From positions 2,064,824-2,128,823 of the forward strand of contig NZ_KI911559.1 in NCBI RefSeq assembly GCF_000515255.1: DNA of 64,000 nucleotides, given 5' to 3'. The notes under the pieces were generated by a model. It did not search any database. It was given only the letters and a program-made list of their open reading frames with translations, and had not been told where the DNA came from. The position numbers and the translations under genes were made by a program. The stretch is from Rhodovibrio salinarum DSM 9154. Its GTDB lineage: Bacteria > Pseudomonadota > Alphaproteobacteria > Kiloniellales > Rhodovibrionaceae. Positions 1 through 64,000 of this stretch are shown one piece after another. The first letter of the stretch is position 1. Each line of letters starts with the position of its first letter.

Positions 1-252
1 CATCAGCGCGAGGTACATCGCCGCGTAGACCGCCGTGCCCATCGTCAGGCAGAAGCCGGCCAGGGCCGGCCAGCGTGTGCGGTCCGGAAGCTCGAACCGA
101 AATAGCGGGATCAGCGCCAGGGCCAGAATCGCCGAGCGCAGTGCGGCGAAGGCGAACGGCGGGAAGTGGCCGACGCCCAGCTTGCCGACAACGTAGGCGC
201 TGCCAAAGACGGCCATGATCAGGATCACGGAGAGGAGGTCGCGCGGGGCCAT
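1..252 (-). CDS. DMT/EamA-family permease, N-terminal part
   Basis: The gene runs off the left edge of the window; only the first 84 codons are present, starting at an ATG whose complement lies at 250-252. The visible part begins MAPRDLLSVILIMAVFGSAY and contains about three hydrophobic segments (residues 7-22, 33-50 and 64-84) with short charged loops. This is the pattern of the first half of an EamA-domain drug/metabolite exporter of the inner membrane. The Gly-Ser-Ala-Tyr and Lys-Leu-Gly motifs after helix 1 are typical of that family. The substrate cannot be inferred. It diverges from the ugp operon. Confidence 0.75.
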   Translation of the reverse strand, partial: MAPRDLLSVILIMAVFGSAYVVGKLGVGHFPPFAFAALRSAILALALIPLFRFELPDRTRWPALAGFCLTMGTAVYAAMYLALM

Positions 253-474
253 GGGCGCGCAGACTAGAGGGTATGGGCGGCGGCGTCCCGAGTTGTCTCG
301 CGCCGCGGCGGTGCGAACCATGGCTGAAACAGAAGCTTCACATGTCTGAAACCAAGCTGTCCTGCGGGCCGGCCTAGCTTCCGCCTCGTTCGCTATCCGG
401 GTGCTGCGCAAAGGGGGCGGGTATTTTGGGTGCCCGAAACCCGCGCTTAGTGTTACACGAGCATGGGCTCAAAA

Positions 475-502
475 CACATAAGATGCGCCCGCATCACATA
501 AG
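475..502 (+). promoter_or_regulatory. Candidate operator/leader repeat upstream of ugpB
   Basis: The 8-mer CACATAAG occurs at 475-482 and again at 495-502, exactly 20 bases apart. Between the copies lies a perfect 12-base palindrome, ATGCGCCCGCAT (483-494). The second repeat runs straight into the ugpB Shine-Dalgarno sequence (AGGGAGG, 501-507). Seen directly; a role as operator or translational control element is inferred. It does not resemble a Pho box well. Confidence 0.35.
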
Positions 503-516
503 GGAGGACTCGAGGG

Positions 517-1842
517 ATGCGCACTTCAAAGCGTTGGCTTGCCGCGTTGACGACCACCGCCATCGTCGGCGTTGCGAGCGCCGCGCAGGCGGAGCCGATT
601 ACCATCGAATTCTGGCATGGCCTGGGCGGTGATACCGGCAAGGCGCTGGAGAAGATTACCGACGGCTTCAACGAGAGCCAGGACGCCTATCAGATCAAGC
701 CGGTCTACAAGGGCAACTACACCGAAACGATGACCGCGGCGATCTCCGCGTTCCGCGCGCAGGAGCAGCCGGCGATCGTGCAGGTGTTCGAGGTCGGCAC
801 GGCGACCATGATGAACGCTGAGGGCGCGATCTACCCGGTCCACCAGCTGATGGATGACCAGGACGTGGCGTTCGACGAGGACGATTACATCCCCGCCGTC
901 GCCTCGTACTACACGACGACCGACGGCGAGATGCTCTCGATGCCGTTCAACAGCTCCTCGCCGGTGATGTGGTACAACAAGGACGCCTTCGAGGCTGCCG
1001 GGCTGGACCCGAACCAGCCGCCCGAGACCTGGAGCGAGGTCGCCGAGTATTCCCGCAAGATCATGGACAACGGCTACGAGTGCGGCTTCTCGATCGGCTG
1101 GCAGTCCTGGGTCGCCATCGAGAACTTCTCGGCCTGGCACAACAGCCCGATCGGCACCAAGCAGAACGGCTTCGGCGGTCTGGATACCGAGCTGGTGTTC
1201 AACAACGATCTGGTGACCCGGCACATCGCCGACCTGCGCGAGTGGCAGCAGGAGGGGATCTTCCAGTACGGCGGTCGCCGCGGCGAGAGCCTGCCGATGT
1301 TCATCAATGGCAAGTGCGCCATGTGGCTGAACTCCTCGGCGTATTATGGCGGGATCAAATCGCAGGCCGACTTCGAGTTCGGCCAGGCGTTCCTGCCGCA
1401 TTACGCCGACGTCGAGGACGCGCCGCAGAACTCGATCATCGGGGGCGCGACGCTGTGGGTGCTGCGCGGCAAGGATAACGAGCAGTACCAGGGCGTGGCC
1501 CGTTTCTTCGATTACCTCTCCCAGCCGGAGGTGCAGTTCACCTGGCACCAGGACACCGGGTACGTCCCGATCACTACCGCGGCGTACGAGCTGGCCCAGG
1601 AGGAGGGGTACTACGAGGAGAACCCGGGCACCGATACCGCGATCAAGCAGTTAAGCCTGAACGAGCCGACCCCGAACTCGAAGGGGCTGCGGTTCGGCAA
1701 CTTCGTGCAGATCCGCGACGTCATCAACGAGGAGCTCGAGGCGGTCTGGTCCGGCGACAAGTCGGCCGAGGACGCCCTCGATTCCGCGGTTGAGCGCGGC
1801 AACCAGCTGCTCCGCAAGTTCGAGCGTCAGAACGCGAGCTAA
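517..1842 (+). CDS. ugpB: sn-glycerol-3-phosphate ABC transporter, periplasmic binding protein UgpB
   Basis: A 441-residue binding protein of family 1 that captures sn-glycerol-3-phosphate or glycerophosphodiesters in the periplasm for import by UgpAEC. Residues 1-25 form a Sec signal peptide ending in AQA. The mature protein starts EPITIEFWHGLGGDTGKALE, the characteristic UgpB beginning, and later carries the family segments YKGNYTETMTAAISAFRA and FNSSSPVMWYNKDAFEAAGL. The chosen ATG has a strong Shine-Dalgarno site (AGGGAGG) nine bases upstream. It is the first gene of a four-gene ugpBAEC operon with no glycerophosphodiesterase gene attached. A 162-base spacer with two stem-loops separates it from ugpA. 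Confidence 0.95.
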   Translation: MRTSKRWLAALTTTAIVGVASAAQAEPITIEFWHGLGGDTGKALEKITDGFNESQDAYQIKPVYKGNYTETMTAAISAFRAQEQPAIVQVFEVGTATMMNAEGAIYPVHQLMDDQDVAFDEDDYIPAVASYYTTTDGEMLSMPFNSSSPVMWYNKDAFEAAGLDPNQPPETWSEVAEYSRKIMDNGYECGFSIGWQSWVAIENFSAWHNSPIGTKQNGFGGLDTELVFNNDLVTRHIADLREWQQEGIFQYGGRRGESLPMFINGKCAMWLNSSAYYGGIKSQADFEFGQAFLPHYADVEDAPQNSIIGGATLWVLRGKDNEQYQGVARFFDYLSQPEVQFTWHQDTGYVPITTAAYELAQEEGYYEENPGTDTAIKQLSLNEPTPNSKGLRFGNFVQIRDVINEELEAVWSGDKSAEDALDSAVERGNQLLRKFERQNAS

Positions 1843-1865
1843 CGCCGTTCCACGTACGCGGATGA

Positions 1866-1899
1866 GCGCCCGCATGGCCAGCTACGGTCGTGCGGGCGC
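1866..1899 (+). promoter_or_regulatory. Stem-loop in ugpB-ugpA spacer
   Basis: A perfect 9-bp stem (GCGCCCGCA at 1866-1874 pairs with TGCGGGCGC at 1891-1899) lies 24 bases after the ugpB stop codon and is not followed by a T run. A second, weaker stem (CCTCTCT, 1942-1948, with AGAGAGG, 1959-1965) follows. Such structures after binding-protein genes commonly stabilise the upstream message or partly terminate it, giving more binding protein than permease. That role is inferred. Confidence 0.5.
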
Positions 1900-2004
1900 G
1901 TCCCGCTTCGAGGGTTCGGGGTAGGTCCGTGTCGGTAGCTTCCTCTCTGCCGTAAGGGAGAGAGGGCACATCCTTTCGCGCGATCATTCATTTCCACGGG
2001 CGCC

Positions 2005-2892
2005 ATGCTCAAACGTGTTCACTTCAAGCACCCGGTGTTGCCCTACCTGCTGGTTGCCCCGCAGCTTGCGGTCACGCTGGTCTTTTTCATCTGGCCGGCC
2101 GGGCAGGCCCTCTGGCAGTCGATGTTGGTGGAGGACGCCTTCGGCCTCTCGACCGAGTTTGTCTGGTTCGAGAACTACCTCGCCCTGCTGTCCGACCCGC
2201 AGTACCTGAATTCGATCAAGGTGACGGTGGTCTTCACGGTCTCGGTCACGGCGCTCGGTATCGGCTCGGGCTTGTTTCTGGCGAGCATGGCCGACCGGGT
2301 GATCCGTTTCGCCACCGGTTACCGGACGTTGCTGATCACCCCGTATGCCGTGGCGCCGGCGGTTGCGGGCGTGTTGTGGCTGTTCATGTTCAATCCCACC
2401 GTGGGTATCCTGGCCTATCTGATGCACGGCCTGGGGATCAGCTGGAACCCGCTGGTCAACGGGTCGGACGCGATGGTCATGGTGATCATCGCGGCGGCCT
2501 GGAAGCAGATCAGCTACAACTTCGTGTTCTTCCTGGCGGGGCTGCAGTCGATCCCGCGATCCCTGATCGAAGCGGCGGCGATCGACGGCGCGGGGCCGTT
2601 CCGGCGGTTCTGGACGGTGATTTTCCCGCTGCTCTCGCCGACCACTTTCTTCTTGATGGTGGTTAACCTCGTCTACGCCTTCTTCGAGACCTTCGCGACG
2701 ATCCATGCCACCACCTCCGGCGGGCCGGCGAATGCGACCAACATCATGGTCTACAAGGTCTACCGCGATGGTTTCGAAGGGCTCGATCTGGGGTCGTCGG
2801 CGGCGCAATCGGTGGTGCTGATGCTGATCGTGATCGCGCTTACGATCATCCAGTTCCGCTACGTCGAAAAGCGCGTGGAATACGGGACGTGA
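2005..2892 (+). CDS. ugpA: sn-glycerol-3-phosphate ABC transporter permease UgpA
   Basis: A 295-residue inner-membrane permease of the MalF-like type with about six transmembrane helices. The coupling-helix (EAA) motif is [20 protein letters not shown] near residues 190-209. The N-terminal [26 protein letters not shown] is the usual UgpA first helix. It pairs with UgpE and contacts the UgpC dimer. The ATG at 2005 gives the family length; its ribosome site is poor, so translation may depend on the structured spacer upstream. ugpE follows after 13 bases. Confidence 0.94.
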
Positions 2893-2905
2893 GGGGCGCT
2901 GAACC

Positions 2906-3754
2906 ATGATCGAACGCCGCCGCGGTCTGACCATCTTCTCCCACGCCGTGCTGTGGGGCGGCATCCTGACCGTGATCCTCCCGGTCTATCTGGCCTTCGT
3001 CGCCTCGACGCACCCGCTGGAGGACGTGCTGAGCGCACCGATTCCGGTACTCCCGGGCGACCAGCTCATCGAGAACTATACGGCCGTGCTCACCGGCAGC
3101 GTCGCCAACTTCGGCAGCGCGCCGGTGCTGCTGCTGCTCGCCAACTCGCTGGTGATGGCGTTGGGAATCTCGATCGGCAAGATCGCTATTTCGGTGATCA
3201 GTGCCTATGCGATCGTCTATTTCCGCTTTCCCCTGCGCCCGCTGTTCTTCTGGTTGATCTTCGTCACCCTGATGCTGCCGGTCGAGGTGCGGATCATTCC
3301 GACCTACGAGGTCGCCGCCAATCTGTCGCTGCTGAACAGCTATCAGGGCTTGATCCTGCCGCTGATCGCCAGCGCCACCGCGACCTTCTTGTTCCGGCAG
3401 TTCTTCCTGACGATTCCCGATCAGATGCTGGAGGCGGCACGGATCGATGGCGCCGGGCCGATCCGCTTCTTTATCGACATCGTCCTGCCGCTGTCGCGCA
3501 CCAACATCGCCGCGCTGTTCGTGATCCTGTTTATCTACGGCTGGAACCAATACCTCTGGCCGCTTCTGATCACCACGGATCAGGACATGGGCACCATCGT
3601 GGTCGGCATCAGCAACCTGGTTCAGGTGACGGAGGCCGAGCCGCGCTGGCCCTACGTGATGGCGACCACGGTGTTGGCGCTGATTCCGCCGGTGGTGGTG
3701 ATCGTGCTGATGCAGCGGCAGTTCGTGCGCGGGCTGGTCGAACAGGAAAAGTAA
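2906..3754 (+). CDS. ugpE: sn-glycerol-3-phosphate ABC transporter permease UgpE
   Basis: A 282-residue MalG-like permease, partner of UgpA. It has six predicted membrane helices and the coupling motif [20 protein letters not shown] near residues 174-193. The [15 protein letters not shown] segment and the terminal [13 protein letters not shown] match the UgpE pattern, in which the extreme C terminus carries an RGLVxGxxK-like tail. The start ATG lies 13 bases after ugpA, consistent with coupled translation. It is followed after 26 bases by ugpC. Confidence 0.94.
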
Positions 3755-3780
3755 CCCTACCCAACGCTTGGATTACGTGA

Positions 3781-4872
3781 GTGAACGCCATGGGCGAAAT
3801 CGGTATCCGCGAGGTCCGCAAAAGCTTCGGCAAGACGCCGGTGATCCACGGGATCGACCTGGACGTCGCCGACGGCGAGTTCATCGTCGTGGTCGGCCCG
3901 TCCGGCTGCGGCAAGTCCACGCTTCTGCGCATGGTTGCCGGGTTGGAGGAGATTTCGCAGGGCGAGATCTCGATCGCCGGCAAGCGCGTCAACGAACTGG
4001 AACCCAAGGAGCGCGGCATCGCGATGGTGTTCCAGAACTACGCGCTCTATCCGCACATGAGCGTCTACGCCAACATGGCCTACGGCCTGAAGATCGCCCG
4101 CAAGTCGAAGGACGAGATCGACCGCCGGGTGCAGGAGGCCGCGCGGATCCTCGCGATCCAGGACTATCTGGAACGCCGGCCGGGCCAGCTGTCCGGTGGG
4201 CAGCGTCAGCGGGTGGCGATGGGCCGGGCGATCGTGCGCGATCCCAGCGTGTTCCTGTTCGACGAGCCGCTATCCAACCTGGACGCCAAGCTGCGCGTGC
4301 AGATGCGCCTGGAGATCAAGCAACTGCAGCGCCGTCTGGGCACCACCTCGCTCTATGTCACCCACGACCAGGTGGAGGCGATGACGCTGGCCGACCGCTT
4401 GGTGGTGATGAATGGCGGAGTCGCCGAACAGATCGACACCCCGCTGGAAGTCTATCAACGCCCGGCGACCCGCTTCGTGGCCGGTTTCATCGGATCCCCG
4501 GCGATGAACTTCCTGGACGCCGAGGTCGCCGATGGCGGCGACGTCCGTCTCGCCTCGATGGCTCAGCCGCTGGCCCGCCACCACAGCCTCGCCAACCATG
4601 CCGGCCGGTCGGTGACGCTGGGCGTACGCCCGGAGCACATCCGCCCGACCGTGAACGGCGAGTCGCCGGGCTTTCAACTATCGGTCGATCTCGTCGAGAC
4701 CCTGGGCGCCGACACCCTGGCCCACGGCCGGGTCGACGACACGCCGCACGAACTGACCGCCCGTCTGCCGGGCACGCACCAGGTGGCGGAAGGCGACCGC
4801 GTGCCGTTGATGGTCGAACCGGAGTCGCTGCACCTGTTCGACCGCGACAGCGGCCAGCGGCTGGCGGGGTAG
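3781..4872 (+). CDS. ugpC: sn-glycerol-3-phosphate ABC transporter ATPase UgpC
   Basis: A 363-residue importer ATPase of the MalK/UgpC family that powers UgpAE as a homodimer. All catalytic elements are standard: Walker [11 protein letters not shown]-loop [12 protein letters not shown], signature LSGGQ, Walker B FLFDEP with catalytic Glu, D-loop SNLDAKLR and H-loop VTHDQ. The C-terminal third is a TOBE-type regulatory domain (GVRPEHIRP). The GTG at 3781 is the start used here; an ATG three codons later (3790) is equally possible. It provides a standard ATPase for comparison with the two degenerate ATPases near 39-40 kb. Confidence 0.94.
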
Positions 4873-5075
4873 GGGGCATCCGCGCGACTGGAACCGCGTT
4901 TGCATCGCCGACTCCATGGCGTGCATGCGGGCTGTATTAGCTTCGTTGTTTTCGTCGCGATCGAGACTGCAGAGTCGCGTGAACCCGGCAACGATATCCA
5001 CATTGCACAGTCTAGGGTTTTGGCGGCTTCGCGCGGGTTGTGCACCGTATTCACGTTTTCCACAAGAAGGGTGCC

Positions 5076-5089
5076 CCACGATCTTGTGG
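5076..5089 (+). promoter_or_regulatory. Possible NrdR-like box
   Basis: The imperfect palindrome CCACGATCTTGTGG overlaps the upstream edge of the promoter at 5090-5118. It resembles the NrdR box pattern of CAC/GTG arms around an AT-containing centre, and NrdR boxes normally sit over ribonucleotide reductase promoters. The match is incomplete and only one box is evident, whereas NrdR usually binds two. Treat as tentative. Confidence 0.3.
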
Positions 5090-5118
5090 TTGACACCAGT
5101 GGCAGCGCTACAGATAGT
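5090..5118 (+). promoter_or_regulatory. Sigma-70-type promoter before the small ORF and nrdJ
   Basis: A perfect -35 hexamer TTGACA (5090-5095) is followed after 17 bases by GATAGT (5113-5118), a 4/6 match to the -10 consensus. Transcription would start near 5125, about 33 bases before the ATG of the 56-residue ORF, and could continue into nrdJ. Confidence 0.55.
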
Positions 5119-5157
5119 GCTCAGTACAGTTTGTGCCGCTGTGAAGGGATACGGGTG

Positions 5158-5328
5158 ATGGCGACGAACCCACCGAAAGGCGACGGTAAGCGCAACGGTG
5201 CGGTGCGCGGACGCTCGCAGGTTCAACATCCCGATGGACGGTGGACAAAGCGAGACACAGAGACTGGCCGGTTCATGGACCGGAAGTCCGACAACAAGCC
5301 TTTCAAAGGTGTCCGGCGCGAGAAATAG
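5158..5328 (+). CDS. Small conserved basic protein of unknown function
   Basis: A 56-residue protein, MATNPPKGDGKRNGAVRGRS onward, ending PFKGVRREK. It is highly charged, lacks Cys and hydrophobic segments, and is probably soluble and partly disordered. I recognise the pattern (RSQVxxPxxxxWTKRDTxTGRFMDxK...FKGVRREK) as a small protein conserved across many proteobacteria without assigned function; the recognition is from memory, not a search. The ATG is 33 bases after the predicted transcription start. The reading frame is open further upstream, but that part has no protein-like composition. nrdJ begins 100 bases downstream. Confidence 0.75.
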   Translation: MATNPPKGDGKRNGAVRGRSQVQHPDGRWTKRDTETGRFMDRKSDNKPFKGVRREK

Positions 5329-5428
5329 GCCGACACCAACAATGGACAATCTGACTTCCTAACCGGCGGGAAATGGGTTTTCCGCGGCACGGGTGGAGTC
5401 TGTCTTTTAGACCGGGGGTACAGGAGCA

Positions 5429-8400
5429 ATGAGGATCCAGCGCCGCTTCACCGAGGCCGGGCAGGATGTCTACGAGTCGATCGGTTTCCGCGAGACGTCG
5501 AGCGAGATTCGGAACCCGGACGGCTCGGTCGTGTTCCAGGCCGAACGTGTCGAGGTGCCCGAGCACTGGAGCCAGGTCGCCAGCGACATCCTGGCCCAGA
5601 AGTATTTCCGCAAGGCCGGCGTGCCGGCAGCCACCAAGGCGGTCGAGGAAACCTCGGTGCCGTCCTGGCTGTGGCGCCGCGTGCCGGACGAGCAGGCGCT
5701 GGAGTCCGTCCCGGCCGAGCAGCGCTACGGCGGGGAGACGAGCGCCCGCCAGGTGTTCGACCGGCTGGCCGGCACCTGGACCTACTGGGGCTGGCAGGGC
5801 GGCTATTTCGACGGCGAGGAGGACGCGCGCGCCTTCTTCGACGAGATGCGCTTCATGCTGGCCAACCAGATGGCCGCGCCGAACAGCCCGCAGTGGTTCA
5901 ACACCGGTCTGCACTGGGCCTACGGCATCGACGGGCCGAGCCAGGGCCACTACTACGTCGACTACAAGACCGGTCAGGTGAAGCCCTCGGACAGCGCCTA
6001 CGAGCGTCCGCAGCCGCACGCCTGCTTCATCCAGTCGGTCAACGACGATCTGGTGAACGACAACGGCATCATGGACCTGTGGGTCCGTGAGGCGCGCCTG
6101 TTCAAGTATGGCTCCGGCACCGGCACGAACTTCTCCAAGCTGCGCGGTTCCGGCGAGCGGCTGGCCGGTGGCGGCAAGTCGTCCGGTCTGATGTCCTTCC
6201 TGAAGATCGGCGACCGGGCGGCCGGCGCGATCAAGTCCGGCGGCACCACGCGCCGGGCGGCCAAGATGGTCACGGTCGACATCGATCACCCGGACATCGA
6301 GGAGTACATCGACTGGAAGGTCGTCGAGGAGCAGAAGGTCGCTGCCCTGGTCGCTGGCTCCAAGGCCGCGCGCAAGCACATGAGCGAGGTCATGGAGGCG
6401 ATCAACGTCGCCCGCGACCACGGCGAGGCGGCGTTCGATCCCAAGCGCAATCCCGACCTCAAGAAGGCGATCAAGGACGCGCGCAAGTCGCACGTGCCGG
6501 AGAACTACGTCCAGCGCGTGATCCAGTTCGCGCGCCAGGGCTATACCCAGATCGCGTTCAAGACCTACGACACCGACTGGGACAGCGAGGCCTACCTGAC
6601 GGTCTCCGGCCAGAACTCCAACAACTCGGTGCGCCTGACCAACGGCTTCCTGGAGGCGGTCGCGAACGACGACGACTGGCACCTGACCAACCGGGTCGAC
6701 GGCTCGGTCGTGAAGACCGTCAAGGCGCGCGAGCTGTGGGAGAAGATCGGGTATAGCGCCTGGGCCTGCGCCGATCCGGGGCTGCAGTACGACAGCACGA
6801 TCAACGAGTGGCACACCTGCCCGAACTCCGGGCGGATCAACGCCTCCAACCCGTGCTCGGAATACATGTTCCTGGACGATACGGCGTGCAACCTGGCGTC
6901 GCTAAACCTGATGCAGTTCCGCCACGCCGACGGCTCGTTCGACGTCGAGAGCTACGAGCATGCCGTGCGGCTGTGGACCATGGTGCTCGAGATCTCGGTG
7001 CTGATGGCGCAGTTCCCCTCCGAGGAGATCGCGCGCCTGTCCTACGAGTACCGCACCCTGGGCCTCGGCTTCGCCAACCTGGGCGGGCTGCTGATGGCCA
7101 ACGGCCTGTCCTACGACAGTGACGAAGGCCGGGCGTTCGCCGGCGCGCTGTCGGCGGTGATGACCGGCGTCGCTTACCGCACCAGCGCGGAGATGGCGGG
7201 CGAGCTGGGTGCCTTCCCGGGCTATGCCCAGAACCGCGAGCCGATGCTGCGGGTGATGCGCAACCACCGCCGGGCCGCCCATGGCGAGAGCCAGGGCTAC
7301 GAAGGCCTGTCGATGGCCCCGGTCGCGCTCGACCTGGCGAACGTGCCGACCGCCGATCTGGCCGAGGCGGCCAAGCGTTCCTGGGACGCGGCGGTGCAAC
7401 TCGGCGAGCAGTACGGCTACCGCAACGCCCAGGCGACCGTGGTCGCGCCGACCGGCACGATCGGCCTGGTGATGGACTGCGACACCACCGGCATCGAGCC
7501 CGACTTCGCGCTGGTGAAGTTCAAGAAGCTGGCCGGCGGGGGCTACTTCAAGATCATCAACCGCACCGTGCCGGAGGCGCTGCAGACGCTGGGCTACGAC
7601 GACGGCCAGGTGGAAGACATCATCCGCTACGCGGTCGGCCACGGCACGCTGCAGGACGCGCCCTACGTCAACCACGAGAGCCTGAAGCAGCTCGGCTTCA
7701 CCCAGGCCGCGCTGGAGGCGGTGGAGAGCGCGCTTGCGAGCGCGTTCGACATCAAGTTCGCCTTCAACAAGTGGACCCTGGGCGAGGAGTTCTGCACCAA
7801 GGTGCTGGGCTTCGAGCAGGCGCAGCTGAACGACTTCAGCTTCGACATGCTGCAGGCGCTCGGCTTCACACGCGATCAGGTCGACGCCGCTAACACCTAC
7901 TGCTGTGGCGCCATGACGCTGGAGGGTGCGCCACACCTGAAGGTCAGCCACTATTCCGTGTTCGACTGCGCCAACCCCTGTGGGCGCAAGGGCACCCGGG
8001 CGCTGTCGGTTGAGAGCCACATCCGGATGATGGCGGCGTCGCAACCGTTCATCTCGGGCGCGATCTCCAAGACGATCAACATGCCTCACAAGGCCGGCGT
8101 GGAGGATTGCAAGGACGCCTACATGCTGTCCTGGCGCCTGGGGCTGAAGGCGAACGCGCTGTACCGCGACGGCTCCAAGCTGTCGCAGCCGCTGTCCAGC
8201 GTGATGGCTGACACCGACCTCGACGACGTCGACGAGGAAGTCGAGGAGATCGCCGAGGCGCCGACCGCGCAGAAGGCCGAGCAGGTCGCCGAGCGCGTGG
8301 TCGAGCGGATCGTCGAGAAGCGCGCCCAGCGCGAGCGTCTGCCCGACCGGCGCAAGGGCTACATCCAGAAGGCGGTGGTCGGCGGCCACAAGCTCTACCT

Positions 8401-9136
8401 GCACACCGGCGAGTACGACGATGGCAGCCTGGGCGAGGTGTTCATCGACATGCACAAGGAGGGCGCGGCCTTCCGCTCACTGATGAACAATTTCGCGATC
8501 GCGATCTCGATCGGCCTGCAGTACGGCGTGCCACTGGAGGAGTACGTCGACGCCTACACCTTCACCCGCTTCGAGCCGGCCGGCGGCGTGCAGGGCAACG
8601 ACCGGATCAAGTTCGCCACCTCGCTGCTCGACTACATCTTCCGCGAACTGGCGATCTCCTATCTGGGCCGCGACGACCTGGCCCACGTGGGCGGCGACCA
8701 GACGGCGCCGGACGAGCTCGGCCGGGGCGAGGCGGAAAGCCAGCGCGAGCAGGTGGCGGAGACGGTTCGCCGCTACGCCTCGACCGGCTACGTCCGCTCC
8801 TCGCTGCTGGTCTACGACGGCGGCCGCGGGGCCCAGGCAACCGGCACCGACGGGGCCGTGGCCGAGGCTCAGGGCGCCACGACCTACGCCGCGACCCGCG
8901 AGACGGTGAGCGCCAGCACCCAGACGGTCACCACCGCCAGCCGTGGCGCCGCCAATGCGGCACTCGTCGAGGAGCCGGTCAGCGAAGCCGGGGAGAAGAA
9001 CCGCGAGCGTGCCATGCAGGCCCGCCTCAAGGGCTACGAAGGCGACGCCTGCGGTTCCTGCGGCAACTTCACCCTGGTGCGCAACGGCACCTGCATGAAG
9101 TGCGACACCTGCGGCTCGACGAGCGGGTGTAGCTGA
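5429..9136 (+). CDS. nrdJ: Adenosylcobalamin-dependent ribonucleotide reductase (class II)
   Basis: A 1235-residue cytoplasmic enzyme that reduces ribonucleotides to deoxyribonucleotides using adenosylcobalamin to generate the radical. The N-terminal region covers residues 1-150. The ten-stranded barrel follows, with the active-site stretch [20 protein letters not shown] near 470 and the APTGTIG loop near 680. The C terminus carries a Cys-rich tail, CGSCGNF...[13 protein letters not shown], which supplies the redox-active and zinc-binding thiols. The length is normal for the long alphaproteobacterial NrdJ form, so no intein is needed to explain it. No class I genes lie nearby. The ATG follows a GGAG ribosome site. 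Confidence 0.96.
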
Positions 9137-9160
9137 GGCCGCTTTCGCTAGGTCCGCAAC

Positions 9161-9237
9161 GGCGCGAGGTTTGTCCTCAAGCGGCGTTGCGGACTGCCTC
9201 ACTTCACAAGTGGCGCGAGGTTTATCCGCAGCGGCAT
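9161..9237 (+). repeat. Imperfect 51-bp-spaced direct repeat
   Basis: GGCGCGAGGTTTGTCCTCAA at 9161-9180 recurs as GGCGCGAGGTTTATCCGCAG at 9212-9231, offset by exactly 51 bases. In the frame of the downstream kinase remnant the copies read REVCPQ and REVYPQ. This suggests an in-frame duplication within decaying coding DNA between nrdJ and the kinase fragment. Confidence 0.6.
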
Positions 9238-9735
9238 CTGAAATGTCGTCAACCGAATCTGCGGTACGGCCTAGGTCACAATCCCCCGGACATCGGCTGG
9301 TTGCTGGCCCGCTACCGCGAAGCGCGCGCGGCGTTGGAGGCGGCGGGCGTGGGCCACGTTCCCTGCATGAACGACACGTTGGCCGGCAACTTCATGCTGA
9401 ACGACCGCCAGGAGATCATGCTGGTCGATTTCGAGTACGCCTCCAACAATGATCCCTTTTACGAGCTTGGGCTTTGGTTCGGCGAGATGTTCTTCCCGCC
9501 GGAGATCGAGGCGGAGCTGTTGGAGGAGTATTTCGGACGTCTCGACCCGCAGATCGAGGCGCGGGTCTGGATCGGCAAGGCGCTGGCCGACATGAAGTGG
9601 TCGACCTGGGCGATGGTGCAGAGCTGCGTCTCCAAGCTGGACTTCGATTTCCACAAGTACGGCGTCTGGAAGCACATGCGCGCCCGGCAGGTCATGCACG
9701 ATCCGCGCTGGGAGAGTTGGCTGCGCGCGGTCTGA
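9187..9735 (+). pseudogene. C-terminal fragment of a choline/aminoglycoside-type kinase
   Basis: The clear homology begins near 9289 (PPDIGWLLARYREARAALEA) and runs to the stop: the catalytic loop MNDTLAGNF, then the Mg-binding Asp in LVDFEYASNNDPFYELG, then a helical tail. This is the C-terminal lobe of a choline-kinase/APH-like enzyme. The whole N-terminal ATP-binding lobe of about 150 residues is missing, and the sequence upstream (from about 9140) does not resemble it. The catalytic-loop His (normally HND) is Met, codon 9367-9369. I call it a truncated, probably dead gene; a small functional protein cannot be excluded because the remaining 180 codons are open. Confidence 0.65.
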
Positions 9736-9836
9736 GCATGACCGGGCAAGAGGCCGCGACGCCCGTGGCCGGACTCTCTTCCGCTGCGGTCGGCAACATG
9801 CGCGGCGGCCTGAACATGGTGACCGTTGCCTCCTAG

Positions 9837-9985
9837 ACGCTGTTCGTCGGCTGTGGGATCGGTGGTCTCGGCATTGAGCAGGCGTACGCACCATCTGGCC
9901 GTTCTATTGCGCCATCCTGGTAGCTCTGATGCTGGTCACCGACGTACCGGCAGTCTCGATGTGGTTGCTAGGTCTGATCGAATAG
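9837..9985 (+). pseudogene. 3' remnant of a TRAP transporter large permease (dctM)
   Basis: Frame 9840-9884 reads LFVGCGIGGLGIEQA, and after a frame change frame 9887-9985 reads RTIWPFYCAILVALMLVTDV then PAVSMWLLGLIE and a stop. Joined, they give the typical DctM C terminus: a conserved IEQATRxIWPFY-like segment and the last helix ending VPAxSxWLPxLL. The rest of the gene is absent. It lies 16 bases before udh. This placement suggests that a uronate TRAP transporter once preceded udh, since such gene pairs are common. Confidence 0.7.
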
Positions 9986-10001
9986 GGGAAAGCGATATCC
10001 G

Positions 10002-10808
10002 ATGCTGAGCAAGCTGTTGATGACCGGCGCTGCGGGCGGCGTGGGCGCGGCGTTGCGCCCGCTGCTGGCAGAGTTCGCGACGTCCGTCGTGCTGTCGGAC
10101 GTGACCGAGATCACCGACTTGGCAGCGCATGAGTCTTTTCAGCTCTGCGACTTGGGCGACAGCGGGGCCGTGGCGGCGCTGTTTGATGGGGGCGTGGATG
10201 GTGTGATCCATCTGGGCGGCGTCTCGGTCGAGAAGACGTTCGACCTGATCCTCAATGCCAACCTCGTTGGCGCCTACAACCTGTTCGAGGCTGCCCGCCA
10301 TCACGGCCAGCCGCGGATCATCTTCGCCAGTTCCAACCACACGGTCGGCTACTACCGGCGCGACGAGCAGCTGGATAACACGGTGCTGCCGAAGCCGGAC
10401 TCGCTCTACGGCGTTTCCAAGGTGTTCGGCGAGAGCCTCGCCAGCATGTATTTCAACAAGTTCGGTCAGGAATGCCTGTCGGTGCGCATCGGCTCCTGCT
10501 TTCCGAAGCCGGCGGACCCGCGGATGCTGGCGACCTGGCTGGCGGTCGAGGATCTGGCCGACCTGTGTGCGTGCGCCTTTGCCGCGCCCCGGCTCGGCCA
10601 CACCATCGTCTATGGCGCGTCCGACAACGCCGAAAGCTGGTGGGACAACCGGAACGCCGATTTCCTGGGCTGGCGGCCGAAGCATAGTTCCGCGAAATGG
10701 CGCGCCGAAGTCCTTGCGTCGGCCAGCCGCCAGGACGCGCGCGATCCGGCGGTGATCTATCAGGGCGGTGGGTTCGTGGCTGCCGGACATCCATCCGACA
10801 AAAGTTAG
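10002..10808 (+). CDS. udh: Uronate dehydrogenase (NAD-dependent)
   Basis: A 268-residue short-chain-dehydrogenase-like enzyme that oxidises D-glucuronate or D-galacturonate to the aldarolactone with NAD. It has the Rossmann motif TGAAGGVG (residues 8-15) and the catalytic set Ser111 (in ASSNHTVGYY), Tyr136 and Lys140 (YGVSK). The SSNHTxGxY stretch and the overall length match known uronate dehydrogenases. No other uronate catabolic genes are present; only the dead dctM tail upstream supports the pathway context. The ribosome site is AGGGGAAAG (9984-9992). A strong hairpin overlaps its stop codon. Confidence 0.88.
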   Translation: MLSKLLMTGAAGGVGAALRPLLAEFATSVVLSDVTEITDLAAHESFQLCDLGDSGAVAALFDGGVDGVIHLGGVSVEKTFDLILNANLVGAYNLFEAARHHGQPRIIFASSNHTVGYYRRDEQLDNTVLPKPDSLYGVSKVFGESLASMYFNKFGQECLSVRIGSCFPKPADPRMLATWLAVEDLADLCACAFAAPRLGHTIVYGASDNAESWWDNRNADFLGWRPKHSSAKWRAEVLASASRQDARDPAVIYQGGGFVAAGHPSDKS

Positions 10809-10845
10809 AGCCGCGAGCAAGGGTATCCACCTTGCCCGCGGCTCT
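10807..10845 (+). terminator. Stem-loop after udh, between convergent genes
   Basis: AGAGCCGCGAGCAAGG (10807-10822) pairs with CCTTGCCCGCGGCTCT (10830-10845) with one mismatch and a 7-base loop. It begins in the udh stop codon and sits between the convergent udh and bcp genes, so it can serve both. The T run on the udh side is weak (TACTCTC). Confidence 0.6.
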
Positions 10846-10915
10846 TACTCTCAGGTTTATCGGATAGGGCGCGTCCGCACCGCCTGGGTGGTCGGAAGGG
10901 CGCCGGTCCGGCCGC

Positions 10916-11386
<471 letters not shown>

Positions 11387-11430
11387 GGTGAGGCGTAACT
11401 CCTTGTTATTGAATGACTGATATGAACGTC

Positions 11431-14400
11431 TCAGGCGGGCTCGGAAGAAACGCCGGAGGGCGTCTCGACGATCTCGGCGAAGATATGGCGCACCCGTTCG
11501 GCCGTGGCCACGAGCTTGTCGCGCAAATCCGCGAAGTCGGATGCGCCGACCGCCTGGGCCAGGCGCTGACGTACGCCTTCCGGGGCGGTGTCCTCGTCCA
11601 CCGCCTGGCCGGCGGTCAGGCGCTGGATGCCCTGAATCTGGCGCATGAAGCGGGTGGCGGCGATCAACTCGTCGGCCAGGTCGCGGTCGAGCTTGCCGGC
11701 CTGGGCGAGCTTGTCGAAGGCGGCTTGGGTGTTGCCGTCGATCACCTCGGCCGTGTCCTGGGCGTGGGTGAGTTGTAACGCTTGGGCGGTGAACTCCAGA
11801 TCCACGATCCCGCCGCGCAGATGCTTGACCTGCCAGATCGTGCTGGCCTTGTGCTCCTGGGCGATCCGCCGGCGCATGTCGGCGGCGTCCGCCAGCAGCT
11901 TGGTGCGGTCGCGCGGGGCGGTCAGGACGCCCGTGATCGTTTCCCGCAGCCGTGCGCAGAGCGCCGGGTCGCCCAGGATCGGGCGCGCGCGGGTCAGGGC
12001 CATGTGCTCGAACGTCCAGGCCTGTTCCTGCTGGTAGCGCTGGAAGCCGTTGAAGGTGACCGCGATCGGCCCCGAGGCGCCGGACGGGCGCAGGCGCATG
12101 TCGACCTCGTACAGTTTGCCCTCGCCGGTTGGCGCGGAGATCGCGTTGATCAGCCGCTGCGCCAGACGGGCGTAATAGCGCGTCGGTTCCAGCGGCTTCG
12201 GGCCGTCGGATTCCTGGTCCTTATCCTCGGCCTCATAGACAAAGATCAGGTCCAGGTCGCTGGAGATCGTCATCTCCCGGCCGCCCAGCTTGCCCATTGC
12301 GACCACCGCCATGCCGGGGCCGGGCAGGCGGCCATGCTTCTCCGCGAAGTCCGCCTGCACATGCGGCCAGACGCCTTCCAGCGCGACCTCCGCGATCTCG
12401 CTCATCGCCCGGCCGACCTCGTCGACGTCGGCGGCGTGCTCCAGCAGGTGCACGCCGACTTGGAAGCGCCGGTCGTTCGCCCAGCGCCGGCAGATGTCGA
12501 GCACATCCTGAAAGTCGCGCGCGTCCGACAGCAGGCCGGTCAACTCGTCTGACAGGGCGTCGCGTTCCGGGATGCTCTCGAAGAAACCCGGCTGCAGCAC
12601 AGCTTCCAAGAGGCCCGGATGGCGACTCAGATGGTCGGCCAGGGCCGGCGCGGCGCCCACGATCGAGGCCAGCAGTTGCAACAGCCGCGGGTTGGCGTAG
12701 AGCATCGAGAACAGCTGCACGCCGGCCGGCAGGCCCGCCAGGAACTCATCGAACTTGGTGAGCGCGCTGTCGGGATGCGACGTCTTGCCGAGTTCCTCCA
12801 ACAACGCCGGGATCAACTCGGTCAGGAACTCTCGCGAGCGGCGCGAGCGGGTCGCCTTGTAGCGGCCGCGATGCCAGGTGGCGACGACGTGGAACACCTT
12901 CTCGCCGTCCTGGAAACCCAGGGTGGCGAGCGTTTTGAGCGTTTCCGGGTCAGGCTCGCCGCCGGTGAATACCAGGTTGCCCGGCCCGGACAGCGACGGC
13001 TCCTCCTCGAACAGGGCGGCGTAGCGGTCCTCCACCGTATGCAGGTGGCCCAGCAGTTCCCGTCGGAAGGAGTCGCTCTCGGGATAGTTCATGAACCCTG
13101 CGATCTCGTCCAAACCCGCATCGTCCTCGGGCAGGCTTTGCGTCTGCTGGTCTTCGACCATCTGCAGCCGGTGTTCCAGCCGGCGCAGGTAGGCGTAGGC
13201 ATCGGATAGCGCACGGGCGTCGTCGGGATCGATGTGCCCGGCCTTGGCCAGCGCCGCCAACGCCTCCTGCGTGCGGGGGCTGCGCAGGCGCTGTTCCCGT
13301 CCGCCCCAGATCAGCTGCTGGGTCTGGGCGTAGAACTCGATCTCCCGAATGCCGCCCCGGCCGAGCTTCACGTTGTGGCCGGCGACCGTGACCGTGCTGC
13401 CGCCCTTGTGCGCGTAGATCTGCCGCTTGATCGAATGGACGTCCTGGATCGCCCAGAAGTCGAGGTGTTTGCGCCAGACGAACGGGCGCAGCACCTGCAG
13501 GAACTGTTGTCCGAGCGCGATGTCACCGGCGTGGGCGCGCGCCTTGATCATCGCCGCGCGTTCCCAGTTCTGGCCCAGGCTTTCGTAGTAGGTCTCCGCC
13601 GCGTCGAACGACAGCGCCAGCGGCGTCGCCGACGGGTCGGGGCGCAGCCGCAGATCGCAGCGGAAGACGAAGCCATCCTTGGTCCGCTCCTCGAGCAGAC
13701 GCACCAGTTCGCGCGTGATGCGCACTGCGACGTCGTGGAAATCCTTACTCCCAGTATAGGGCGCGCGGTCGGGATCGTGGATCACGATCAAGTCGATGTC
13801 GGAGGAGTAGTTGAGCTCTCCCGCGCCCAGTTTGCCCATCGCCAGCACTGCGATGCCGCAGCCCTGCGTCGGATTGTCCGGGTCGGCGATCTCCCATTGG
13901 CCGCGTTCGGCGTACTTGCGTATCTGGCTGGCAAGCGCGGTGTCGACGGCCGCGTCCGCGAAAGCGCTCAGCGCCGCCGTCACCTGGTCCAGATCCCACA
14001 GCCCGGCGATGTCGGCCAGGGCCACACCCAGCGCGGTCAGGCGCCGGCACTGGCGTAGCACACGCATGCAGGTTGCGGGGTCGTCGGTATCCGCTTCCGT
14101 GCGCACGCGCGTTAGCTGCTCGGCGAGCACCGCGTCCGGTCCCCGTTGCAGCAGGTCGCGGAAGCCCGCGAGGTCCGCCATGGCACAGTCGCTCAGGAAG
14201 GGCGAGTTGGAGAAGATGCCCTCCAGGAGCGCGCGGCCGTCCGGGTCGTTGGCAAGTGCGCGACAGAACTCTGCGAGTTCGGTGTCGTCCAGCCGGGCGA
14301 CACGCTCCTGCCAGTGCTGGAAGCCGAGGTCGACCTGCTGCTGGTTGGTGGCGCGGGGCAGGTTGTCGGCGCGGTAAGGAAGGGGGTGGCCAGCGGTCAT
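11431..14400 (-). CDS. glnE: Bifunctional glutamine-synthetase adenylyltransferase/adenylyl-removing enzyme
   Basis: A protein of 989 residues from the chosen start that adjusts glutamine synthetase activity by adding or removing AMP in response to PII and glutamine. Two nucleotidyltransferase domains are visible. The N-terminal adenylyl-removing domain has GELNYSSDIDLIVIHD, and the C-terminal adenylyltransferase domain has GGREMTISSDLDLIFVYE; the SSDxDL residues bind metal. I start at MTAGHPLPYRADNLP (14400) because the 30 codons before it (frame open to 14490) do not look like GlnE, although no ribosome site is clear. It is divergent from the AsmA-like gene. Confidence 0.95.
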   Translation of the reverse strand: MTAGHPLPYRADNLPRATNQQQVDLGFQHWQERVARLDDTELAEFCRALANDPDGRALLEGIFSNSPFLSDCAMADLAGFRDLLQRGPDAVLAEQLTRVRTEADTDDPATCMRVLRQCRRLTALGVALADIAGLWDLDQVTAALSAFADAAVDTALASQIRKYAERGQWEIADPDNPTQGCGIAVLAMGKLGAGELNYSSDIDLIVIHDPDRAPYTGSKDFHDVAVRITRELVRLLEERTKDGFVFRCDLRLRPDPSATPLALSFDAAETYYESLGQNWERAAMIKARAHAGDIALGQQFLQVLRPFVWRKHLDFWAIQDVHSIKRQIYAHKGGSTVTVAGHNVKLGRGGIREIEFYAQTQQLIWGGREQRLRSPRTQEALAALAKAGHIDPDDARALSDAYAYLRRLEHRLQMVEDQQTQSLPEDDAGLDEIAGFMNYPESDSFRRELLGHLHTVEDRYAALFEEEPSLSGPGNLVFTGGEPDPETLKTLATLGFQDGEKVFHVVATWHRGRYKATRSRRSREFLTELIPALLEELGKTSHPDSALTKFDEFLAGLPAGVQLFSMLYANPRLLQLLASIVGAAPALADHLSRHPGLLEAVLQPGFFESIPERDALSDELTGLLSDARDFQDVLDICRRWANDRRFQVGVHLLEHAADVDEVGRAMSEIAEVALEGVWPHVQADFAEKHGRLPGPGMAVVAMGKLGGREMTISSDLDLIFVYEAEDKDQESDGPKPLEPTRYYARLAQRLINAISAPTGEGKLYEVDMRLRPSGASGPIAVTFNGFQRYQQEQAWTFEHMALTRARPILGDPALCARLRETITGVLTAPRDRTKLLADAADMRRRIAQEHKASTIWQVKHLRGGIVDLEFTAQALQLTHAQDTAEVIDGNTQAAFDKLAQAGKLDRDLADELIAATRFMRQIQGIQRLTAGQAVDEDTAPEGVRQRLAQAVGASDFADLRDKLVATAERVRHIFAEIVETPSGVSSEPA

Positions 14401-14505
14401 CTGGGGGTCCGGCGTGTGGCATCGTAAGGGGAGAGCGTGCGAAGGCCGTGACGTGGGGTCAAGGCATCTAGGCGACGATGTATGCGTCATGCGAACCTAA
14501 GAGGG

Positions 14506-17500
14506 ATGGTTAAGCGTACGACCCGCATTTTTCTCGACCTCATCGGCGGCCTGGCCGCGCTCACCCTGATCGTGGGCGGCGTATTGGTGTGGCGTTTGGC
14601 GCAGGGCCCGGTGCAGCTTGATTTTCTGACCCCCCGCATCGAGACGGCGCTGAGCGAGGGCAGCGGCGATTTCGACATCGACGTCGGCACCACGGTTCTG
14701 GCGTGGGAGGGCTGGCCCGAGACGTTCGTTTTGCGGGTGCGTGACGTACAGGCGAGTCGCGATGGGCAGCCGGTGGCCAGCCTGCCGGCATTGGACCTAC
14801 GGCTCAGCCTGCCGGCCCTGGCCCAGGGGACGGTGGCGCCGACGGCCGTGACCGGCCGCGGGGCGACTCTCACGATCGTGCGCGATGCCGAGGGGGTGCG
14901 CTTCGGCGGGGATGCGCCGACGGCGGAACGGCGTTCGACAGGTCAGGGTGTTTCAGCCGTCGTGCCGGCGCTGCTGACCGACCTGATGGCGGAGCCGGGC
15001 CCGGACCGGCCGCTCAGCTATCTGCAAAGCCTGCGCGTCGTGGGCACGCGAATTATCCTGCGCGACGAGACTCTGGGCGTGGTCTGGGTTGCGCCCGATG
15101 CGTCCGTGCAACTGCGCCGGACGGAGGCCGGACTCGACGGACAAGCCGATCTCGCGGTGGCGCTTGGTCGCGAGGACCTGCACGCGCAGGCAGAGATCGC
15201 TTACGTGCGCGGTAGTGGTCGGCTGGACGTTTCCGCGGGCTTCGATGGCTTGCGCCTGGACGCCTTGGCCGCACGCCTGCCGCAGCTGGCCAAGGCGCGG
15301 GAAATCGCACTTCCGCTCTCAGGTCGGGCGGAGGCGACGCTGGCGCTATCGGGCGAAATCCGCGCGGCCGCGGCTGAGGTGACCGGCGGCGAAGGCACGC
15401 TGGCCGTGCCGGAGCTGCTGCCGGAACCGCGACCGGTTCGCAACCTGCGCGCCAAGGTCAGCTATGATGCGGTGGCCCGGCAAGGCAGTCTGGAGACCTT
15501 CGAGGTCGCCTTCGGCGACGCTCCGGACGGCGGTCCGACCATCACGGCCAGCGCGTCGGCCCAGATGACGCCGGCGGGCGCCGGCGTGGCCAACGTCATG
15601 CTGTCCGCGACAGGTTTGAACCTGGACCGGTTGGGCGACTACTGGCCGGTCGGGATGGCGGCCAACGCGCGCGACTGGGTGGTTCCCAACATCCGGACCG
15701 GCACGGCGGAACGCGCCGAACTGACCGCGGATCTGCGCATGCCGGCGGAAGGCGGGCTGGAATCGATCGAGCTGGCGGAGCTGAACGGGCAGATCGATTA
15801 CACGGGCCTGGACGTGCACTACCTGCGCCCGATGCCGCCCGTGACCGACGTGGCCGGCACAGCCAGCTTCACTGCGGACCGTTTCGACCTGCAGATCGCA
15901 GGCGGCCGGTTGGGGGATCTGACGATCCCCTCGGGCGATATTGCCATCACCGGCATGCAGGACAGTGACCAGTTCATCGACATCGCCTTCGGTCTTCAGG
16001 GTCAATTGCGCCAGGCGCTGCAGTTGCTCGACCACCCGCGGCTCGACCTGCTGGATCGGCTCGACCTTAACCCCGACAGCGTTTCGGGTCAGATCGACCA
16101 GGGGAAGGTGACCTTCGCCTTCCCGCTGATCGACGCGCTGACGTTCGAGCAGACGGAGGTCCAGGCCGATGCCGAGCTGTCCGATGTCGGCGTGGCGGAC
16201 TTCGTGCTGGGCCAGGACGCGAGCGATGGCGATCTCGATCTGTCGGTCAATAAGACAGGCATGACGGTGACCGGGCCGGTGCGCCTGGGCGGCGTTCAGG
16301 TTGAGGAGATGACCTGGCGGGAACGCTTCGAGGCCGATGCCGAGGTGGTCACCCAGATCGACGCCGAGGTTCCGGCGTTGTCGGCGCCTGCGCGCGCCCG
16401 CCTGGGCGTCGAGACGCGGCCCTACCTGGACGGTCCGGTCGGGCTCGACGTCACCTACCGGTCGTTCCGGGGCGCGCGCTCCAGCGTGCGGCTTGGCGCC
16501 GATCTAAGCCCCGCGCGCGTTGCGCTGGAAGCTGCACAGTGGGTGAAGCCGCCGGGCAATCCCGGGCGCCTTGACGCCACGCTTAATCTTGAGGACGGCG
16601 CCCCGGTTGCGCTTACCGAGGTCGAGGCTTCAGCGGTCGCGCAGGATGGCAAAGAACTGCGCGCGACAAGCGGCAGCGCGCGGCTCTCGGACGGCGGCCG
16701 GCGGCTGCAGCGCGTTCAGCTCGCAGAACTACGTCTGGGCCGGAACGATCTGCAGGAGCTAAAACTGTCGCGCACCGAGACCGGCTGGTCGGCGGAGATT
16801 GGTGGTGGTGTGTTGGATCTGGCGCCCTATCTGGAGACCGCGCTGGCAGGCGCGCGGGATTCCGGCGCCGACGTCGACCGCCCCCCGACGCTTGAGTTGC
16901 GGCCATCAGACCTGCGGCGTGTTCACTTTGCCCGGGATCGCTATGTCGAGAACGTCACGCTGTCGGCCCGGCGCGGATCGGAAGGCTGGTGGCGGGCGAT
17001 CCGGATCGCGGGAGAAGCGCCTGCGCGTTTCGCCCACAAGGACGCGGGACGCGCCGGTGGCGCGCGTCCGTTCGATCTGAGCTACGGCCCGGGCCCGAAT
17101 GATGGTCCACGGCAATTGAAGGTTCATGCCGCCGACAGTGGCGCCATGCTGCGGGCGCTCAACATCTATGACAGCATCGAGGGCGGAACGATGCGCATCG
17201 ACGGGACCGCCCGCAGCTCGTCGCCATCCAGCCCGCTCGACGTCCAGGTACGGATCAGCGACTTCCGTCTGGTCGATGCGCCGACCATGGCGCGGATCCT
17301 CACTCTCGGCTCCTTCACCGGTATTCGCAACGTCATGCAGGGAGAAGGCATCACCTTCCAATCCCTGACCGGGAAGGTTGTGTACGATCGCGGCCAGCTC
17401 ACCACGGATCTGCTGCACGCTTATGGTTCCGCGTTGGGTGTAACGCTTCAGGGCGCGGTTAATCTGGATTCAGAAGAACTCGATCTGAGCGGCGTGGTCG

Positions 17501-17751
17501 TGCCGGCCGCCTCGACGAACAGGGTCTTGGGCAACATCCCGGTGTTGGGCACGCTGCTGACCGGTGGGGAGGGGCAGGGGCTGTTCGCCGTATCCTATGC
17601 GGTTACGGGAGCGCTCGGAGAGCCGAACGTGTCGGTGAACCCGCTGTCCGCCCTCGCGCCCGGCTTTTTGCGTGGCCTGTTCGGGCGACTGGGCGACCTC
17701 AAGCAGAGCGAGCCCAACCCCGATTGGCCGCCCAAGCGCCCGAACAATTAG
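14506..17751 (+). CDS. Large AsmA/YhdP-like membrane-anchored protein
   Basis: A protein of about 1081 residues with one N-terminal membrane helix (LIGGLAALTLIVGGVLVWRL) and a very long periplasmic region rich in beta structure. A central DUF3971-like part and a C-terminal AsmA-like part (SFTGIRNVMQGEGITFQSLT, ending with the VLGNIPVLGTLLTGGEGQGL segment) follow. This is the architecture of YhdP/TamB-type proteins, thought to move phospholipid between the membranes. The start is taken at MVKRTTRIFLDL, where the family similarity begins; an ATG eight codons upstream (14482) is also possible. It is a single gene, divergent from glnE. Confidence 0.85.
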   Translation: MVKRTTRIFLDLIGGLAALTLIVGGVLVWRLAQGPVQLDFLTPRIETALSEGSGDFDIDVGTTVLAWEGWPETFVLRVRDVQASRDGQPVASLPALDLRLSLPALAQGTVAPTAVTGRGATLTIVRDAEGVRFGGDAPTAERRSTGQGVSAVVPALLTDLMAEPGPDRPLSYLQSLRVVGTRIILRDETLGVVWVAPDASVQLRRTEAGLDGQADLAVALGREDLHAQAEIAYVRGSGRLDVSAGFDGLRLDALAARLPQLAKAREIALPLSGRAEATLALSGEIRAAAAEVTGGEGTLAVPELLPEPRPVRNLRAKVSYDAVARQGSLETFEVAFGDAPDGGPTITASASAQMTPAGAGVANVMLSATGLNLDRLGDYWPVGMAANARDWVVPNIRTGTAERAELTADLRMPAEGGLESIELAELNGQIDYTGLDVHYLRPMPPVTDVAGTASFTADRFDLQIAGGRLGDLTIPSGDIAITGMQDSDQFIDIAFGLQGQLRQALQLLDHPRLDLLDRLDLNPDSVSGQIDQGKVTFAFPLIDALTFEQTEVQADAELSDVGVADFVLGQDASDGDLDLSVNKTGMTVTGPVRLGGVQVEEMTWRERFEADAEVVTQIDAEVPALSAPARARLGVETRPYLDGPVGLDVTYRSFRGARSSVRLGADLSPARVALEAAQWVKPPGNPGRLDATLNLEDGAPVALTEVEASAVAQDGKELRATSGSARLSDGGRRLQRVQLAELRLGRNDLQELKLSRTETGWSAEIGGGVLDLAPYLETALAGARDSGADVDRPPTLELRPSDLRRVHFARDRYVENVTLSARRGSEGWWRAIRIAGEAPARFAHKDAGRAGGARPFDLSYGPGPNDGPRQLKVHAADSGAMLRALNIYDSIEGGTMRIDGTARSSSPSSPLDVQVRISDFRLVDAPTMARILTLGSFTGIRNVMQGEGITFQSLTGKVVYDRGQLTTDLLHAYGSALGVTLQGAVNLDSEELDLSGVVVPAASTNRVLGNIPVLGTLLTGGEGQGLFAVSYAVTGALGEPNVSVNPLSALAPGFLRGLFGRLGDLKQSEPNPDWPPKRPNN

Positions 17752-17848
17752 CCTGGGGGATGCGACAAAAAGGCGGTTGCATAGTTCGCAAATTCACTGC
17801 CGTTTGGTAGTATAAAGCCCTTCGTGGTCACCTCAAACGGAGGGAAGA

Positions 17849-18025
17849 ATGGCTGACAACACCATGAACCACATTATAGAGAACTCACCAGAGCAGGTTG
17901 TCTACAAGAAACCCAGGCTCACTTACCCGGGGGGTCCTTCTTTGGCTTCTGCTGCGTTACCTTTCATAACTTGCGCTCGAACTCATCTTCGTCTTCCGCG
18001 CAGCCGTGTTCGCGGGCGGTTTTGA
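17849..18025 (+). CDS. Small ORF upstream of the DUF3800 gene, possibly degenerate
   Basis: A 58-codon ORF with a very good ribosome site (GGAGGGAAGA) directly before the ATG. It begins MADNTMNHIIENSPEQVVYK and continues with a Pro/Ser-rich and then Arg-rich stretch. The first 30 residues look like a real soluble protein; the C-terminal third looks like out-of-frame sequence, so the gene may have lost its original end. A weak promoter (TTCGCA, then TAGTAT after 17 bases) can be drawn upstream. It precedes the DUF3800 gene by 48 bases on the same strand, so a small-partner role is possible. I do not recognise it. Confidence 0.4.
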   Translation: MADNTMNHIIENSPEQVVYKKPRLTYPGGPSLASAALPFITCARTHLRLPRSRVRGRF

Positions 18026-18073
18026 CGAATTTCTCTCGTTGCCTTTCGCTAGTGCTTTTCGGCTTGCTATTTG

Positions 18074-18982
18074 ATGTCTTCTTCGCCCGAACGCCCTGAA
18101 TATGGCTTTGTCGCCTATATTGATGAGTCTGGCGACGACGGCTTGGCCAAGGTGAAGCCTATTGACGAGAACGGCTCGAGCGAATGGCTCGTCCTCGCAG
18201 CGGTTGTCGTTGATGCGGAGAACGAGCGGGAGACGATCCAATGGGTACGAAAGATCATTGGTAACTTCCGAAACCACCAACGATGCGATCTTCATTTCTC
18301 TGGCTTGAACCCTGCAAAAAAATTAGTCACGTGCAAATCGATCGCTGATCTGCCTGTCCGGTGCTTCGCAGTCGCCTCGAACAAGAAGAACATGAGGGGA
18401 TACACGAACCCTAATGCCGCAAAAATTCCATCCAAAAACTGGTTCTACTGTTGGATGACTCGTATCTTACTCGAACGGGTAACACACTTCGTTGAAAGTA
18501 AGTCTATTGATAAGTATGGCAGCGTCAAGAAGTTGAAAATTGAATACAGCGAGCGGGGCGGGCTCTCTTACTCCCAGATGACTGCCTATTATGAATGGCT
18601 GAAGATGAAAAGTTCAGCCAATAACCTCTATCTACCGCTAGGTGACCTTGCTTGGAGCGTCATGCACCGAGACTTGCTCGACGTCTACAACCACACAGAA
18701 CGTGCAGGGCTACAACTCGCTGATGCAGTGGCGGGCTCCGTGTTCAAGGGATGTGATGTCTACGATACAGGTGCATGCGATCCGCAGTTTGCAATGGCAT
18801 TGGGTAAAAGAATGGGCCGAGCACCAGACACAGCAACTGGCCAAATTTCGGGCTACGGACTTAAACTCATGCCGAACATGCGAAAGGCCCAACTCCGGCC
18901 AGAGCAAGAAGCCATATTTCGCCATTATGGCTACCCGAAAGAATGGTGGGCCCCGGCCCCGTCTAATCCATCGGCCTTTTAG
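18074..18982 (+). CDS. DUF3800 domain protein
   Basis: A 302-residue protein with the DUF3800 hallmark YIDESGD (residues 15-21) at the N terminus and the second acidic motif near the C terminus (TERAGLQLADAVAGSVFKG). The family has a predicted RNase H-like fold in which these acidic residues would bind metal; members are frequent in mobile and defence-related DNA, but the substrate is unknown. Codon use and base composition are clearly more AT-rich than the neighbours, and it lies beside a broken IS, so it was probably acquired. A TTG at 18071 is an alternative start. Confidence 0.8.
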   Translation: MSSSPERPEYGFVAYIDESGDDGLAKVKPIDENGSSEWLVLAAVVVDAENERETIQWVRKIIGNFRNHQRCDLHFSGLNPAKKLVTCKSIADLPVRCFAVASNKKNMRGYTNPNAAKIPSKNWFYCWMTRILLERVTHFVESKSIDKYGSVKKLKIEYSERGGLSYSQMTAYYEWLKMKSSANNLYLPLGDLAWSVMHRDLLDVYNHTERAGLQLADAVAGSVFKGCDVYDTGACDPQFAMALGKRMGRAPDTATGQISGYGLKLMPNMRKAQLRPEQEAIFRHYGYPKEWWAPAPSNPSAF

Positions 18983-19190
18983 CCCAGCGGTCTCCTAAGT
19001 ACCGAGCGTCCTATGGACGCCGTGGGACTGGCTACCCACAGCCCGGGAGCATTCCGGCGTTCCCACCATGACTATAGTGTAGGATTCAGTCTTTGGAATC
19101 AATGGTTTGATGCAAATCATTGTTTCGATTCACTTTTTGCGTCGTCGGCTGATCAGCCCTCTGATAGGTTAGCCGCTTGCCTTTGGCGCT
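18983..19190. other. Intergenic debris, possible IS end
   Basis: No gene is seen. The stretch 19075-19130 is AT-richer and contains GGATTC and GAATC in inverted orientation near TAGTGTAGGATTCAGTC, which looks like the terminus of a transposable element. I cannot assign the family. It abuts the truncated IS1595-type transposase. Confidence 0.3.
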
Positions 19191-19825
19191 TCACGTTTTT
19201 ATGGATGATGGTGCCAGCGTGGCAGCCTTCAGAGCATTCACCAGCATCGTATGGGCTTGGCCGGTGTTGCGGTCAACCAACGCCAGCACTTTGTGTTTGT
19301 GATGGTAGCCCCGACCTTTCTTCCCGTCCTTCGGCTTGATGCTTCGGTCTTGACCGATGAACGTTTTGTTCACCTCGACCGCACCGCTATGCTCACCGAA
19401 CGGCTCCAGGTCCCCGAGCCGCATTACCTCACGCAGTCGATGCACCATGAGCCATGCGGACTTGTACGTGATCTTCAGCTAGCTTGTGGGCGCTCATGCC
19501 CTTCTTGTCTTGTTGGATCGGAGAAGGTAAGCCGCTTGGAACCACTTGTGCAGCAGGTGTGGCTGGACTCGAGGACCGTTCCGACCTTTACCGTGAACTG
19601 CTTGTGGCCGTGACCGTATTTGTGTAGGCCCATCCGAACCATCCGAACCTTCTTCTCCGGGGTCGGGTCGATTTTGTAGATATTCTCCATGCTGTCGCAG
19701 TGAGGGCAGACCGGACCCTTGGGCCACATGATCGCCTCTAAGTTCGCGAATGCGACGATGTCGTCATGGAAGTAGGGGGTGATCAGAACGCTCAACGCGA
19801 CTCTCCGATCCTTATAGAAGGTCAT
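19191..19825 (-). mobile_element. Remnant of an IS1595-family transposase gene
   Basis: Read on the minus strand, the N-terminal part (19825 to about 19555) carries the zinc-ribbon stretch WPKGPVCPHCDSMENIYKI and the HKQFTVKVGTVLESSH segment. The reading then jumps frame to LLHKWFQAAYLLRSNK (about 19555-19500) and jumps again to MVHRLREVMRLGDL...GAVEVNKTFIG (19448-19191), the start of the DDE domain. At least two frameshifts or small deletions and loss of the last part of the DDE domain make it inactive. The sequence GGCGACTACATACCTGACAA (minus strand, near 19860-19841) may be its terminal repeat. Confidence 0.8.
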
Positions 19826-19871
19826 AGCGAATCGGCTGGGTTTGTCAGGTATGTAGTCGCCAAAAAAAGAA

Positions 19872-19902
19872 GCCGGGCCAGGGTGTTGCTCCCTGGCCCG
19901 GC
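19872..19902 (-). terminator. Rho-independent terminator of the DUF1127 gene
   Basis: GCCGGGCCAGGG (19872-19883) and CCCTGGCCCGGC (19891-19902) form a perfect 12-bp stem with a 7-base loop. On the plus strand it is preceded by A7 (19862-19868), which gives a U run after the hairpin in minus-strand transcripts. It lies 38 bases after the end of the DUF1127 gene. Confidence 0.85.
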
Positions 19903-19939
19903 CCGCAAGCCGCGTCGCCCGCGCCGCGCAGAATACGCC

Positions 19940-20356
19940 TTAGGCGTAGCGCGCGATGTCGAAGGCGCCGTGCGGCTTGGTCTTGAAATAGGGCGTGTCG
20001 GTTGCTTCGACTCCCCCCTTCGGCGGTACGGCAAGCTCCGCCTTCTCCTTCGCGACGCGGCGGATTTCGGTTCGGGTGATCCCGACATCACGCAACATCT
20101 CAGGCGATAGCTCGCCGAGTTCGCGGCGGACGCGGGCCCGCACACGCGCGCGGGCGAGGGCCGGCAATGCGCGTGTCAGGGCGTGTTGCAGCCGGCTGCG
20201 TAGGCTGCGCACCGTGTCTGCCCGGGCCGCGTGCGTGCGACGCGCCAAGCGGTTCGCATCGACATCGGTGGCCTGCTCGCGCTGGGCAATCTGCTCGACT
20301 GCGTGTACGCGCGCGTGGACCAGTTGGTCCTGTTCGCTTTGGGTGAATCGCGCCAT
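19940..20356 (-). CDS. DUF1127 domain protein
   Basis: A 138-residue Arg/Ala-rich protein. Residues 1-75 are a variable helical region. Around residues 80-115 is a DUF1127 (YjiS-like) segment, RVRRELGELSPEMLRDVGIT, in which the RRELxxLSxxMLRDIGxxRxEI pattern is conserved. DUF1127 proteins are small and basic; some alphaproteobacterial members bind RNA and affect phosphate and carbon metabolism, which is family knowledge only. The start is the ATG giving MARFTQSEQDQ; the frame is open further upstream. A perfect intrinsic terminator follows. Confidence 0.75.
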   Translation of the reverse strand: MARFTQSEQDQLVHARVHAVEQIAQREQATDVDANRLARRTHAARADTVRSLRSRLQHALTRALPALARARVRARVRRELGELSPEMLRDVGITRTEIRRVAKEKAELAVPPKGGVEATDTPYFKTKPHGAFDIARYA

Positions 20357-20779
20357 GGTGTTTCCCCATCTTGGAAGATCGTGATGAACGGTTTCCAGAC
20401 GGGCACCCACGTCCCGAGACGCAATCATCACAAGCCGTCGATATCTCATCCGCGGCTCAATCGATCGCGCCCAGCCCCGTGAACCGTGGCCTTCGGTGCG
20501 CGGGCGTCCTTCCTTCATCCTGCTAGCCGTATAGATGGCCCTACTGATTATAGGGACACAGCGCAGTTTTCGCAGCGCAGTAATGACTGTGCTGCAGAGC
20601 CACATCGTCGCAGGATAGGCGCGTTATGGGTCTGCTTTGAAATAACGGGTCGAACTGCCGCAGGGCTTGGCTCGGATTACAGCACCCGGCGCGGGAACCG
20701 TCTAAAGAGTGGCGCTTCGAAGTCCTGACGGCCTTGAACGGTGGGACAAGGCCCGATCGCCCAGAACGGGGAGAGCTGC
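20357..20779. other. Intergenic region without recognisable genes
   Basis: This 423-base stretch between two minus-strand genes has no ORF with protein-like composition. The part 20540-20600 is AT-richer and probably holds the promoter of the DUF1127 gene, but no clear -35/-10 pair stands out. Confidence 0.5.
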
Positions 20780-21022
20780 TTACCCGAACGCCTTGAAGCC
20801 AATCAGGGTAAAGGTGTCGGCAATCCCCGGAAGGGTCTGGACCTTCTTGTTCACGAAATGGCCGATGTCCGCCTCATCCGGGAGGTAACACTTCACCATC
20901 AGGTCGAACTGGCCGGAGATCGAGTGCACCTCAGACACCTCCTCGACCTGCTGGATCAGATCGTCGGCGACCTCATAGGCCTTGCCCAGGTCGCACTTCA
21001 CCTGGATGAAGATGGTCTTCAT
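20780..21022 (-). CDS. Stand-alone Lrp/AsnC ligand-binding (RAM) domain protein
   Basis: An 80-residue protein, MKTIFIQVKCDLGKAYEVAD onward, comprising only the alpha/beta sandwich effector domain of Lrp/AsnC regulators, with no DNA-binding helix-turn-helix. The VHSISGQFDLMVKCY stretch is the typical second and third strands. Such single-domain proteins form dimers or octamers and may bind amino acids or modulate full-length Lrp proteins. Its role is unknown. It lies 110 bases downstream of the helicase gene on the same strand. Confidence 0.85.
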   Translation of the reverse strand: MKTIFIQVKCDLGKAYEVADDLIQQVEEVSEVHSISGQFDLMVKCYLPDEADIGHFVNKKVQTLPGIADTFTLIGFKAFG

Positions 21023-21132
21023 GAACGGGCCCTCGTGGCCGGTTGAAAGACACGGCACGCCGCAAGACTAGCCAACGGATCGCCGGTCCCCAAGAGGATA
21101 GTTGACACCGCCAATCCGTTGGATCTCCGCGA

Positions 21133-22905
21133 TTAGGCGGTGGCGCGCTGTGGCACGGGTTTCAGCAGGAAGGCCGGCGTGTGGTCGCCAAACGGCTTGG
21201 ACTGCCGGCCGTTGGACGCTTGATCGGTCCGTTCGCCCCGCTTGTCCTTGCCGCCACCCTTCTGTTGGCCGTTCTTGTCGTCCGTCTTTGCAGGCGCCGT
21301 CTGCTGCGCCTCGCCTGTGCTCTCAGGCGCGTCAGCATTCGCGGCGACCGGCTTGTCGGCCTGTTTGGTCTTCCGTCCGCCGCGCTTGCTACGGCTGCGC
21401 CCCTTGCTTTTGCCGCCATCGGCCGGGGCGGCCTCGGGCGACTGTTGGGTGTCGGCACTTTCGACGGTTTCCGGTTGCGCGTCGTCGTTCGCGGCAGCCG
21501 GTTGCGCTGGTGACTCGGGGTCGCCCTGCGCACTGTCCGTTTCGGCCGTCGACGGCTGCGCCTCGGCATCTTGCGGGGCGGCTTGATCGGCGGTCTTGCG
21601 GGACTTGCTGCGCCCGCCACGGCGCCGACGCTTGCCGTTCTTGCTCTTGCCGCTGTCCTGCTGCTGTCCGCCGTCCTGTTGCCCAGCGTTCTGGTCCGCT
21701 TCGGCGGCTGGGGACTCGCTGCTATCGGCCGACGTCTCCTCGGGCACCGGGAGCTCGCCCTCGACCTCTTCCGGCTTCAGGATACGAACCTGCGGTACGT
21801 CGACCGTCGGGATGGCACGTTTCATTGCCCGTTCGATCGCAGCCAGCGACTTGCCGTCGGCCGGGGTGGCCAGCATGAACGCCTTGCCGGAGCGTCCCGC
21901 CCGACCGGTGCGGCCGATCCGGTGGACGTAGTCCTCCGCGTGGTTCGGGACGTCGTAGTTGAAGACGTGGGAAACCTTGGGCATGTCCAGCCCGCGCGCG
22001 GCCACGTCGGAGCAGACCAGAATGGCGATCTCGCCGTTCTTGAACTTCTCCAACGTCTCCATGCGCGAGGATTGCGCCATGTCCCCATGCAACTCAGCGG
22101 AGGCGAGGTCGCGCTTCTGCAGCGCCTTGTTGAGCGCGCTCACGTCGCGCTTGCGGTTGCAGAACACCAGCGCGCTCTGCACGTCCTCCTGATCCAGCAG
22201 CGCGTTCAGGGCCTTGCGCTTGTCGTGACCGGGGATGCGGAGCAGCCCCTGCGTCACCGTCTCCGCCGGGGAGGCGGGCGGGGCCACCGAAACTTCCTTC
22301 GGATTCATCAGAAACTGATCGGCCAGTCGCCGGATCTCCTTGGGCATCGTGGCGGAGAAGAACAGCGTCTGCCGAATCTTGGGCAGGCGGCCCACGATCT
22401 TCTCGACATCCGGGATGAAGCCCATGTCGAGCATCCGGTCGGCCTCATCGATCACCAGGATCTTGACGTCGGCCAACAGGATCTTGCCGCGCTCGAACAG
22501 GTCGAGCAGGCGGCCCGGGGTGGCGATCAGGACATCGACGCCGCGGTCGAGCTTCGCTTCCTGCTCGCTCATCGAGGAGCCGCCGATCAGCAGCGCCTTG
22601 GACAGCTTGTGGTACTTGCCGTAGCGCTCAAAACTCTCGCCCACCTGGGCAGCCAGTTCGCGCGTCGGTGCCAGGATCAGCGAGCGCGGCATGCGCGCCT
22701 TGGCACGGCCTTCCGCCAGAATGTCGATCATGGGCAGCACGAAACCGGCGGTCTTGCCGGTGCCCGTCTGGGCGCAGCCCAGAACGTCGCGGCCCATCAG
22801 GACGTAGGGGATGGCCTTTTCTTGGATTGGCGTCGGGCTCGAGTAGCCGCTGTCGGACAGGGCGTCGAGAACTTCGGAACTAAGACCGAGGTCTTTAAAA
22901 CTCAT
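21133..22905 (-). CDS. DEAD-box RNA helicase (RhlE-like) with long disordered tail
   Basis: A 590-residue ATP-dependent RNA helicase. The core (about residues 1-375) has every motif: Q PTPIQEKAIP, I AQTGTGKT, Ia PTRELAAQ, Ib TPGRLLDL, II DEAD, III SAT, V ARGLDMPKV and VI HRIGRTGRAG. The last 215 residues are low-complexity, alternating Glu/Gln/Ala-rich acidic blocks with Arg/Lys/Gly-rich basic blocks. They end in a short ordered-looking peptide, PFGDHTPAFLLKPVPQRATA. The tail probably binds RNA. The gene is monocistronic with a weak ribosome site. Confidence 0.93.
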   Translation of the reverse strand: MSFKDLGLSSEVLDALSDSGYSSPTPIQEKAIPYVLMGRDVLGCAQTGTGKTAGFVLPMIDILAEGRAKARMPRSLILAPTRELAAQVGESFERYGKYHKLSKALLIGGSSMSEQEAKLDRGVDVLIATPGRLLDLFERGKILLADVKILVIDEADRMLDMGFIPDVEKIVGRLPKIRQTLFFSATMPKEIRRLADQFLMNPKEVSVAPPASPAETVTQGLLRIPGHDKRKALNALLDQEDVQSALVFCNRKRDVSALNKALQKRDLASAELHGDMAQSSRMETLEKFKNGEIAILVCSDVAARGLDMPKVSHVFNYDVPNHAEDYVHRIGRTGRAGRSGKAFMLATPADGKSLAAIERAMKRAIPTVDVPQVRILKPEEVEGELPVPEETSADSSESPAAEADQNAGQQDGGQQQDSGKSKNGKRRRRGGRSKSRKTADQAAPQDAEAQPSTAETDSAQGDPESPAQPAAANDDAQPETVESADTQQSPEAAPADGGKSKGRSRSKRGGRKTKQADKPVAANADAPESTGEAQQTAPAKTDDKNGQQKGGGKDKRGERTDQASNGRQSKPFGDHTPAFLLKPVPQRATA

Positions 22906-23108
22906 GCAGATTTTTCTTTAAACCGGATGGAACCGGGCACGATTGCCCGTGTGCTTGATCCGCCTTTCAGGTGGCCGCTGTGTATCGGAAATCAAGCCGT
23001 ACTGTCAATCGAAAGGCTAGCAGTGCCGCGCGTTCCAGGACCGTGATGGCCTTGGCCGGGGGCGTGTTGTGCCCTAGCATTGCAGAACTTGCTTGCCGTT
23101 CGTTGATC

Positions 23109-23131
23109 CCGAACGGTTCTTTCCCGTTCGG
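23109..23131 (+). promoter_or_regulatory. Inverted repeat just before an isochorismatase-family gene
   Basis: CCGAACGG (23109-23116) and CCGTTCGG (23124-23131) form a perfect 8-bp inverted repeat ending three bases before the Shine-Dalgarno GGAG. It could be a repressor operator or an RNA hairpin limiting ribosome access. Function is inferred. Confidence 0.4.
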
Positions 23132-23143
23132 ATTGGAGTGACA

Positions 23144-23692
23144 ATGCTTTTAAGTGCCCGCGACGGACTGCTCGTGGTCGTTGATATGCAGGCGCGGTTG
23201 GTTCCGGTTCTGAGCGACCCGGATCACGTGCAGGCCCGGGTGCAGTTCCTGTTGCGCGCCGCGGGCCAGCTGCAGGTTCCGGTCGTCGCCAGCGAACAGT
23301 ATCCAAAGGGGCTGGGGCCTACGGTGCCGGAGGTTGCGGACTATTTGCCGGAAGGCGCGGTGGTCGAGAAGATGACCTTCTCGGCGATGCGTGAGCCGGC
23401 GTTTCGCGAGGCGCTGGAAGCGCGTGCGGCTGGGCGCCGACAAGCGGTCGTCTGCGGCGCTGAGACGCACGTCTGCGTGCTGCAGACCGCCGCCGAGTTG
23501 CAGGCGGCGGGCTATGCGACGACCTTGGTGGCCGATGCCGTGGGCTCGCGCCGCGAGAATGACCGCATCGCCGGGTTGGATCGGCTGCGCGACCTGGGCT
23601 GTCAGATCGCGACCAGCGAGATGGTGGTGTTCGAGTGGTTGGAACGGGCGGGTACCGATGCCTTCCGCCGACTGGCGCCGCTGATCAAATAG
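23144..23692 (+). CDS. Isochorismatase-family cysteine hydrolase (YcaC-like)
   Basis: A 182-residue alpha/beta hydrolase. The catalytic triad is visible: Asp14 (VVVDMQ), Lys76 (VVEKMTFSAM) and Cys111 (CGAETHVCV). The family cleaves C-N or C-O bonds in amides, N-carbamoyl compounds or isochorismate; this compact form with the EQYPKGLGPT segment is closest to YcaC-like enzymes of unknown substrate. The start is the ATG with ribosome site TTGGAG; the frame is open 17 codons further upstream. It is followed after 17 bases by the HD protein. Confidence 0.88.
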   Translation: MLLSARDGLLVVVDMQARLVPVLSDPDHVQARVQFLLRAAGQLQVPVVASEQYPKGLGPTVPEVADYLPEGAVVEKMTFSAMREPAFREALEARAAGRRQAVVCGAETHVCVLQTAAELQAAGYATTLVADAVGSRRENDRIAGLDRLRDLGCQIATSEMVVFEWLERAGTDAFRRLAPLIK

Positions 23693-23709
23693 TCTTATCT
23701 GATCGAGCC

Positions 23710-24360
23710 ATGACCGACTCTCAAGTTGAGACGCCAGCGCGCGATCTGATCGCGCGCGCCGAAGCTTTCGCCATGCAGGCCCACGCCGGCCAGACCCGCA
23801 AGGGCGCAGCAGGGGAACCCTATGTCGTGCACCTGGCCGAGGTTGCGAGCCTGACGCGCGCATTCGGCGGCAGTGATGCCACGGTGGCCGCTGCTTGGCT
23901 GCACGACTGCATCGAGGATTGTGCGGTGGTCGACGCGGAGATTCGCGCGGCTTTCGGCGATACGGTGGCCGAGCTGGTCGGCGAGCTGACCGATCCGCCG
24001 CGCACGCCGCGGGCGGAGCGTCGGCGCTTGCAGGTCCAGGAAGCCCCAGAGAAGAGCCCGCAGGCGACTTTGATCAAGATTGCCGATAAGACCAGCAATC
24101 TACGCTCGGTTGCGATGTCGCCGCCCCGGGGATGGGACGCGGCACGCAAGTTGGCCTACGTGCGTTGGGGGGTCGCTGTGGTCGCCGAGTTGCCGGACCT
24201 GCCGGGGCCGGCGCTGGCCACCTTCCTGGATGTGGTTGAAACCGCCCGGCGGGCGTGCGCCGGCCCGCAAGACGCGGACGCCTGGGCGACCCGTCGTCGG
24301 GCGGTTGGCGACCGCGCGGTGCTGAGCGAACTCGCGGAGGACGCTCAGGGCGGCTACTGA
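23710..24360 (+). CDS. HD-domain phosphohydrolase, RelA/SpoT-like N-terminal domain
   Basis: A 216-residue protein with the HD metal site His25, His41 and His65-Asp66 (AAWLHDCIED) and the later Asp in IKIADKTSNLRSV. The arrangement HAGQTRKG...PYVVHLAEVA...WLHDCIED...ADKTSN is that of stand-alone HD domains resembling the (p)ppGpp hydrolase half of SpoT; no synthetase domain follows. It may hydrolyse a nucleotide signal or another phosphate ester. It probably shares an operon with the isochorismatase-family gene. Confidence 0.85.
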   Translation: MTDSQVETPARDLIARAEAFAMQAHAGQTRKGAAGEPYVVHLAEVASLTRAFGGSDATVAAAWLHDCIEDCAVVDAEIRAAFGDTVAELVGELTDPPRTPRAERRRLQVQEAPEKSPQATLIKIADKTSNLRSVAMSPPRGWDAARKLAYVRWGVAVVAELPDLPGPALATFLDVVETARRACAGPQDADAWATRRRAVGDRAVLSELAEDAQGGY

Positions 24361-24396
24361 TCTGGGGCGCGGCTGGCCGCCTGTGCCGGGCCGCCT

Positions 24397-25593
24397 TTAC
24401 GCGTGTTCGTCCATGAAGCTGCGAATGCGCGGCAGGATCGAGTTGTGGAAGCGCTTGCCGGCGAAAGAGCCGTAGTGGCCGGCGCCTTCTTCTAGATGGT
24501 GTGCCTTTTTGGAGTCCGGCAGGCCGCGCAGCAGGTCGAGGGCGGCTACCGTCTGGCCGGGGGCGGAGATGTCGTCGCGGCCGCCCTCGACCGTCAGGGT
24601 CGCGGTCTCGGTTACGTAGGACGGGTCGACCGGTTGATCGTGCCAGGTCATGTTGCCGCACGCGAGTTCGCGGCGCTTAAACACGCGGTCGATCGTTTCG
24701 AGATAGAATGCGCTGTCCATGTCCAGCACCGACAGGTACTCGTCGTAGAAGTCGGTCAGACGCTGGGCCGAGGCATGGTCGCCACGTAACCGGTCGTAGA
24801 ACAGGTTGGCATGCTGTTCCAGGTGACGGTCCGGGTTCATCGCCATGAACCCCGCGAGCTGCAGATAGCCGGGGTAGACGCCGCGACCGGCGCCGGGGTG
24901 CGAGAACGGGACCTTGTGGATGACGTTACGTTCGAACCACTCCATGGAATGGCGCCCGGCAAGCTCGGTCACTTCGGTCGGGGCGGCCGCGGGATCGATC
25001 GGTCCGCTCATCAGGGTCATGCTACGCGGCTGGTGCGGCAGGCCCTGTTGCGCGATCAGCGACACGGCCGCCAGCAGCGGCACGGTGGGCTGACACACCG
25101 CGACGGTGTGGAAGCCCTGCTCGCCGGCCAGTTCGTGCGTCTGGCGCAGGAAATCCATCAGGTAGGCGGTGTATTCGTCGAGGCCGAAGCTGCCCTGGCT
25201 GAGCGGTACCTGACTGGCACAGGTCCAGTCGGTGATCAGCACTTCGTCCTCTTCGATGAACGCGTCGACCGTGTCGCGCAGTAGCGTGGCGTGGTGCCCG
25301 GACAAAGGAGCCACCAGCAGGATCTTGCGCCCATCGGTCCTGCCGTAGCGGTTGGCGAAGTGCAGCAGCTGGCAGAACGGCTTCTCGTCGACGACCGTTT
25401 CCTCGATATCCAGACCGAAGTCCGGCTTGGCGTAGGTTCGGGTGACCCGGCCCACCATCTCCAACGAGGCCTGCGCGAAGCGCGCCGGCGCGAAGAAGTT
25501 TGCGGCCGGCTGCAGCATCATTTGGCCGGTTTCGGCGGCGAGGTTGAGAGGCTCCAGCATGCGTTGGCGCATGTGGTGCAGGGTGTAGATCAT
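24397..25593 (-). CDS. phaZ: Intracellular polyhydroxyalkanoate depolymerase
   Basis: A 398-residue enzyme that degrades native PHA granules in the cytoplasm. The nucleophile is Cys167 in VAVCQPTVP, the Cys variant of the lipase box that defines type I intracellular depolymerases. The Asp of GGRDDISAPG and the His of GAGHYGSFAG complete the triad. The first residues, MIYTLHHMRQRMLEPLNLAA, are typical. No PHA synthase or phasin gene is adjacent. It converges on the HD gene with a 36-base gap. Confidence 0.93.
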   Translation of the reverse strand: MIYTLHHMRQRMLEPLNLAAETGQMMLQPAANFFAPARFAQASLEMVGRVTRTYAKPDFGLDIEETVVDEKPFCQLLHFANRYGRTDGRKILLVAPLSGHHATLLRDTVDAFIEEDEVLITDWTCASQVPLSQGSFGLDEYTAYLMDFLRQTHELAGEQGFHTVAVCQPTVPLLAAVSLIAQQGLPHQPRSMTLMSGPIDPAAAPTEVTELAGRHSMEWFERNVIHKVPFSHPGAGRGVYPGYLQLAGFMAMNPDRHLEQHANLFYDRLRGDHASAQRLTDFYDEYLSVLDMDSAFYLETIDRVFKRRELACGNMTWHDQPVDPSYVTETATLTVEGGRDDISAPGQTVAALDLLRGLPDSKKAHHLEEGAGHYGSFAGKRFHNSILPRIRSFMDEHA

Positions 25594-26763
25594 CGAGCCG
25601 CACCTTTCTTCGTGCAGGCAGTCCCGGTCGTTGCAGGTGGCGGAGAAACCGTTCCGGGACCGCGAGATCGCACCGCTTGCGAATGGAGCAGTGCGACGCG
25701 TTGATTAGGGCTCAAGGCATCGCCGTTCGACCCAATTGCGACGCATTGCACGTTCGCAGGTGCACAGCGACGGAACGGCCACGACCGGCTGGCCCGGCGC
25801 GCCGCCCCAAGGCCGCACGCATTAGCGTAGGGCCACAAGGAAGACTCGCATAGCATGCGCCGAATTCCACGTCACCCATTGTGCGCTGCCGAACGAGAGC
25901 CCGATCGAGCTCGGAAAGCGCCGACCCTTAAAGCCGGCCCCGTTTCATCAGCGACGATCCCTATGTTGGGCGGGGTCGGAAAACGGAGGCGATTCCGTGT
26001 TCGGGCCATTCCGGTCTCCTTCACGACGCATGATCTGATTGCCTCAGATGTGCGTGTCGTTCGAGGGTAGGTTGAAGATCAAACTCTAATAAAATTTTAA
26101 AGCAGCCCGAGCCGGGTCCACCGCGCGCGACAGCCGCCGCAACAGCTGGCGCGCTGCGGGATGACAGACGCTGTGCTTCGGCCATCGCGCCAAATCGTAG
26201 GCGCTGTCTGCTGGTGCGTACCGGTGAGCGGAACGCGCGCGCCGTTCGTCTGCGGCAGGTCCGCTTACCAACCTCATGGCGATACTTGACCCGCGGTCGT
26301 AGCAGGAAAGTGTAGGAGGTAAGCAAAGCGTGCGCGCGCCAGGTCAGTGAGAGAGCAAGAAAGGCTAATGTCGTTTCGGTTAATCTAAAGCTCTGCGGCA
26401 GAATTTAAAAAAAATTTTAGCAAAATTTCTCACTGAGGATGGGCTCTTGGTTGTACACAACCATTGTGTCTAAGCCTTTTGGGGCACTAAACGTTTTTCG
26501 TGTACGCCTAATTGGCGAGTAGATGTGTTTTTTGTCATCGCCGGGTCGTGGTTCGGCGGATGAGTGGCGTTTGAATTTTTTATCCTGCGACAAGGTTGCG
26601 AGTTGTAACTTCTTCGCCGTTTGCCGCTGAGCGCGCATGCGAGTGTCACTGGTCAGTCCACTGTGTTTTGAGTTTATTTATATATCTCTCATGAGGAATT
26701 AAATATTAACCAAATTATGACCGGAAGCATGAGGGGTTGACCTTTTATGCAGGGGGGAGATCA
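25594..26763. other. Long AT-rich intergenic region
   Basis: About 1.17 kb without a convincing gene. From about 26080 to 26760 it is much richer in A and T than its surroundings (for example AATTTAAAAAAAATTTTAGC near 26401-26420 and TTTATTTATATATCT near 26675). Short ORFs at 25855-26070 (plus) and 26417-26638 (minus) have no recognisable similarity. It probably holds the promoter of the kinase operon and the phaZ promoter. It may be a scar of acquired DNA. Confidence 0.5.
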
Positions 26764-28254
26764 TTGATACATATAGTACGAGATTGGAGAGGCGTCTTGG
26801 AAACCCGGATTGACGAGCAGGAATTATTGGATGGGCTGCCGGTGCCGCTCGTTATAACGGGGCCAGATGGTCGTGTGTTATCTGAGAACACTGCCGCGCA
26901 GCAGATCGATCTTGGCCGCCACGTTACGGATGGATGTGCCATTCAGCGAGCGGAGCTTGTCAGTCCGCCGAGCAACCTGCTGCGCGAGGTGCATCGTCGG
27001 GGCCGGGAGTTTGCCCAGCTCGTCCAACGCGACGGTACCGTGGTGGAGGTCTTCCTGAGGCGCTGCGACGTCAGCCTCGGCGGTCGTCAGGTCACGGCTG
27101 TGATGGCCGAAGACGCGGGGTGGTACATCTGGGAAAAGCGCCGGACGGAGCGCGAGCATAACCTGCTGGTCGGCGTTTTCGACACGATTGACGACATGCT
27201 GCTTGTGCTCGACGACAAGCTCACGGTGCTAAGAGCCAGCCAGGCTTATCTCTCGGCTTTCCAGGTCGAGGAGGCAGACGTCGTCGGCAATCCGCTGGCG
27301 TTTATTCACAATGGCCTGTGGGATCAACGGGCGCTGTTGTCCAAGCTGGCGAGCGTTGTGCCCGCGGAAGGGGAGGTGCTGGATTATGAATGCAGCGCCA
27401 GTTTGCCCGACCGTGGCCCCCGGGACTTGCAGATCAGCGCGCGCAAGATCCATCGCGCCGGCAACGGGACGCGTACGCTGCTGATGACCGTGCGCGACGT
27501 GACCGGCGTTCAGCAGCGTCAGGACGAAGTGCTGCGACGCGCCAAGCTGGATGCGATGGGGAACTTAGCCGGCGGATTGGCGCACGACATCAACAACCGG
27601 TTGCAGCCGGTGATGACCTACGCCCAGCTGGCGGCAAGAAATCCCGATACGCCCAAGCTCGCGCAGTGGATGCGCCAGATCGAGACGAACGCCCGCAAGG
27701 CGCGCAACGTGGTGCGCAACGTCCTGGCGTTCGCGCGGAAGTCTCCGGTGGAAGGCACGCTCATCAGTCTGGCAGCCGCCACAATGCGGGAGGTCGAGGA
27801 AATCCGGGACGAGATGCCCGACACGATCTGCATCCGCACTTCTATCGACCCGGACGTTCCCGCGGTCGAGAGCGATACCGGGGAGCTTGAGCAGATCCTC
27901 GATAACTTAACGAGTAATGCGCGCCACGCCATGCCGTCCGGCGGCATTCTCACGATTGGGGTCGCGCATGTGAGTATCGACCAGGGCGTGGCCGAGCGCG
28001 AGTCCTTGGCGCCGGGGGAGTATGTACGCCTCAGCGTCGAGGATCAGGGCTGCGGTATTTCTGCAGAACACCAGGGGCGTATTTTCGACCCCTTCTTTAC
28101 GACCAAGGAAGTCGGTCGCGGGACGGGTCTTGGCCTGTCCATCGTGCACGGACTCGTGACCGGGCGTGGCGGGCAGGTCCGCGTGCGTTCCGAGCAGGAC
28201 CGTGGCACCCGCTTCGACCTGTACTTCCCTGTTGCCGATGCCGACGGGCGATAA
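26764..28254 (+). CDS. PAS-domain sensor histidine kinase
   Basis: A 496-residue, apparently soluble histidine kinase with no membrane helices. Two PAS-like regions come first (about residues 10-120 and 135-245). A dimerisation helix with the phosphoacceptor His274 (GGLAHDINNRLQPVM) follows, then the ATPase domain with N-box DNLTSNARHAMPSGG, G1 VEDQGCGIS, F FDPFFTTK and G2 GRGTGLGLS. The H-box HDINNRL is of the NtrB/hybrid-kinase class. I place the start at TTG 26764 because GGGGGGAG (26752-26759) lies at the right distance; the frame opens from TTG 26737. It is followed by a response regulator. Confidence 0.88.
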   Translation: MIHIVRDWRGVLETRIDEQELLDGLPVPLVITGPDGRVLSENTAAQQIDLGRHVTDGCAIQRAELVSPPSNLLREVHRRGREFAQLVQRDGTVVEVFLRRCDVSLGGRQVTAVMAEDAGWYIWEKRRTEREHNLLVGVFDTIDDMLLVLDDKLTVLRASQAYLSAFQVEEADVVGNPLAFIHNGLWDQRALLSKLASVVPAEGEVLDYECSASLPDRGPRDLQISARKIHRAGNGTRTLLMTVRDVTGVQQRQDEVLRRAKLDAMGNLAGGLAHDINNRLQPVMTYAQLAARNPDTPKLAQWMRQIETNARKARNVVRNVLAFARKSPVEGTLISLAAATMREVEEIRDEMPDTICIRTSIDPDVPAVESDTGELEQILDNLTSNARHAMPSGGILTIGVAHVSIDQGVAERESLAPGEYVRLSVEDQGCGISAEHQGRIFDPFFTTKEVGRGTGLGLSIVHGLVTGRGGQVRVRSEQDRGTRFDLYFPVADADGR

Positions 28255-28285
28255 ACCACCACTGTCTTGGCGAGGGAGTCGAACC

Positions 28286-28687
28286 GTGGCGAATATATTG
28301 TTGATCGAAGACCACCGCGTCGTGCGCGATGCGTTGAGCGACGCTTTGGAAAGCGTGGGGCACACCGTCGTCCCAGCTGAAAATGGCGACATCGGCCTGG
28401 AAGAGATCGCGCATCGCGATGTCGACATCGTTGTCACCGACCTGCTGATGCCCGAACGCGATGGGTTCGAGGTGTTGAAGCAACTGCACGGGCACAAGCC
28501 GGAACTGCCGGTGGTCGTGCTGTCCGGTGGCGGGTCGATGCGTGGGCCGGATCTTCTCGAGATGGCTCGTGCGCTCAAAGCCGACGTCACGCTGGCCAAG
28601 CCCGTTGACAGCGACGAATTGCTGGCAGCGGTGGATTACTTGATGAAGCGGGGGGCTGCGCCGGCGGTGACCGCGCAGCTTCGCTAG
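28286..28687 (+). CDS. Single-domain response regulator (CheY-like)
   Basis: A 133-residue receiver domain. The acidic pocket is Glu8-Asp9, the phosphoacceptor is Asp52 (VVTDLLMPERDG), the switch Ser is Ser80 and the conserved Lys is Lys105 (LAKPVD). There is no output domain, so it must act by protein contact, possibly passing phosphate on or binding a neighbour. The GTG start has the ribosome site GAGGGAG. It lies 31 bases after the histidine kinase gene, its likely phosphodonor. Confidence 0.9.
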   Translation: MANILLIEDHRVVRDALSDALESVGHTVVPAENGDIGLEEIAHRDVDIVVTDLLMPERDGFEVLKQLHGHKPELPVVVLSGGGSMRGPDLLEMARALKADVTLAKPVDSDELLAAVDYLMKRGAAPAVTAQLR

Positions 28688-28751
28688 CCGACGCGTCTTT
28701 CTGGAACCTGCAATGTCCATAACTCCTTCTGAGGATTGGAGCGTCAGTCCC

Positions 28752-29660
28752 ATGTCGTACCTGCTGTATGCGCCGAAACCCTTCTGTTTCGGTGAGAAGG
28801 TGCGGGAAATTGCTGCGCGGCGCGGCCGCGCGGTGCATACCGTGCGCAGTTCCGACAACCTGTTCCGGAAGCTTGATGCCGACTATGCGAAGGTCCTGCT
28901 GATCAGTCCCGAGGGCCTGCGCCAGGCGCCGATAGGATTCTCGGAAGTGCTGACCCGGATCAGCGACAACCTGATCGTGGTCGTTTTCGTTGACCCCGGC
29001 CAGTTGCAGGCGCCGGGGGCGCCAGATCTGGACTTCGCAGCGGCCATCTTGACGACCACCGATGCCGTCGAGCATGTGGCCTGGATCCTGGAGCGGCTGT
29101 TCGACCAGCCGATGCTGGCGGCGGGGGAAGTGGCGACTGGCCACTTGCAGCAGAACAGCATCCTTGCCCCCGAGGGCCTGGACGACTCGTTGTCCAGCGA
29201 TCCGATCGACGATCAACTGATGGCGCTCGAACTGGCACGCAAGCAGACCGCCGCCGGCGTGCCCACGGCGGCCTTGCGGCTCAGTGCTTATCGGGACACC
29301 TATCCGGTCACCTACATTTCCGCCGGGATCCGAGATATCACGGGGCTGCTGCCGCATACGCTCATCGGCCGGTCGCTCTACAGCCTGGCCGATTCCGCCC
29401 GGACACCGGGGGCGGAGATCGGAAGGCTGCGGGATGCGTTGGAGCAACGGCGGGCCGTTGCGGTCACGCTCGCGATGGCCGAGGACAACCGGCAGCCGAC
29501 AAGCGTTCGCCTTCAGATGCGTCCCTATTACAGCACCTGGGGCATCTTGCAGAGCTTTGTCGGACTGCTCTGGGCTCGGCAGGGAAATTCGGACGTCACG
29601 GATATGGTTGGCGGGTCTTGGTGGGGGACGTCGTGCGCCTGCGCGTCGAATGATCGCTAA
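28752..29660 (+). CDS. Receiver-like plus PAS domain protein, uncharacterised
   Basis: A 302-residue soluble protein. Residues 1-115 alternate strands and helices like a receiver (SYLLYAPKPF...KVLLISPEGL...LIVVVFVDPG...AAILTTTDAV), but the expected acidic phosphorylation pocket is missing, so it looks like a pseudo-receiver. Residues 170-285 fit a PAS domain (YPVTYISAGIRDITGLLPHT, then ALEQRRAVAVTLAMAEDNRQ). The C-terminal WWGTSCACASNDR is odd and may follow a frameshift. An ATG 13 codons upstream (28713) is possible, but the ribosome site favours 28752. It probably works with the kinase and response regulator immediately upstream. Confidence 0.65.
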   Translation: MSYLLYAPKPFCFGEKVREIAARRGRAVHTVRSSDNLFRKLDADYAKVLLISPEGLRQAPIGFSEVLTRISDNLIVVVFVDPGQLQAPGAPDLDFAAAILTTTDAVEHVAWILERLFDQPMLAAGEVATGHLQQNSILAPEGLDDSLSSDPIDDQLMALELARKQTAAGVPTAALRLSAYRDTYPVTYISAGIRDITGLLPHTLIGRSLYSLADSARTPGAEIGRLRDALEQRRAVAVTLAMAEDNRQPTSVRLQMRPYYSTWGILQSFVGLLWARQGNSDVTDMVGGSWWGTSCACASNDR

Positions 29661-29726
29661 GGCCCGGATGATGGCAAACAGGATCGTGTCAGGACTCAGT
29701 TTCCGGGCACGAGGATGAGGGATGGT

Positions 29727-30089
29727 ATGATGAGTGATGCCGAGGGGAAGGCGCAGGCTGTGGCCCCAGACACCCGTTGTGAAGTGCCATCGCGCTTCAC
29801 GCAGCAGGCGGATGTGTGCAGTGCCTTGCCCGTGGCGAATAGCGATGCGCTCGCCCGACTGGAGGCCGAGAACGATATGCTGCGCCAGCTGCTCGCGGCG
29901 ATCGTCGAGTCCGCTGGGCATCCGACCCCGGGCGGTCGGGACGGCCAGCAATATGTCGCCCCGGTTCCGACCGACCTGCTCGAACGGGCCGCCGCCGCAG
30001 GTGCCCATGAAACCACCGGGCACGGAGCGGACATTACCGCGTCGCTGAACCGGGATGAGCTGCGGCACCTGCTTGCGCAGTTGCTTTAG
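29727..30089 (+). CDS. Small coiled-coil protein, unknown function
   Basis: About 120 residues with a disordered N terminus, one leucine-zipper helix (SDALARLEAENDMLRQLLAA, about residues 40-59), a Gly/Pro/Ala-rich linker and a C-terminal amphipathic helix (LNRDELRHLLAQLL). A tandem ATGATG start is preceded by GAGGG. It has no recognised family. It follows the PAS protein gene after 66 bases and ends before a 429-base AT-rich gap, so it is probably the last gene of the kinase operon. Confidence 0.6.
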   Translation: MMSDAEGKAQAVAPDTRCEVPSRFTQQADVCSALPVANSDALARLEAENDMLRQLLAAIVESAGHPTPGGRDGQQYVAPVPTDLLERAAAAGAHETTGHGADITASLNRDELRHLLAQLL

Positions 30090-30518
30090 GCGACGATGTC
30101 GATCTACCGCTCCCGCATATGTCTGGGGGCGCCGCGCTGGCGGTATGGGACCGACGGTGTGGGAGCGTGCGGGCGGCGGCCGTGGTCAGCTGTCCTGGGA
30201 TCAATGCGGGCATGTCTCGAGCCGATCGGACGTGCACAGCTGGTTGAGTAGCGTTTGGGTTGCTGCTTGTTATCCCGAAAGGGATGTAACCCGTATTAGG
30301 TATTCATTTCATTTCAAGCAGATCTTTGGTCAAAAAGCGTCGTATTGTGCTCTAATAATAAATGGTTGCTTGCCGTTTCATTTATAAGCGGGTTAGGCTT
30401 AACGGTCAGGTTCTCCTGAAATTTGGTCGGATCGGCAGGTCGGGAGCCGGTCCGCAAGATTGCAATAAAGAACGGGCGACAGCCCGCGCCAGGGGGAGAC
30501 GGAGACAGGGAGGGTGGC
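30090..30518 (+). other. AT-rich spacer, probable promoter of the lipoprotein operon
   Basis: No gene is seen. CGCTCCCGCA (near 30108) and TGTGGGAGCG (near 30159) could form a long-range stem after the preceding operon. From 30260 to 30420 the DNA is AT-rich (for example CTCTAATAATAAATGG, near 30351) and is the likely promoter region for the next operon. No unambiguous -35/-10 pair can be chosen. Confidence 0.4.
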
Positions 30519-31280
30519 GTGCGTGTTCGGTTCGCCGGCCTGTTCATCGCCATCGGGCTTGCGTTCGCGGCTTGCGGCGCGGTGCCGCCCGCGGCGCCCT
30601 ACGACCCGATCATTCAGGACACGGCAACAAAGTTCGACAGGGCCTTTCAGACGTTCGTCATCAAGCTGAATCGCACCGCCGGGACGCCAGCCGGCGCATA
30701 CGCAAGCCACCAGGACTTTTACGACACGTGGCGCGGGGAGCTTGCGCATCTGCGTAATCGCGCGGTCGCGACCGACCCAGCGGATGCCTGCCCTTTGTCC
30801 GGCGCCACGGCGGAGGCGTTCGCGGATCTGGCGCAAACCTCCGGGGCGCTCGGTGGACAGGCGCTGGGGGCAGGCGGCGACCTTGCGGAGCTGATCGAGG
30901 TTGCGCTGAGCCGGGTCGCGGCCAGGCTCGATGCGCTGTCGGCAGAGCTGAACCAACCCCCCGGAACCCTGACGCCCAGCCAGATCGAGACCCTGCGTGC
31001 CAAGCGCGCGGCATGGACAGCGAAGCGCGCCCGATTGCAGGGCGTCGCGAACGCCATGGCGGTATCGCAGGTGTCGGCGCCCGAAGGCGGCTGTTCGACC
31101 ATCGTGGTCGCCAAACTCGATCAGCAGTTCACCGATTTCGAGCGCTTTCACCAGGCGCAGGGCGCGATCGGCGTACCCGCACGGGCGCAGGCCCCGGTTA
31201 TTCTGATGAACGTGACCATCCAGAACGTGCTCAAGGTGCAGGCCGTCAAGCAGCAGAAGGCGGCGGCCGGGCTGCTGTAG
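30519..31280 (+). CDS. Putative lipoprotein of unknown function
   Basis: A 253-residue protein starting at a GTG (ribosome site AGGGAGG), MRVRFAGLFIAIGLAFAACG. The signal peptide ends in a lipobox-like FAAC, so the mature protein would be anchored through that Cys. The rest is almost all helical and Ala/Gln-rich, with two further Cys (DACPLSG and GGCSTIVV) that could form a disulfide. No known family is recognised. It is the first of five closely spaced genes (gaps 42, 52, 41 and 29 bases). Confidence 0.7.
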   Translation: MRVRFAGLFIAIGLAFAACGAVPPAAPYDPIIQDTATKFDRAFQTFVIKLNRTAGTPAGAYASHQDFYDTWRGELAHLRNRAVATDPADACPLSGATAEAFADLAQTSGALGGQALGAGGDLAELIEVALSRVAARLDALSAELNQPPGTLTPSQIETLRAKRAAWTAKRARLQGVANAMAVSQVSAPEGGCSTIVVAKLDQQFTDFERFHQAQGAIGVPARAQAPVILMNVTIQNVLKVQAVKQQKAAAGLL

Positions 31281-31322
31281 TCCGGTCGCAACACGGTGCG
31301 GTGGCCCGGGAGGTGCCGGTCG

Positions 31323-31673
31323 ATGTCCGAACTCACCTTCGAGGAGGTGTTCGATCCGATTGCTCAAGCAGCTGTCGGGGCGTTCAACGAGCTGCGCGAT
31401 GGCGTGTGGGCTACGGTGAAGAACGTCGTCCTGTTGCAGCTGAAACAGATCGCGACCGCGATCGTCGACGTGGCCGCCGGCCTGACCGTCGAGCCGCCTT
31501 ACTACACGGTCGCGGGGGCTCAGGTGCTGGTGCAGATGTGCGTGACCGCGGCCACTCAGACCATCGCGGCGGCGACCGAGCTGGTGATCACGGAAGTACA
31601 GGTTGCGATCAGGAAGATTCTGGATGCCGTGCGGGACACGATCACGCAGGCCGTTCAGGTGGTGCTGTTCTAA
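31323..31673 (+). CDS. Helical amphipathic protein, unknown function
   Basis: A 116-residue protein beginning MSELTFEEVFDPIAQAAVGA. It is nearly all helix, rich in Ala, Val, Ile and Thr with regularly spaced Gln, Asp and Lys. It lacks a clear transmembrane segment or signal peptide. The composition recalls phasins or other surface-coating helical proteins, but no family signature is present. The ATG has the ribosome site GGGAGGTG. It is the second gene of the unassigned five-gene run. Confidence 0.6.
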   Translation: MSELTFEEVFDPIAQAAVGAFNELRDGVWATVKNVVLLQLKQIATAIVDVAAGLTVEPPYYTVAGAQVLVQMCVTAATQTIAAATELVITEVQVAIRKILDAVRDTITQAVQVVLF

Positions 31674-31725
31674 GGGAACGTTGGCCTGCCTCATAGGGCG
31701 CAACGGCAGTCATGGGGGATGCACG

Positions 31726-32088
31726 ATGGCAGACACGATAATCGACCAGTTGGCGAAAGGGCTGAAGGCCGCAACCAGCTTGCAGATCACCACGGTAGTG
31801 GGGGACTTCATGGTCACCGTTCCGGAAAACGGGGCCTTCAAGGTGACGACCCAGTCGCCGCAGGACGTGAAGGGCATCCACACCCGCATCGATTTGTTGC
31901 AGGGCGACATCGGCACGATCGTCGATGGGAGTTTTTACGATCCCAACCAGCCAAGCCCGCTGCAGGCCCTGCATAGCGAGCAGGTCGCCAACGCCCAGAA
32001 GATCGTTCAGTCCAACGTCGAGTTGTTGGGCGAGCTGGCCGAATGGCTCGGCAATTCGGTCAACGCCGCCCTGACCAAAGAAACGTAG
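31726..32088 (+). CDS. Unknown soluble protein
   Basis: A 120-residue acidic protein, MADTIIDQLAKGLKAATSLQ onward. After a first helix there is a short beta-rich part (ITTVVGDFMVTVPENGAFKVTT), then a helical second half (QGDIGTIVDGSF...EQVANAQKIVQSNVELLGEL). It has no Cys, signal or membrane helix. I do not recognise it. A ribosome site (GGGGGATG) precedes the chosen ATG. It is the third gene of the run. Confidence 0.6.
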   Translation: MADTIIDQLAKGLKAATSLQITTVVGDFMVTVPENGAFKVTTQSPQDVKGIHTRIDLLQGDIGTIVDGSFYDPNQPSPLQALHSEQVANAQKIVQSNVELLGELAEWLGNSVNAALTKET

Positions 32089-32129
32089 GCGGATCAGGCG
32101 ATGCGTGTGCGAATGGTGGAGCGGATCAG

Positions 32130-32909
32130 ATGAGCGAACGCAAGCTGTTCGCCGATAGCCTGCGGGATACGTTGTACGACGTGTTCAGCTTGGAGACGAA
32201 CACGATCGTCTGTCGGGAGATCACGGCGCGCAGCATGCCCCCCACGCTCCATGCCGTGCTCGACATTGCGCAGGCCTACGCTGACTTCCTGGGGAAACGT
32301 GGGGTGCCGTGTGACAGCCTACCGGGACCGATCACGACGGCCCCGCGCACCTTCAACACTTTGGCCAAGGCCGCCCAGGAGCTGATTGAAGCCGACCGGC
32401 AGGGCGCGCTTGCCAAGCCGTTGGAGACAGCTGACCGGGGTGTTGTCCACCGGATCCGGCGCAGCTCCATCCACCTGTGCTTTGTACTGCTCCGGATCGC
32501 TGGCGTACTGGATCTGGCGCGCGGACAGGAAGCGGCCGCGCTCGACGATCTGGTGGGCTTGGTCGATGATAATTGTCCGCTTTGGAATGCCGACCGGGCA
32601 CAGCTTTACGCCTTGCAGGTGCGTGGAAAGCTGCAGGAGATGGTGCTGCGCCCGCAGGATCGGGCAACGATCCGGAAGATCTGGGAGGTGCGTTGCGAGT
32701 ACGTGACGATGCAAAGCGTCATTCAACTCGATGGGGACGTGGTCACCCGAGTGCAGGAAAGCTACGCAGGGCGCGAAAGCGATTGGTTGCATGACCTGCA
32801 TCGCCGCGGTGTGGGCAGTTCGATCGGTATGTGGAGCCAGTTGGTGGCGACCGTTCGCGCGTTGGCCGAGGGGATCGGCCGCGGTTTGACGGCCGTTTTG
32901 AGGTCTTAG
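32130..32909 (+). CDS. Unknown all-helical protein
   Basis: A 259-residue protein, MSERKLFADSLRDTLYDVFS onward. It is predicted soluble and largely helical, with several basic helices (VVHRIRRSSIHLCFVLLRIA, then IRKIWEVRCEYVTMQSVIQL) and two internal Cys. There are no recognisable domains, metal motifs or signal peptide. The start is the ATG following GGTGGAGCGG. It is the fourth gene of the unassigned run. Confidence 0.6.
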   Translation: MSERKLFADSLRDTLYDVFSLETNTIVCREITARSMPPTLHAVLDIAQAYADFLGKRGVPCDSLPGPITTAPRTFNTLAKAAQELIEADRQGALAKPLETADRGVVHRIRRSSIHLCFVLLRIAGVLDLARGQEAAALDDLVGLVDDNCPLWNADRAQLYALQVRGKLQEMVLRPQDRATIRKIWEVRCEYVTMQSVIQLDGDVVTRVQESYAGRESDWLHDLHRRGVGSSIGMWSQLVATVRALAEGIGRGLTAVLRS

Positions 32910-32938
32910 CCGGCCGCATCGTCACGGAGGTCAGGTCG

Positions 32939-33418
32939 ATGGACGAGGCGGGTAGCGCGGTCTTTGCCGAGCGTGACGAGACGCCGGGTATCTGGCTGGT
33001 GCGCGACCTGCTGTTGGCAGGTGGGTTGACCATCGAGTCCGAGCTTCTGCGCGACGGGCAGCCGGTGCGCTACGCCCGGACGGTGGTAACGCTGGACGCC
33101 GACGTGGTCACCACTTTCCGTGCCGATGCGGCACGCGACGATGCCTTGGTCGCCGCGCATTTCGAACGCGTTCAACAGAAAGTGGACCGCTTGGGCGAGA
33201 TGCCGAAGGCGATCCGTCTGGCCGCTACCTATGCCGCGTTCATTGCCGGGGTGGGGGCGTTCCTGCTCTCGGACGATCTGCCGGGCCTGTGGGCGGGGGA
33301 CTTCGGCTGGCTACGGAACCTGGTGGTTGGCGGTGTGGCCGCCGCCATCGCACCGTTCGCGGTGCGTGCGTTGCTGCACTGGCTGGTACGTCGGCTGACG
33401 CGCGCACCGCGATGGTAA
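32939..33418 (+). CDS. Unknown membrane protein with two C-terminal helices
   Basis: A 159-residue protein. Residues 1-85 are soluble and acidic, ending in a helix (ARDDALVAAHFERVQQKVDR). Two membrane helices follow (about residues 92-110, LAATYAAFIAGVGAFLLSD, and 122-148, LRNLVVGGVAAAIAPFAVRA then LLHWLV), ending in a basic tail RRLTRAPRW. The soluble domain is therefore probably cytoplasmic. The ribosome site GGAGGTCAGG precedes the ATG. It is the last gene of the run and is followed by a terminator-like hairpin. Confidence 0.6.
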   Translation: MDEAGSAVFAERDETPGIWLVRDLLLAGGLTIESELLRDGQPVRYARTVVTLDADVVTTFRADAARDDALVAAHFERVQQKVDRLGEMPKAIRLAATYAAFIAGVGAFLLSDDLPGLWAGDFGWLRNLVVGGVAAAIAPFAVRALLHWLVRRLTRAPRW

Positions 33419-33446
33419 TGCCTTGGGTTGGGATGTCACGACGCGT

Positions 33447-33470
33447 CGGACGGCTGGAGGAAGCCGTCCG
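33447..33470 (+). terminator. Stem-loop between convergent genes
   Basis: CGGACGGCT (33447-33455) and AGCCGTCCG (33462-33470) form a perfect 9-bp stem with a 6-base loop. It lies midway between the convergent ends at 33418 and 33498 and has no T run on either side. It is likely to act as a shared transcription end. Confidence 0.5.
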
Positions 33471-33497
33471 CCCACAGCCGTAAAGCGCCCAGCACGC

Positions 33498-33890
33498 TTA
33501 TAGCGCTGCTGCCAGCAGGGCGCGCATCTCCGTTGGCAACTTGATCAAATCATCACGGGTTTCTTTGAGTTTTGCGACCGCCGCGTGGAGGTTTTGCGTG
33601 TCCGTGCGCAGACGCACGGTTGCCTGCTCGAGATCGGCGGCGCCAGTGAGCAGGGTCGACATGGCGTGTCGGGTCTGGGCAGGCGTACCGATTGCGTTCG
33701 AAACGTTAGCCCGGTGGTAGGCGCTGTGAGCGGTGACTGGGTGTGAGGGGTGGTTCGACGGGGCGACCATCGCGTCCTGCGGATCCACCTCGGCCGGGGT
33801 GAAGTTGGTCATCGGGTCGGCGTCTTGATGGGCGGCGAATTGCGGAACGACCTTACCCGCATTGAAGTCGATGGCGATGAGCTGGCCCAT
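33498..33890 (-). CDS. Unknown small protein with C-terminal coiled coil
   Basis: A 130-residue protein beginning MGQLIAIDFNAGKVVPQFAA, with a Pro/Asp/His-rich disordered middle. The C-terminal half (about residues 78-130) is a continuous amphipathic helix rich in Leu, Thr and Lys (LEQATVRLRTDTQNLHAAVA). No family is recognised. It converges on the five-gene run. Its ribosome site is poor, and coding status rests on the length of the frame and a sensible composition. Confidence 0.5.
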   Translation of the reverse strand: MGQLIAIDFNAGKVVPQFAAHQDADPMTNFTPAEVDPQDAMVAPSNHPSHPVTAHSAYHRANVSNAIGTPAQTRHAMSTLLTGAADLEQATVRLRTDTQNLHAAVAKLKETRDDLIKLPTEMRALLAAAL

Positions 33891-34025
33891 GGTTGGGGTC
33901 CTTGAACGACGTTGCGATGTCGACAGTAATGCCCGCAGACCGCTTCATCGGGTAGCTGTTTGAGGGTTAGGGGCACCGCGCCAAGGCATAGGCGCGAGAC
34001 CGCGCATCTATCCTTTTGGTCTCTT

Positions 34026-34068
34026 CCGAACATACGGGCGCATTTTAATGCGACCGAACATTTGGGCG
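34026..34068 (+). promoter_or_regulatory. Direct repeats upstream of the SorC-family regulator
   Basis: CCGAACATACGGGCG (34026-34040) and CCGAACATTTGGGCG (34054-34068) differ at only two positions and are 28 bases apart. A partial third copy, TTTGGGCGTG, is at 34061-34070 and again at 34164-34173. They lie in the 367-base gap before the regulator, which holds no gene. Operators for the regulator are the obvious interpretation, by inference. Confidence 0.45.
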
Positions 34069-34210
34069 TGAAGGTTCTGCGGCGAGCCCGCCGGTCTCAA
34101 AACCGCACAGCATCACCTGTCTTGCCGTCTGCTTCGCACAACTGGTCTGTCGATCGATCCGTTTTTGGGCGTGTCGGCTTGACTCGTATGCGGGCTGTAG
34201 TGAAAAATAA

Positions 34211-34246
34211 TGCGCGAGATCAAAAAAATTGCGCATGGATGTGCGC
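34211..34246 (+). promoter_or_regulatory. GCGCA inverted repeats over the regulator start region
   Basis: TGCGC (34211-34215), GCGCA (34231-34235) and TGCGC (34242-34246) form two nested inverted repeats directly before the Shine-Dalgarno AGGA (34247-34250), with an A7 tract between the first two. A site for autoregulation is possible. Confidence 0.3.
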
Positions 34247-34257
34247 AGGAGTTTGCC

Positions 34258-35259
34258 GTGGCGAATGACATGTCGAACGGCTTGGACTCGATCAGCGATG
34301 CTGATCTCGCGGCGCGTGCGGCGTGGCTGCACTACGCCGGCGGGTTGACGCAGAGTGTGATCGCCCAGCGTTTCGGCATTTCCACGACGCGTGCGCACCG
34401 CATGATTGCCCGGGCGACCCGGGACGGGCTGATCCGCGTGTTCGTCGACGCCTCGGTGTCGAGTTGTATCGCGTTGGAGGACCGGCTTTGCGCCCGCTAT
34501 GGCTTGGCGCACTGCACGGTAGCCCCCGACCTGGCGGAGACGACACCGACCCCGATGCGGGCGTTGGGGCAGGCGGGCGCCTCGCTGCTGATGCGGCTGA
34601 TCGCCCAACATCCGGGCGAGGCGATTGGAATCGGCCACGGCACCACGCTGGCGGCGGCGGTTGAATACCTGCCTGGGTGCGAGGGCGGGGAGACCCGTTT
34701 TGTCTCGCTGCTCGGCGGGCTGACGCGCAAGTTCGCCGCCAACCCGTTCGACGTCATTCACAAGCTGGCCGAGAAGACCGGCGCCGAGGCGTTTTTGATG
34801 CCCGCCCCCCTGTTTGCCAATTCGGCCGACGACCGGCGCGTGATGATGGCGCAGGATGGCCTGCGCGAGATCATGAAGACGATCGAAAGCGTCCAGGTGA
34901 GCGTGGTCGGCATCGGCTCGGTCCAGCTGCCGGGCTCGCTTGCCCGGGCCAACGTCTTCGATCCCGATACCCCGCTCGACAAGCTGCAGGCCGAAGGGGC
35001 GCGCGCGGAAGTGCTCGGTCAGTTCCTGGATGCCAACGGGGCGCGAGTCCCTACCCCTTATGATGGGCGGGTGATGGCGGTCGACCTCGACGATCTGCGG
35101 GGCCGGGAGGTCTATGCGCTCGCAGGTGGCAGCAACAAAACGGAGGCGATCGATGCCGCGATGCTGAGCGGCGTCTTTACGGGATTGATCACGGACGAGG
35201 CGACAGCACGTCGGCTCGTCGACGATGTCGGCGCCAGAAATGACCCTGCCGGCCAATAA
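34258..35259 (+). CDS. SorC/DeoR-family sugar-binding transcriptional regulator
   Basis: A 333-residue regulator. Residues 10-60 form a helix-turn-helix (LTQSVIAQRFGISTTRAHRM) of the sigma-70 region 4-like SorC type. The remainder is the sugar-phosphate-binding domain (EAIGIGHGTTLAAAVEYL, then SVVGIGSVQLPGSLARANVF), related in fold to glucosamine-6-phosphate deaminase. EryD, the regulator of erythritol use, belongs to this family. The GTG start is supported by AGGA seven bases upstream. The polyol operon starts 41 bases downstream on the same strand, so the regulator probably responds to a phosphorylated intermediate of that pathway. Confidence 0.9.
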   Translation: MANDMSNGLDSISDADLAARAAWLHYAGGLTQSVIAQRFGISTTRAHRMIARATRDGLIRVFVDASVSSCIALEDRLCARYGLAHCTVAPDLAETTPTPMRALGQAGASLLMRLIAQHPGEAIGIGHGTTLAAAVEYLPGCEGGETRFVSLLGGLTRKFAANPFDVIHKLAEKTGAEAFLMPAPLFANSADDRRVMMAQDGLREIMKTIESVQVSVVGIGSVQLPGSLARANVFDPDTPLDKLQAEGARAEVLGQFLDANGARVPTPYDGRVMAVDLDDLRGREVYALAGGSNKTEAIDAAMLSGVFTGLITDEATARRLVDDVGARNDPAGQ

Positions 35260-35300
35260 AAAAGAAAAAAGGATAAATAAAACAATGTGGGAGGAGAATC

Positions 35301-36743
35301 ATGTACGAGAAAGAGAAGGATCTGGTCGACGCCTTCATGCGCGGCCAGATGAGCCGGCGGAGCCTGTTACGGGGTCTGGCGGCGATGGGCGTTACCGCCG
35401 TTACGGCCGATACCCTGATCGGAATGGCCACGTCGAAGGCGCTGGCCGCTGACTTCGACTGGCAGAAGCACAAGGGGACCGGCATCAAGCTGCTGCTGAA
35501 CAAGCACCCCTATACCGACGCGATGCTGGCCAATCTGCAATCCTTCAAGGATATGACCGGCATCGAGGTCGAATACGACGTGTTTCCGGAGGACGTCTAT
35601 TTCGACAAGGTCACGGCGGCGCTGGCGTCCGGCTCATCGACCTACGACGCCTTCATGACCGGCGCCTATATGACCTGGACCTACGGGCCCGCCGGCTGGG
35701 TTACCGACCTACAGGAGTGGATCGGCGATTCCGAGAAGACGGCGCCAGGGTACAACTGGAACGACATGCTGCCGGGCCTGCGGGCTTCCACCGCCTGGAG
35801 CGGCCGGCCGGGCGAGGCGCTGGGCGGGGACAACGCCAAGCAGTGGTGCATCCCCTGGGGTTTCGAGCTCAACAATCTGTCGTACAACCGCCGGATGTTC
35901 GATCAGGCCGGTGTGACTCCACCGCAGGACCTGGACGGGCTGGTCGAGACGGCGGCGAAGCTGAATAGCGATATCGACGGGGCCTATGGCATCGGCGTGC
36001 GTGGGTCGCGCTCCTGGGCGACCATCCACCCGGGGTTCCTGTCCGGCTACGCCAACTTCGGGCAGCGCGACCTGAAGGTGAAGGACGGCGGTGGCCTGGA
36101 AGCGGCGATGAACACCGAGGTGTCCAAGGAGTTCCATCGCAAGTGGGTCAAGATGATCCAGGACAGCGGCCCGACCAACTGGTCGAACTACACCTGGTAT
36201 CAGGTGGGGACCGATCTTGGGGCCGGCGCCTCGGCGATGATCTTCGACGCCGACATTCTGGGCTTCTTCATGAACGGCGGCGACAACAAGGAAGCCGGCA
36301 ACCTCGGCTACGCCCCGTTCGCCGCCAATCCGGACGCCGACGCCCCGACGCCGAACGTGTGGATCTGGTCGCTGGCGATGTCGGAGTTCTCGCGCAACAA
36401 GGACGCGGCCTGGTACTTCCTGCAGTGGGCGAGCGGGGTTGAGCATGCCCTGTTCGGTGCGCGCGAGAAGGACTTCGTGAACCCGGTGCGTCAGTCCGTC
36501 TGGCAGGACGAGCAGTTCCGCGACCGGATGACCTCCGCCTATCCGGGCTACGTCGAGCAGTACGAAGCATCTTCGCCCGGGGCGCAGATCTATTTCACCC
36601 CGCAGCCGCTGTTCTTCGACGTCACCACCCAGTGGGCCGCCACTCTGCAGAAAATGGTGGCCGATCAGGTGCCGGTCGACGAAGGCCTCGACCAGCTGGC
36701 CGACAGCATCAATCGTCAGCTGTCCGACGCCGGCTTGGGCTGA
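35301..36743 (+). CDS. ABC sugar/polyol-binding protein, Tat signal
   Basis: A 480-residue family 1 extracellular solute-binding protein. The signal region contains a twin-arginine stretch (MSRRSLLRGLAAMGVTAVTA, residues 17-36) and ends near SKALA|ADF, so it is probably exported folded. The body shows the usual features: ASGSSTYDAFMTGAYMTWTY and IPWGFELNNLSYNRRMFDQA. The ATG follows GGGAGGAGAAT. It is the first structural gene of the 13.6 kb operon. The ligand is probably a polyol or sugar, judged from neighbours only. A strong stem-loop follows it. Confidence 0.9.
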   Translation: MYEKEKDLVDAFMRGQMSRRSLLRGLAAMGVTAVTADTLIGMATSKALAADFDWQKHKGTGIKLLLNKHPYTDAMLANLQSFKDMTGIEVEYDVFPEDVYFDKVTAALASGSSTYDAFMTGAYMTWTYGPAGWVTDLQEWIGDSEKTAPGYNWNDMLPGLRASTAWSGRPGEALGGDNAKQWCIPWGFELNNLSYNRRMFDQAGVTPPQDLDGLVETAAKLNSDIDGAYGIGVRGSRSWATIHPGFLSGYANFGQRDLKVKDGGGLEAAMNTEVSKEFHRKWVKMIQDSGPTNWSNYTWYQVGTDLGAGASAMIFDADILGFFMNGGDNKEAGNLGYAPFAANPDADAPTPNVWIWSLAMSEFSRNKDAAWYFLQWASGVEHALFGAREKDFVNPVRQSVWQDEQFRDRMTSAYPGYVEQYEASSPGAQIYFTPQPLFFDVTTQWAATLQKMVADQVPVDEGLDQLADSINRQLSDAGLG

Positions 36744-36778
36744 CCGCTTAGACGGCCGGCCGGCATCGTAAAGGCGTA

Positions 36779-36814
36779 CGCGGGACCGGACCGCGTTTGG
36801 TCCCCGGTCCCGCG
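36779..36814 (+). promoter_or_regulatory. Strong stem-loop between binding-protein and permease genes
   Basis: CGCGGGACCGG (36779-36789) pairs perfectly with CCGGTCCCGCG (36804-36814), and the loop can form extra pairs (ACC with GGT). There is no T run. Its position, 36 bases after the binding-protein stop codon, mirrors the hairpin after ugpB, and a role in differential expression is likely. Confidence 0.6.
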
Positions 36815-36877
36815 CCGCCAGCCTGTTTTCGCATGTCTGCCAAGGTCGGCCGCGCACGCTAGCCAACGGGTGCGCCT

Positions 36878-37807
36878 ATGACTGTCACTACGCCAGAGGC
36901 TGCGGCTGCGCCGCGTCGACGCCGACGCGTCGGACCGAAGCTGCTGCCCTATCTGCTCAGCTTGCCGGCGCTCCTGGTGTGCATCGGCATTCTGATCCCG
37001 TTCTTCACCTCGGTGTTCTATTCCCTGCAGCGCTACCGGCTGAGCCAGCCGTGGGCGCGGCAGATGAACTGGGGCGAGAACTATCTCAATCTGCTCAGCG
37101 ATCCGTCCTTCTGGAACACCTTGAAGGTCTCGCTCAGCTATACCGTGCTGACGGTGGGGGTCGAGTTGGTTCTCGGCCTCGGGATCGCGCTCTTGCTGCA
37201 AAAGCGCACGAAGCTAAACAACTTCCTGTCGATCACGCTGCTGCTGCCGCTGATGACCGCGCCGGCGCTGGCGGCGTTGATGTGGAAGCTGATGACCAAC
37301 CCGAACTTCGGTGTCCTGAGCTATTTCGCCGGGGTGGTCGGGTTGGAGAACTTCAAGTGGGCGTCGTCGCCGGACACGGCGCTGTTCACCGTCGTGCTGG
37401 TCGACGTGTGGGTCTACACGCCGTTCATCATGATCCTGCTGCTTGCCGGGTTGCGTAGCCTGCCGCGCCAGCCTTTCGAGGCGGCGGCGCTGGACGGAGT
37501 GCCGCGCACCTTCGTGTTCTGGCGCATCACGCTGCCGATGCTGATGCCTTATATCCTGACCGCCTCGCTGTTCCGGATGCTGGAGTCCATCCAGCAGTTC
37601 GACATCCTCTACGCGATGACCCAGGGCGGCCCCGGCGACACGCTGACGGTGTTCCAGGTCGAGGCGTACCTGAACTTCTTCCAGTCGACGAACGTGGGCC
37701 GGTCGGCAGCGCTGCTGCTGATCCTCTGGGCGATCACGTTCGTGATCTCCAACAGCTTCATCAAGAACTGGCTACGGCTGCGCGAGAAAGCGCGCGGGGA
37801 GACCTGA
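36878..37807 (+). CDS. ABC sugar/polyol transporter permease 1
   Basis: A 309-residue MalF-like permease with six predicted helices, starting with a basic cytoplasmic segment (PRRRRRVGPKLLPYLLSLPA). The coupling motif is EAAALDGVPRTFVFWRITLP near residues 202-221. The CDS is followed after only four bases by the second permease. It forms the membrane channel with that partner. Confidence 0.92.
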   Translation: MTVTTPEAAAAPRRRRRVGPKLLPYLLSLPALLVCIGILIPFFTSVFYSLQRYRLSQPWARQMNWGENYLNLLSDPSFWNTLKVSLSYTVLTVGVELVLGLGIALLLQKRTKLNNFLSITLLLPLMTAPALAALMWKLMTNPNFGVLSYFAGVVGLENFKWASSPDTALFTVVLVDVWVYTPFIMILLLAGLRSLPRQPFEAAALDGVPRTFVFWRITLPMLMPYILTASLFRMLESIQQFDILYAMTQGGPGDTLTVFQVEAYLNFFQSTNVGRSAALLLILWAITFVISNSFIKNWLRLREKARGET

Positions 37808-37811
37808 GGCC

Positions 37812-38669
37812 ATGGAACACACAAGCATCCTGGAACGCCTGCTGCGGGCCGCCGCGCTCACCGTGATCGTCGTGTTCTTCATGTTCCCGATCGTCTGGAT
37901 CCTGCTGATGAGTGTGCAGACCAACGCGACGATCCTGAGCGACCCACCGACCCTGGCGTTCACGCCGACCCTATCGAACTACACGGCCCTGATTACGGGC
38001 CAGCTCGACACCCAGGCCGGCTCGCTGAACATCGAATTCATGCAGAACCTGGGCAACTCCGCGATCCTGTCGGTCTGCTCGGTCGTGGTCGCCTTGCTGC
38101 TGGGCGTGCCGGCGGCCTACGCCTTCGCCCGGCACCGTTTCCGCGGCAGCGAGGATATCGCCTTCACGCTGCTGTCCTTCCGTTTCGCGCCGCCGCTTCT
38201 GGTGGTGCTGCCGCTGTCGCTTTACTTCCAAGACATCGGTCTGGCGGACACCTATATCGGCCTGATCTGGGTCTACCAACTGATTTGCCTGCCGCTGATC
38301 CTCTGGATTGTTCGGGGCTACTTCGAGGACATCTCCCCGGACATCGAGCACGCCTACCGGATTTCCGGGCACAGTTGGCTGGCGACCTTCCGCAAGATTG
38401 CCCTGCCGTTGGCGGGACCGGGAATCGCGGCCGCGGGCCTGCTCGCGTTCATCTTCGCCTGGAACAACTTCGTGTTCGCGCTGGTGCTCGCCTCCGCCGA
38501 CAAGCAGCCGGTGACGGTCGGCGCGCTCGCCTTCGTCACCGCCTCCGGCATCCAGTACGGGCAGATCGCCGCGGCCATCGTGCTCGCGATCGCGCCGACG
38601 CTGGCCCTGGCGATCTACGCACAACGCTATCTCGTCGAGGGGCTCTCCCTCGGCGCCGTGAAAGGCTGA
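37812..38669 (+). CDS. ABC sugar/polyol transporter permease 2
   Basis: A 285-residue MalG-like permease with six helices. The coupling motif is EHAYRISGHSWLATFRKIAL near residues 179-198, where the usual EAA opening is EHA. The end TYxAQRYLVEGLSLGAVKG-like tail (AQRYLVEGLSLGAVKG) is the typical RGLTxGAVKG variant of MalG-family permeases. It is preceded by four bases and followed by three, indicating translational coupling. Confidence 0.92.
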   Translation: MEHTSILERLLRAAALTVIVVFFMFPIVWILLMSVQTNATILSDPPTLAFTPTLSNYTALITGQLDTQAGSLNIEFMQNLGNSAILSVCSVVVALLLGVPAAYAFARHRFRGSEDIAFTLLSFRFAPPLLVVLPLSLYFQDIGLADTYIGLIWVYQLICLPLILWIVRGYFEDISPDIEHAYRISGHSWLATFRKIALPLAGPGIAAAGLLAFIFAWNNFVFALVLASADKQPVTVGALAFVTASGIQYGQIAAAIVLAIAPTLALAIYAQRYLVEGLSLGAVKG

Positions 38670-38672
38670 GAC

Positions 38673-39791
38673 ATGGCAAGCATCGAACTCGACCGGATCA
38701 CGAAGCGCTTCAAGGACACCGTCGTCCTCGACGATGTCTCGCTCAGCGTGGAAGACGGCGAAACGCTGGCCCTGTTCGGGCCCTCGGGTGCCGGCAAGAC
38801 GATCCTGCTGCGCCTGCTCGCCGGCGTGATCGAGCCGGACGCCGGGCGCGTGCTGATCGGCGGCCACGACATGGCCGACGTCGCACCGGAGCACCGGCGT
38901 ATCGGGATGGCCTTCCAGAACTTCGCGCTGTTCCCGCACATGAGCGCGTTCGAGAACATCGCGAGCCCGTTGAAGGCCCGGCGGACGGCCGGCGCGGCGC
39001 TAAGCGAGGGCGTCGACAAGATCGCACGGCTACTGAAGATCGATCACGTGCTGACCCATTCACCGCGCGCCCTGTCGAACGGCCAGAAACAGCGTACCGC
39101 GCTGGCCCGTGCATTGGCGGGGGAGCCGGACGTGCTGCTGCTCGACGATCCGCTGCGCAACGTCGATGCCAAGCTGCGTTTCGAGATGCGTCTGGAACTG
39201 CCGCAGGTCCTGGCGCGCCAGCAGGCGACGGCGATCTACGTGACGCAGGACTACAAGGAGGCGATGGCGCTCGGCGACCGGATCGCGGTGCTGTCGGGCG
39301 GGCGGATCGTGCAGGTCGGCAAGCCGGAAGACATCTATCTGACCCCGGCGGACGTGGAAACCGCCCAGCTATTCGGCGACCCCACCATCAACCTGTTGGA
39401 CGTGACGCCCGAACTGGACGACCGCGGCCCGTTCGTTTGCTTGTCCGATCGGCGCATGCCGCTCGATCCCGGCCTGCGCCACGCCGTTGGGCGGAAGTGC
39501 CGGATCGGCATGCGGGCGGAGGCGATCCGCTTTGTCGGGCCGGACGACCCCGGCGCCATCGCGGTCACGGTCGAGGCGGAGACCCCGTTGAATGAGAAGG
39601 CGGTCACCCTGACCGTTACCAAGCGTGGTCGGGAAATTCTCGTCTCGCGCCCCTCCGAAACGCAGGGCCCGAGTGACACGGCCACGCACATCGCGATCGA
39701 TACGGCCCACGCGCTCCTGTTCGATCGCGACAGCGGTCAGCGGATCGCGCCCGGTGCGGCGGCAGATCAGCAGGCGGGGGCGGCGGCATGA
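38673..39791 (+). CDS. ABC transporter ATPase A with degenerate catalytic residues
   Basis: A 372-residue importer ATPase. Walker A (GPSGAGKT, 36-43) and the Q-loop (Gln82) are intact. The signature is LSNGQ (134-138) instead of LSGGQ, the Walker B catalytic Glu is Asp159 (VLLLDDP), and the H-loop His is Gln192 (YVTQDY). The C-terminal part is a TOBE-type domain. It overlaps the second ATPase gene by four bases. Known two-ATPase importers use one competent and one weak site; these changes suggest ATPase A is the weak hydrolysis half. Confidence 0.9.
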   Translation: MASIELDRITKRFKDTVVLDDVSLSVEDGETLALFGPSGAGKTILLRLLAGVIEPDAGRVLIGGHDMADVAPEHRRIGMAFQNFALFPHMSAFENIASPLKARRTAGAALSEGVDKIARLLKIDHVLTHSPRALSNGQKQRTALARALAGEPDVLLLDDPLRNVDAKLRFEMRLELPQVLARQQATAIYVTQDYKEAMALGDRIAVLSGGRIVQVGKPEDIYLTPADVETAQLFGDPTINLLDVTPELDDRGPFVCLSDRRMPLDPGLRHAVGRKCRIGMRAEAIRFVGPDDPGAIAVTVEAETPLNEKAVTLTVTKRGREILVSRPSETQGPSDTATHIAIDTAHALLFDRDSGQRIAPGAAADQQAGAAA

Positions 39792-40915
39792 GCGATCCGA
39801 TCCTTTCCATCGCGCAGGTCGACAAGGTCTACAACCCCGGCAGCGCGCGCGCCGTCCACGCGGTTCAGGCGCTCGACATGGAGGTCGCGGCGGGCGAGAT
39901 CGTGGCGCTGCTGGGGTCTTCCGGCTGCGGCAAGACCTCGACCCTGCGCATGATCGCCGGCTTCGAGGAGGTCAGTGCCGGGACGATCATGCTGAATGGT
40001 CGCGCGATCCATCGTCTGCCGCCGGCCAAGCGCGGCGTCGCGATGGCATTCGAAGGCTATTCGCTCTATCCGCCGCTGACGGTACGCGAGAACATCGCCT
40101 TCGCGCTCAAGTCCAGCCGTTTCAAGCGCGAAGAGGTGAGCCGCCGGGTCGAGGAGGTGGCGGACATTCTGGAGCTGTCCGACGTGCTGGATCGCTATCC
40201 GGCCGCGATCTCCGGCGGTCAGCAGCAGCGCGCCAGCCTGGGACGGGCTTTGATCCGCGATGCCGACCTGCACCTGCTGGACGAACCGATGGGCCAGTTG
40301 GAACCGCGGTTGCGCGCGCTGCTGCGCGGTCGGATCAAGCACTTCATCAAGGAACGCGGCCTGACCGCGATCCTGGTGACCCACGACCAGACCGAGGCCA
40401 ATGCGCTCGCGGACCGGATCGCGGTGATGGAGGGCGGGTGCCTGCAGCAGTTCGCCAGTCCGGCAGAGCTCAAGGATCAGCCCGCGAACCTGTTCACCGG
40501 CACGTTCATCGGCGAGCCACCGATGAACGTGCTGCCCGCGCGGGCCACGGCGGCGGATGGCGAGGTCCGGTTGCGCCTTCAGGACGGGACGGAACTGCGT
40601 TACGCCGAGGCCGATTTCGCCCCGGGGGTGCATGCGCGCATCGCGTCTTGCGATCGGGTGACGTTGGGCGTTCGGCCGCACGCGGTGCACTTGACCGGGG
40701 CCGGGGCACCGGCGCGTGTGGTTGCCAACCAATGGCTGGGCGATCAGTCGCACATCGTGGCCGACTTCGCCGGTGACACGCTGGTGATGGTCGAGCATGA
40801 CCGGCAGCCGGTTAGCCACGGTGATGAGATCGCGGTGACGATCCAGGCCAAGGACCTGCATCTGTTCGATGCCGAGACGGGGGCCGCCTTGATGCACGGC
40901 GGGGGTCAGGCATGA
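39788..40915 (+). CDS. ABC transporter ATPase B, likely hydrolytic partner
   Basis: A 375-residue ATPase that should pair with ATPase A. Walker A GSSGCGKT (43-50), signature ISGGQ (141-145), Walker B LHLLDEP with Glu166, and H-loop His199 (LVTHDQ) are intact. However, the Q-loop Gln is Glu89 (MAFEGYSLYPP) and the D-loop reads GQLEPRL. A TOBE-type domain follows (GVRPHAVHLTG). It overlaps its neighbours on both sides by four bases (ATGA). The substitutions complement those of ATPase A, pointing to an asymmetric heterodimer. Confidence 0.9.
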   Translation: MSDPILSIAQVDKVYNPGSARAVHAVQALDMEVAAGEIVALLGSSGCGKTSTLRMIAGFEEVSAGTIMLNGRAIHRLPPAKRGVAMAFEGYSLYPPLTVRENIAFALKSSRFKREEVSRRVEEVADILELSDVLDRYPAAISGGQQQRASLGRALIRDADLHLLDEPMGQLEPRLRALLRGRIKHFIKERGLTAILVTHDQTEANALADRIAVMEGGCLQQFASPAELKDQPANLFTGTFIGEPPMNVLPARATAADGEVRLRLQDGTELRYAEADFAPGVHARIASCDRVTLGVRPHAVHLTGAGAPARVVANQWLGDQSHIVADFAGDTLVMVEHDRQPVSHGDEIAVTIQAKDLHLFDAETGAALMHGGGQA

Positions 40916-42468
40916 GCGGCCCGATCCTGATCGGTCTCGACGCCGGGACGTCCGTGATCAAGGCGGTCGCATTCACCGCGGACGGCCAGCAGCTCGCGGT
41001 CGCCAGCCAGCCGAACGATTACCGTATCGGCCCTGATGGTGCGGCCGAACAGGACATGCACCGCACGTGGCGCAACGTCGTGGCCGTGCTGCAGGACCTG
41101 CTGGCCGACGCGCCAGAAGTGGCGGCGCGGGCTGCCGTGCTTGCGGTGACGGGGCAGGGCGACGGCTGCTGGCTGATCGATGGGGACGGTGAGCCGGTGC
41201 ATGACGGGTTGCTTTGGCTCGATGCGCGTGCGGCCGGGGAAGCGCGGGCGGTCGATACGGGCCCGGGTGCGGAGACCGTCTACCGAACGACCGGCACCGG
41301 GATGAACGGCTGTCAGATGCGGGCGCAGCTACGGTGGTTGCGCCGGCACATGCCGGATCAGGTCCAGCGTGCGGCGACCGCCCTGCATCCCAAGGACTGG
41401 CTCTACTATCGCCTCACCGGCGAGCGGGCGACCTGTCCGAGCGAGGGGGTGTTTACCTTTGGCGATTTCCGGACCCGCGATTATTCGCCCGATGTGCTGG
41501 CGGCACTGGAGCTGACGGATCTGGGCCATCTTCTCCCGCCGATAGTTGACGGGACATGTCAGTCGGCATCGCTGGCCGGCGCGGCGGCGGCGGAAACCGG
41601 CCTACCGCAGGGGCTACCGGTGGTCCTGGGGTATGTCGATGTGGTCTGCGCGGCGCTCGGCGGCGGGCTCTACGAACCCACGACACGACCGGGTCTGACC
41701 ATCCTTGGCTCGACCGGCGTGCACATCGATTTTGCGGCGACGGCCGAGGATGTGCATCTGAACGCGCGGCGCTGCGGCTATACCATGGCGCTGCCCGGGA
41801 CGGCGTGCGCGCAGATGCAGACCAACATGGCGGCGACCCTGAACATCTGCTGGCTGCGCGACCTCGCCGCGGAGGTCCTGTCGTTGGCAGAAAAGGCCCC
41901 GGAGCCGGAGGAGTTGCTGACCGCCCTCGACGGCCAGGTTATCAACGCGCGGCCTGGGGCGGCCCTGTTCCACCCCTACATCTCGACCGCGGGTGAGCGG
42001 GGCCCGTTTACCGATCCGCACGCCCGGGCCAGCTTCACCGGGTTGGATCATACCATCGGTTTCGCCGATCTGATGCGTAGCGTTTACGAGGGGCTCGCGC
42101 TGTCGGCGCGCGACTGCTACGTGGCGATGGGGCCGATCCCATCCGAAATCCGATTGACCGGCGGGGCGGCGCGATCGGCGGCCATGCGGGCCATCCTGGC
42201 GGCGGTGCTGGACCGGCCGGTGCGCGTGGCCGATCGGGCGGAAAGCGGCGCGGCCGGCGCCTGCATGATCGCCGCCGTGCAACAGGGCCTCTATCCCGAC
42301 ATGTCGGCCTGCGCGGCGGCTTGGGTGACGCCTTATCTCGGCGCGCCCGAGATGCCCGATGCGCAGCTTGCTGGCACCTACGAGCCCTTGTTCCAGGGCT
42401 ACCTCGAGACCCGGCAGGCGTTGGCCCCCGTATGGCCGCGCATGGCCGAACTGCGGAGCATGTCATGA
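40912..42468 (+). CDS. FGGY-family carbohydrate kinase, EryA-like
   Basis: A 518-residue ATP-dependent kinase of the FGGY family. The phosphate-binding motif is LIGLDAGTSVIKAVAF (residues 6-21) and the second ATP motif is IRLTGGAARSAAMRAILAAV. The segments AVTGQGDGCWLI, LHPKDWLYYRLTG and CAQMQTNMAATLNICWL match the erythritol-kinase (EryA) branch as I remember it, more than glycerol or xylulose kinases. It would phosphorylate the imported polyol or sugar. It overlaps both neighbours by four bases. The exact substrate is not decided. Confidence 0.85.
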   Translation: MSGPILIGLDAGTSVIKAVAFTADGQQLAVASQPNDYRIGPDGAAEQDMHRTWRNVVAVLQDLLADAPEVAARAAVLAVTGQGDGCWLIDGDGEPVHDGLLWLDARAAGEARAVDTGPGAETVYRTTGTGMNGCQMRAQLRWLRRHMPDQVQRAATALHPKDWLYYRLTGERATCPSEGVFTFGDFRTRDYSPDVLAALELTDLGHLLPPIVDGTCQSASLAGAAAAETGLPQGLPVVLGYVDVVCAALGGGLYEPTTRPGLTILGSTGVHIDFAATAEDVHLNARRCGYTMALPGTACAQMQTNMAATLNICWLRDLAAEVLSLAEKAPEPEELLTALDGQVINARPGAALFHPYISTAGERGPFTDPHARASFTGLDHTIGFADLMRSVYEGLALSARDCYVAMGPIPSEIRLTGGAARSAAMRAILAAVLDRPVRVADRAESGAAGACMIAAVQQGLYPDMSACAAAWVTPYLGAPEMPDAQLAGTYEPLFQGYLETRQALAPVWPRMAELRSMS

Positions 42469-43505
42469 GCGTGGACGTCGCGATCATCGGCGATCGCTTC
42501 ATGTTGTCTGAACTGTTCGCCGAGGCCCTGACCAAGGCATGCGGAACCGCGGTGCGATGCCGCGGCCTTGACCTCGAGTGGCCGGACGCGCCGATGCAGC
42601 ACGGCTACGCGGAGCCGGGGATGGGCGGTCTGAAGGAGTATCTGGGCGATCCCGAGCAGGTGATCGACCACATCGGTACTGCCCCGATCCTGGTCACCCA
42701 TCTGGCGCCCCTGTCGCAGGAGATGTTTGCCCGTCTGAACGGTCTGGAGCTGGTGGCGGTCTCGCGCGGCGGGCCGGTCAACATCGATATGGCGGCCGCG
42801 CGGGCCCGCGGCGTGAAGGTGGTCAACGCCCCCGGCCGCAACGCCTCCGCTGTGGCAGAGTTTACGATCGGTGCGATTCTGGCCGAAACCCGCAAGATCA
42901 CGCGTGGTCACGATGCGCTGCGCGCGGGCACCTGGCGTGGTGACCTGTATCGCGCCGACACGACCGGGGAGGAGCTGTCGGCCCTGACGGTCGGGGTGAT
43001 CGGCTATGGCGCGATCGGCACGCGGGTCGTCCGGCTGCTGCGCGCGTTCGGGGCCCGGGTTCTGGTCGCCGACCCCTACGTTCAGTTGGACCCGGTCGAC
43101 GTCGCAGATGGCGTGGAACTGGTCGACCGGGCGCGGCTGCTGTCGGAGTCCGACGTGGTCACGCTGCATGCGCGCGTGACCGAGGAAACGACCGGGTTCA
43201 TCGATGCCGCGGCTTTCGCCGCGATGAAGCCCGGTGCGGTCTTCGTCAACACCGCGCGCGGGCCGATGGTCGACTACGACGCGCTGCACGATGCCTTGGC
43301 ACGTGGGCATCTGGGGGGCGCGATGCTGGAAACCTTCGCGGTCGAGCCCGCGCCGGCCGATTGGCCGCTGCTGCGGCTGCCCAACGTCACCCTGACCCCG
43401 CACATCGCCGGGGCATCCCTGACCACCGTTAAACGCGCGGCCAGCATGGCAGCCGAGGAGGTGCGCCGGCACCTTGCCGGCGAGCCGCCGCGCAACCCGT
43501 GCTAA
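42465..43505 (+). CDS. D-isomer-specific 2-hydroxyacid dehydrogenase
   Basis: A 346-residue NAD(P)-dependent dehydrogenase related to phosphoglycerate dehydrogenase. The Rossmann motif is VGVIGYGAIGTRVV. The catalytic Arg lies in SRGGPVNID-to-VNTARGPMVD territory, the Glu in LETFAVEP and the His in LTPHIAGAS. Its presence means the pathway either makes a hydroxyacid or must remove one, for example glycolate or glycerate formed from an aldehyde released by an aldolase. The start ATG overlaps the kinase stop (ATGA). Confidence 0.88.
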   Translation: MSVDVAIIGDRFMLSELFAEALTKACGTAVRCRGLDLEWPDAPMQHGYAEPGMGGLKEYLGDPEQVIDHIGTAPILVTHLAPLSQEMFARLNGLELVAVSRGGPVNIDMAAARARGVKVVNAPGRNASAVAEFTIGAILAETRKITRGHDALRAGTWRGDLYRADTTGEELSALTVGVIGYGAIGTRVVRLLRAFGARVLVADPYVQLDPVDVADGVELVDRARLLSESDVVTLHARVTEETTGFIDAAAFAAMKPGAVFVNTARGPMVDYDALHDALARGHLGGAMLETFAVEPAPADWPLLRLPNVTLTPHIAGASLTTVKRAASMAAEEVRRHLAGEPPRNPC

Positions 43506-43521
43506 CCGAGAGGAGCTATCG

Positions 43522-44223
43522 ATGAAACAGGAAGAACGCGAGCTACGCCAGGCGATCTGCGAGCAGGCGCGCTGGATGAACGACAGCGGCCTGAACCAGG
43601 GCACTTCGGGCAATATCTCCGCCCGGTTCGAGGATCGGATGCTGATCACGCCTTCGGCCACACCTTATGCCGAAATGCAGCCGGAGATGATCACTGCCAT
43701 GCCCTTGGAAGGCGACTACGGTGCCTGGGAGGGGCCGCTGAAGCCCTCGACCGAATGGCGCTTCCACCTCGACATTCTGCGCGCCCGACCCGATACCGGG
43801 GCGGTCGTGCACACCCACTCCACCTATGCCACCACGCTGGCGATCACCGGGCGCGAGATCCCGGCCTGCCACTACATGATGGCAGCCTTCGGCGGCATGA
43901 CCATCCGCTGCGCCCCCTATGCCACCTTCGGGACCAAGGAACTATCGGAAAACGCGATCCAGGCGCTGGAAGGCCGTACCGGTTGCCTGCTCGCCAACCA
44001 TGGCATGATCGCCACGGGCGCAAATCTGGCCAAGGCGATGTGGCTGGCCGTCGAGCTGGAGACGATCGCCAAGCAGTATTACCTCAGCCTGCTGATCGGT
44101 GGCCCGAACCTGCTGAACGAAGACCAGATCGCCGAAACGGCGAAATCCTTCGGCTCCTACGGCGTGCAGGATGATTACAAGCGTATTCAGTCGGACGCCG
44201 ACCAAGCCGCGCGCGTCGAGTAG
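43522..44223 (+). CDS. Class II aldolase/epimerase family protein (FucA/AraD-like)
   Basis: A 233-residue zinc enzyme of the fuculose-phosphate-aldolase/ribulose-phosphate-epimerase family. The metal ligands are the HTH pair in AVVHTHSTYATTL and the later His in LLANHGMIATG. The N-terminal GLNQGTSGNISAR is the phosphate-binding segment. It would cleave or epimerise a ketose phosphate made by the kinase and flavoprotein. A strong ribosome site (GAGAGGAG) precedes it, so it may be translated well. Confidence 0.9.
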   Translation: MKQEERELRQAICEQARWMNDSGLNQGTSGNISARFEDRMLITPSATPYAEMQPEMITAMPLEGDYGAWEGPLKPSTEWRFHLDILRARPDTGAVVHTHSTYATTLAITGREIPACHYMMAAFGGMTIRCAPYATFGTKELSENAIQALEGRTGCLLANHGMIATGANLAKAMWLAVELETIAKQYYLSLLIGGPNLLNEDQIAETAKSFGSYGVQDDYKRIQSDADQAARVE

Positions 44224-44234
44224 GGGAGGGCGCG

Positions 44235-45758
44235 ATGCCTGCGCACGCGGGGGACAAAAGCGACGTCGATTTGCTGGTCATCGGCGGCGGCGTCAACGGC
44301 GCGGGCGTTGCCCGCGATGCGGCCGGACGTGGGCTGCGTGTGCTGCTGTGCGAGAAGGGCGATCTTGCCGAAGGCACCTCGTCGCGCTCCGGCAAGTATA
44401 TCCATGGCGGCCTGCGTTACCTGGAATATTACGAGTTCCGTCTGGTGCGCGAGGCGCTGATCGAGCGGGAAGTCCTGTTGGCCGCCGCGCCGCATATCGT
44501 CTGGCCGATCCCGCTGGTCTTGCCGCACAGCCCCGAGCAGCGGCCGCGCTGGCTGATCCGCCTCGGGCTGTTCCTGTACGACCATCTGGGCGGACGCAAG
44601 AAGCTCCCCGCGACCCGGGCGCTCGACCTGCGGACGGCGCCCGAGGGCAAGCCGTTGCGGGCCCAGTTCACCAAGGGGTTTGAATACGCGGATTGCTGGG
44701 TCGACGACGCCCGGCTGGTGATCCTGAACGCGGTCGATGCCGCCCGTCATGGGGCGGAGGTGGTGACCCGGACGGCCTGTACTTCTGCCCGCCGCGAGGA
44801 GGGGGGCTGGCGCGCGGAGCTGCGGGACGAGACCAGCGGTGCGACGCGGGAGGTGCGGGCGCGCGCGATCGTGAACACAGCCGGTCCGTGGGTCGAGAAG
44901 GTGTTGACCTCGGTCGCGGGGATCAACACCAGCTATCGCGTCCGGCTGGTCAAGGGCAGCCACATCGTTACCAAGCGCTGGTGGGAGGGGGACCACGGTT
45001 ACGTCCTGCAGAACACCGACCGGCGGATCATCTTCGTCAATCCCTACCAGGACGATCTGGCGTTGATCGGCACGACCGACATTCCCTTCGATGGTCAGCC
45101 GGAGGACGTTGCGATCGATGCCGACGAGATCAGCTACCTGCTGGGCATTCTCAACCGCTATTTCGAGGTCGAGCTGACGCCGGCGGACGTGCTCAGCAGC
45201 TTTTCCGGCGTGCGTCCGCTGTTCGACGACGGCACGGAGAACGCGTCCGCGGTGACGCGTGACTATTCGTTCGAGCTGGACGGCGGTCACGGCGCGCGCG
45301 CGCCGATCCTGTCCGCTTTCGGCGGCAAGATTACCACTTACCGCAAGCTCTCCGAGCATGCCCTGGACCGCCTGGCGCACGTCTTCCCCGAGATGGGCGA
45401 TGCCTGGACGGAACGGGCCCCGCTGCCCGGCGGGGAGATGGCGGATGCGGACTTCGACAGCTGGTTCGCGGGGTTCAAGCAGCGTCATCCCTGGCTGCCG
45501 CACGACCTCGCGCTGCACTACGCCCGGCTGTACGGCAGCGATGCCGAGCAATTACTGTCCGGGGCAGGGTCCACCGAGGAGTTGGGGCAGCATTTCGGCC
45601 ACCTGTTCTATGAACGGGAGGCCCGCTGGCTGGTCGAGCGTGAGTGGGCGCGCACGCCCGACGACATCCTGGACCGACGGACCAAGCATGGGCTGTTCCT
45701 GAGCGAGAACGAGCGTGCCCGCTTTGCCGACTGGCTGGATCGGAGGGCGGCGGCGTGA
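44235..45758 (+). CDS. FAD-dependent polyol-phosphate dehydrogenase, GlpD/EryB-like
   Basis: A 507-residue flavoprotein of the GlpD family. The FAD-binding motif is DLLVIGGGVNGAGVARDAAG near residues 11-30, followed by the family segment GTSSRSGKYIHGGLRYLEYY. GlpD-type enzymes oxidise sn-glycerol-3-phosphate at the membrane and pass electrons to quinone; EryB does the same with erythritol-phosphate. In this operon, beside an EryA-like kinase, an EryB-like role on a polyol phosphate is more likely than a glycerol role. Its gene overlaps the next by four bases. Confidence 0.87.
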   Translation: MPAHAGDKSDVDLLVIGGGVNGAGVARDAAGRGLRVLLCEKGDLAEGTSSRSGKYIHGGLRYLEYYEFRLVREALIEREVLLAAAPHIVWPIPLVLPHSPEQRPRWLIRLGLFLYDHLGGRKKLPATRALDLRTAPEGKPLRAQFTKGFEYADCWVDDARLVILNAVDAARHGAEVVTRTACTSARREEGGWRAELRDETSGATREVRARAIVNTAGPWVEKVLTSVAGINTSYRVRLVKGSHIVTKRWWEGDHGYVLQNTDRRIIFVNPYQDDLALIGTTDIPFDGQPEDVAIDADEISYLLGILNRYFEVELTPADVLSSFSGVRPLFDDGTENASAVTRDYSFELDGGHGARAPILSAFGGKITTYRKLSEHALDRLAHVFPEMGDAWTERAPLPGGEMADADFDSWFAGFKQRHPWLPHDLALHYARLYGSDAEQLLSGAGSTEELGQHFGHLFYEREARWLVEREWARTPDDILDRRTKHGLFLSENERARFADWLDRRAAA

Positions 45759-46837
45759 GCGGACGCGACCTTTCGGACACTGCCGAACTGCTGCGTGCGT
45801 CGCCCGCGTTCGCGGCGCTGTGCCAGGTTTCCGCCCGGTTGGGGGCGGATCCGCTGCAGGTGCAGGGCCCGGGTGGCAACACCTCGCTGAAGCGCGACGG
45901 GGTCATGTGGATCAAGGCTTCGGGCACCTGGTTGGCCGATGCGACGGACAGCGATGTCATGGTGCCGGTCGACCTGGACTCCCTGATCCAGGCGGTCGCG
46001 GCCGGGGAGGACAGTGCCGAGCGGCCGGTCGAGCACGCGATTGCCGCCGCCAACCGCCGTGGCCTGCGCCCCTCGATCGAGACGGCCGTTCACGCGGTTC
46101 TGTCCCACCCCGTGGTGTTGCACACGCACTGCGTGGCGACGATCGCCGTGGCCTTGCGCCAGGATGCGGCGGAGGTGGTCGCCGAGTGTCTGGGGGATCT
46201 GGGTGCGGTGTTCGTGCCCTACGTTCAGCCTGGGCTTGATCTGGCGCATGCGATCCAACAGCGGATCGGGCCCGAAACCAGGTTGATCGTGCTCGGCAAC
46301 CACGGACTGGTCGCGGCTGGTGCGGACGCCGCCGACGCCGAAGCACTGCTGCGTACGGCGAGCGCCCGGCTCGACCGTCGGCCAGCGGCAGGTGATGCGC
46401 CGCACCCGGATCTCGAAGTGCGGCTTGCGGGATCGGACTATGTCGCTGCCGACGCGCCGCGCCTGCACGCGCTTGCCCGGGATCCAGACTGCCTCGAGGT
46501 CATGGCAGCGGGGTCTTACTACCCCGATCACGTCGTCTTTTTGGGCCCACGCGTGGCGTGTGCCGGATCGGAGGAAACGGCGCCTACAGCCGCCGCGCGC
46601 TTGGCCGAGACGGGGAACGCACCGCCGCCGCTATTGATCTTTCCCGGGCTTGGGGCGGCGATCCGGCAAGACGCTTCGGCCAGCACGCGGGCGCTCGCGG
46701 CTTGCTTGGGCGAGGTTGCCGCGCGCTTGGATCCGGGGGCACCCTGCCGGGCCCTGACCACCGACGAGGAGGCCGCGCTGATGGGCTGGGAAGCCGAAGC
46801 TTACCGGCGCAAGCTCGACGCGGCGCGCGACGGATGA
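45755..46837 (+). CDS. Class II aldolase-domain protein (long form)
   Basis: A 360-residue protein. Residues 1-210 are a class II aldolase domain related to the aldolase half of RhaD fusions (GADPLQVQGPGGNTSLKRDG, the metal pair in VLHTHCVATIAVAL, the third His in VLGNHGLVAAG). The second part is an extension found in long forms (ending TTDEEAALMGWEAEAYRRKL). The start is a GTG overlapping the flavoprotein stop (GTGA), with ribosome site GGAGGGCGG. Having two different class II aldolases in one operon suggests two substrates or an aldolase and an epimerase. Confidence 0.85.
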   Translation: MSGRDLSDTAELLRASPAFAALCQVSARLGADPLQVQGPGGNTSLKRDGVMWIKASGTWLADATDSDVMVPVDLDSLIQAVAAGEDSAERPVEHAIAAANRRGLRPSIETAVHAVLSHPVVLHTHCVATIAVALRQDAAEVVAECLGDLGAVFVPYVQPGLDLAHAIQQRIGPETRLIVLGNHGLVAAGADAADAEALLRTASARLDRRPAAGDAPHPDLEVRLAGSDYVAADAPRLHALARDPDCLEVMAAGSYYPDHVVFLGPRVACAGSEETAPTAAARLAETGNAPPPLLIFPGLGAAIRQDASASTRALAACLGEVAARLDPGAPCRALTTDEEAALMGWEAEAYRRKLDAARDG

Positions 46838-48110
46838 CGGCCTATCCGACAGCACTTGGGGTCGATGTCGGCACTGGTGGCGTGCGTGCTGGGGTGCTCG
46901 ACGCGCGCGAGAACGTGGTCGCGACGGCGAGCGCGGCGTATTGCGACCATGGCGGCGATCCGGCCGATCCGGGCACTTGGGCGGCCGCGTTTCAGGCCGC
47001 GGTGTCCGATCTGGGGATGGACGCCGATCTGGCGTCCGTTGGTGCCGTATCGGTGGACGGCACGTCGGCACGCTGTTGGCTGTGGACGCGGACGGGGTGC
47101 CGGTCGGTCCGCCCCTGATGTACGATCATGTGGTGAGCGATCCCACGATCCCGGAGGCGATCGCCGCTGCGGCACCGCATGACAGCGCGGCCCACGGCGC
47201 TGCGTCCGCGTTGGCGCGTGCGCTGGAGATGCAGGACCGCCCTGGGGTGCGCGGGCTGCTGCACCAGGCGGACTGGATCGCGAGCCTGCTGTCCGGGCGC
47301 ACCGATGTCAGTGACGAGAGTAACGCGCTTAAGACCGGCTACGACCCGGTCGCCCGGCACTGGCCGGATTGGCTCGCGCAGACCCCGTTGCGCCGCGAAC
47401 TGCTGCCGGACGTGGTGCCTTGCGGCCACGTCACCGGCCGGATCGGGGCGGAAGCCGCGCAGCGCACGGGCCTGCCGTCGGGCGCGCGGGTGGTTGCGGG
47501 CTGCACCGATGGCTGTGCTTCCTTCCTGGCGACCGGTGCGGACCGGCCGGGCGACGGGGTCAGCGCGCTGGGGACGACGCTGACGATCAAGCTGCTCTCC
47601 CACACGCCAGTGTTCGCCCCGGAGTACGGCATCTACAGCCACCGCATCGGCGACGTCTGGCTCGCCGGTGGGGCGTCCAACGTTGGCGGCGGGGTGCTGG
47701 CCGACTACTTCGACGGGGATCGCCTCGCGGATTTATCGCGGCGGATCGATCCGGAGCAGGACAGCGGCCTCGACTATTACCCGCTGCGTCGGCCGGGCGA
47801 ACGCTTCCCGATTGCCGATCCGGCGCTGGCTCCCCGATTGAGCCCCCGGCCGGACGACGATGGGGTGTTTTTGCATGGGCTTCTGGAAGGCATTGCGCGG
47901 GTCGAGGCGCTTGGATATCAGCGGCTGCGCGAACTGGGTGCGCCTGTCTTGACGCGCCTGCGCAGCGTTGGTGGCGGGGCTCGCAACCCGGTGTGGCGGC
48001 GGCTGCGCGAACGCATGCTGGGCGTCGACAGCGCGTCGGTGCTCTCGGAGGAAGCGGCCGTCGGGACGGCCCGATTGGCGGTGCGGTCTCTGCGTGGTGA
48101 GGAGGTGTGA
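46834..48110 (+). pseudogene. Second FGGY-family kinase, interrupted by a one-base frameshift
   Basis: The start ATG overlaps the previous stop (ATGA) and reads MTAYPTALGVDVGTGGVRAG, the FGGY N terminus. At about 47067 the frame breaks: GAVSVDGTS continues one frame away as GTLLAVDADGVPVGPPLMYD and then runs to the end with all later motifs (VVAGCTDGCASFLATGA, LRSVGGGARNPVWRRLRERM). Adding one G in TCGGCACG at 47066-47069 restores a 425-residue protein. The codon quality of both parts is good, so the change is recent or a sequencing error. As given, the frame ends early at 47118. Confidence 0.85.
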
Positions 48111-48111
48111 C

Positions 48112-48948
48112 GTGGTCGATCAGCTGAGCGGGGTGCGCGCGCTTGCGGGCGTTTATCAGGCCATCCTGATCGACCAGTTCGGCGTGCTGCACGACGGGAA
48201 AACCGCATTGCCGGGCGCGCGGGAAGCCGTCCTGGGGCTGCGGGATCAAGGCGCCCGTTTGGCCGTGATCTCGAATTCCGGCAAGCGCGCGGCCGTCAAT
48301 CAGGAGCGGTTGCGCGCGCTCGGTTTCGAGGAGGCGCTGTTCGATGGGGTGATGACCTCGGGCGAGCTGGCGCGCCAGTTCTTCACGGACTGGCTGCGTG
48401 AGGGGCGACTGGAAGGCGGCACCGGCGTTCACTTCGTGTCGGCCGACGACGATCGGGCTGTGATCGCGGGGTTGCCGCTCACCGAGGTCGAGCGTGCTGC
48501 CGACAGTGGACTTCTGCTGATTGCTGGGGCGGGTGCAAGCACGACGGATAATCCGGAAATCGAGACGGCGCTGCGGGCGCATGCGGATCAAGGCACGCCG
48601 TGCGTGTGCATCAATCCGGATGTCCGTATGTACGTCGATGGCTGCATCGTTCCAGGGCCGGGCGCGGTTGCCGAGCGGTATGCCGAGCTTGGCGGTCGCG
48701 TCATTTGGATCGGCAAGCCAGACCCCAGCATTTTCCAGGCTGCCCGCGAGACGCTCGGCGTTCCGGCGGAGGCCCGCACGCTGGTAATCGGCGACAGCCC
48801 GTACCACGACGTCGCGGGCGCTCAACGGGCCGGCTATGACTGGTTGTTCGTCTCCGGCGGCATCTATGCGGACGAGACCGCCCCCGCCGCTCTGGAAGCG
48901 GATCTTGGGAAGAGCCGGGGCTACGCGATCGAGCGGCTGGTTTGGTAG
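48112..48948 (+). CDS. HAD-IIA family phosphatase-like hydrolase
   Basis: A 278-residue HAD hydrolase of subclass IIA. Motif I is LIDQFGVLHDG, motif II is VISNSGKRA and motif III/IV is VIGDSPYHDVAGA with a preceding IGKPDP. The normal second Asp of DxDG is Phe, as in the DxWG/DxFGVLHDG group often annotated HAD-SF-IIA-hyp4. It probably removes phosphate from a small sugar phosphate or product of this pathway. The GTG start is preceded by GAGGAGG and lies one base after the kinase stop. Confidence 0.88.
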   Translation: MVDQLSGVRALAGVYQAILIDQFGVLHDGKTALPGAREAVLGLRDQGARLAVISNSGKRAAVNQERLRALGFEEALFDGVMTSGELARQFFTDWLREGRLEGGTGVHFVSADDDRAVIAGLPLTEVERAADSGLLLIAGAGASTTDNPEIETALRAHADQGTPCVCINPDVRMYVDGCIVPGPGAVAERYAELGGRVIWIGKPDPSIFQAARETLGVPAEARTLVIGDSPYHDVAGAQRAGYDWLFVSGGIYADETAPAALEADLGKSRGYAIERLVW

Positions 48949-48975
48949 CGCGATACATGCCGGCGATGTGACCGG

Positions 48976-49647
48976 TTAGAAGCTCGATGCTTCGGGCGGC
49001 GCATTGGGCGCGGCGATGGCGTGCAGCACGAAGTCCACGATCTGGGCGCGGCGTCTGGACACTTCTTCCGGGGCTCCGAGGTCGCGTGCGAAGACCGCAC
49101 CGAGGGTGTGGCGGTTCGCGACATAGTGGTAGCTCATGCCGGCGATCGAGAGATAGAGCGCGAGTGCGTCCACTTCGGGCCGGAACAGGCCGTGGGCGAC
49201 CCCGCGTTCCAGGATCAGTTCGAGGGAGTCCCGTAGTGGGTTGTAGGCCTTCACGGAGGCCGTCGACTGGCGCATGTGCTCACCGCCCAGCCGGTTTTCG
49301 ATGTTCAGGAAAGTGATGATGCTCGGGTTGTTCAGGAAGTAGTCGAACGTCGATTCCACGAGCTGCCGGATCGCCGTTCGCGGCTCCAGATCACGCAGGT
49401 CGAGGTCCTGCTGGTAGCGTCGCAATGCCAGGACTTCGGCTTCTAGCGCTTCCGCGAACAGGGCGTTCTTGCTGCCGAAGTGGTGGAAGACGGATGCCTT
49501 CGCGACGCCCGAGCGTTCGGCGATTTCATCCATCCGCGCGCCCTTGAAGCCGCTGGTCGCGAACACCGCGCGGGCGCCCTCCACGATGCGCGCCCGTGTC
49601 CGCGTGCGGTCCCGCTGTTTCTCGTCCGGATCCTTGGGTCGGGTCAT
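48976..49647 (-). CDS. TetR-family transcriptional regulator
   Basis: A 223-residue regulator. The helix-turn-helix at about residues 28-62 reads MDEIAERSGVAKASVFHHFG, a classical TetR domain. The C-terminal part is a helical ligand-binding and dimerisation domain (FLNNPSIITFLNIENRLGGE) of the RutR-like type. It is divergent from the TRAP operon with a 110-base intergenic region that contains a matching palindromic site, so it probably represses that operon until the transported acid or a derivative is present. Confidence 0.9.
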   Translation of the reverse strand: MTRPKDPDEKQRDRTRTRARIVEGARAVFATSGFKGARMDEIAERSGVAKASVFHHFGSKNALFAEALEAEVLALRRYQQDLDLRDLEPRTAIRQLVESTFDYFLNNPSIITFLNIENRLGGEHMRQSTASVKAYNPLRDSLELILERGVAHGLFRPEVDALALYLSIAGMSYHYVANRHTLGAVFARDLGAPEEVSRRRAQIVDFVLHAIAAPNAPPEASSF

Positions 49648-49715
49648 CGTGCCTTCAGTACCGATTCGAAACGGTGCCTTGCCTTCGCTACAGGATTGCT
49701 ATACACACCCCGTAA

Positions 49716-49742
49716 CTGACCCACTAGTCAATTATAGGTCAG
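49716..49742 (+). promoter_or_regulatory. Operator candidate for the TetR regulator
   Basis: CTGACCCACTAGTCAA (49716-49731) resembles the RutR-type site TTGACCANNTGGTCAA with three differences. A third half-site GGTCAG (49737-49742) completes a wider inverted repeat with CTGACC. A possible -10 (TATACA, 49700-49705) lies just upstream, so a bound repressor would cover the transcription start of the TRAP operon. Confidence 0.5.
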
Positions 49743-49757
49743 ATGGAGGGGAGGAAC

Positions 49758-49847
49758 ATGCCAAGTAGCGCTGCCTTGGTTCAGATTGGGCCCCTGGATG
49801 CGCGTCGCGTCGGTGGCCGCACCGTGCGACCCGCCTGGGCCCCATGA
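49758..49847 (+). CDS. 29-codon leader ORF coupled to dctM
   Basis: A short ORF with the best ribosome site of the operon (GGAGGGGAGGAAC before the ATG). It encodes MPSSAALVQIGPLDARRVGG and nine more residues, and its TGA overlaps the dctM ATG (ATGA, 49844-49847). dctM has no ribosome site of its own, so its translation should depend on ribosomes ending here. The peptide resembles nothing known. It may be a control leader or the remains of a larger gene. Confidence 0.55.
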   Translation: MPSSAALVQIGPLDARRVGGRTVRPAWAP

Positions 49848-51136
49848 TCGAACCGCTCATTGCACTTGGAACCCTGCTCGGTCTGATCGCGCTCGGCGCG
49901 CCGGTTTTCCTGGCGCTGGGGGGTGCCGGGTTGCTCGGGCTGTACATGGCGCGTGGCGAAATGGCGCTGTTTCTGGCGCCGACATCCGTGTTCGGCCAGT
50001 TGAACAGCTTCGAGATGATCGCCCTGCCGCTGTTCATCTTGATGGGGTTCCTGCTGTCCGAGACGCCGGTCGGCCGCGACATCTTTCATGTGGCCTCGGT
50101 ATGGCTCAACCGCATCCGCGGCGGTCTGGCGATCTCCTCGGTTGGGGCCTGCACGCTGTTCGGCGCGGTCAGCGGCGTGTCGATCGCCGGCGTGGCGTCG
50201 GTTGGCAAGCTGGCCGTGCCGGAAATGATGAAACGCGGGTACTCCGCGAACTTGGCTGCCGGCAGTGTGGCTACGGCCGGGGCGATCGCCATGCTGATCC
50301 CACCCTCGGTGCCGTTCATCGTCTACAGTGCGATGAGCGGCGTCTCGGTCTCGTCGCTGTTCATCGGCGGCCTGATTCCTGGTCTCGCCATTGCCTTCGC
50401 GCTGTCTTTCTACATCTACCTGCGCTGCCGGTTGCGGCCGGACGAAGCGCCCTCGGTCGAACAGACGGTGGATTGGCGCGCCCGGCTGCTCAGCCTTGGC
50501 CGTATCTGGCATGTGGTGTTCCTGGTCGTGCTGGTGGTGGGCACCATCTACTCGGGTTTGGCGACCCCCACCGAGGCGTCCTCCTTTGGCGTCATCGGTG
50601 CGGCAGCGATCGCCGGGGTCGTTTATCGCGTGCTGACGCTGGAGAAGTTGATCGAGATCGTGTGGAACAGCCTTCGGGTCAGCGCGACGATCCTGCTGAT
50701 CATCGGCTGTGCCAAGATTTTCGGCGACTACCTGAACCTGATCCGGATTCCACAAATGCTGGCTTCGACGGCGACCTCGGTCGCGCTGCCGCCGGAGCTG
50801 GTCATGCTGCTGGTGATGCTCGTGCTGATCGCGCTGGGGACGGTGATCGACGGTTTCTCGCTGATCGTGGTCACCACGCCGTTCCTGCTGCCGATCGTGA
50901 CCACGCTGGGATACGACCCGTTGTGGTTCGGCATCGTGCTGGTGATGAACCTGGAGATTGCCGTGGTCACGCCCCCGGTTGGCCTGAATCTCTACACCCT
51001 GAAAGGGGTCGTGCCCGAACTCTCGATGGAGCAGGTGATCGCCTCTGCGCTGCCGTTCGTCGCGATCCAGTTTTTGGTTCTGTTGGTGTTCGTGCTGTTC
51101 CCGGGCCTGAGCCTCTGGTTGCCGGGACTGCTCTGA
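49844..51136 (+). CDS. TRAP transporter large permease (DctM)
   Basis: A 430-residue inner-membrane protein with about twelve helices that drives sodium-coupled uptake of an organic acid handed over by DctP. The sequence has the normal DctM pattern: MGFLLSETPVGRDIFHVASV, PPSVPFIVYSAMSGVSVSSL and the end VTPPVGLNLYTLKGVVPELS. It is complete, unlike the dctM remnant at 9.8 kb. It is translated from an ATG overlapping the leader ORF stop. In this operon it comes first, whereas most TRAP operons have P-Q-M order. Confidence 0.93.
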   Translation: MIEPLIALGTLLGLIALGAPVFLALGGAGLLGLYMARGEMALFLAPTSVFGQLNSFEMIALPLFILMGFLLSETPVGRDIFHVASVWLNRIRGGLAISSVGACTLFGAVSGVSIAGVASVGKLAVPEMMKRGYSANLAAGSVATAGAIAMLIPPSVPFIVYSAMSGVSVSSLFIGGLIPGLAIAFALSFYIYLRCRLRPDEAPSVEQTVDWRARLLSLGRIWHVVFLVVLVVGTIYSGLATPTEASSFGVIGAAAIAGVVYRVLTLEKLIEIVWNSLRVSATILLIIGCAKIFGDYLNLIRIPQMLASTATSVALPPELVMLLVMLVLIALGTVIDGFSLIVVTTPFLLPIVTTLGYDPLWFGIVLVMNLEIAVVTPPVGLNLYTLKGVVPELSMEQVIASALPFVAIQFLVLLVFVLFPGLSLWLPGLL

Positions 51137-51175
51137 GCCGTGCCAAGAAGAAGACCAGTTCAAGGGAGGTTTGAT

Positions 51176-52213
51176 ATGACGACGCATAGCCGACGCGACA
51201 TGATGAAGTACGGTCTCGCGGCCGGTCTGGCCGCGGGCACGATGGGCCTGCCGTGCTTGTCGAACGCGGCCTCGACCTACACCGGCGTGACCTACATGCC
51301 GCCCAGTTACACGGCGCTGATGTGGGGCATCGACGGCTTTAACAAGCGGTTGAACGAAGGCATGGGCGATGCCGGCAAGGCCGAATTCTACGACAGCGCC
51401 ACGCTGCTGAAGGCCGACGAGCAGATCGCTGGCCTGCGGTCGCGCAGCATCGACTACATGTTCCACACCTCGACCTACATCAGCCGTTCGTTCAAGGCGG
51501 TTGGCCTGCTGGGCCTACCCAGCCTGGTTGGCGAACTGTATGAAAACGGCGACCGTATTAGCCGTGGCACGCCGTTGTTCAACCTGATGCGTGACCACTT
51601 GCGTCAGGATAACATCGAGATGCTCAGCCTGGGTGGCGGCGTGATCGAGCCGCAATACGTATGGTCCGCCAAGGAGCCGATCACCTCGCTGGAGCAGTTG
51701 CGTGGCCGCAAGGTTCGCGTGGTCGGCTACGAAGCCTCGACGGCCCTGGAGAGCATTGGGGTGGTGCCGGTGCGTATCCCCTCCTCGGAGACCTACCTGG
51801 CGCTGCAGCGCGGTACGGTCGACGCGGCGGTGGCGAACATTTCCACGGTGATCGCCCGGAACCTGCAGGAGCAGCTGAAGTACGTCTACAAGCTGCCGAT
51901 CACCGCCTACACCATCGGCCTTTATATGCGCGCCGACCGTTACCAGAACCTGGACCCGGTTGCGCGCGAAGCGTTCGACAACGCCACCGCCTGGTACGAC
52001 GCCAACAGCGCGGATCAGGTCAATAACGTGCTTTATAAGCGCGACCACTGGCCGAAAATCGACGAGGCCGGCATCGAGACGGTCGAGCCCGACCAGGCCG
52101 CGCGCGAGCAGTTCACCGAGATCTCCAAGGAGGTCTGGGAGTGGTGGAAGGACCAAGCCGGCCGCGAGTTCGGCGAGAAGGCGATCGCGCTCGCCCGCGG
52201 CGAGTCCGCTTAG
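51176..52213 (+). CDS. TRAP transporter substrate-binding protein (DctP)
   Basis: A 345-residue periplasmic protein. The signal contains a twin-arginine motif (THSRRDMMKYGLAAGLAAGT) and ends near SNAAS. The body has the family segment LRGRKVRVVGYEAS, in which an Arg binds the ligand carboxylate, and LQRGTVDAAVANISTVIARN. The ligand is a carboxylate, identity unknown. The ribosome site is GGGAGGTTTG. It is followed after five bases by the small permease gene. Confidence 0.92.
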   Translation: MTTHSRRDMMKYGLAAGLAAGTMGLPCLSNAASTYTGVTYMPPSYTALMWGIDGFNKRLNEGMGDAGKAEFYDSATLLKADEQIAGLRSRSIDYMFHTSTYISRSFKAVGLLGLPSLVGELYENGDRISRGTPLFNLMRDHLRQDNIEMLSLGGGVIEPQYVWSAKEPITSLEQLRGRKVRVVGYEASTALESIGVVPVRIPSSETYLALQRGTVDAAVANISTVIARNLQEQLKYVYKLPITAYTIGLYMRADRYQNLDPVAREAFDNATAWYDANSADQVNNVLYKRDHWPKIDEAGIETVEPDQAAREQFTEISKEVWEWWKDQAGREFGEKAIALARGESA

Positions 52214-52218
52214 CCGAC

Positions 52219-52740
52219 ATGGCTGTGATCCGCATCGCCGTCATTCGCATCATAGATGTGTGCGCCTGGGGACTACGGTTCCTGGGCGCAGCGGCCCTGG
52301 TGTTCATGGCGCTGTCGGTCTTCTACGACACGATGATGCGCTACCTGTTTCTGGCGCCGACCTCCTGGAGCCTGGAGATCAACTCCATCCTGGTCGCGGC
52401 CATCGCCTTCATCCCCGCCGCCCACGTGCTGCGGGAGCGTCAGCAGCTGCGCATCGGTCTGATCCAGGATCAGCTCACCGGCATCCCGGCGCGTGTGGTG
52501 GCCACGCTGATCGGCCTGTGCGGCATGGCCTTCTGCGTCGTGCTGACCTGGCGCGGCGGCATGATCGCCTACGACGCCTGGCTGTACGGCGAGCGCATGT
52601 CGACCGTGCTGGGCACGCCAAAGGTACTGCCCTACAGCTTGATCCCGATCGGTTTCGGCGCGCTTGGGCTGGCCTTCCTCGCGAACACTCTGGAAGTGCT
52701 GGCCGGCGTCGAGCGGCGGGAGGACGGGGCGCCGCTGTAG
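52219..52740 (+). CDS. TRAP transporter small permease (DctQ)
   Basis: A 173-residue protein with four predicted membrane helices (residues 17-38, 53-72, 91-110 and 133-155). It has the family pattern TSWSLEINSILVAAIAFIPA followed by HVLRERQQLRIGLIQDQL. It pairs with DctM. The start ATG is five bases after the dctP stop, so translation is coupled. A short hairpin (52761-52782) lies between it and the next gene. Confidence 0.9.
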   Translation: MAVIRIAVIRIIDVCAWGLRFLGAAALVFMALSVFYDTMMRYLFLAPTSWSLEINSILVAAIAFIPAAHVLRERQQLRIGLIQDQLTGIPARVVATLIGLCGMAFCVVLTWRGGMIAYDAWLYGERMSTVLGTPKVLPYSLIPIGFGALGLAFLANTLEVLAGVERREDGAPL

Positions 52741-52821
52741 GCGGTTTCTTGCCCCGTCTCCCTGCGGCCCGCTTCCCGCAGGCCGCGCTTGTCTTCACGT
52801 CATATACGGGAGCTTTCCGGA

Positions 52822-53862
52822 ATGTCTCTTCCTCTCCTGCCGACCTCGCTGGTCGGGAGCTACGCCCAGTCCGATTGGCTGATCGATCGCGCCTCGCTGG
52901 GCAAGCGCTTCCCGCCGCGCACCCGGGCCGCCGAACTCTGGCGCATCCCCGAGGCCAACCTCAAGGAGGCCCAGGATGACGCCACGCTGTTGGCGATCCG
53001 GGAACAGGAGGAAGCCGGGCTCGACATCATTACCGACGGTGAAATCCGGCGCGAAAGCTATTCCAACCGCTTCGCGACGGCGCTGGAGGGGATCGATATC
53101 GACACGCCCGGTACCGCGCTGGACCGCTCCGGTCACCCCAACCCGGTGCCGCGCATCGCCGGCCCGATCCGCCGCACCGAGACGATCATGGTGGAGGATG
53201 TCCGCTTCCTGCGCCGGCATACGGACCGCACGGCGAAGATTACCGTGCCGGGTCCCTTCACGATGTCGCAGCAGGCGCAGAACGACCACTATCCGACCCT
53301 GGCCGACGCGGCGATGGACTACGCCGCCGCGATCAACGCCGAGATCAAGGATCTGTTCGCCGCCGGCGCCGACATCGTGCAGATCGACGAGCCTTACATG
53401 CAGGCCCGTCCCGAACAGGCCGAGGAGTATGGCCTGACCGCGCTCAACCGCGCGCTGGAGGGTGTCAGCGGGACCACCGCGGTGCATATCTGCTTCGGCT
53501 ACGCCGCGCTGATCCACGAGCGGCCGGAAGGCTATTCCTTCCTGCCGCAGCTCAATGGCTGCAGCTGCAACCAGATCTCGATCGAGACGGCGCAGTCGAA
53601 CCTCGACTGCTCGGTGCTGAAGGAACTGGAAAACAAGACGGTCATCCTGGGAGTGATCGACCTCAGCGATCATGCGGTCGAGACCCCGGAGACGGTCGCT
53701 GCCCGCATCCGTCGCGGTCTCGAGTATGTGCCGGCCGAGCGGATCGTGGTGGCGCCGGATTGCGGCATGAAGTACCTGCCGCGTGAGTCCGCCTTCGGCA
53801 AACTGCAGGCGATGGTCGAAGGAGCCCGCATCGTCCGCGCCGAACAGCAAGGCGGGCGCTAA
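52822..53862 (+). CDS. Short MetE-like cobalamin-independent methyltransferase
   Basis: A 346-residue protein equivalent to the C-terminal catalytic barrel of cobalamin-independent methionine synthase. The zinc ligands are the His and Cys of TAVHICFGYA (about residue 221) and the Cys of VAPDCGMKYL (about residue 314). The N-terminal domain that binds polyglutamylated folate is absent, as in core-MetE proteins and epoxyalkane:CoM transferase-like enzymes. Lying at the end of a TRAP operon, it may demethylate or cleave the imported compound instead of making methionine. It shares the operon's strand; the gap is 81 bases. Confidence 0.8.
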   Translation: MSLPLLPTSLVGSYAQSDWLIDRASLGKRFPPRTRAAELWRIPEANLKEAQDDATLLAIREQEEAGLDIITDGEIRRESYSNRFATALEGIDIDTPGTALDRSGHPNPVPRIAGPIRRTETIMVEDVRFLRRHTDRTAKITVPGPFTMSQQAQNDHYPTLADAAMDYAAAINAEIKDLFAAGADIVQIDEPYMQARPEQAEEYGLTALNRALEGVSGTTAVHICFGYAALIHERPEGYSFLPQLNGCSCNQISIETAQSNLDCSVLKELENKTVILGVIDLSDHAVETPETVAARIRRGLEYVPAERIVVAPDCGMKYLPRESAFGKLQAMVEGARIVRAEQQGGR

Positions 53863-53934
53863 CACACCAGTCGGCTCACGACGCTGCCGGTGGGCTGCGG
53901 CCTTAGCGGGGCCGCACGGCGTCGGAGACGAGAA

Positions 53935-53968
53935 CGCCCGGGTCAGTTCGATCGGACCGACCCGGGCG
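53935..53968. terminator. Stem-loop between convergent genes
   Basis: CGCCCGGGTC (53935-53944) and GACCCGGGCG (53959-53968) form a perfect 10-bp stem between the ends of the MetE-like gene and the carnitine-binding-protein gene. The A7 run at 53978-53984 is on the wrong side for a standard U tract of either transcript. A shared termination role is likely but not certain. Confidence 0.5.
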
Positions 53969-53994
53969 CACTTGCCTAAAAAAACCGAGCCGGT

Positions 53995-54984
53995 CTATCC
54001 CTGCGTGACCGCGGCGCGGACCGCTTCGATGGCCGGTTTCCCGTTGCGGGCTTCGACTCCCTCGAGGAATTCCGAGACGCGGTCCATGTTGTTGCGGATC
54101 CACTCGGCGGCGACCTCTTCCTGATCGCGGTCCTTGTAGCTGTATTCGTACACCCACTTGGACTGCTCGTCCTTGCGCACCTGATACTGGCTGAAGAACT
54201 TCGCGACCATCGGGTGATCCTCGACCATCCTGACGTTAGCGACCGTCAGCACGTCGGACTTCGTTTCCGCGATCTTCGGCTCGCCCTTTGCCGAGAGGTA
54301 CTTGATGTCGTAGGCGATGTTCATCCAGTGCGGTTCCCAGCCCAGGAAAACGATCCATTGATCGCGGTCCACCAGGCGGCCGACCTGAGCCAGCATCGCC
54401 GAGGTACTCGAGGGCACCAGTTCCCAATCGCCGAGCCCGTGGCGGTTGTTAGCGATGGCATCCCTGATCGATTTGTTGAATCCGGTGCCCGCCTCGATGC
54501 CGTAGATTTTGTAATCGAACTTGTCGGCGTGGGCGGCGAGGTCGGCCTCGCTCTTGACGCCGGCTTCCCAGACGTAGGTCGGCACCGCGATGCCCATGGT
54601 CGCGTTCGCGATGTTGGTGGTCAGGGTCTTGACCTCACCTTGCTCGACCAGCGGATCGATCATGTCCTTTTCCGTCGGCATCCAGCCGCCGAGGTAGATG
54701 TCCAGATCGTCGGTCTTGAGCGAGTTCAGGATCACCGAGGGGCTGCCATTCACGTTAGACGTCTGGTAGCCCATGTGTACGAGCAACTGTTCGGCGATTT
54801 CGCTCTTCACCGTGACGCCCGGCCAGGTTGGCGTCCCGAACCGGATGGTTGGCGCCTCATCCGCTGCCGCCGGATGCGGGCCCGCTAGGCCCAGGGCGCA
54901 CACCGCCAGGCCCGTCGCCAGGACGGTGCGGCGGAAGATGCCCGTCGCGCGGGCAGGTTCGGTGGTATGGTTGCTGTTTGTCAT
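53995..54984 (-). CDS. caiX: Carnitine/betaine ABC transporter binding protein (CaiX-like)
   Basis: A 329-residue periplasmic protein of the ProX/ChoX/CaiX family. After a signal peptide (GIFRRTVLATGLAVCALGLA, cleavage near AAADE) come the aromatic-cage segments typical of quaternary-ammonium binders: IYLGGWMPTEKDMIDPL and IVFLGWEPHWMNIAYDIKYL, whose Trp residues hold the trimethylammonium group. In pseudomonads CaiX feeds carnitine to a separate permease-ATPase core, and here too no permease gene is adjacent. It stands beside carnitine-degrading genes. The ATG at 54984 has an excellent ribosome site (GAGGGAGGA); the frame is open 35 codons further upstream. Confidence 0.85.
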   Translation of the reverse strand: MTNSNHTTEPARATGIFRRTVLATGLAVCALGLAGPHPAAADEAPTIRFGTPTWPGVTVKSEIAEQLLVHMGYQTSNVNGSPSVILNSLKTDDLDIYLGGWMPTEKDMIDPLVEQGEVKTLTTNIANATMGIAVPTYVWEAGVKSEADLAAHADKFDYKIYGIEAGTGFNKSIRDAIANNRHGLGDWELVPSSTSAMLAQVGRLVDRDQWIVFLGWEPHWMNIAYDIKYLSAKGEPKIAETKSDVLTVANVRMVEDHPMVAKFFSQYQVRKDEQSKWVYEYSYKDRDQEEVAAEWIRNNMDRVSEFLEGVEARNGKPAIEAVRAAVTQG

Positions 54985-55422
54985 CAGTCCTCCCTCGGGA
55001 ATATGCCCGGTTCGCTGATGGTTCGAGGGCCCGGATGCAGAGTGTCGCGAACCGGTGCCTGCCGATTGGTTTATGGGCAGGCTGAACATCTGCAGGCATC
55101 GTCGGGCCGGGCCCCTCCGGCGCGTACGCGCTAGGCCGGATCGACAGGCGAGTTGGACGTTGTCGTTTGCGCGGATCCCGTATTATCAGCCTCGCCCGCC
55201 GCGTGATCGGGACCAACACGCAGAACGATACGGGGACTGTTGCAGTTTTATCGCGCCGTTTTCGACAAGAACCGTTCTGAATTCGTCCAATTCATCCGAT
55301 GAGGCGGTTTTAGGGTCGATTAGAGGCGCCTATTCGGGAAGGCCGGGTTAAAGCGCCCACGAACCGCATGGCCTGTGCGGGCGAAAATCGCGGAAGGTGC
55401 GGACACCTTCCGCGATTTCATC
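54985..55422. other. Intergenic region between two carnitine genes
   Basis: No gene is seen in this stretch of 438 bases. It holds the promoter of the binding-protein gene (minus strand) and, at its right end, the terminator of the dehydrogenase gene. The part 55230-55310 is AT-richer. No clear activator site could be picked out. Confidence 0.5.
55385..55418 (-). terminator. Rho-independent terminator of the carnitine operon
   Basis: AAATCGCGGAAGGTG (55385-55399) and CACCTTCCGCGATTT (55404-55418) form a perfect 15-bp stem with a CGGA tetraloop, four bases after the stop of the dehydrogenase-thioesterase gene. In the minus-strand transcript the hairpin ends in a U-rich arm. Confidence 0.85.
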
Positions 55423-56904
55423 TCACGCGGCCAGCCGGCGCACCGGCGTGATGGCGCGCCCGGCGCTTTCCGGCTGGGGCAGGGTCGCGTGGGCGGCGGC
55501 CAGGCGGCGTACGTTCGCCTGGATCGCGGCGCTGGCGGGGCAGACCCGATCGGTCGTCGTGTCCACGTGCAGATACATCTGCTCGGCGGTTGCCGCGAGG
55601 GTGTGATCGTCGGCACGGCGCAGCCGGTGGAAGGCGTGGATGCGTTTCTCATCGGCCCCGAGGATCTGGGTCGTCAGATAAACCTGATCGCCCAGCCGTA
55701 GCTGGCCCAGATGGCGTAGATGCGATTCCGCCGTGAAGTAGCTGTGGCCGGCCGCCAGCGCGTCGGCGTCGAGCCCGATCGCCGCCAACAGCGCATCGGC
55801 GGTTTGACCGAACAGCGCCAGGTAATGGCTTTCGGTCATATGGCGGTTGTAGTCCACCGCTTCGGGCGGGACCACGGCATCCAGCAGATGCAACGGAAGC
55901 TGCGCATCGAGGTCGACGGGCGGATGCGGGGCCCAACGGCTTTGGTGTTCGGCCAGCGTGCCGCCGGCGGCCAACCCCTCTGGCTTCAGCGCACGCAGCA
56001 TGGCGATCAGTCCCATGTCGCGTTCGCGCTCCAGTTCGGCCGTGTCCCGGCCCATCGCCTGCGCATCCGACTGCGCGCCGATCTTGTCCAGAAAGGCGTC
56101 GGTCAGGTCCGGAACGTCCATCAGCTTGGTCCAAGGCCATTTCAGGGCTGGACCGAACTGCGCCATGAAGTGACGCATGCCGTCCTCGCCGCCAGCGATC
56201 CGGTAGGTCTGGAAGCTGCCCATCAAGGCCCAGCGCAGGCCCGCGCCGAACCGCACGGCATCGTCCACTTCCGCGACCGTGGCGACGTCGTCGTGTACCA
56301 GCCACAGGGCCTCGCGCCAGAGCGCTTCCAGCAGCCGGTCGGCGACGAAGCCATCGATTTCCTTGCGTACCGTCAGTGGGCGCATGCCCAAATCCCGGTA
56401 GATCGCGTCCGCTGCCTGTACCGTCGCCGGGTCGGTCTGTTCCCCCGCGCATAGCTCGACCAGCGGCAGCAGGTAGACCGGGTTGAACGGATGGCTCACC
56501 AGGAAGCGCTCGGGGTGCCGCATATCGGCTTGCAGGCGGCTCGGCAGCAGGCCGGAGGTGGAGGAGCCGATCGGTGCATGGGCCGGGGCGGAGGCGTCGA
56601 TCTCCGCCAGGACGGCACGCTTGGTGTCCTCACGCTCCGGCGCGCTCTCCTGGACGATGTCGGCTCCCGACACCGCGCTCGCCAAATCGGGCGCGAAGCT
56701 GACGTTACCGCGCTGGTGCGGCGGGCGACCGTACAGATATTGCAGGCTGCGGTCGGCGGCCTCCAGGACCTCGCGGCATCGCCGTTCGGTCTCCGGGCCG
56801 GGATCGTAGATCGCGACGTCGATCCCGTTCCAAAGGTAGCGGGCGGCCCAGCCGGCGCCGATGACACCGGCGCCGACGACGGCGGCTTTGCGGACTTCGG
56901 TCAT
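55423..56904 (-). CDS. lcdH: L-carnitine dehydrogenase fused to a betainyl-CoA thioesterase domain
   Basis: A 493-residue two-domain enzyme. Residues 1-320 are a 3-hydroxyacyl-CoA-dehydrogenase-like NAD enzyme (AAVVGAGVIGAGWAARYLWN; SSTSGLLPSRLQ; SHPFNPVYLLPLVE) that oxidises L-carnitine to 3-dehydrocarnitine. Residues 340-470 are a 4-hydroxybenzoyl-CoA-thioesterase-like hot-dog domain (AVDYNRHMTESHYLALFGQT) that would hydrolyse betainyl-CoA to glycine betaine. In Pseudomonas these are separate proteins, CdhA and CdhB; fused forms are known in alphaproteobacteria. It lies 30 bases after the BKACE gene, in the same operon. Confidence 0.92.
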   Translation of the reverse strand: MTEVRKAAVVGAGVIGAGWAARYLWNGIDVAIYDPGPETERRCREVLEAADRSLQYLYGRPPHQRGNVSFAPDLASAVSGADIVQESAPEREDTKRAVLAEIDASAPAHAPIGSSTSGLLPSRLQADMRHPERFLVSHPFNPVYLLPLVELCAGEQTDPATVQAADAIYRDLGMRPLTVRKEIDGFVADRLLEALWREALWLVHDDVATVAEVDDAVRFGAGLRWALMGSFQTYRIAGGEDGMRHFMAQFGPALKWPWTKLMDVPDLTDAFLDKIGAQSDAQAMGRDTAELERERDMGLIAMLRALKPEGLAAGGTLAEHQSRWAPHPPVDLDAQLPLHLLDAVVPPEAVDYNRHMTESHYLALFGQTADALLAAIGLDADALAAGHSYFTAESHLRHLGQLRLGDQVYLTTQILGADEKRIHAFHRLRRADDHTLAATAEQMYLHVDTTTDRVCPASAAIQANVRRLAAAHATLPQPESAGRAITPVRRLAA

Positions 56905-56934
56905 GTTGCGACTTTCGTTGGGGCAGGCGGGCTT

Positions 56935-57828
56935 TTAGGCCGCCTTGTTCAGGGCGAGCTTCGCGCGCACGTCCTGCGGGCTCAGCACGCGGGCGTTCAT
57001 GTTGGTCAGGATATTGACCGCGCGCTCGACCAGGTCGCCGTTGGACGCCAGGACGCCCTTCGACAGGTAGATGTTGTCCTCCAGGCCAACGCGCACGTTG
57101 CCGCCCGCCAGCGCCGCCTGCGCGACGTAAGGCAACTGCATGCGCCCGATCGAGAACGCGGAGAACGTCCAGTCGCTGGGCATCTGGTCGACAAGGTTCA
57201 GCAGGGTGCGCGGGTCGTCCGGCGCGCCGTAGGGAATGCCCATGCACAGCTGCACCAGGACCGGGTCGTCGAGCAGCCCTTCCTGATAGAGCTGCTTCGC
57301 CATCACCATCTGGCCGAAGTCGAACACCTCGATCTCGGGGCGGACGCCGAGTTCCTGGATGCGCGCGGCCATCGCGCGCAGGGTCGCCGGCGTGTTGGTC
57401 ATGATGTAGTCGCCGGTGGCGAAGTTCATCGTGCCGCAGTCAAGCGTGCAGATCTCCGGCCGGAGCTCGGCGACATGCTCCAGGCGCGCGCTGGCGCCCA
57501 GCATATCGGTCTCCGCCTCGTTGAGCGGCAACGGCTGTTCCGCCGAGCCGAGGACGATGTCGCCGCCCATGCCGGCGGTCAGGTTGAGCACCACGTCGGT
57601 ATCGGACTCGCGCACCCGCTCGACGACCTCGCGGTAGTGCGCGAGGTTGCGCGAGGCTGCGCCGGTTTCGGGATCGCGGACGTGGATGTGGGCGACGGCG
57701 GCGCCGGCCTTCGCGGCTTCGATCGCGGTGTCGGCGATCTGTTTGGGCGTGATCGGGACCCGGTCGCTCTTCTCATGACTCGGCCCGGCCCCGGTGACGG
57801 CACAGGTGATGAAGACGTCGGTGTTCAT
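56935..57828 (-). CDS. cdhC: 3-keto-5-aminohexanoate cleavage family enzyme, dehydrocarnitine cleavage (BKACE/CdhC)
   Basis: A 297-residue zinc-dependent beta-keto acid cleavage enzyme. It has [20 protein letters not shown] at the N terminus, the metal pair in [13 protein letters not shown], the [10 protein letters not shown] loop and the C-terminal [20 protein letters not shown] stretch. With acetyl-CoA it would convert 3-dehydrocarnitine to betainyl-CoA and acetoacetate, the step between the dehydrogenase and thioesterase activities of the neighbour gene. The start is the ATG at 57828; the 34 open codons before it do not look like BKACE. Confidence 0.9.
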
Positions 57829-57858
57829 GGCGGGTTGGTCTCCACGGCCTTTGGCGCG

Positions 57859-57882
57859 TGGCTGCAAACGGCGGTGCAGCCA
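57859..57882. promoter_or_regulatory. Inverted repeat in the divergent cdhC/regulator promoter region
   Basis: TGGCTGCA (57859-57866) and TGCAGCCA (57875-57882) form a perfect 8-bp inverted repeat with an 8-base spacer in the 111-base region between cdhC and the AraC/GlxA-type regulator. It is the obvious candidate binding site for that regulator. Confidence 0.5.
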
Positions 57883-57939
57883 GTTGATCTGGCAACACGC
57901 TAGGTGACAAGACCCCGGCGCATCGTGCATAGATCGTCA

Positions 57940-58920
57940 ATGTTCGCGCGTGATCCGACAGATGGGCGACGGCATTTCGGCTTCCTGCTGTTGCCGGGGT
58001 TCAGCACCTTGTGTCTCGCCAACTCGGTCGAGCCGCTGCGTGCTGCGAACGAGATCGCGGGCGCGCAGCGCTATGTGCACCGCTTGCTGTCGCTCGACGG
58101 CGCTCCCGTATCGAGTTCCAGCGGGATCGAGGTGACGGTGGATGCCCCGCTCGACGAGGCTGGCCGGCTCGACGTTTTCTTCCTGGTGGCGGGCTATGGG
58201 TTCCGCGATGTGCCGCACGCGCAGCTCATGCCGGCGCTACGCCGTGCTGCGGGCCTGTCGGATGTTGTCGGCGGCATGGATACCGCGCCCTGGCTATTGG
58301 CGGCGGCCGGTCTCCTGGACGGTCGGACCGCGACCATCCACTGGCAGGAGCAGGAGCGTCTTCAGACGGATTTCCCCGAGGTGACGTTCAGCCGCGCGCG
58401 CTACGTAATCGATGGCAACCGGATCACCTGCGGCGGGGCCACAACGGTTCTGGACATGATGCTCGGGCTCTTGCGGGCGCACGGCGGCGACGTCTTGGCG
58501 CTCGATATCATGCGGCTGTTCATCTACGACGCCGAACGGCCGGCCGAGGGCGAGCAGCAAGCGCTCGTGCAGGCCCCATTCGTCGGGCGGGCACCGATCG
58601 TTGCCGCGGCGATCGCCGAAATGGAACAGGCGATCGAGACGCCGCGACCGGTCGCTGAGATCGCCGCGGCCTCCGGGTGTTCCCAGCGCAAGCTGGAGCG
58701 GGCCTTTGAGCGGGCGCTCGGGGTGACGCCGCAGCGTTATTACCAATATCTCCGGCTGGCGGCGGGCCGGCGCATGCTGATGGACGGGGCGCACAGCGTG
58801 ACCATGGTTGCTGCGGCGACCGGCTTCGCCTCGGCCACGAGCTTTGCGCGGGCTTACCGGCGGATGTTCGGCCATGCCCCGAAACAGGAGCAGTTCCCGG
58901 GCAGTCACCTGTCCGCGTAA
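57940..58920 (+). CDS. cdhR: GlxA-family AraC-type regulator (CdhR-like)
   Basis: A 326-residue regulator. The N-terminal DJ-1/class I glutamine-amidotransferase-like domain spans about residues 8-190 (GFLLLPGFSTLCLANSVEPL; GGMDTAPWLLAAAGLLDGRT). The C-terminal AraC domain has two helix-turn-helix units (VAEIAAASGCSQRKLERAFE; YYQYLRLAAGRRMLMDGAHS; FASATSFARAYRRMFG). CdhR of Pseudomonas, the carnitine-responsive activator, and GbdR share this architecture. Its divergent position next to cdhC supports the CdhR assignment. The ATG at 57940 is chosen; a GTG at 57904 is possible. Confidence 0.87.
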   Translation: MFARDPTDGRRHFGFLLLPGFSTLCLANSVEPLRAANEIAGAQRYVHRLLSLDGAPVSSSSGIEVTVDAPLDEAGRLDVFFLVAGYGFRDVPHAQLMPALRRAAGLSDVVGGMDTAPWLLAAAGLLDGRTATIHWQEQERLQTDFPEVTFSRARYVIDGNRITCGGATTVLDMMLGLLRAHGGDVLALDIMRLFIYDAERPAEGEQQALVQAPFVGRAPIVAAAIAEMEQAIETPRPVAEIAAASGCSQRKLERAFERALGVTPQRYYQYLRLAAGRRMLMDGAHSVTMVAAATGFASATSFARAYRRMFGHAPKQEQFPGSHLSA

Positions 58921-59112
58921 CGAGCTATCTTTGAAAGTTGGCGGTCGCCTTGTCTCTCAGACCGTCAACTGCTTCTACCTATTGGGCGGAGATGTTTCTA
59001 ACCCCTCCGCGTAGCTATCCGATCCGGCCGAAGTCACGGCATAATGTATGCCGCCTGCGTTGGCTTGCAGGCAGGGCGCGTCGACGTGCAAGTGGGCAGG
59101 GAAGGGTGGGGG

Positions 59113-60258
59113 ATGACGGACGTCTATTTCGCGACCAACCGCACCGAACCGCGCGGCAACCGCAAGTCGTTTGGCGACCGCTTCAATTCCGAAGGTCCGC
59201 ATTTCTACGAGGTCGGGCGCGCGACCGTGACTTGGGGAACGCTTGGACCGGACGGCCGGCCGAGTGATCCCGAGGACTTCAAGGTCGACTGGAAAAGACA
59301 GGAAGGGACCCGGCCGAAACCGGAGAAGATCGGCCAACAGGAAATTCCTGAGACCCACCGTAAGCAGGCGGAAGGGGAGGAACCCGGATCGTATGTCCTG
59401 TTCAAGGAACTGCAGGAAAAGATGCGGCCAAACGACAAGCCGCGACAGGCGCCCCTGAAGCGGCCGGACACACGCACGCGCGATGCGTTGGTGTTCATTC
59501 ATGGTTTTGCCAACAGCTTCGAGAATGCGCTGGGCCGGGCGGCATGGCTGGGCGAGACGTACCTGATCCAGCGGGGCGACGGGTCGGCGCAAAGTCCCTA
59601 TGTCTTCGCTTTCTCCTGGCCGTCCGACGGGATGACCCAGCCGCCGTGGAAATACGCCAGTGACCGCGACGATGCGGCGATGTCCGGTATTGCGATGGCG
59701 CGGGCGCTGCGGCGGTTCCTGGAGTTCCTGAGCACGCGCGAACGCTGTTCAGGACGGATCCATCTGGTCGCCCACTCCATGGGCAACTGGGCGCTGCGCC
59801 ATGCGGTGCTTGGCCTGCACGCCTTGCAGGACGGCGGCCGTCTGGAGAAGATTTTCGACAACGCCTTCCTGATGGCCGCCGACGAGGATGAGGACTGCCT
59901 GGAAAGCACTGACAAGCTCGGCTTGTTGCCGCAGTTGGCCCGCCGGATCCACGTCTACCATTCCCGCAGCGATCTGGCGCTGGAGGTCAGTGACAGGACC
60001 AAGTTCAACGTCGACCGGTTGGGGACGGATGGGCCACGCACCCTGGACGGGCTTAGTCACCGGATCACCGCGATCGATTGCAGCGACGTCGACGCGACCG
60101 ACCTGACCCACGGCAATCACCAGTATTATCGCCTGCGTCCGGAGGTGATCGCGGACGTCCGCCACGTGCTGGCCGGCCAGATGAACCCGGAGGATTACCC
60201 AACCCGCGAACCGATCGAACCGGGCCGTCGCTATCGGATCACACCGGGTCCGAGCTAG
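59113..60258 (+). CDS. Alpha/beta hydrolase (DUF900-like)
   Basis: A 381-residue cytoplasmic hydrolase. The first 120 residues are a charged N-terminal region (MTDVYFATNRTEPRGNRKSF onward). The alpha/beta fold begins at ALVFIHGFANSFENAL (oxyanion loop). The nucleophile elbow is LVAHSMGNWALRHA, the acid is probably the Asp in YHSRSDLALEV, and the His lies in the C-terminal LTHGNHQYY segment. DUF900 proteins are esterase- or lipase-like without a known substrate. The start has ribosome site AGGGTGGGGG. No operon partner is apparent. Confidence 0.82.
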   Translation: MTDVYFATNRTEPRGNRKSFGDRFNSEGPHFYEVGRATVTWGTLGPDGRPSDPEDFKVDWKRQEGTRPKPEKIGQQEIPETHRKQAEGEEPGSYVLFKELQEKMRPNDKPRQAPLKRPDTRTRDALVFIHGFANSFENALGRAAWLGETYLIQRGDGSAQSPYVFAFSWPSDGMTQPPWKYASDRDDAAMSGIAMARALRRFLEFLSTRERCSGRIHLVAHSMGNWALRHAVLGLHALQDGGRLEKIFDNAFLMAADEDEDCLESTDKLGLLPQLARRIHVYHSRSDLALEVSDRTKFNVDRLGTDGPRTLDGLSHRITAIDCSDVDATDLTHGNHQYYRLRPEVIADVRHVLAGQMNPEDYPTREPIEPGRRYRITPGPS

Positions 60259-60306
60259 AACGGCAAGTGTGCATTTCGGGCCGCCTCGGCGTTTTGCACC
60301 TTCGCC

Positions 60307-60615
60307 TTAGCGCCGTCGCTTGCGTTGGCTGGTCGCGTTGCGGCCGCGGTATTCCGGGTCCTTCTTGCGCACGAAGCGGATGAACTTGGCGATCTCCGGA
60401 TGCGCGCGCAGCTTGTCCAGCGTGTCGTAGTGGTCGCGCAGCTCTTGCTCGGTGAACAGCGAATGGATTTTGGAGTGGCAGATCCGGTGCATCTGCACCG
60501 TCTCCCGTCCGCCTTCCGAGCGTGGCACGAGATGGTGCGCATCGACCGACGGTCCGGGGACGAGCGGGCGTCCGCATAGGGGACAGGGTCCAAGATCTGG
60601 GCGATCGTCGCGCAT
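60307..60615 (-). CDS. HNH-motif protein, possible endonuclease
   Basis: A 102-residue protein with a zinc knuckle (CPLCGRPL, residues 11-18) and an HNH-like motif (DAHHLVPRSEGG followed by MHRICHSKIHSLF). Such small HNH proteins are common in bacterial chromosomes and may be nicking enzymes; the substrate is unknown. The C terminus is strongly basic (RNATSQRKRRR). It is convergent with the hydrolase and divergent from the thiamine operon. Confidence 0.8.
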   Translation of the reverse strand: MRDDRPDLGPCPLCGRPLVPGPSVDAHHLVPRSEGGRETVQMHRICHSKIHSLFTEQELRDHYDTLDKLRAHPEIAKFIRFVRKKDPEYRGRNATSQRKRRR

Positions 60616-60759
60616 CTGTGGCCGCTGAGCTCCCGTGATGCCGCCTACCAGTGGGGCAAAGCCAAAAGCGGTGCAAAGCTAGCATGCCCGCTGAGGCATT
60701 AAAGGTGGATGGCTTGCGTTCGGGCCATCAAGGGTTACATCTTGCGTGAGCCGAGATAA

Positions 60760-60860
60760 CGGCCGGGGTGCCGTGCTGGACCGGGCGAAGGAGCCCGCAC
60801 TGGCGCGGCTGAGAGCACACCCGCTGAACCTGATCGGGGTCGTCCCCGCGAAGGGAGCCG
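60760..60860 (+). promoter_or_regulatory. TPP riboswitch (THI element)
   Basis: The conserved thiamine-pyrophosphate aptamer sequences are all present: GGGGTGCC at 60765-60772, CTGAGA at 60809-60814, ACCTGATC at 60828-60835 and GAAGGGA at 60850-60856, closed by the outer P1 stem (CGGC at 60760-60763 with GCCG at 60857-60860). The Shine-Dalgarno GGAGG of thiO (60862-60866) follows at once, so TPP binding probably blocks translation initiation. A weak promoter (TTGCGT at 60714-60719, TACATC at 60736-60741) lies upstream. Confidence 0.93.
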
Positions 60861-60868
60861 TGGAGGAC

Positions 60869-62040
60869 ATGACCAGCTTACTTGACGACATCGCCATTCA
60901 GCAGCGCCCGCACACCGCGATCGTCGGGGCGGGCGTCAATGGTTTGTGCATCGCCTGGAATTTGGCCCGCAACGGCTGCGCGGTCGACGTTTACGAACGC
61001 GGCCGGATCGGGCGGGGCGCCAGCTGGGCCGCCGCCGGCATGCTGGCCCCCGGCGCGGAGGCCGAACCCGGCGAGAATGCCGTGACCGCCGCCGGCCGAC
61101 AGGCGCTGACCCTTTGGCCCGCCTTCGCCCGCGATCTGCAGGCGGCAAGCGGGATCGATCCCGAACTGCGCACCGATGGTCTCCTGATCGCCGCGACCAA
61201 CCGTGACGAGGTGGAGCAGCTACGTCACGATCACGCCTTCCTGCAACGGCAAGGCGTGCCGGCCGAGTGGCTGTCCGGCGCGGAGGCCCGGCGGCGCGAG
61301 CCCTATCTGCGCGCCGGTCTGCCGGGCGCGCTGTTCAGCCCGAACGACGGACAGGCCAATAACCGCGCGCTGGTGCAGGCGCTGGCCGAAGCCGCGCGGG
61401 CGGCGGGCGCGCGGATCCATGAGCAGACGCCCGTCGACGCTTTGGAAACGCGCCAGGGCCGGGCGGTCGGACTGATCGTCAACGGGGCACAGGTCCAGGC
61501 TGATGCGGTCGTGCTGTGTGCCGGTGCCTGGGGACGGGAGATTGACGGTGTCCCGGACAGCGCGCAGGCCCCGATCCGTCCGATCAAGGGACAGATGCTG
61601 TCGCTGCAAATGAACCCCGATCAGCCCTTGGTGCGCCACGTCCTGTGGGCACCCAAGGTCTATCTGGTGCCGCGGCGCGACGGCACGCTCCTGATCGGCG
61701 CGACGGTCGAGGAGAAGGGCTTCGAGGACGCGATGACCGCCGGAGGCGTGTTCGCCCTGCTGGAGGCTGCCTGGCGGGCACTGCCAGCGATCGAGGAGTT
61801 GGCGATCAAGGAAATGTGGGCCGGCCATCGGCCGGGCTCGCGCGACGACGCACCGGTGTTGGGCGCAACACCGGTGGAAGGTTTGTACCTTGCGAACGGT
61901 CATCACCGGAACGGCATCCTGATGACGCCGCTGTCCGGCCAGGCGGTCGCTGCCGAGATCCTGACAGGGCAGCGACACGACAGCTTGGCGGCCTTCCGGG
62001 TCGAGCGCTTCCACAATCAGGATCGAGCACGGGGCGTGGC

Positions 62041-62044
<4 letters not shown>
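60869..62044 (+). CDS. thiO: Glycine oxidase ThiO
   Basis: A 391-residue FAD-dependent amino-acid oxidase that converts glycine to the dehydroglycine used to build the thiamine thiazole. The FAD motif is AIVGAGVNGLCIAWNLARNG, followed by the family segment GRGASWAAAGMLAPGAEAEP, and the C-terminal LYLANGHHRNGILMTPLSGQ. The ATG lies eight bases after the riboswitch. The gene overlaps thiS by four bases. Confidence 0.93.
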
Positions 62045-63711
<1,667 letters not shown>

Positions 63712-63920
63712 TAAGCGGGCGCTCCTGTTTACCGGATATTTATGTTTATCCAATAACGGGGCAGCCCATTCGCTTTTCACAAAAAGACGTACGTCCGTTT
63801 GGGGGTGATGAGACATCTACCTTGCCGTTCTAGGCCTAGGTCGCTAGGCTATCGGGGCGAGCGAGGGGTGTATCCGGTGGGTGGTTACTTGGAATCAGGT
63901 CGGCTGCGCTGACTGGACCG

Positions 63921-64000
63921 ATGTCAGAGCCTTTTAAGGTTTCCACCCGTCCGACGCGCGGTGCTGGTTCGATCGTTCTGGTGCGTCCCGGGCCGGAGTT
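63921..64000 (+). CDS. Possible start of a gene cut by the window edge
   Basis: From an ATG at 63921 an open frame runs to the window end and reads MSEPFKVSTRPTRGAGSIVL and six more residues. The composition is plausible for a protein but there is no clear ribosome site, and 26 residues are too few to name a family. The 209 bases between thiE and this point hold no recognisable feature. Confidence 0.3.
   Translation, partial: MSEPFKVSTRPTRGAGSIVLVRPGPE

Follow-up and report, generated by a model that had tools for sequence, protein, structure and literature searches.

Within the window, the whole 64,000-nucleotide stretch of Rhodovibrio salinarum DSM 9154 DNA that was analysed, positions 30519-33418 of the + strand carry five open reading frames, which split into two modules: a lipoprotein-helical pair (genes 1-2) and a triad (genes 3-4-5, spanning 31726-33418 on the + strand).

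Gene 1, 30519..31280, + strand: GTG start, 253 aa, predicted lipoprotein, first member of the pair.
Gene 2, 31323..31673, + strand: 116 aa, helical, second member of the pair.
Gene 3, 31726..32088, + strand: 120 aa, the smallest of the triad proteins; its helix-strands-long helix domain contains G60-D61 and H83.
Gene 4, 32130..32909, + strand: 259 aa, triad core with a helical insertion separating its first two strands, QLDGD motif and H224.
Gene 5, 32939..33418, + strand: 159 aa membrane anchor, N-terminal triad core plus two C-terminal membrane segments.

These frames are real genes rather than chance ORFs, mainly because all five have homologues in other genomes, whose neighbours follow one another in the same order within each module. 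As an earlier, sequence-only reading of the locus had stated, the five genes are separated by gaps of 29-52 bases (42, 52, 41 and 29 bases from gene 1 to gene 5 in turn) and have plausible ribosome sites: a G-rich or purine-rich stretch lies ahead of each of the five starts. The same reading had proposed an AT-rich promoter region; GC content does dip to 57% upstream of gene 1, but the two sigma-70-like sites found within 30050-33700 are both on the - strand.

Hydropathy analysis agrees with the lipoprotein and the two-helix membrane protein read earlier from the letters. Gene 1 has a single N-terminal segment followed by Cys19, with Phe instead of the usual Leu at position -3 from this residue (relatives have LSGC, ATGC or LGGC), and gene 5 has two C-terminal segments, at approximately residues 92-110 and 128-146, with 13 residues following the second. 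Gene 2 has no segment at a threshold of 1.6 and one at 1.3, gene 3 has none and gene 4 has one borderline segment. None of the five window proteins reaches the cut-off in Pfam or NCBIfam, the PHROG search yielded weak matches only, and the claim that the proteins belong to no known family stood for PADLOC as well, and for the relatives scanned.

A search of 61 genomes of the order with the single gene-3 sequence returned only gene 3 itself, and a search of plasmids with the single gene-4 sequence was a productive starting point for finding triad relatives. The gene-4 profile recovered 88 relatives, of which 80 were kept as loci, and in 70 of the 80 the three genes follow in the order gene 3-gene 4-gene 5 on one strand; gene-3 relatives precede gene 4 in genomes other than this one. 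The incomplete triads comprise L052 and L066, where gene 3 is cut at a contig end, L057, where gene 5 is cut in the same way, L113 (Moorena), where the contig begins 509 bases before gene 4 and gene 5 is missing, L101, L106, L116 (Moorena) and L067, which have no adjoining gene 5, and L083, with gene 4 alone. The tenth, L072 from Paractinoplanes, combines a gene 3-gene 4 arrangement with a protein in which gene-4-like and gene-5-like parts are fused (L072:4337-5551). By record names, the triad is spread over about ten phyla and includes one archaeal locus; some bin labels look wrong (L051 versus L054; L071 and L073).

Near-duplicates occur among the 80 loci (Azospirillum, Flammeovirga); of the 63 loci that were usable, 46 differ in gene 4 by more than 30%. 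Across these 46 loci the distance matrices of the triad proteins correlate with r of 0.73, 0.69 and 0.63, values reached in none of 1000 permutations; L072 and the four loci with wrong-frame gene-5 rows (L082, L089, L092 and L099, whose rows in the gene-5 alignment A13 were picked by hand) had been dropped beforehand. The wrong-frame rows remain in the gene-5 Pfam scan, the gene-5 profile and the count of the GD...H signature. Judged by these sequence distances, the three families co-evolve. Genes 3, 4 and 5 encode three homologous proteins that are inherited together; two of them are soluble, and the third has two predicted membrane segments.

Two other origins were considered for the locus. 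A random run of ORFans is ruled out because order and sequence are conserved; neither this outcome nor known-family matches for most members, which had been named as results that would count against the sequence-only reading, was found. As for a phage origin, none of 70 pattern stretches in a viral collection was confirmed, a scan that may miss distant relatives, and the single gene-4 sequence had no match among 50,697 phage records.

Genes 3, 4 and 5 share one domain, composed of a helix, three strands and a long helix and marked by a GD...H signature. Profile-profile comparison links gene 4 to gene 5 (probability 97.6, E 1.7e-11) and gene 3 to gene 4 (probability 93, E 5e-8), and more weakly gene 3 to gene 5 (probability 37, E 6e-5). 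The signature His is present in all 75 gene-3 rows, and the signature G, D and H in all 78 gene-4 rows. The same core is seen in the structural models of gene 3 (pLDDT 85.6, pTM 0.69) and gene 4 (pLDDT 92.1, pTM 0.87); in the former, it spans approximately 100 residues and carries two short extra strands. The 'three helical proteins' announced earlier hold only in part, since genes 3, 4 and 5 have this alpha-beta domain in common.

The profile-profile comparison and structure prediction suggested with the earlier reading brought out the shared domain, and the confidently modelled gene 4 has no significant PDB match: at E 0.001, genes 3 and 4 found nothing in the PDB and gene 4 nothing in BFVD. 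The rows that VIA-align returned for gene 4 cover mainly residues 36-191, with a best Z of 5.5, and barely touch the shared core. A lack of structural matches is no proof that the fold is new. Against PDB sequences, the three triad profiles had no match at E 0.1, gene 3 having three unrelated ones at E 10, and no family was matched by triad members in Pfam, PADLOC or NCBIfam, the last searched with the window proteins and the gene-4 family only. A Pfam-A scan at E 0.01 gave no YbaB match in 75 gene-3, 78 gene-4 and 71 gene-5 rows (four of the gene-5 rows being the wrong-frame ones). In the literature we found no text with three signature peptides and no paper on the triad, which does not exclude that one exists. 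The triad is a protein set without a previous name, and none of the searched libraries places it in a named family.

Genes 1 and 2 are conserved as a unit apart from the triad. Six further genomes of the order have a gene-1 relative followed by a gene-2 relative. With a two-row profile, gene-2 relatives were detected in 7 of the order's 59 genomes, and with a seven-row profile in 7 of 385 genomes of the class, the own genome counted in both cases. Single sequences were less productive: gene 1 retrieved itself and weak matches in three genomes out of 398, gene 2 retrieved nothing from genome contigs, and neither retrieved anything from plasmids. When the gene-1 and gene-2 profiles were run against the 80 triad loci, with up to 6 kb around them, there were no matches at E < 0.01. 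Conversely, no triad lies beside the pair in the six other genomes of the order or in four further genomes of the class. The check that genomes with the pair have no triad was uneven: it was made with the full gene-4 profile in G004, G039, G468 and G507, with a four-row profile only in G656 and G788, and with the single gene-3 sequence and a reading of the neighbourhood only in G014, G036, G037 and G038. The conserved gene order expected earlier therefore holds inside each module, for the triad in 70 of 80 loci and for the pair in six genomes of the order, but the five genes stand together in no other genome seen. The idea of one complete five-gene set, conserved as such, had to be given up: pair and triad are separate in 80 triad loci and ten pair genomes, and the genomes examined hold no second instance.

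Some triads lie near genes of contractile injection systems. In Sphingomonas natans the triad is located 3.5 kb after the core gene of an eCIS-like cluster, with three ORFs between, in Ca. Brocadia about 13 kb after such a gene, and at L045/L187 a lone sheath gene stands beside it (a search that took in 33 of the known triad genomes). In the stretches read, contractile genes are absent near most triads, and eCIS-adjacent ones are a small minority. We also noted in Sphingomonas natans a protein with a lipoprotein-like N-terminus approximately 1 kb after the triad; the gene-1 profile does not recognise it (E 1.8).

Tail sheath genes occur in 28 of 45 triad genomes (24 above the Pfam cut-off; 17 have none) versus 39 of 385 class genomes (33 above the cut-off), a contrast of many phyla with one class in which phylum, genome size and binning are confounders. 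Inside the class the figures are 3 of 6 triad genomes versus 36 of 379 others, and above the Pfam cut-off 1 of 6 versus 32 of 379 (p 0.42); in-class triad genomes G523 and G636 have a sheath match below the cut-off and contain eCIS core genes. The 600-aa cut for long sheath frames was chosen after the data had been seen. The eCIS core domain (PF13699) was found in 20 of the 40 triad genomes searched, out of 46 known, with controls of 14 genomes only. The own genome, which is 99% complete, has no match to the PF04984 tail sheath at E 0.001 and none to PF13699, and therefore eCIS cannot be the whole story.

Peptidoglycan-binding proteins are a further neighbour. Immediately downstream of gene 5, with a few-base overlap, lie an Amidase_2+PG_binding_1 protein at L045 and a CHAP+PG_binding_1 protein at L080, and at L063 a PG_binding_1 protein follows 144 bases after gene 5. 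Among 70 of the 80 loci compared using a simple gene caller, the recurring neighbour families are common ones that single out no specific partner: response regulators (7 loci), ParA-like (6), Maf-like (6), ABC ATPases (4) and kinases (4).

We tentatively propose, as a possible rather than a probable reading, that the triad forms a putative heteromeric complex which serves envelope machinery as a dock or gate at the inner membrane. The three proteins would assemble on the cytoplasmic side of this membrane, where gene 5 would hold them, with the shared domains packing via their strands and long helices in a YbaB-like topology, and gene 3 together with the helical insertion of gene 4 may offer a docking surface. 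Such a complex could dock or gate machinery that meets or crosses the envelope: contractile injection particles or peptidoglycan-binding enzymes where these are present and, in the own bacterium, where no contractile system was found, the pair directly ahead of the triad may supply the periplasmic or outer-membrane side. Gene order, the shared domain, co-evolution, the gene 4-gene 5 fusion, the proximity of eCIS and PG_binding_1 genes and the sheath and eCIS-core counts argue for a dock or gate; the own genome without sheath or eCIS core, the 17 of 45 sheath-less triad genomes, the two in-class sheath matches below the Pfam cut-off, the confounding of the larger sheath contrast, the rarity of contractile genes near triads, the common neighbours and the lack of the pair near other triads argue against it.

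Other functions have to be weighed. All five genes might be one functional machine whose joining was selected in the own genome, which we consider unlikely: the spacing is alike at all four junctions and the Sphingomonas natans triad has its lipoprotein-like neighbour, but that protein is no gene-1 match, and pair and triad are side by side in no other genome read. Quite unlikely, in our estimate, is a lysis or release cassette, with gene 5 acting like a holin that genes 3 and 4 restrain and with neighbouring peptidoglycan enzymes and lipoproteins completing the rupture that frees particles or exoproducts. The two short membrane segments of gene 5 and the PG_binding_1 proteins directly downstream of it at L045, L080 and L063 would suit this role, as would the release of eCIS particles after cell lysis (PMC8213781). 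However, the five window genes include no peptidoglycan enzyme, such a protein adjoins just three triads, and pattern-based and single-sequence searches confirmed no relative in viral contigs or phage records. Moreover, we know of no holin with two homologous soluble partners.

A cell-death or conflict module, in which genes 3 and 4 would be signal sensors that set off membrane damage by gene 5, is likewise quite unlikely. The patchy spread among bacteria, many of them large-genome, filamentous or social, the combination of soluble partners with a membrane protein and the varied neighbourhoods are consistent with it; PADLOC at E 0.01, however, recognised none of ten proteins (five from the window, five from other triads), and the conserved co-evolution looks more like a stable complex. 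We regard as very unlikely a YbaB-like tether joining DNA or ParA-positioned cargo to the membrane. VIA-align of the gene-3 model ranks two YbaB-family proteins, 1ybx_B first (Z 5.3 over 80 residues at 4.8 A) and 5yrx ninth (Z 4.0 over 67 residues at 4.2 A). An AAA-ATPase/ParB pair precedes the triad in each of the three Azospirillum regions that were read, and L043 has a ParA-like gene upstream. Values of Z below 8 are nevertheless common by chance with VIA-align, the 75 gene-3 members lack a Pfam YbaB match, and the ParA-like cluster is confined to 6 of the 70 loci compared, four of them Azospirillum-type.

Returning to the dock or gate, a wider version, which we hold to be rather unlikely, would make the triad a new envelope machine that crosses phylum boundaries and in which a single undescribed domain is used three times. 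It would be a general dock or gate at the inner membrane, recruited repeatedly by contractile injection systems and working with other partners elsewhere, here the lipoprotein pair. It is rare to find a three-protein system whose gene order holds over approximately ten phyla (judged from record names) and which has a confident model, falls into none of the named families of the searched libraries and matches nothing significantly in the PDB. If the triad docks contractile or other machines, it makes testable how injection systems that have no type VI membrane complex come into contact with their producer's envelope.

How does the triad compare with known systems? The YbaB/EbfC fold is alpha-beta-beta-beta-alpha, and its helix-strands-helix core (1ybx, 5yrx) weakly resembles that of the gene-3 model, with Z values below those that VIA-align treats as meaningful; the triad differs in having no sequence match and three paralogues per operon, one of them with predicted membrane segments and one with a large helical insertion. 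In holin/endolysin (type 10) export modules, a small membrane protein is encoded next to a peptidoglycan enzyme, as at L045 and L080, but the five window genes include no peptidoglycan hydrolase, and the triad has two extra homologous soluble proteins. With respect to type VI TssJLM, none of the five window proteins has a Tss match over the Pfam or NCBIfam cut-off; as a general dock or gate for eCIS, the triad would be the counterpart of the type VI membrane complex. CisA of Streptomyces coelicolor, which partners a cytoplasmic contractile injection system at the membrane, is likewise a membrane protein outside the core set that is encoded together with a contractile system, but it is a single bitopic protein that has one membrane segment and places its C-terminal domain in the periplasm (PMC12237407), whereas the triad comprises three related proteins with a gene 5 anchor of two C-terminal segments by hydropathy. 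The thylakoid-anchored contractile injection system of Anabaena similarly holds contractile particles at an internal membrane but does so through tail-fibre and baseplate extensions (PMC8894136) and not through a triad.

The five genes form a run on one strand, at the positions that the sequence-only reading had given, with intergenic gaps of 42, 52, 41 and 29 bases from gene 1 to gene 5:

30519-31280 (+): gene 1, predicted lipoprotein
31323-31673 (+): gene 2, helical protein
31726-32088 (+): gene 3, soluble protein
32130-32909 (+): gene 4, soluble protein
32939-33418 (+): gene 5, membrane anchor

As judged by hydropathy, gene 1 has a cysteine after a hydrophobic N-terminal stretch and gene 5 has two membrane segments, both C-terminal. 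None of the five products exceeds a Pfam or NCBIfam cut-off, PHROG matches are weak, and gene 4 is single-copy in its own genome (one contig, 4.18 Mb). The proposed operon of unassigned genes is real; that it is one conserved five-gene set is unlikely, since genes 3-4-5 (the triad) and genes 1-2 (the pair) are kept separately in other genomes. Three of the five genes are part of a widespread, unnamed system, a stronger finding than the sequence-only reading had stated. Directly upstream (26737-30089, +) lie sensor-kinase-like, response-regulator-like and PAS-type genes and an unassigned 124-aa ORF, the sensor-type genes being labelled by sequence reading and the PAS protein alone scanned (weak PAS matches, below cut-off). 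An ORF of 130 aa with no family over cut-off is convergent to the operon (33498-33890, -), and a TPP riboswitch scoring over the Rfam gathering level is located at 60754-60873 (+).

A tblastn search of plasmids with gene 4 matched seven Azospirillum records. In the three regions that were read, an AAA-ATPase/ParB pair is followed by three adjacent hypothetical genes that align to genes 3, 4 and 5 with the order kept, though pairwise BLAST reached significance for gene 4 alone. A four-row gene-4 profile matched 6/385 genomes of the class (own counted); at the five other loci gene 3 precedes gene 4 and a small protein comes next, one gene 3 being truncated by a contig end. Against genome_contigs, a seven-row profile found 88 relatives, of which 80 were kept. 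Going by record titles, these belong to Pseudomonadota, desulfobacteria, anammox bacteria (Brocadia, Loosdrechtia), Chloroflexi, Cyanobacteria (Moorena, Symploca, Spirulina), Bacteroidota (Flammeovirga, Flexithrix), myxobacteria (Enhygromyxa), Paractinoplanes, Sulfopaludibacter and a Methanophagales archaeon; some bins look contaminated. The neighbourhoods of L051 (Anaerolineae label) and L054 (Alphaproteobacteria label) look near-identical, suggesting misbinning.

The complete triad stands on one strand in the order gene 3, gene 4, gene 5 at 70/80 loci. At 13 loci, all with cyanobacterial titles (L090, L101, L104-L108, L111, L112, L114, L117-L119), an additional gene-3 protein, its long acidic tail probably disordered, lies between genes 3 and 4; in Paractinoplanes, gene-4-like and gene-5-like parts are fused. 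The distance matrices of the three families correlate (Mantel r 0.73, 0.69 and 0.63; 46 non-redundant loci, 0/1000 permutations as high), and the families thus co-evolve, which means shared descent as a unit and is not proof of contact.

The triad proteins also share a domain. In profile-profile comparisons, with E-values for single comparisons, gene 4 matches gene 3 (prob 93, E 5e-8) and gene 5 (prob 97.6, E 1.7e-11), the match between genes 3 and 5 being weaker (prob 37, E 6e-5); genes 1 and 2 gave no match in the five pairs compared. In the gene-4 model (pLDDT 92.1, pTM 0.87), a helix and strand 1 precede a helical insertion, after which come strands 2 and 3 and then a helix of 44 residues; the gene-3 model (pLDDT 85.6, pTM 0.69) has this plan with no insertion. 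In each of the three families an aspartate recurs behind strand 2, with a histidine 19 to 22 residues further on; both are present in 69/75 gene-3, 78/78 gene-4 and 55/71 gene-5 rows (four of the latter 71 in the wrong frame). Further small relatives or look-alikes lie near triads at L055:7053-7304, L055:7320-7808, L063:8483-8833 and L075:342-671 (-), with profile matches only for L055:7320-7808 and L063:8483-8833; the latter sits between two peptidoglycan-binding proteins.

By these searches the triad proteins belong to no known family. Pfam matched single members only among the 78 gene-4, 75 gene-3 and 71 gene-5 rows, NCBIfam none of the 78 gene-4 rows and PADLOC none of ten proteins; there was no match to PDB sequences at E 0.1. 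Foldseek, at E 0.001, matched gene 3 to nothing in PDB and gene 4 to nothing in PDB or BFVD. VIA-align of the gene-3 model ranked 1ybx top (Z 5.3) and 5yrx ninth (Z 4.0), both of which we take to be YbaB-family proteins. The YbaB fold is helix-strand-strand-strand-helix; at such Z values the likeness of the predicted structure is a lead, not membership.

The pair has its own distribution. A gene-1 search turned up, in another genome of the order, a gene-1 relative with a gene-2 relative behind it, and a gene-2 profile matched 7/59 order and 7/385 class genomes (own counted in each). None of the six other order genomes has a triad adjoining the pair. Four further class loci have a gene-2 match, two with a gene-1-like neighbour and two with no gene-1 match found. 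At L127:5902-7557 (-), such a pair is followed by two small membrane-type proteins sharing a similar internal stretch.

Triad neighbourhoods are varied, and the recurring neighbours (response regulators 7, ParA-like ATPases 6, Maf-like 6, ABC ATPases 4 and kinases 4 in the 70 loci compared) are common families, not a specific partner. In the cyanobacterial L090, L101, L104, L106 and L107, a Maf-like gene precedes the triad by ~100-150 bases; in the alphaproteobacterial bin L056, one lies on the triad's contig. Short repeat units at L029:14233-17555, with frames translating to one peptide over and over, look like a CRISPR array.

Three strands of evidence point to the envelope: peptidoglycan-binding neighbours, nearby contractile systems and genome-level sheath counts. 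The next gene 3' of gene 5 encodes a peptidoglycan-binding protein in L045 (with an amidase), in L080 (with a CHAP domain) and in L063. Sphingomonas natans has a cluster of sheath, tube-like, ATPase and baseplate-like genes with a core gene of the extracellular contractile injection system (eCIS; 72470-73789); the triad (77343-79168) begins 3.5 kb and three ORFs past that gene and is followed by the CHAP protein and then by one that resembles a lipoprotein (the sheath, AAA, eCIS core, CHAP and PG-binding labels being Pfam-based and the others made by reading). In Ca. Brocadia, peptidase-like genes come after a contractile cluster with core genes, and the triad lies behind them, ~13 kb past the last core match. 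In L045/L187, a lone sheath gene lies beside the triad in divergent orientation. That gene and one in Moorena, ~54 kb away from the triad there, were the only sheath genes in 40 further stretches from 24 triad genomes, which were searched along with the loci and the window. The L187 gene (6119-7666, +) carries a FlgD_ig domain, and its 19.9-kb stretch has no tube match.

At the genome level, a sheath is present in 28/45 triad genomes (24 over cut-off) versus 39/385 class genomes (33 over cut-off). Within the class, the comparison is 3/6 triad genomes versus 36/379 others (p 0.016), or 3/6 versus 6/379 for frames of at least 600 aa (p 1.7e-4, a cut chosen afterwards). Over the Pfam cut-off it is 1/6 versus 32/379 (p 0.42), because the sheath scores of two triad genomes, G523 and G636, fall below it; both have eCIS core genes. 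The full gene-4 profile, which matched 33/33 known triad genomes, found no triad in the 36 other class genomes with a sheath or in 36 that lack one. eCIS core genes occur in 20/40 triad genomes versus 0/14 control genomes of the search tool.

That the triad is a mere eCIS component is argued against by the window's own genome, which has no sheath and no eCIS core, by the absence of a sheath from 17/45 triad genomes and by the scarcity of sheath genes nearby; we therefore propose a more general dock or gate at the inner membrane. That the triad forms a complex, on which side of the membrane it sits and what it does are inferred. Such a dock or gate would be joined to the lipoprotein pair in the window's genome, and contractile systems such as eCIS would recruit it elsewhere.
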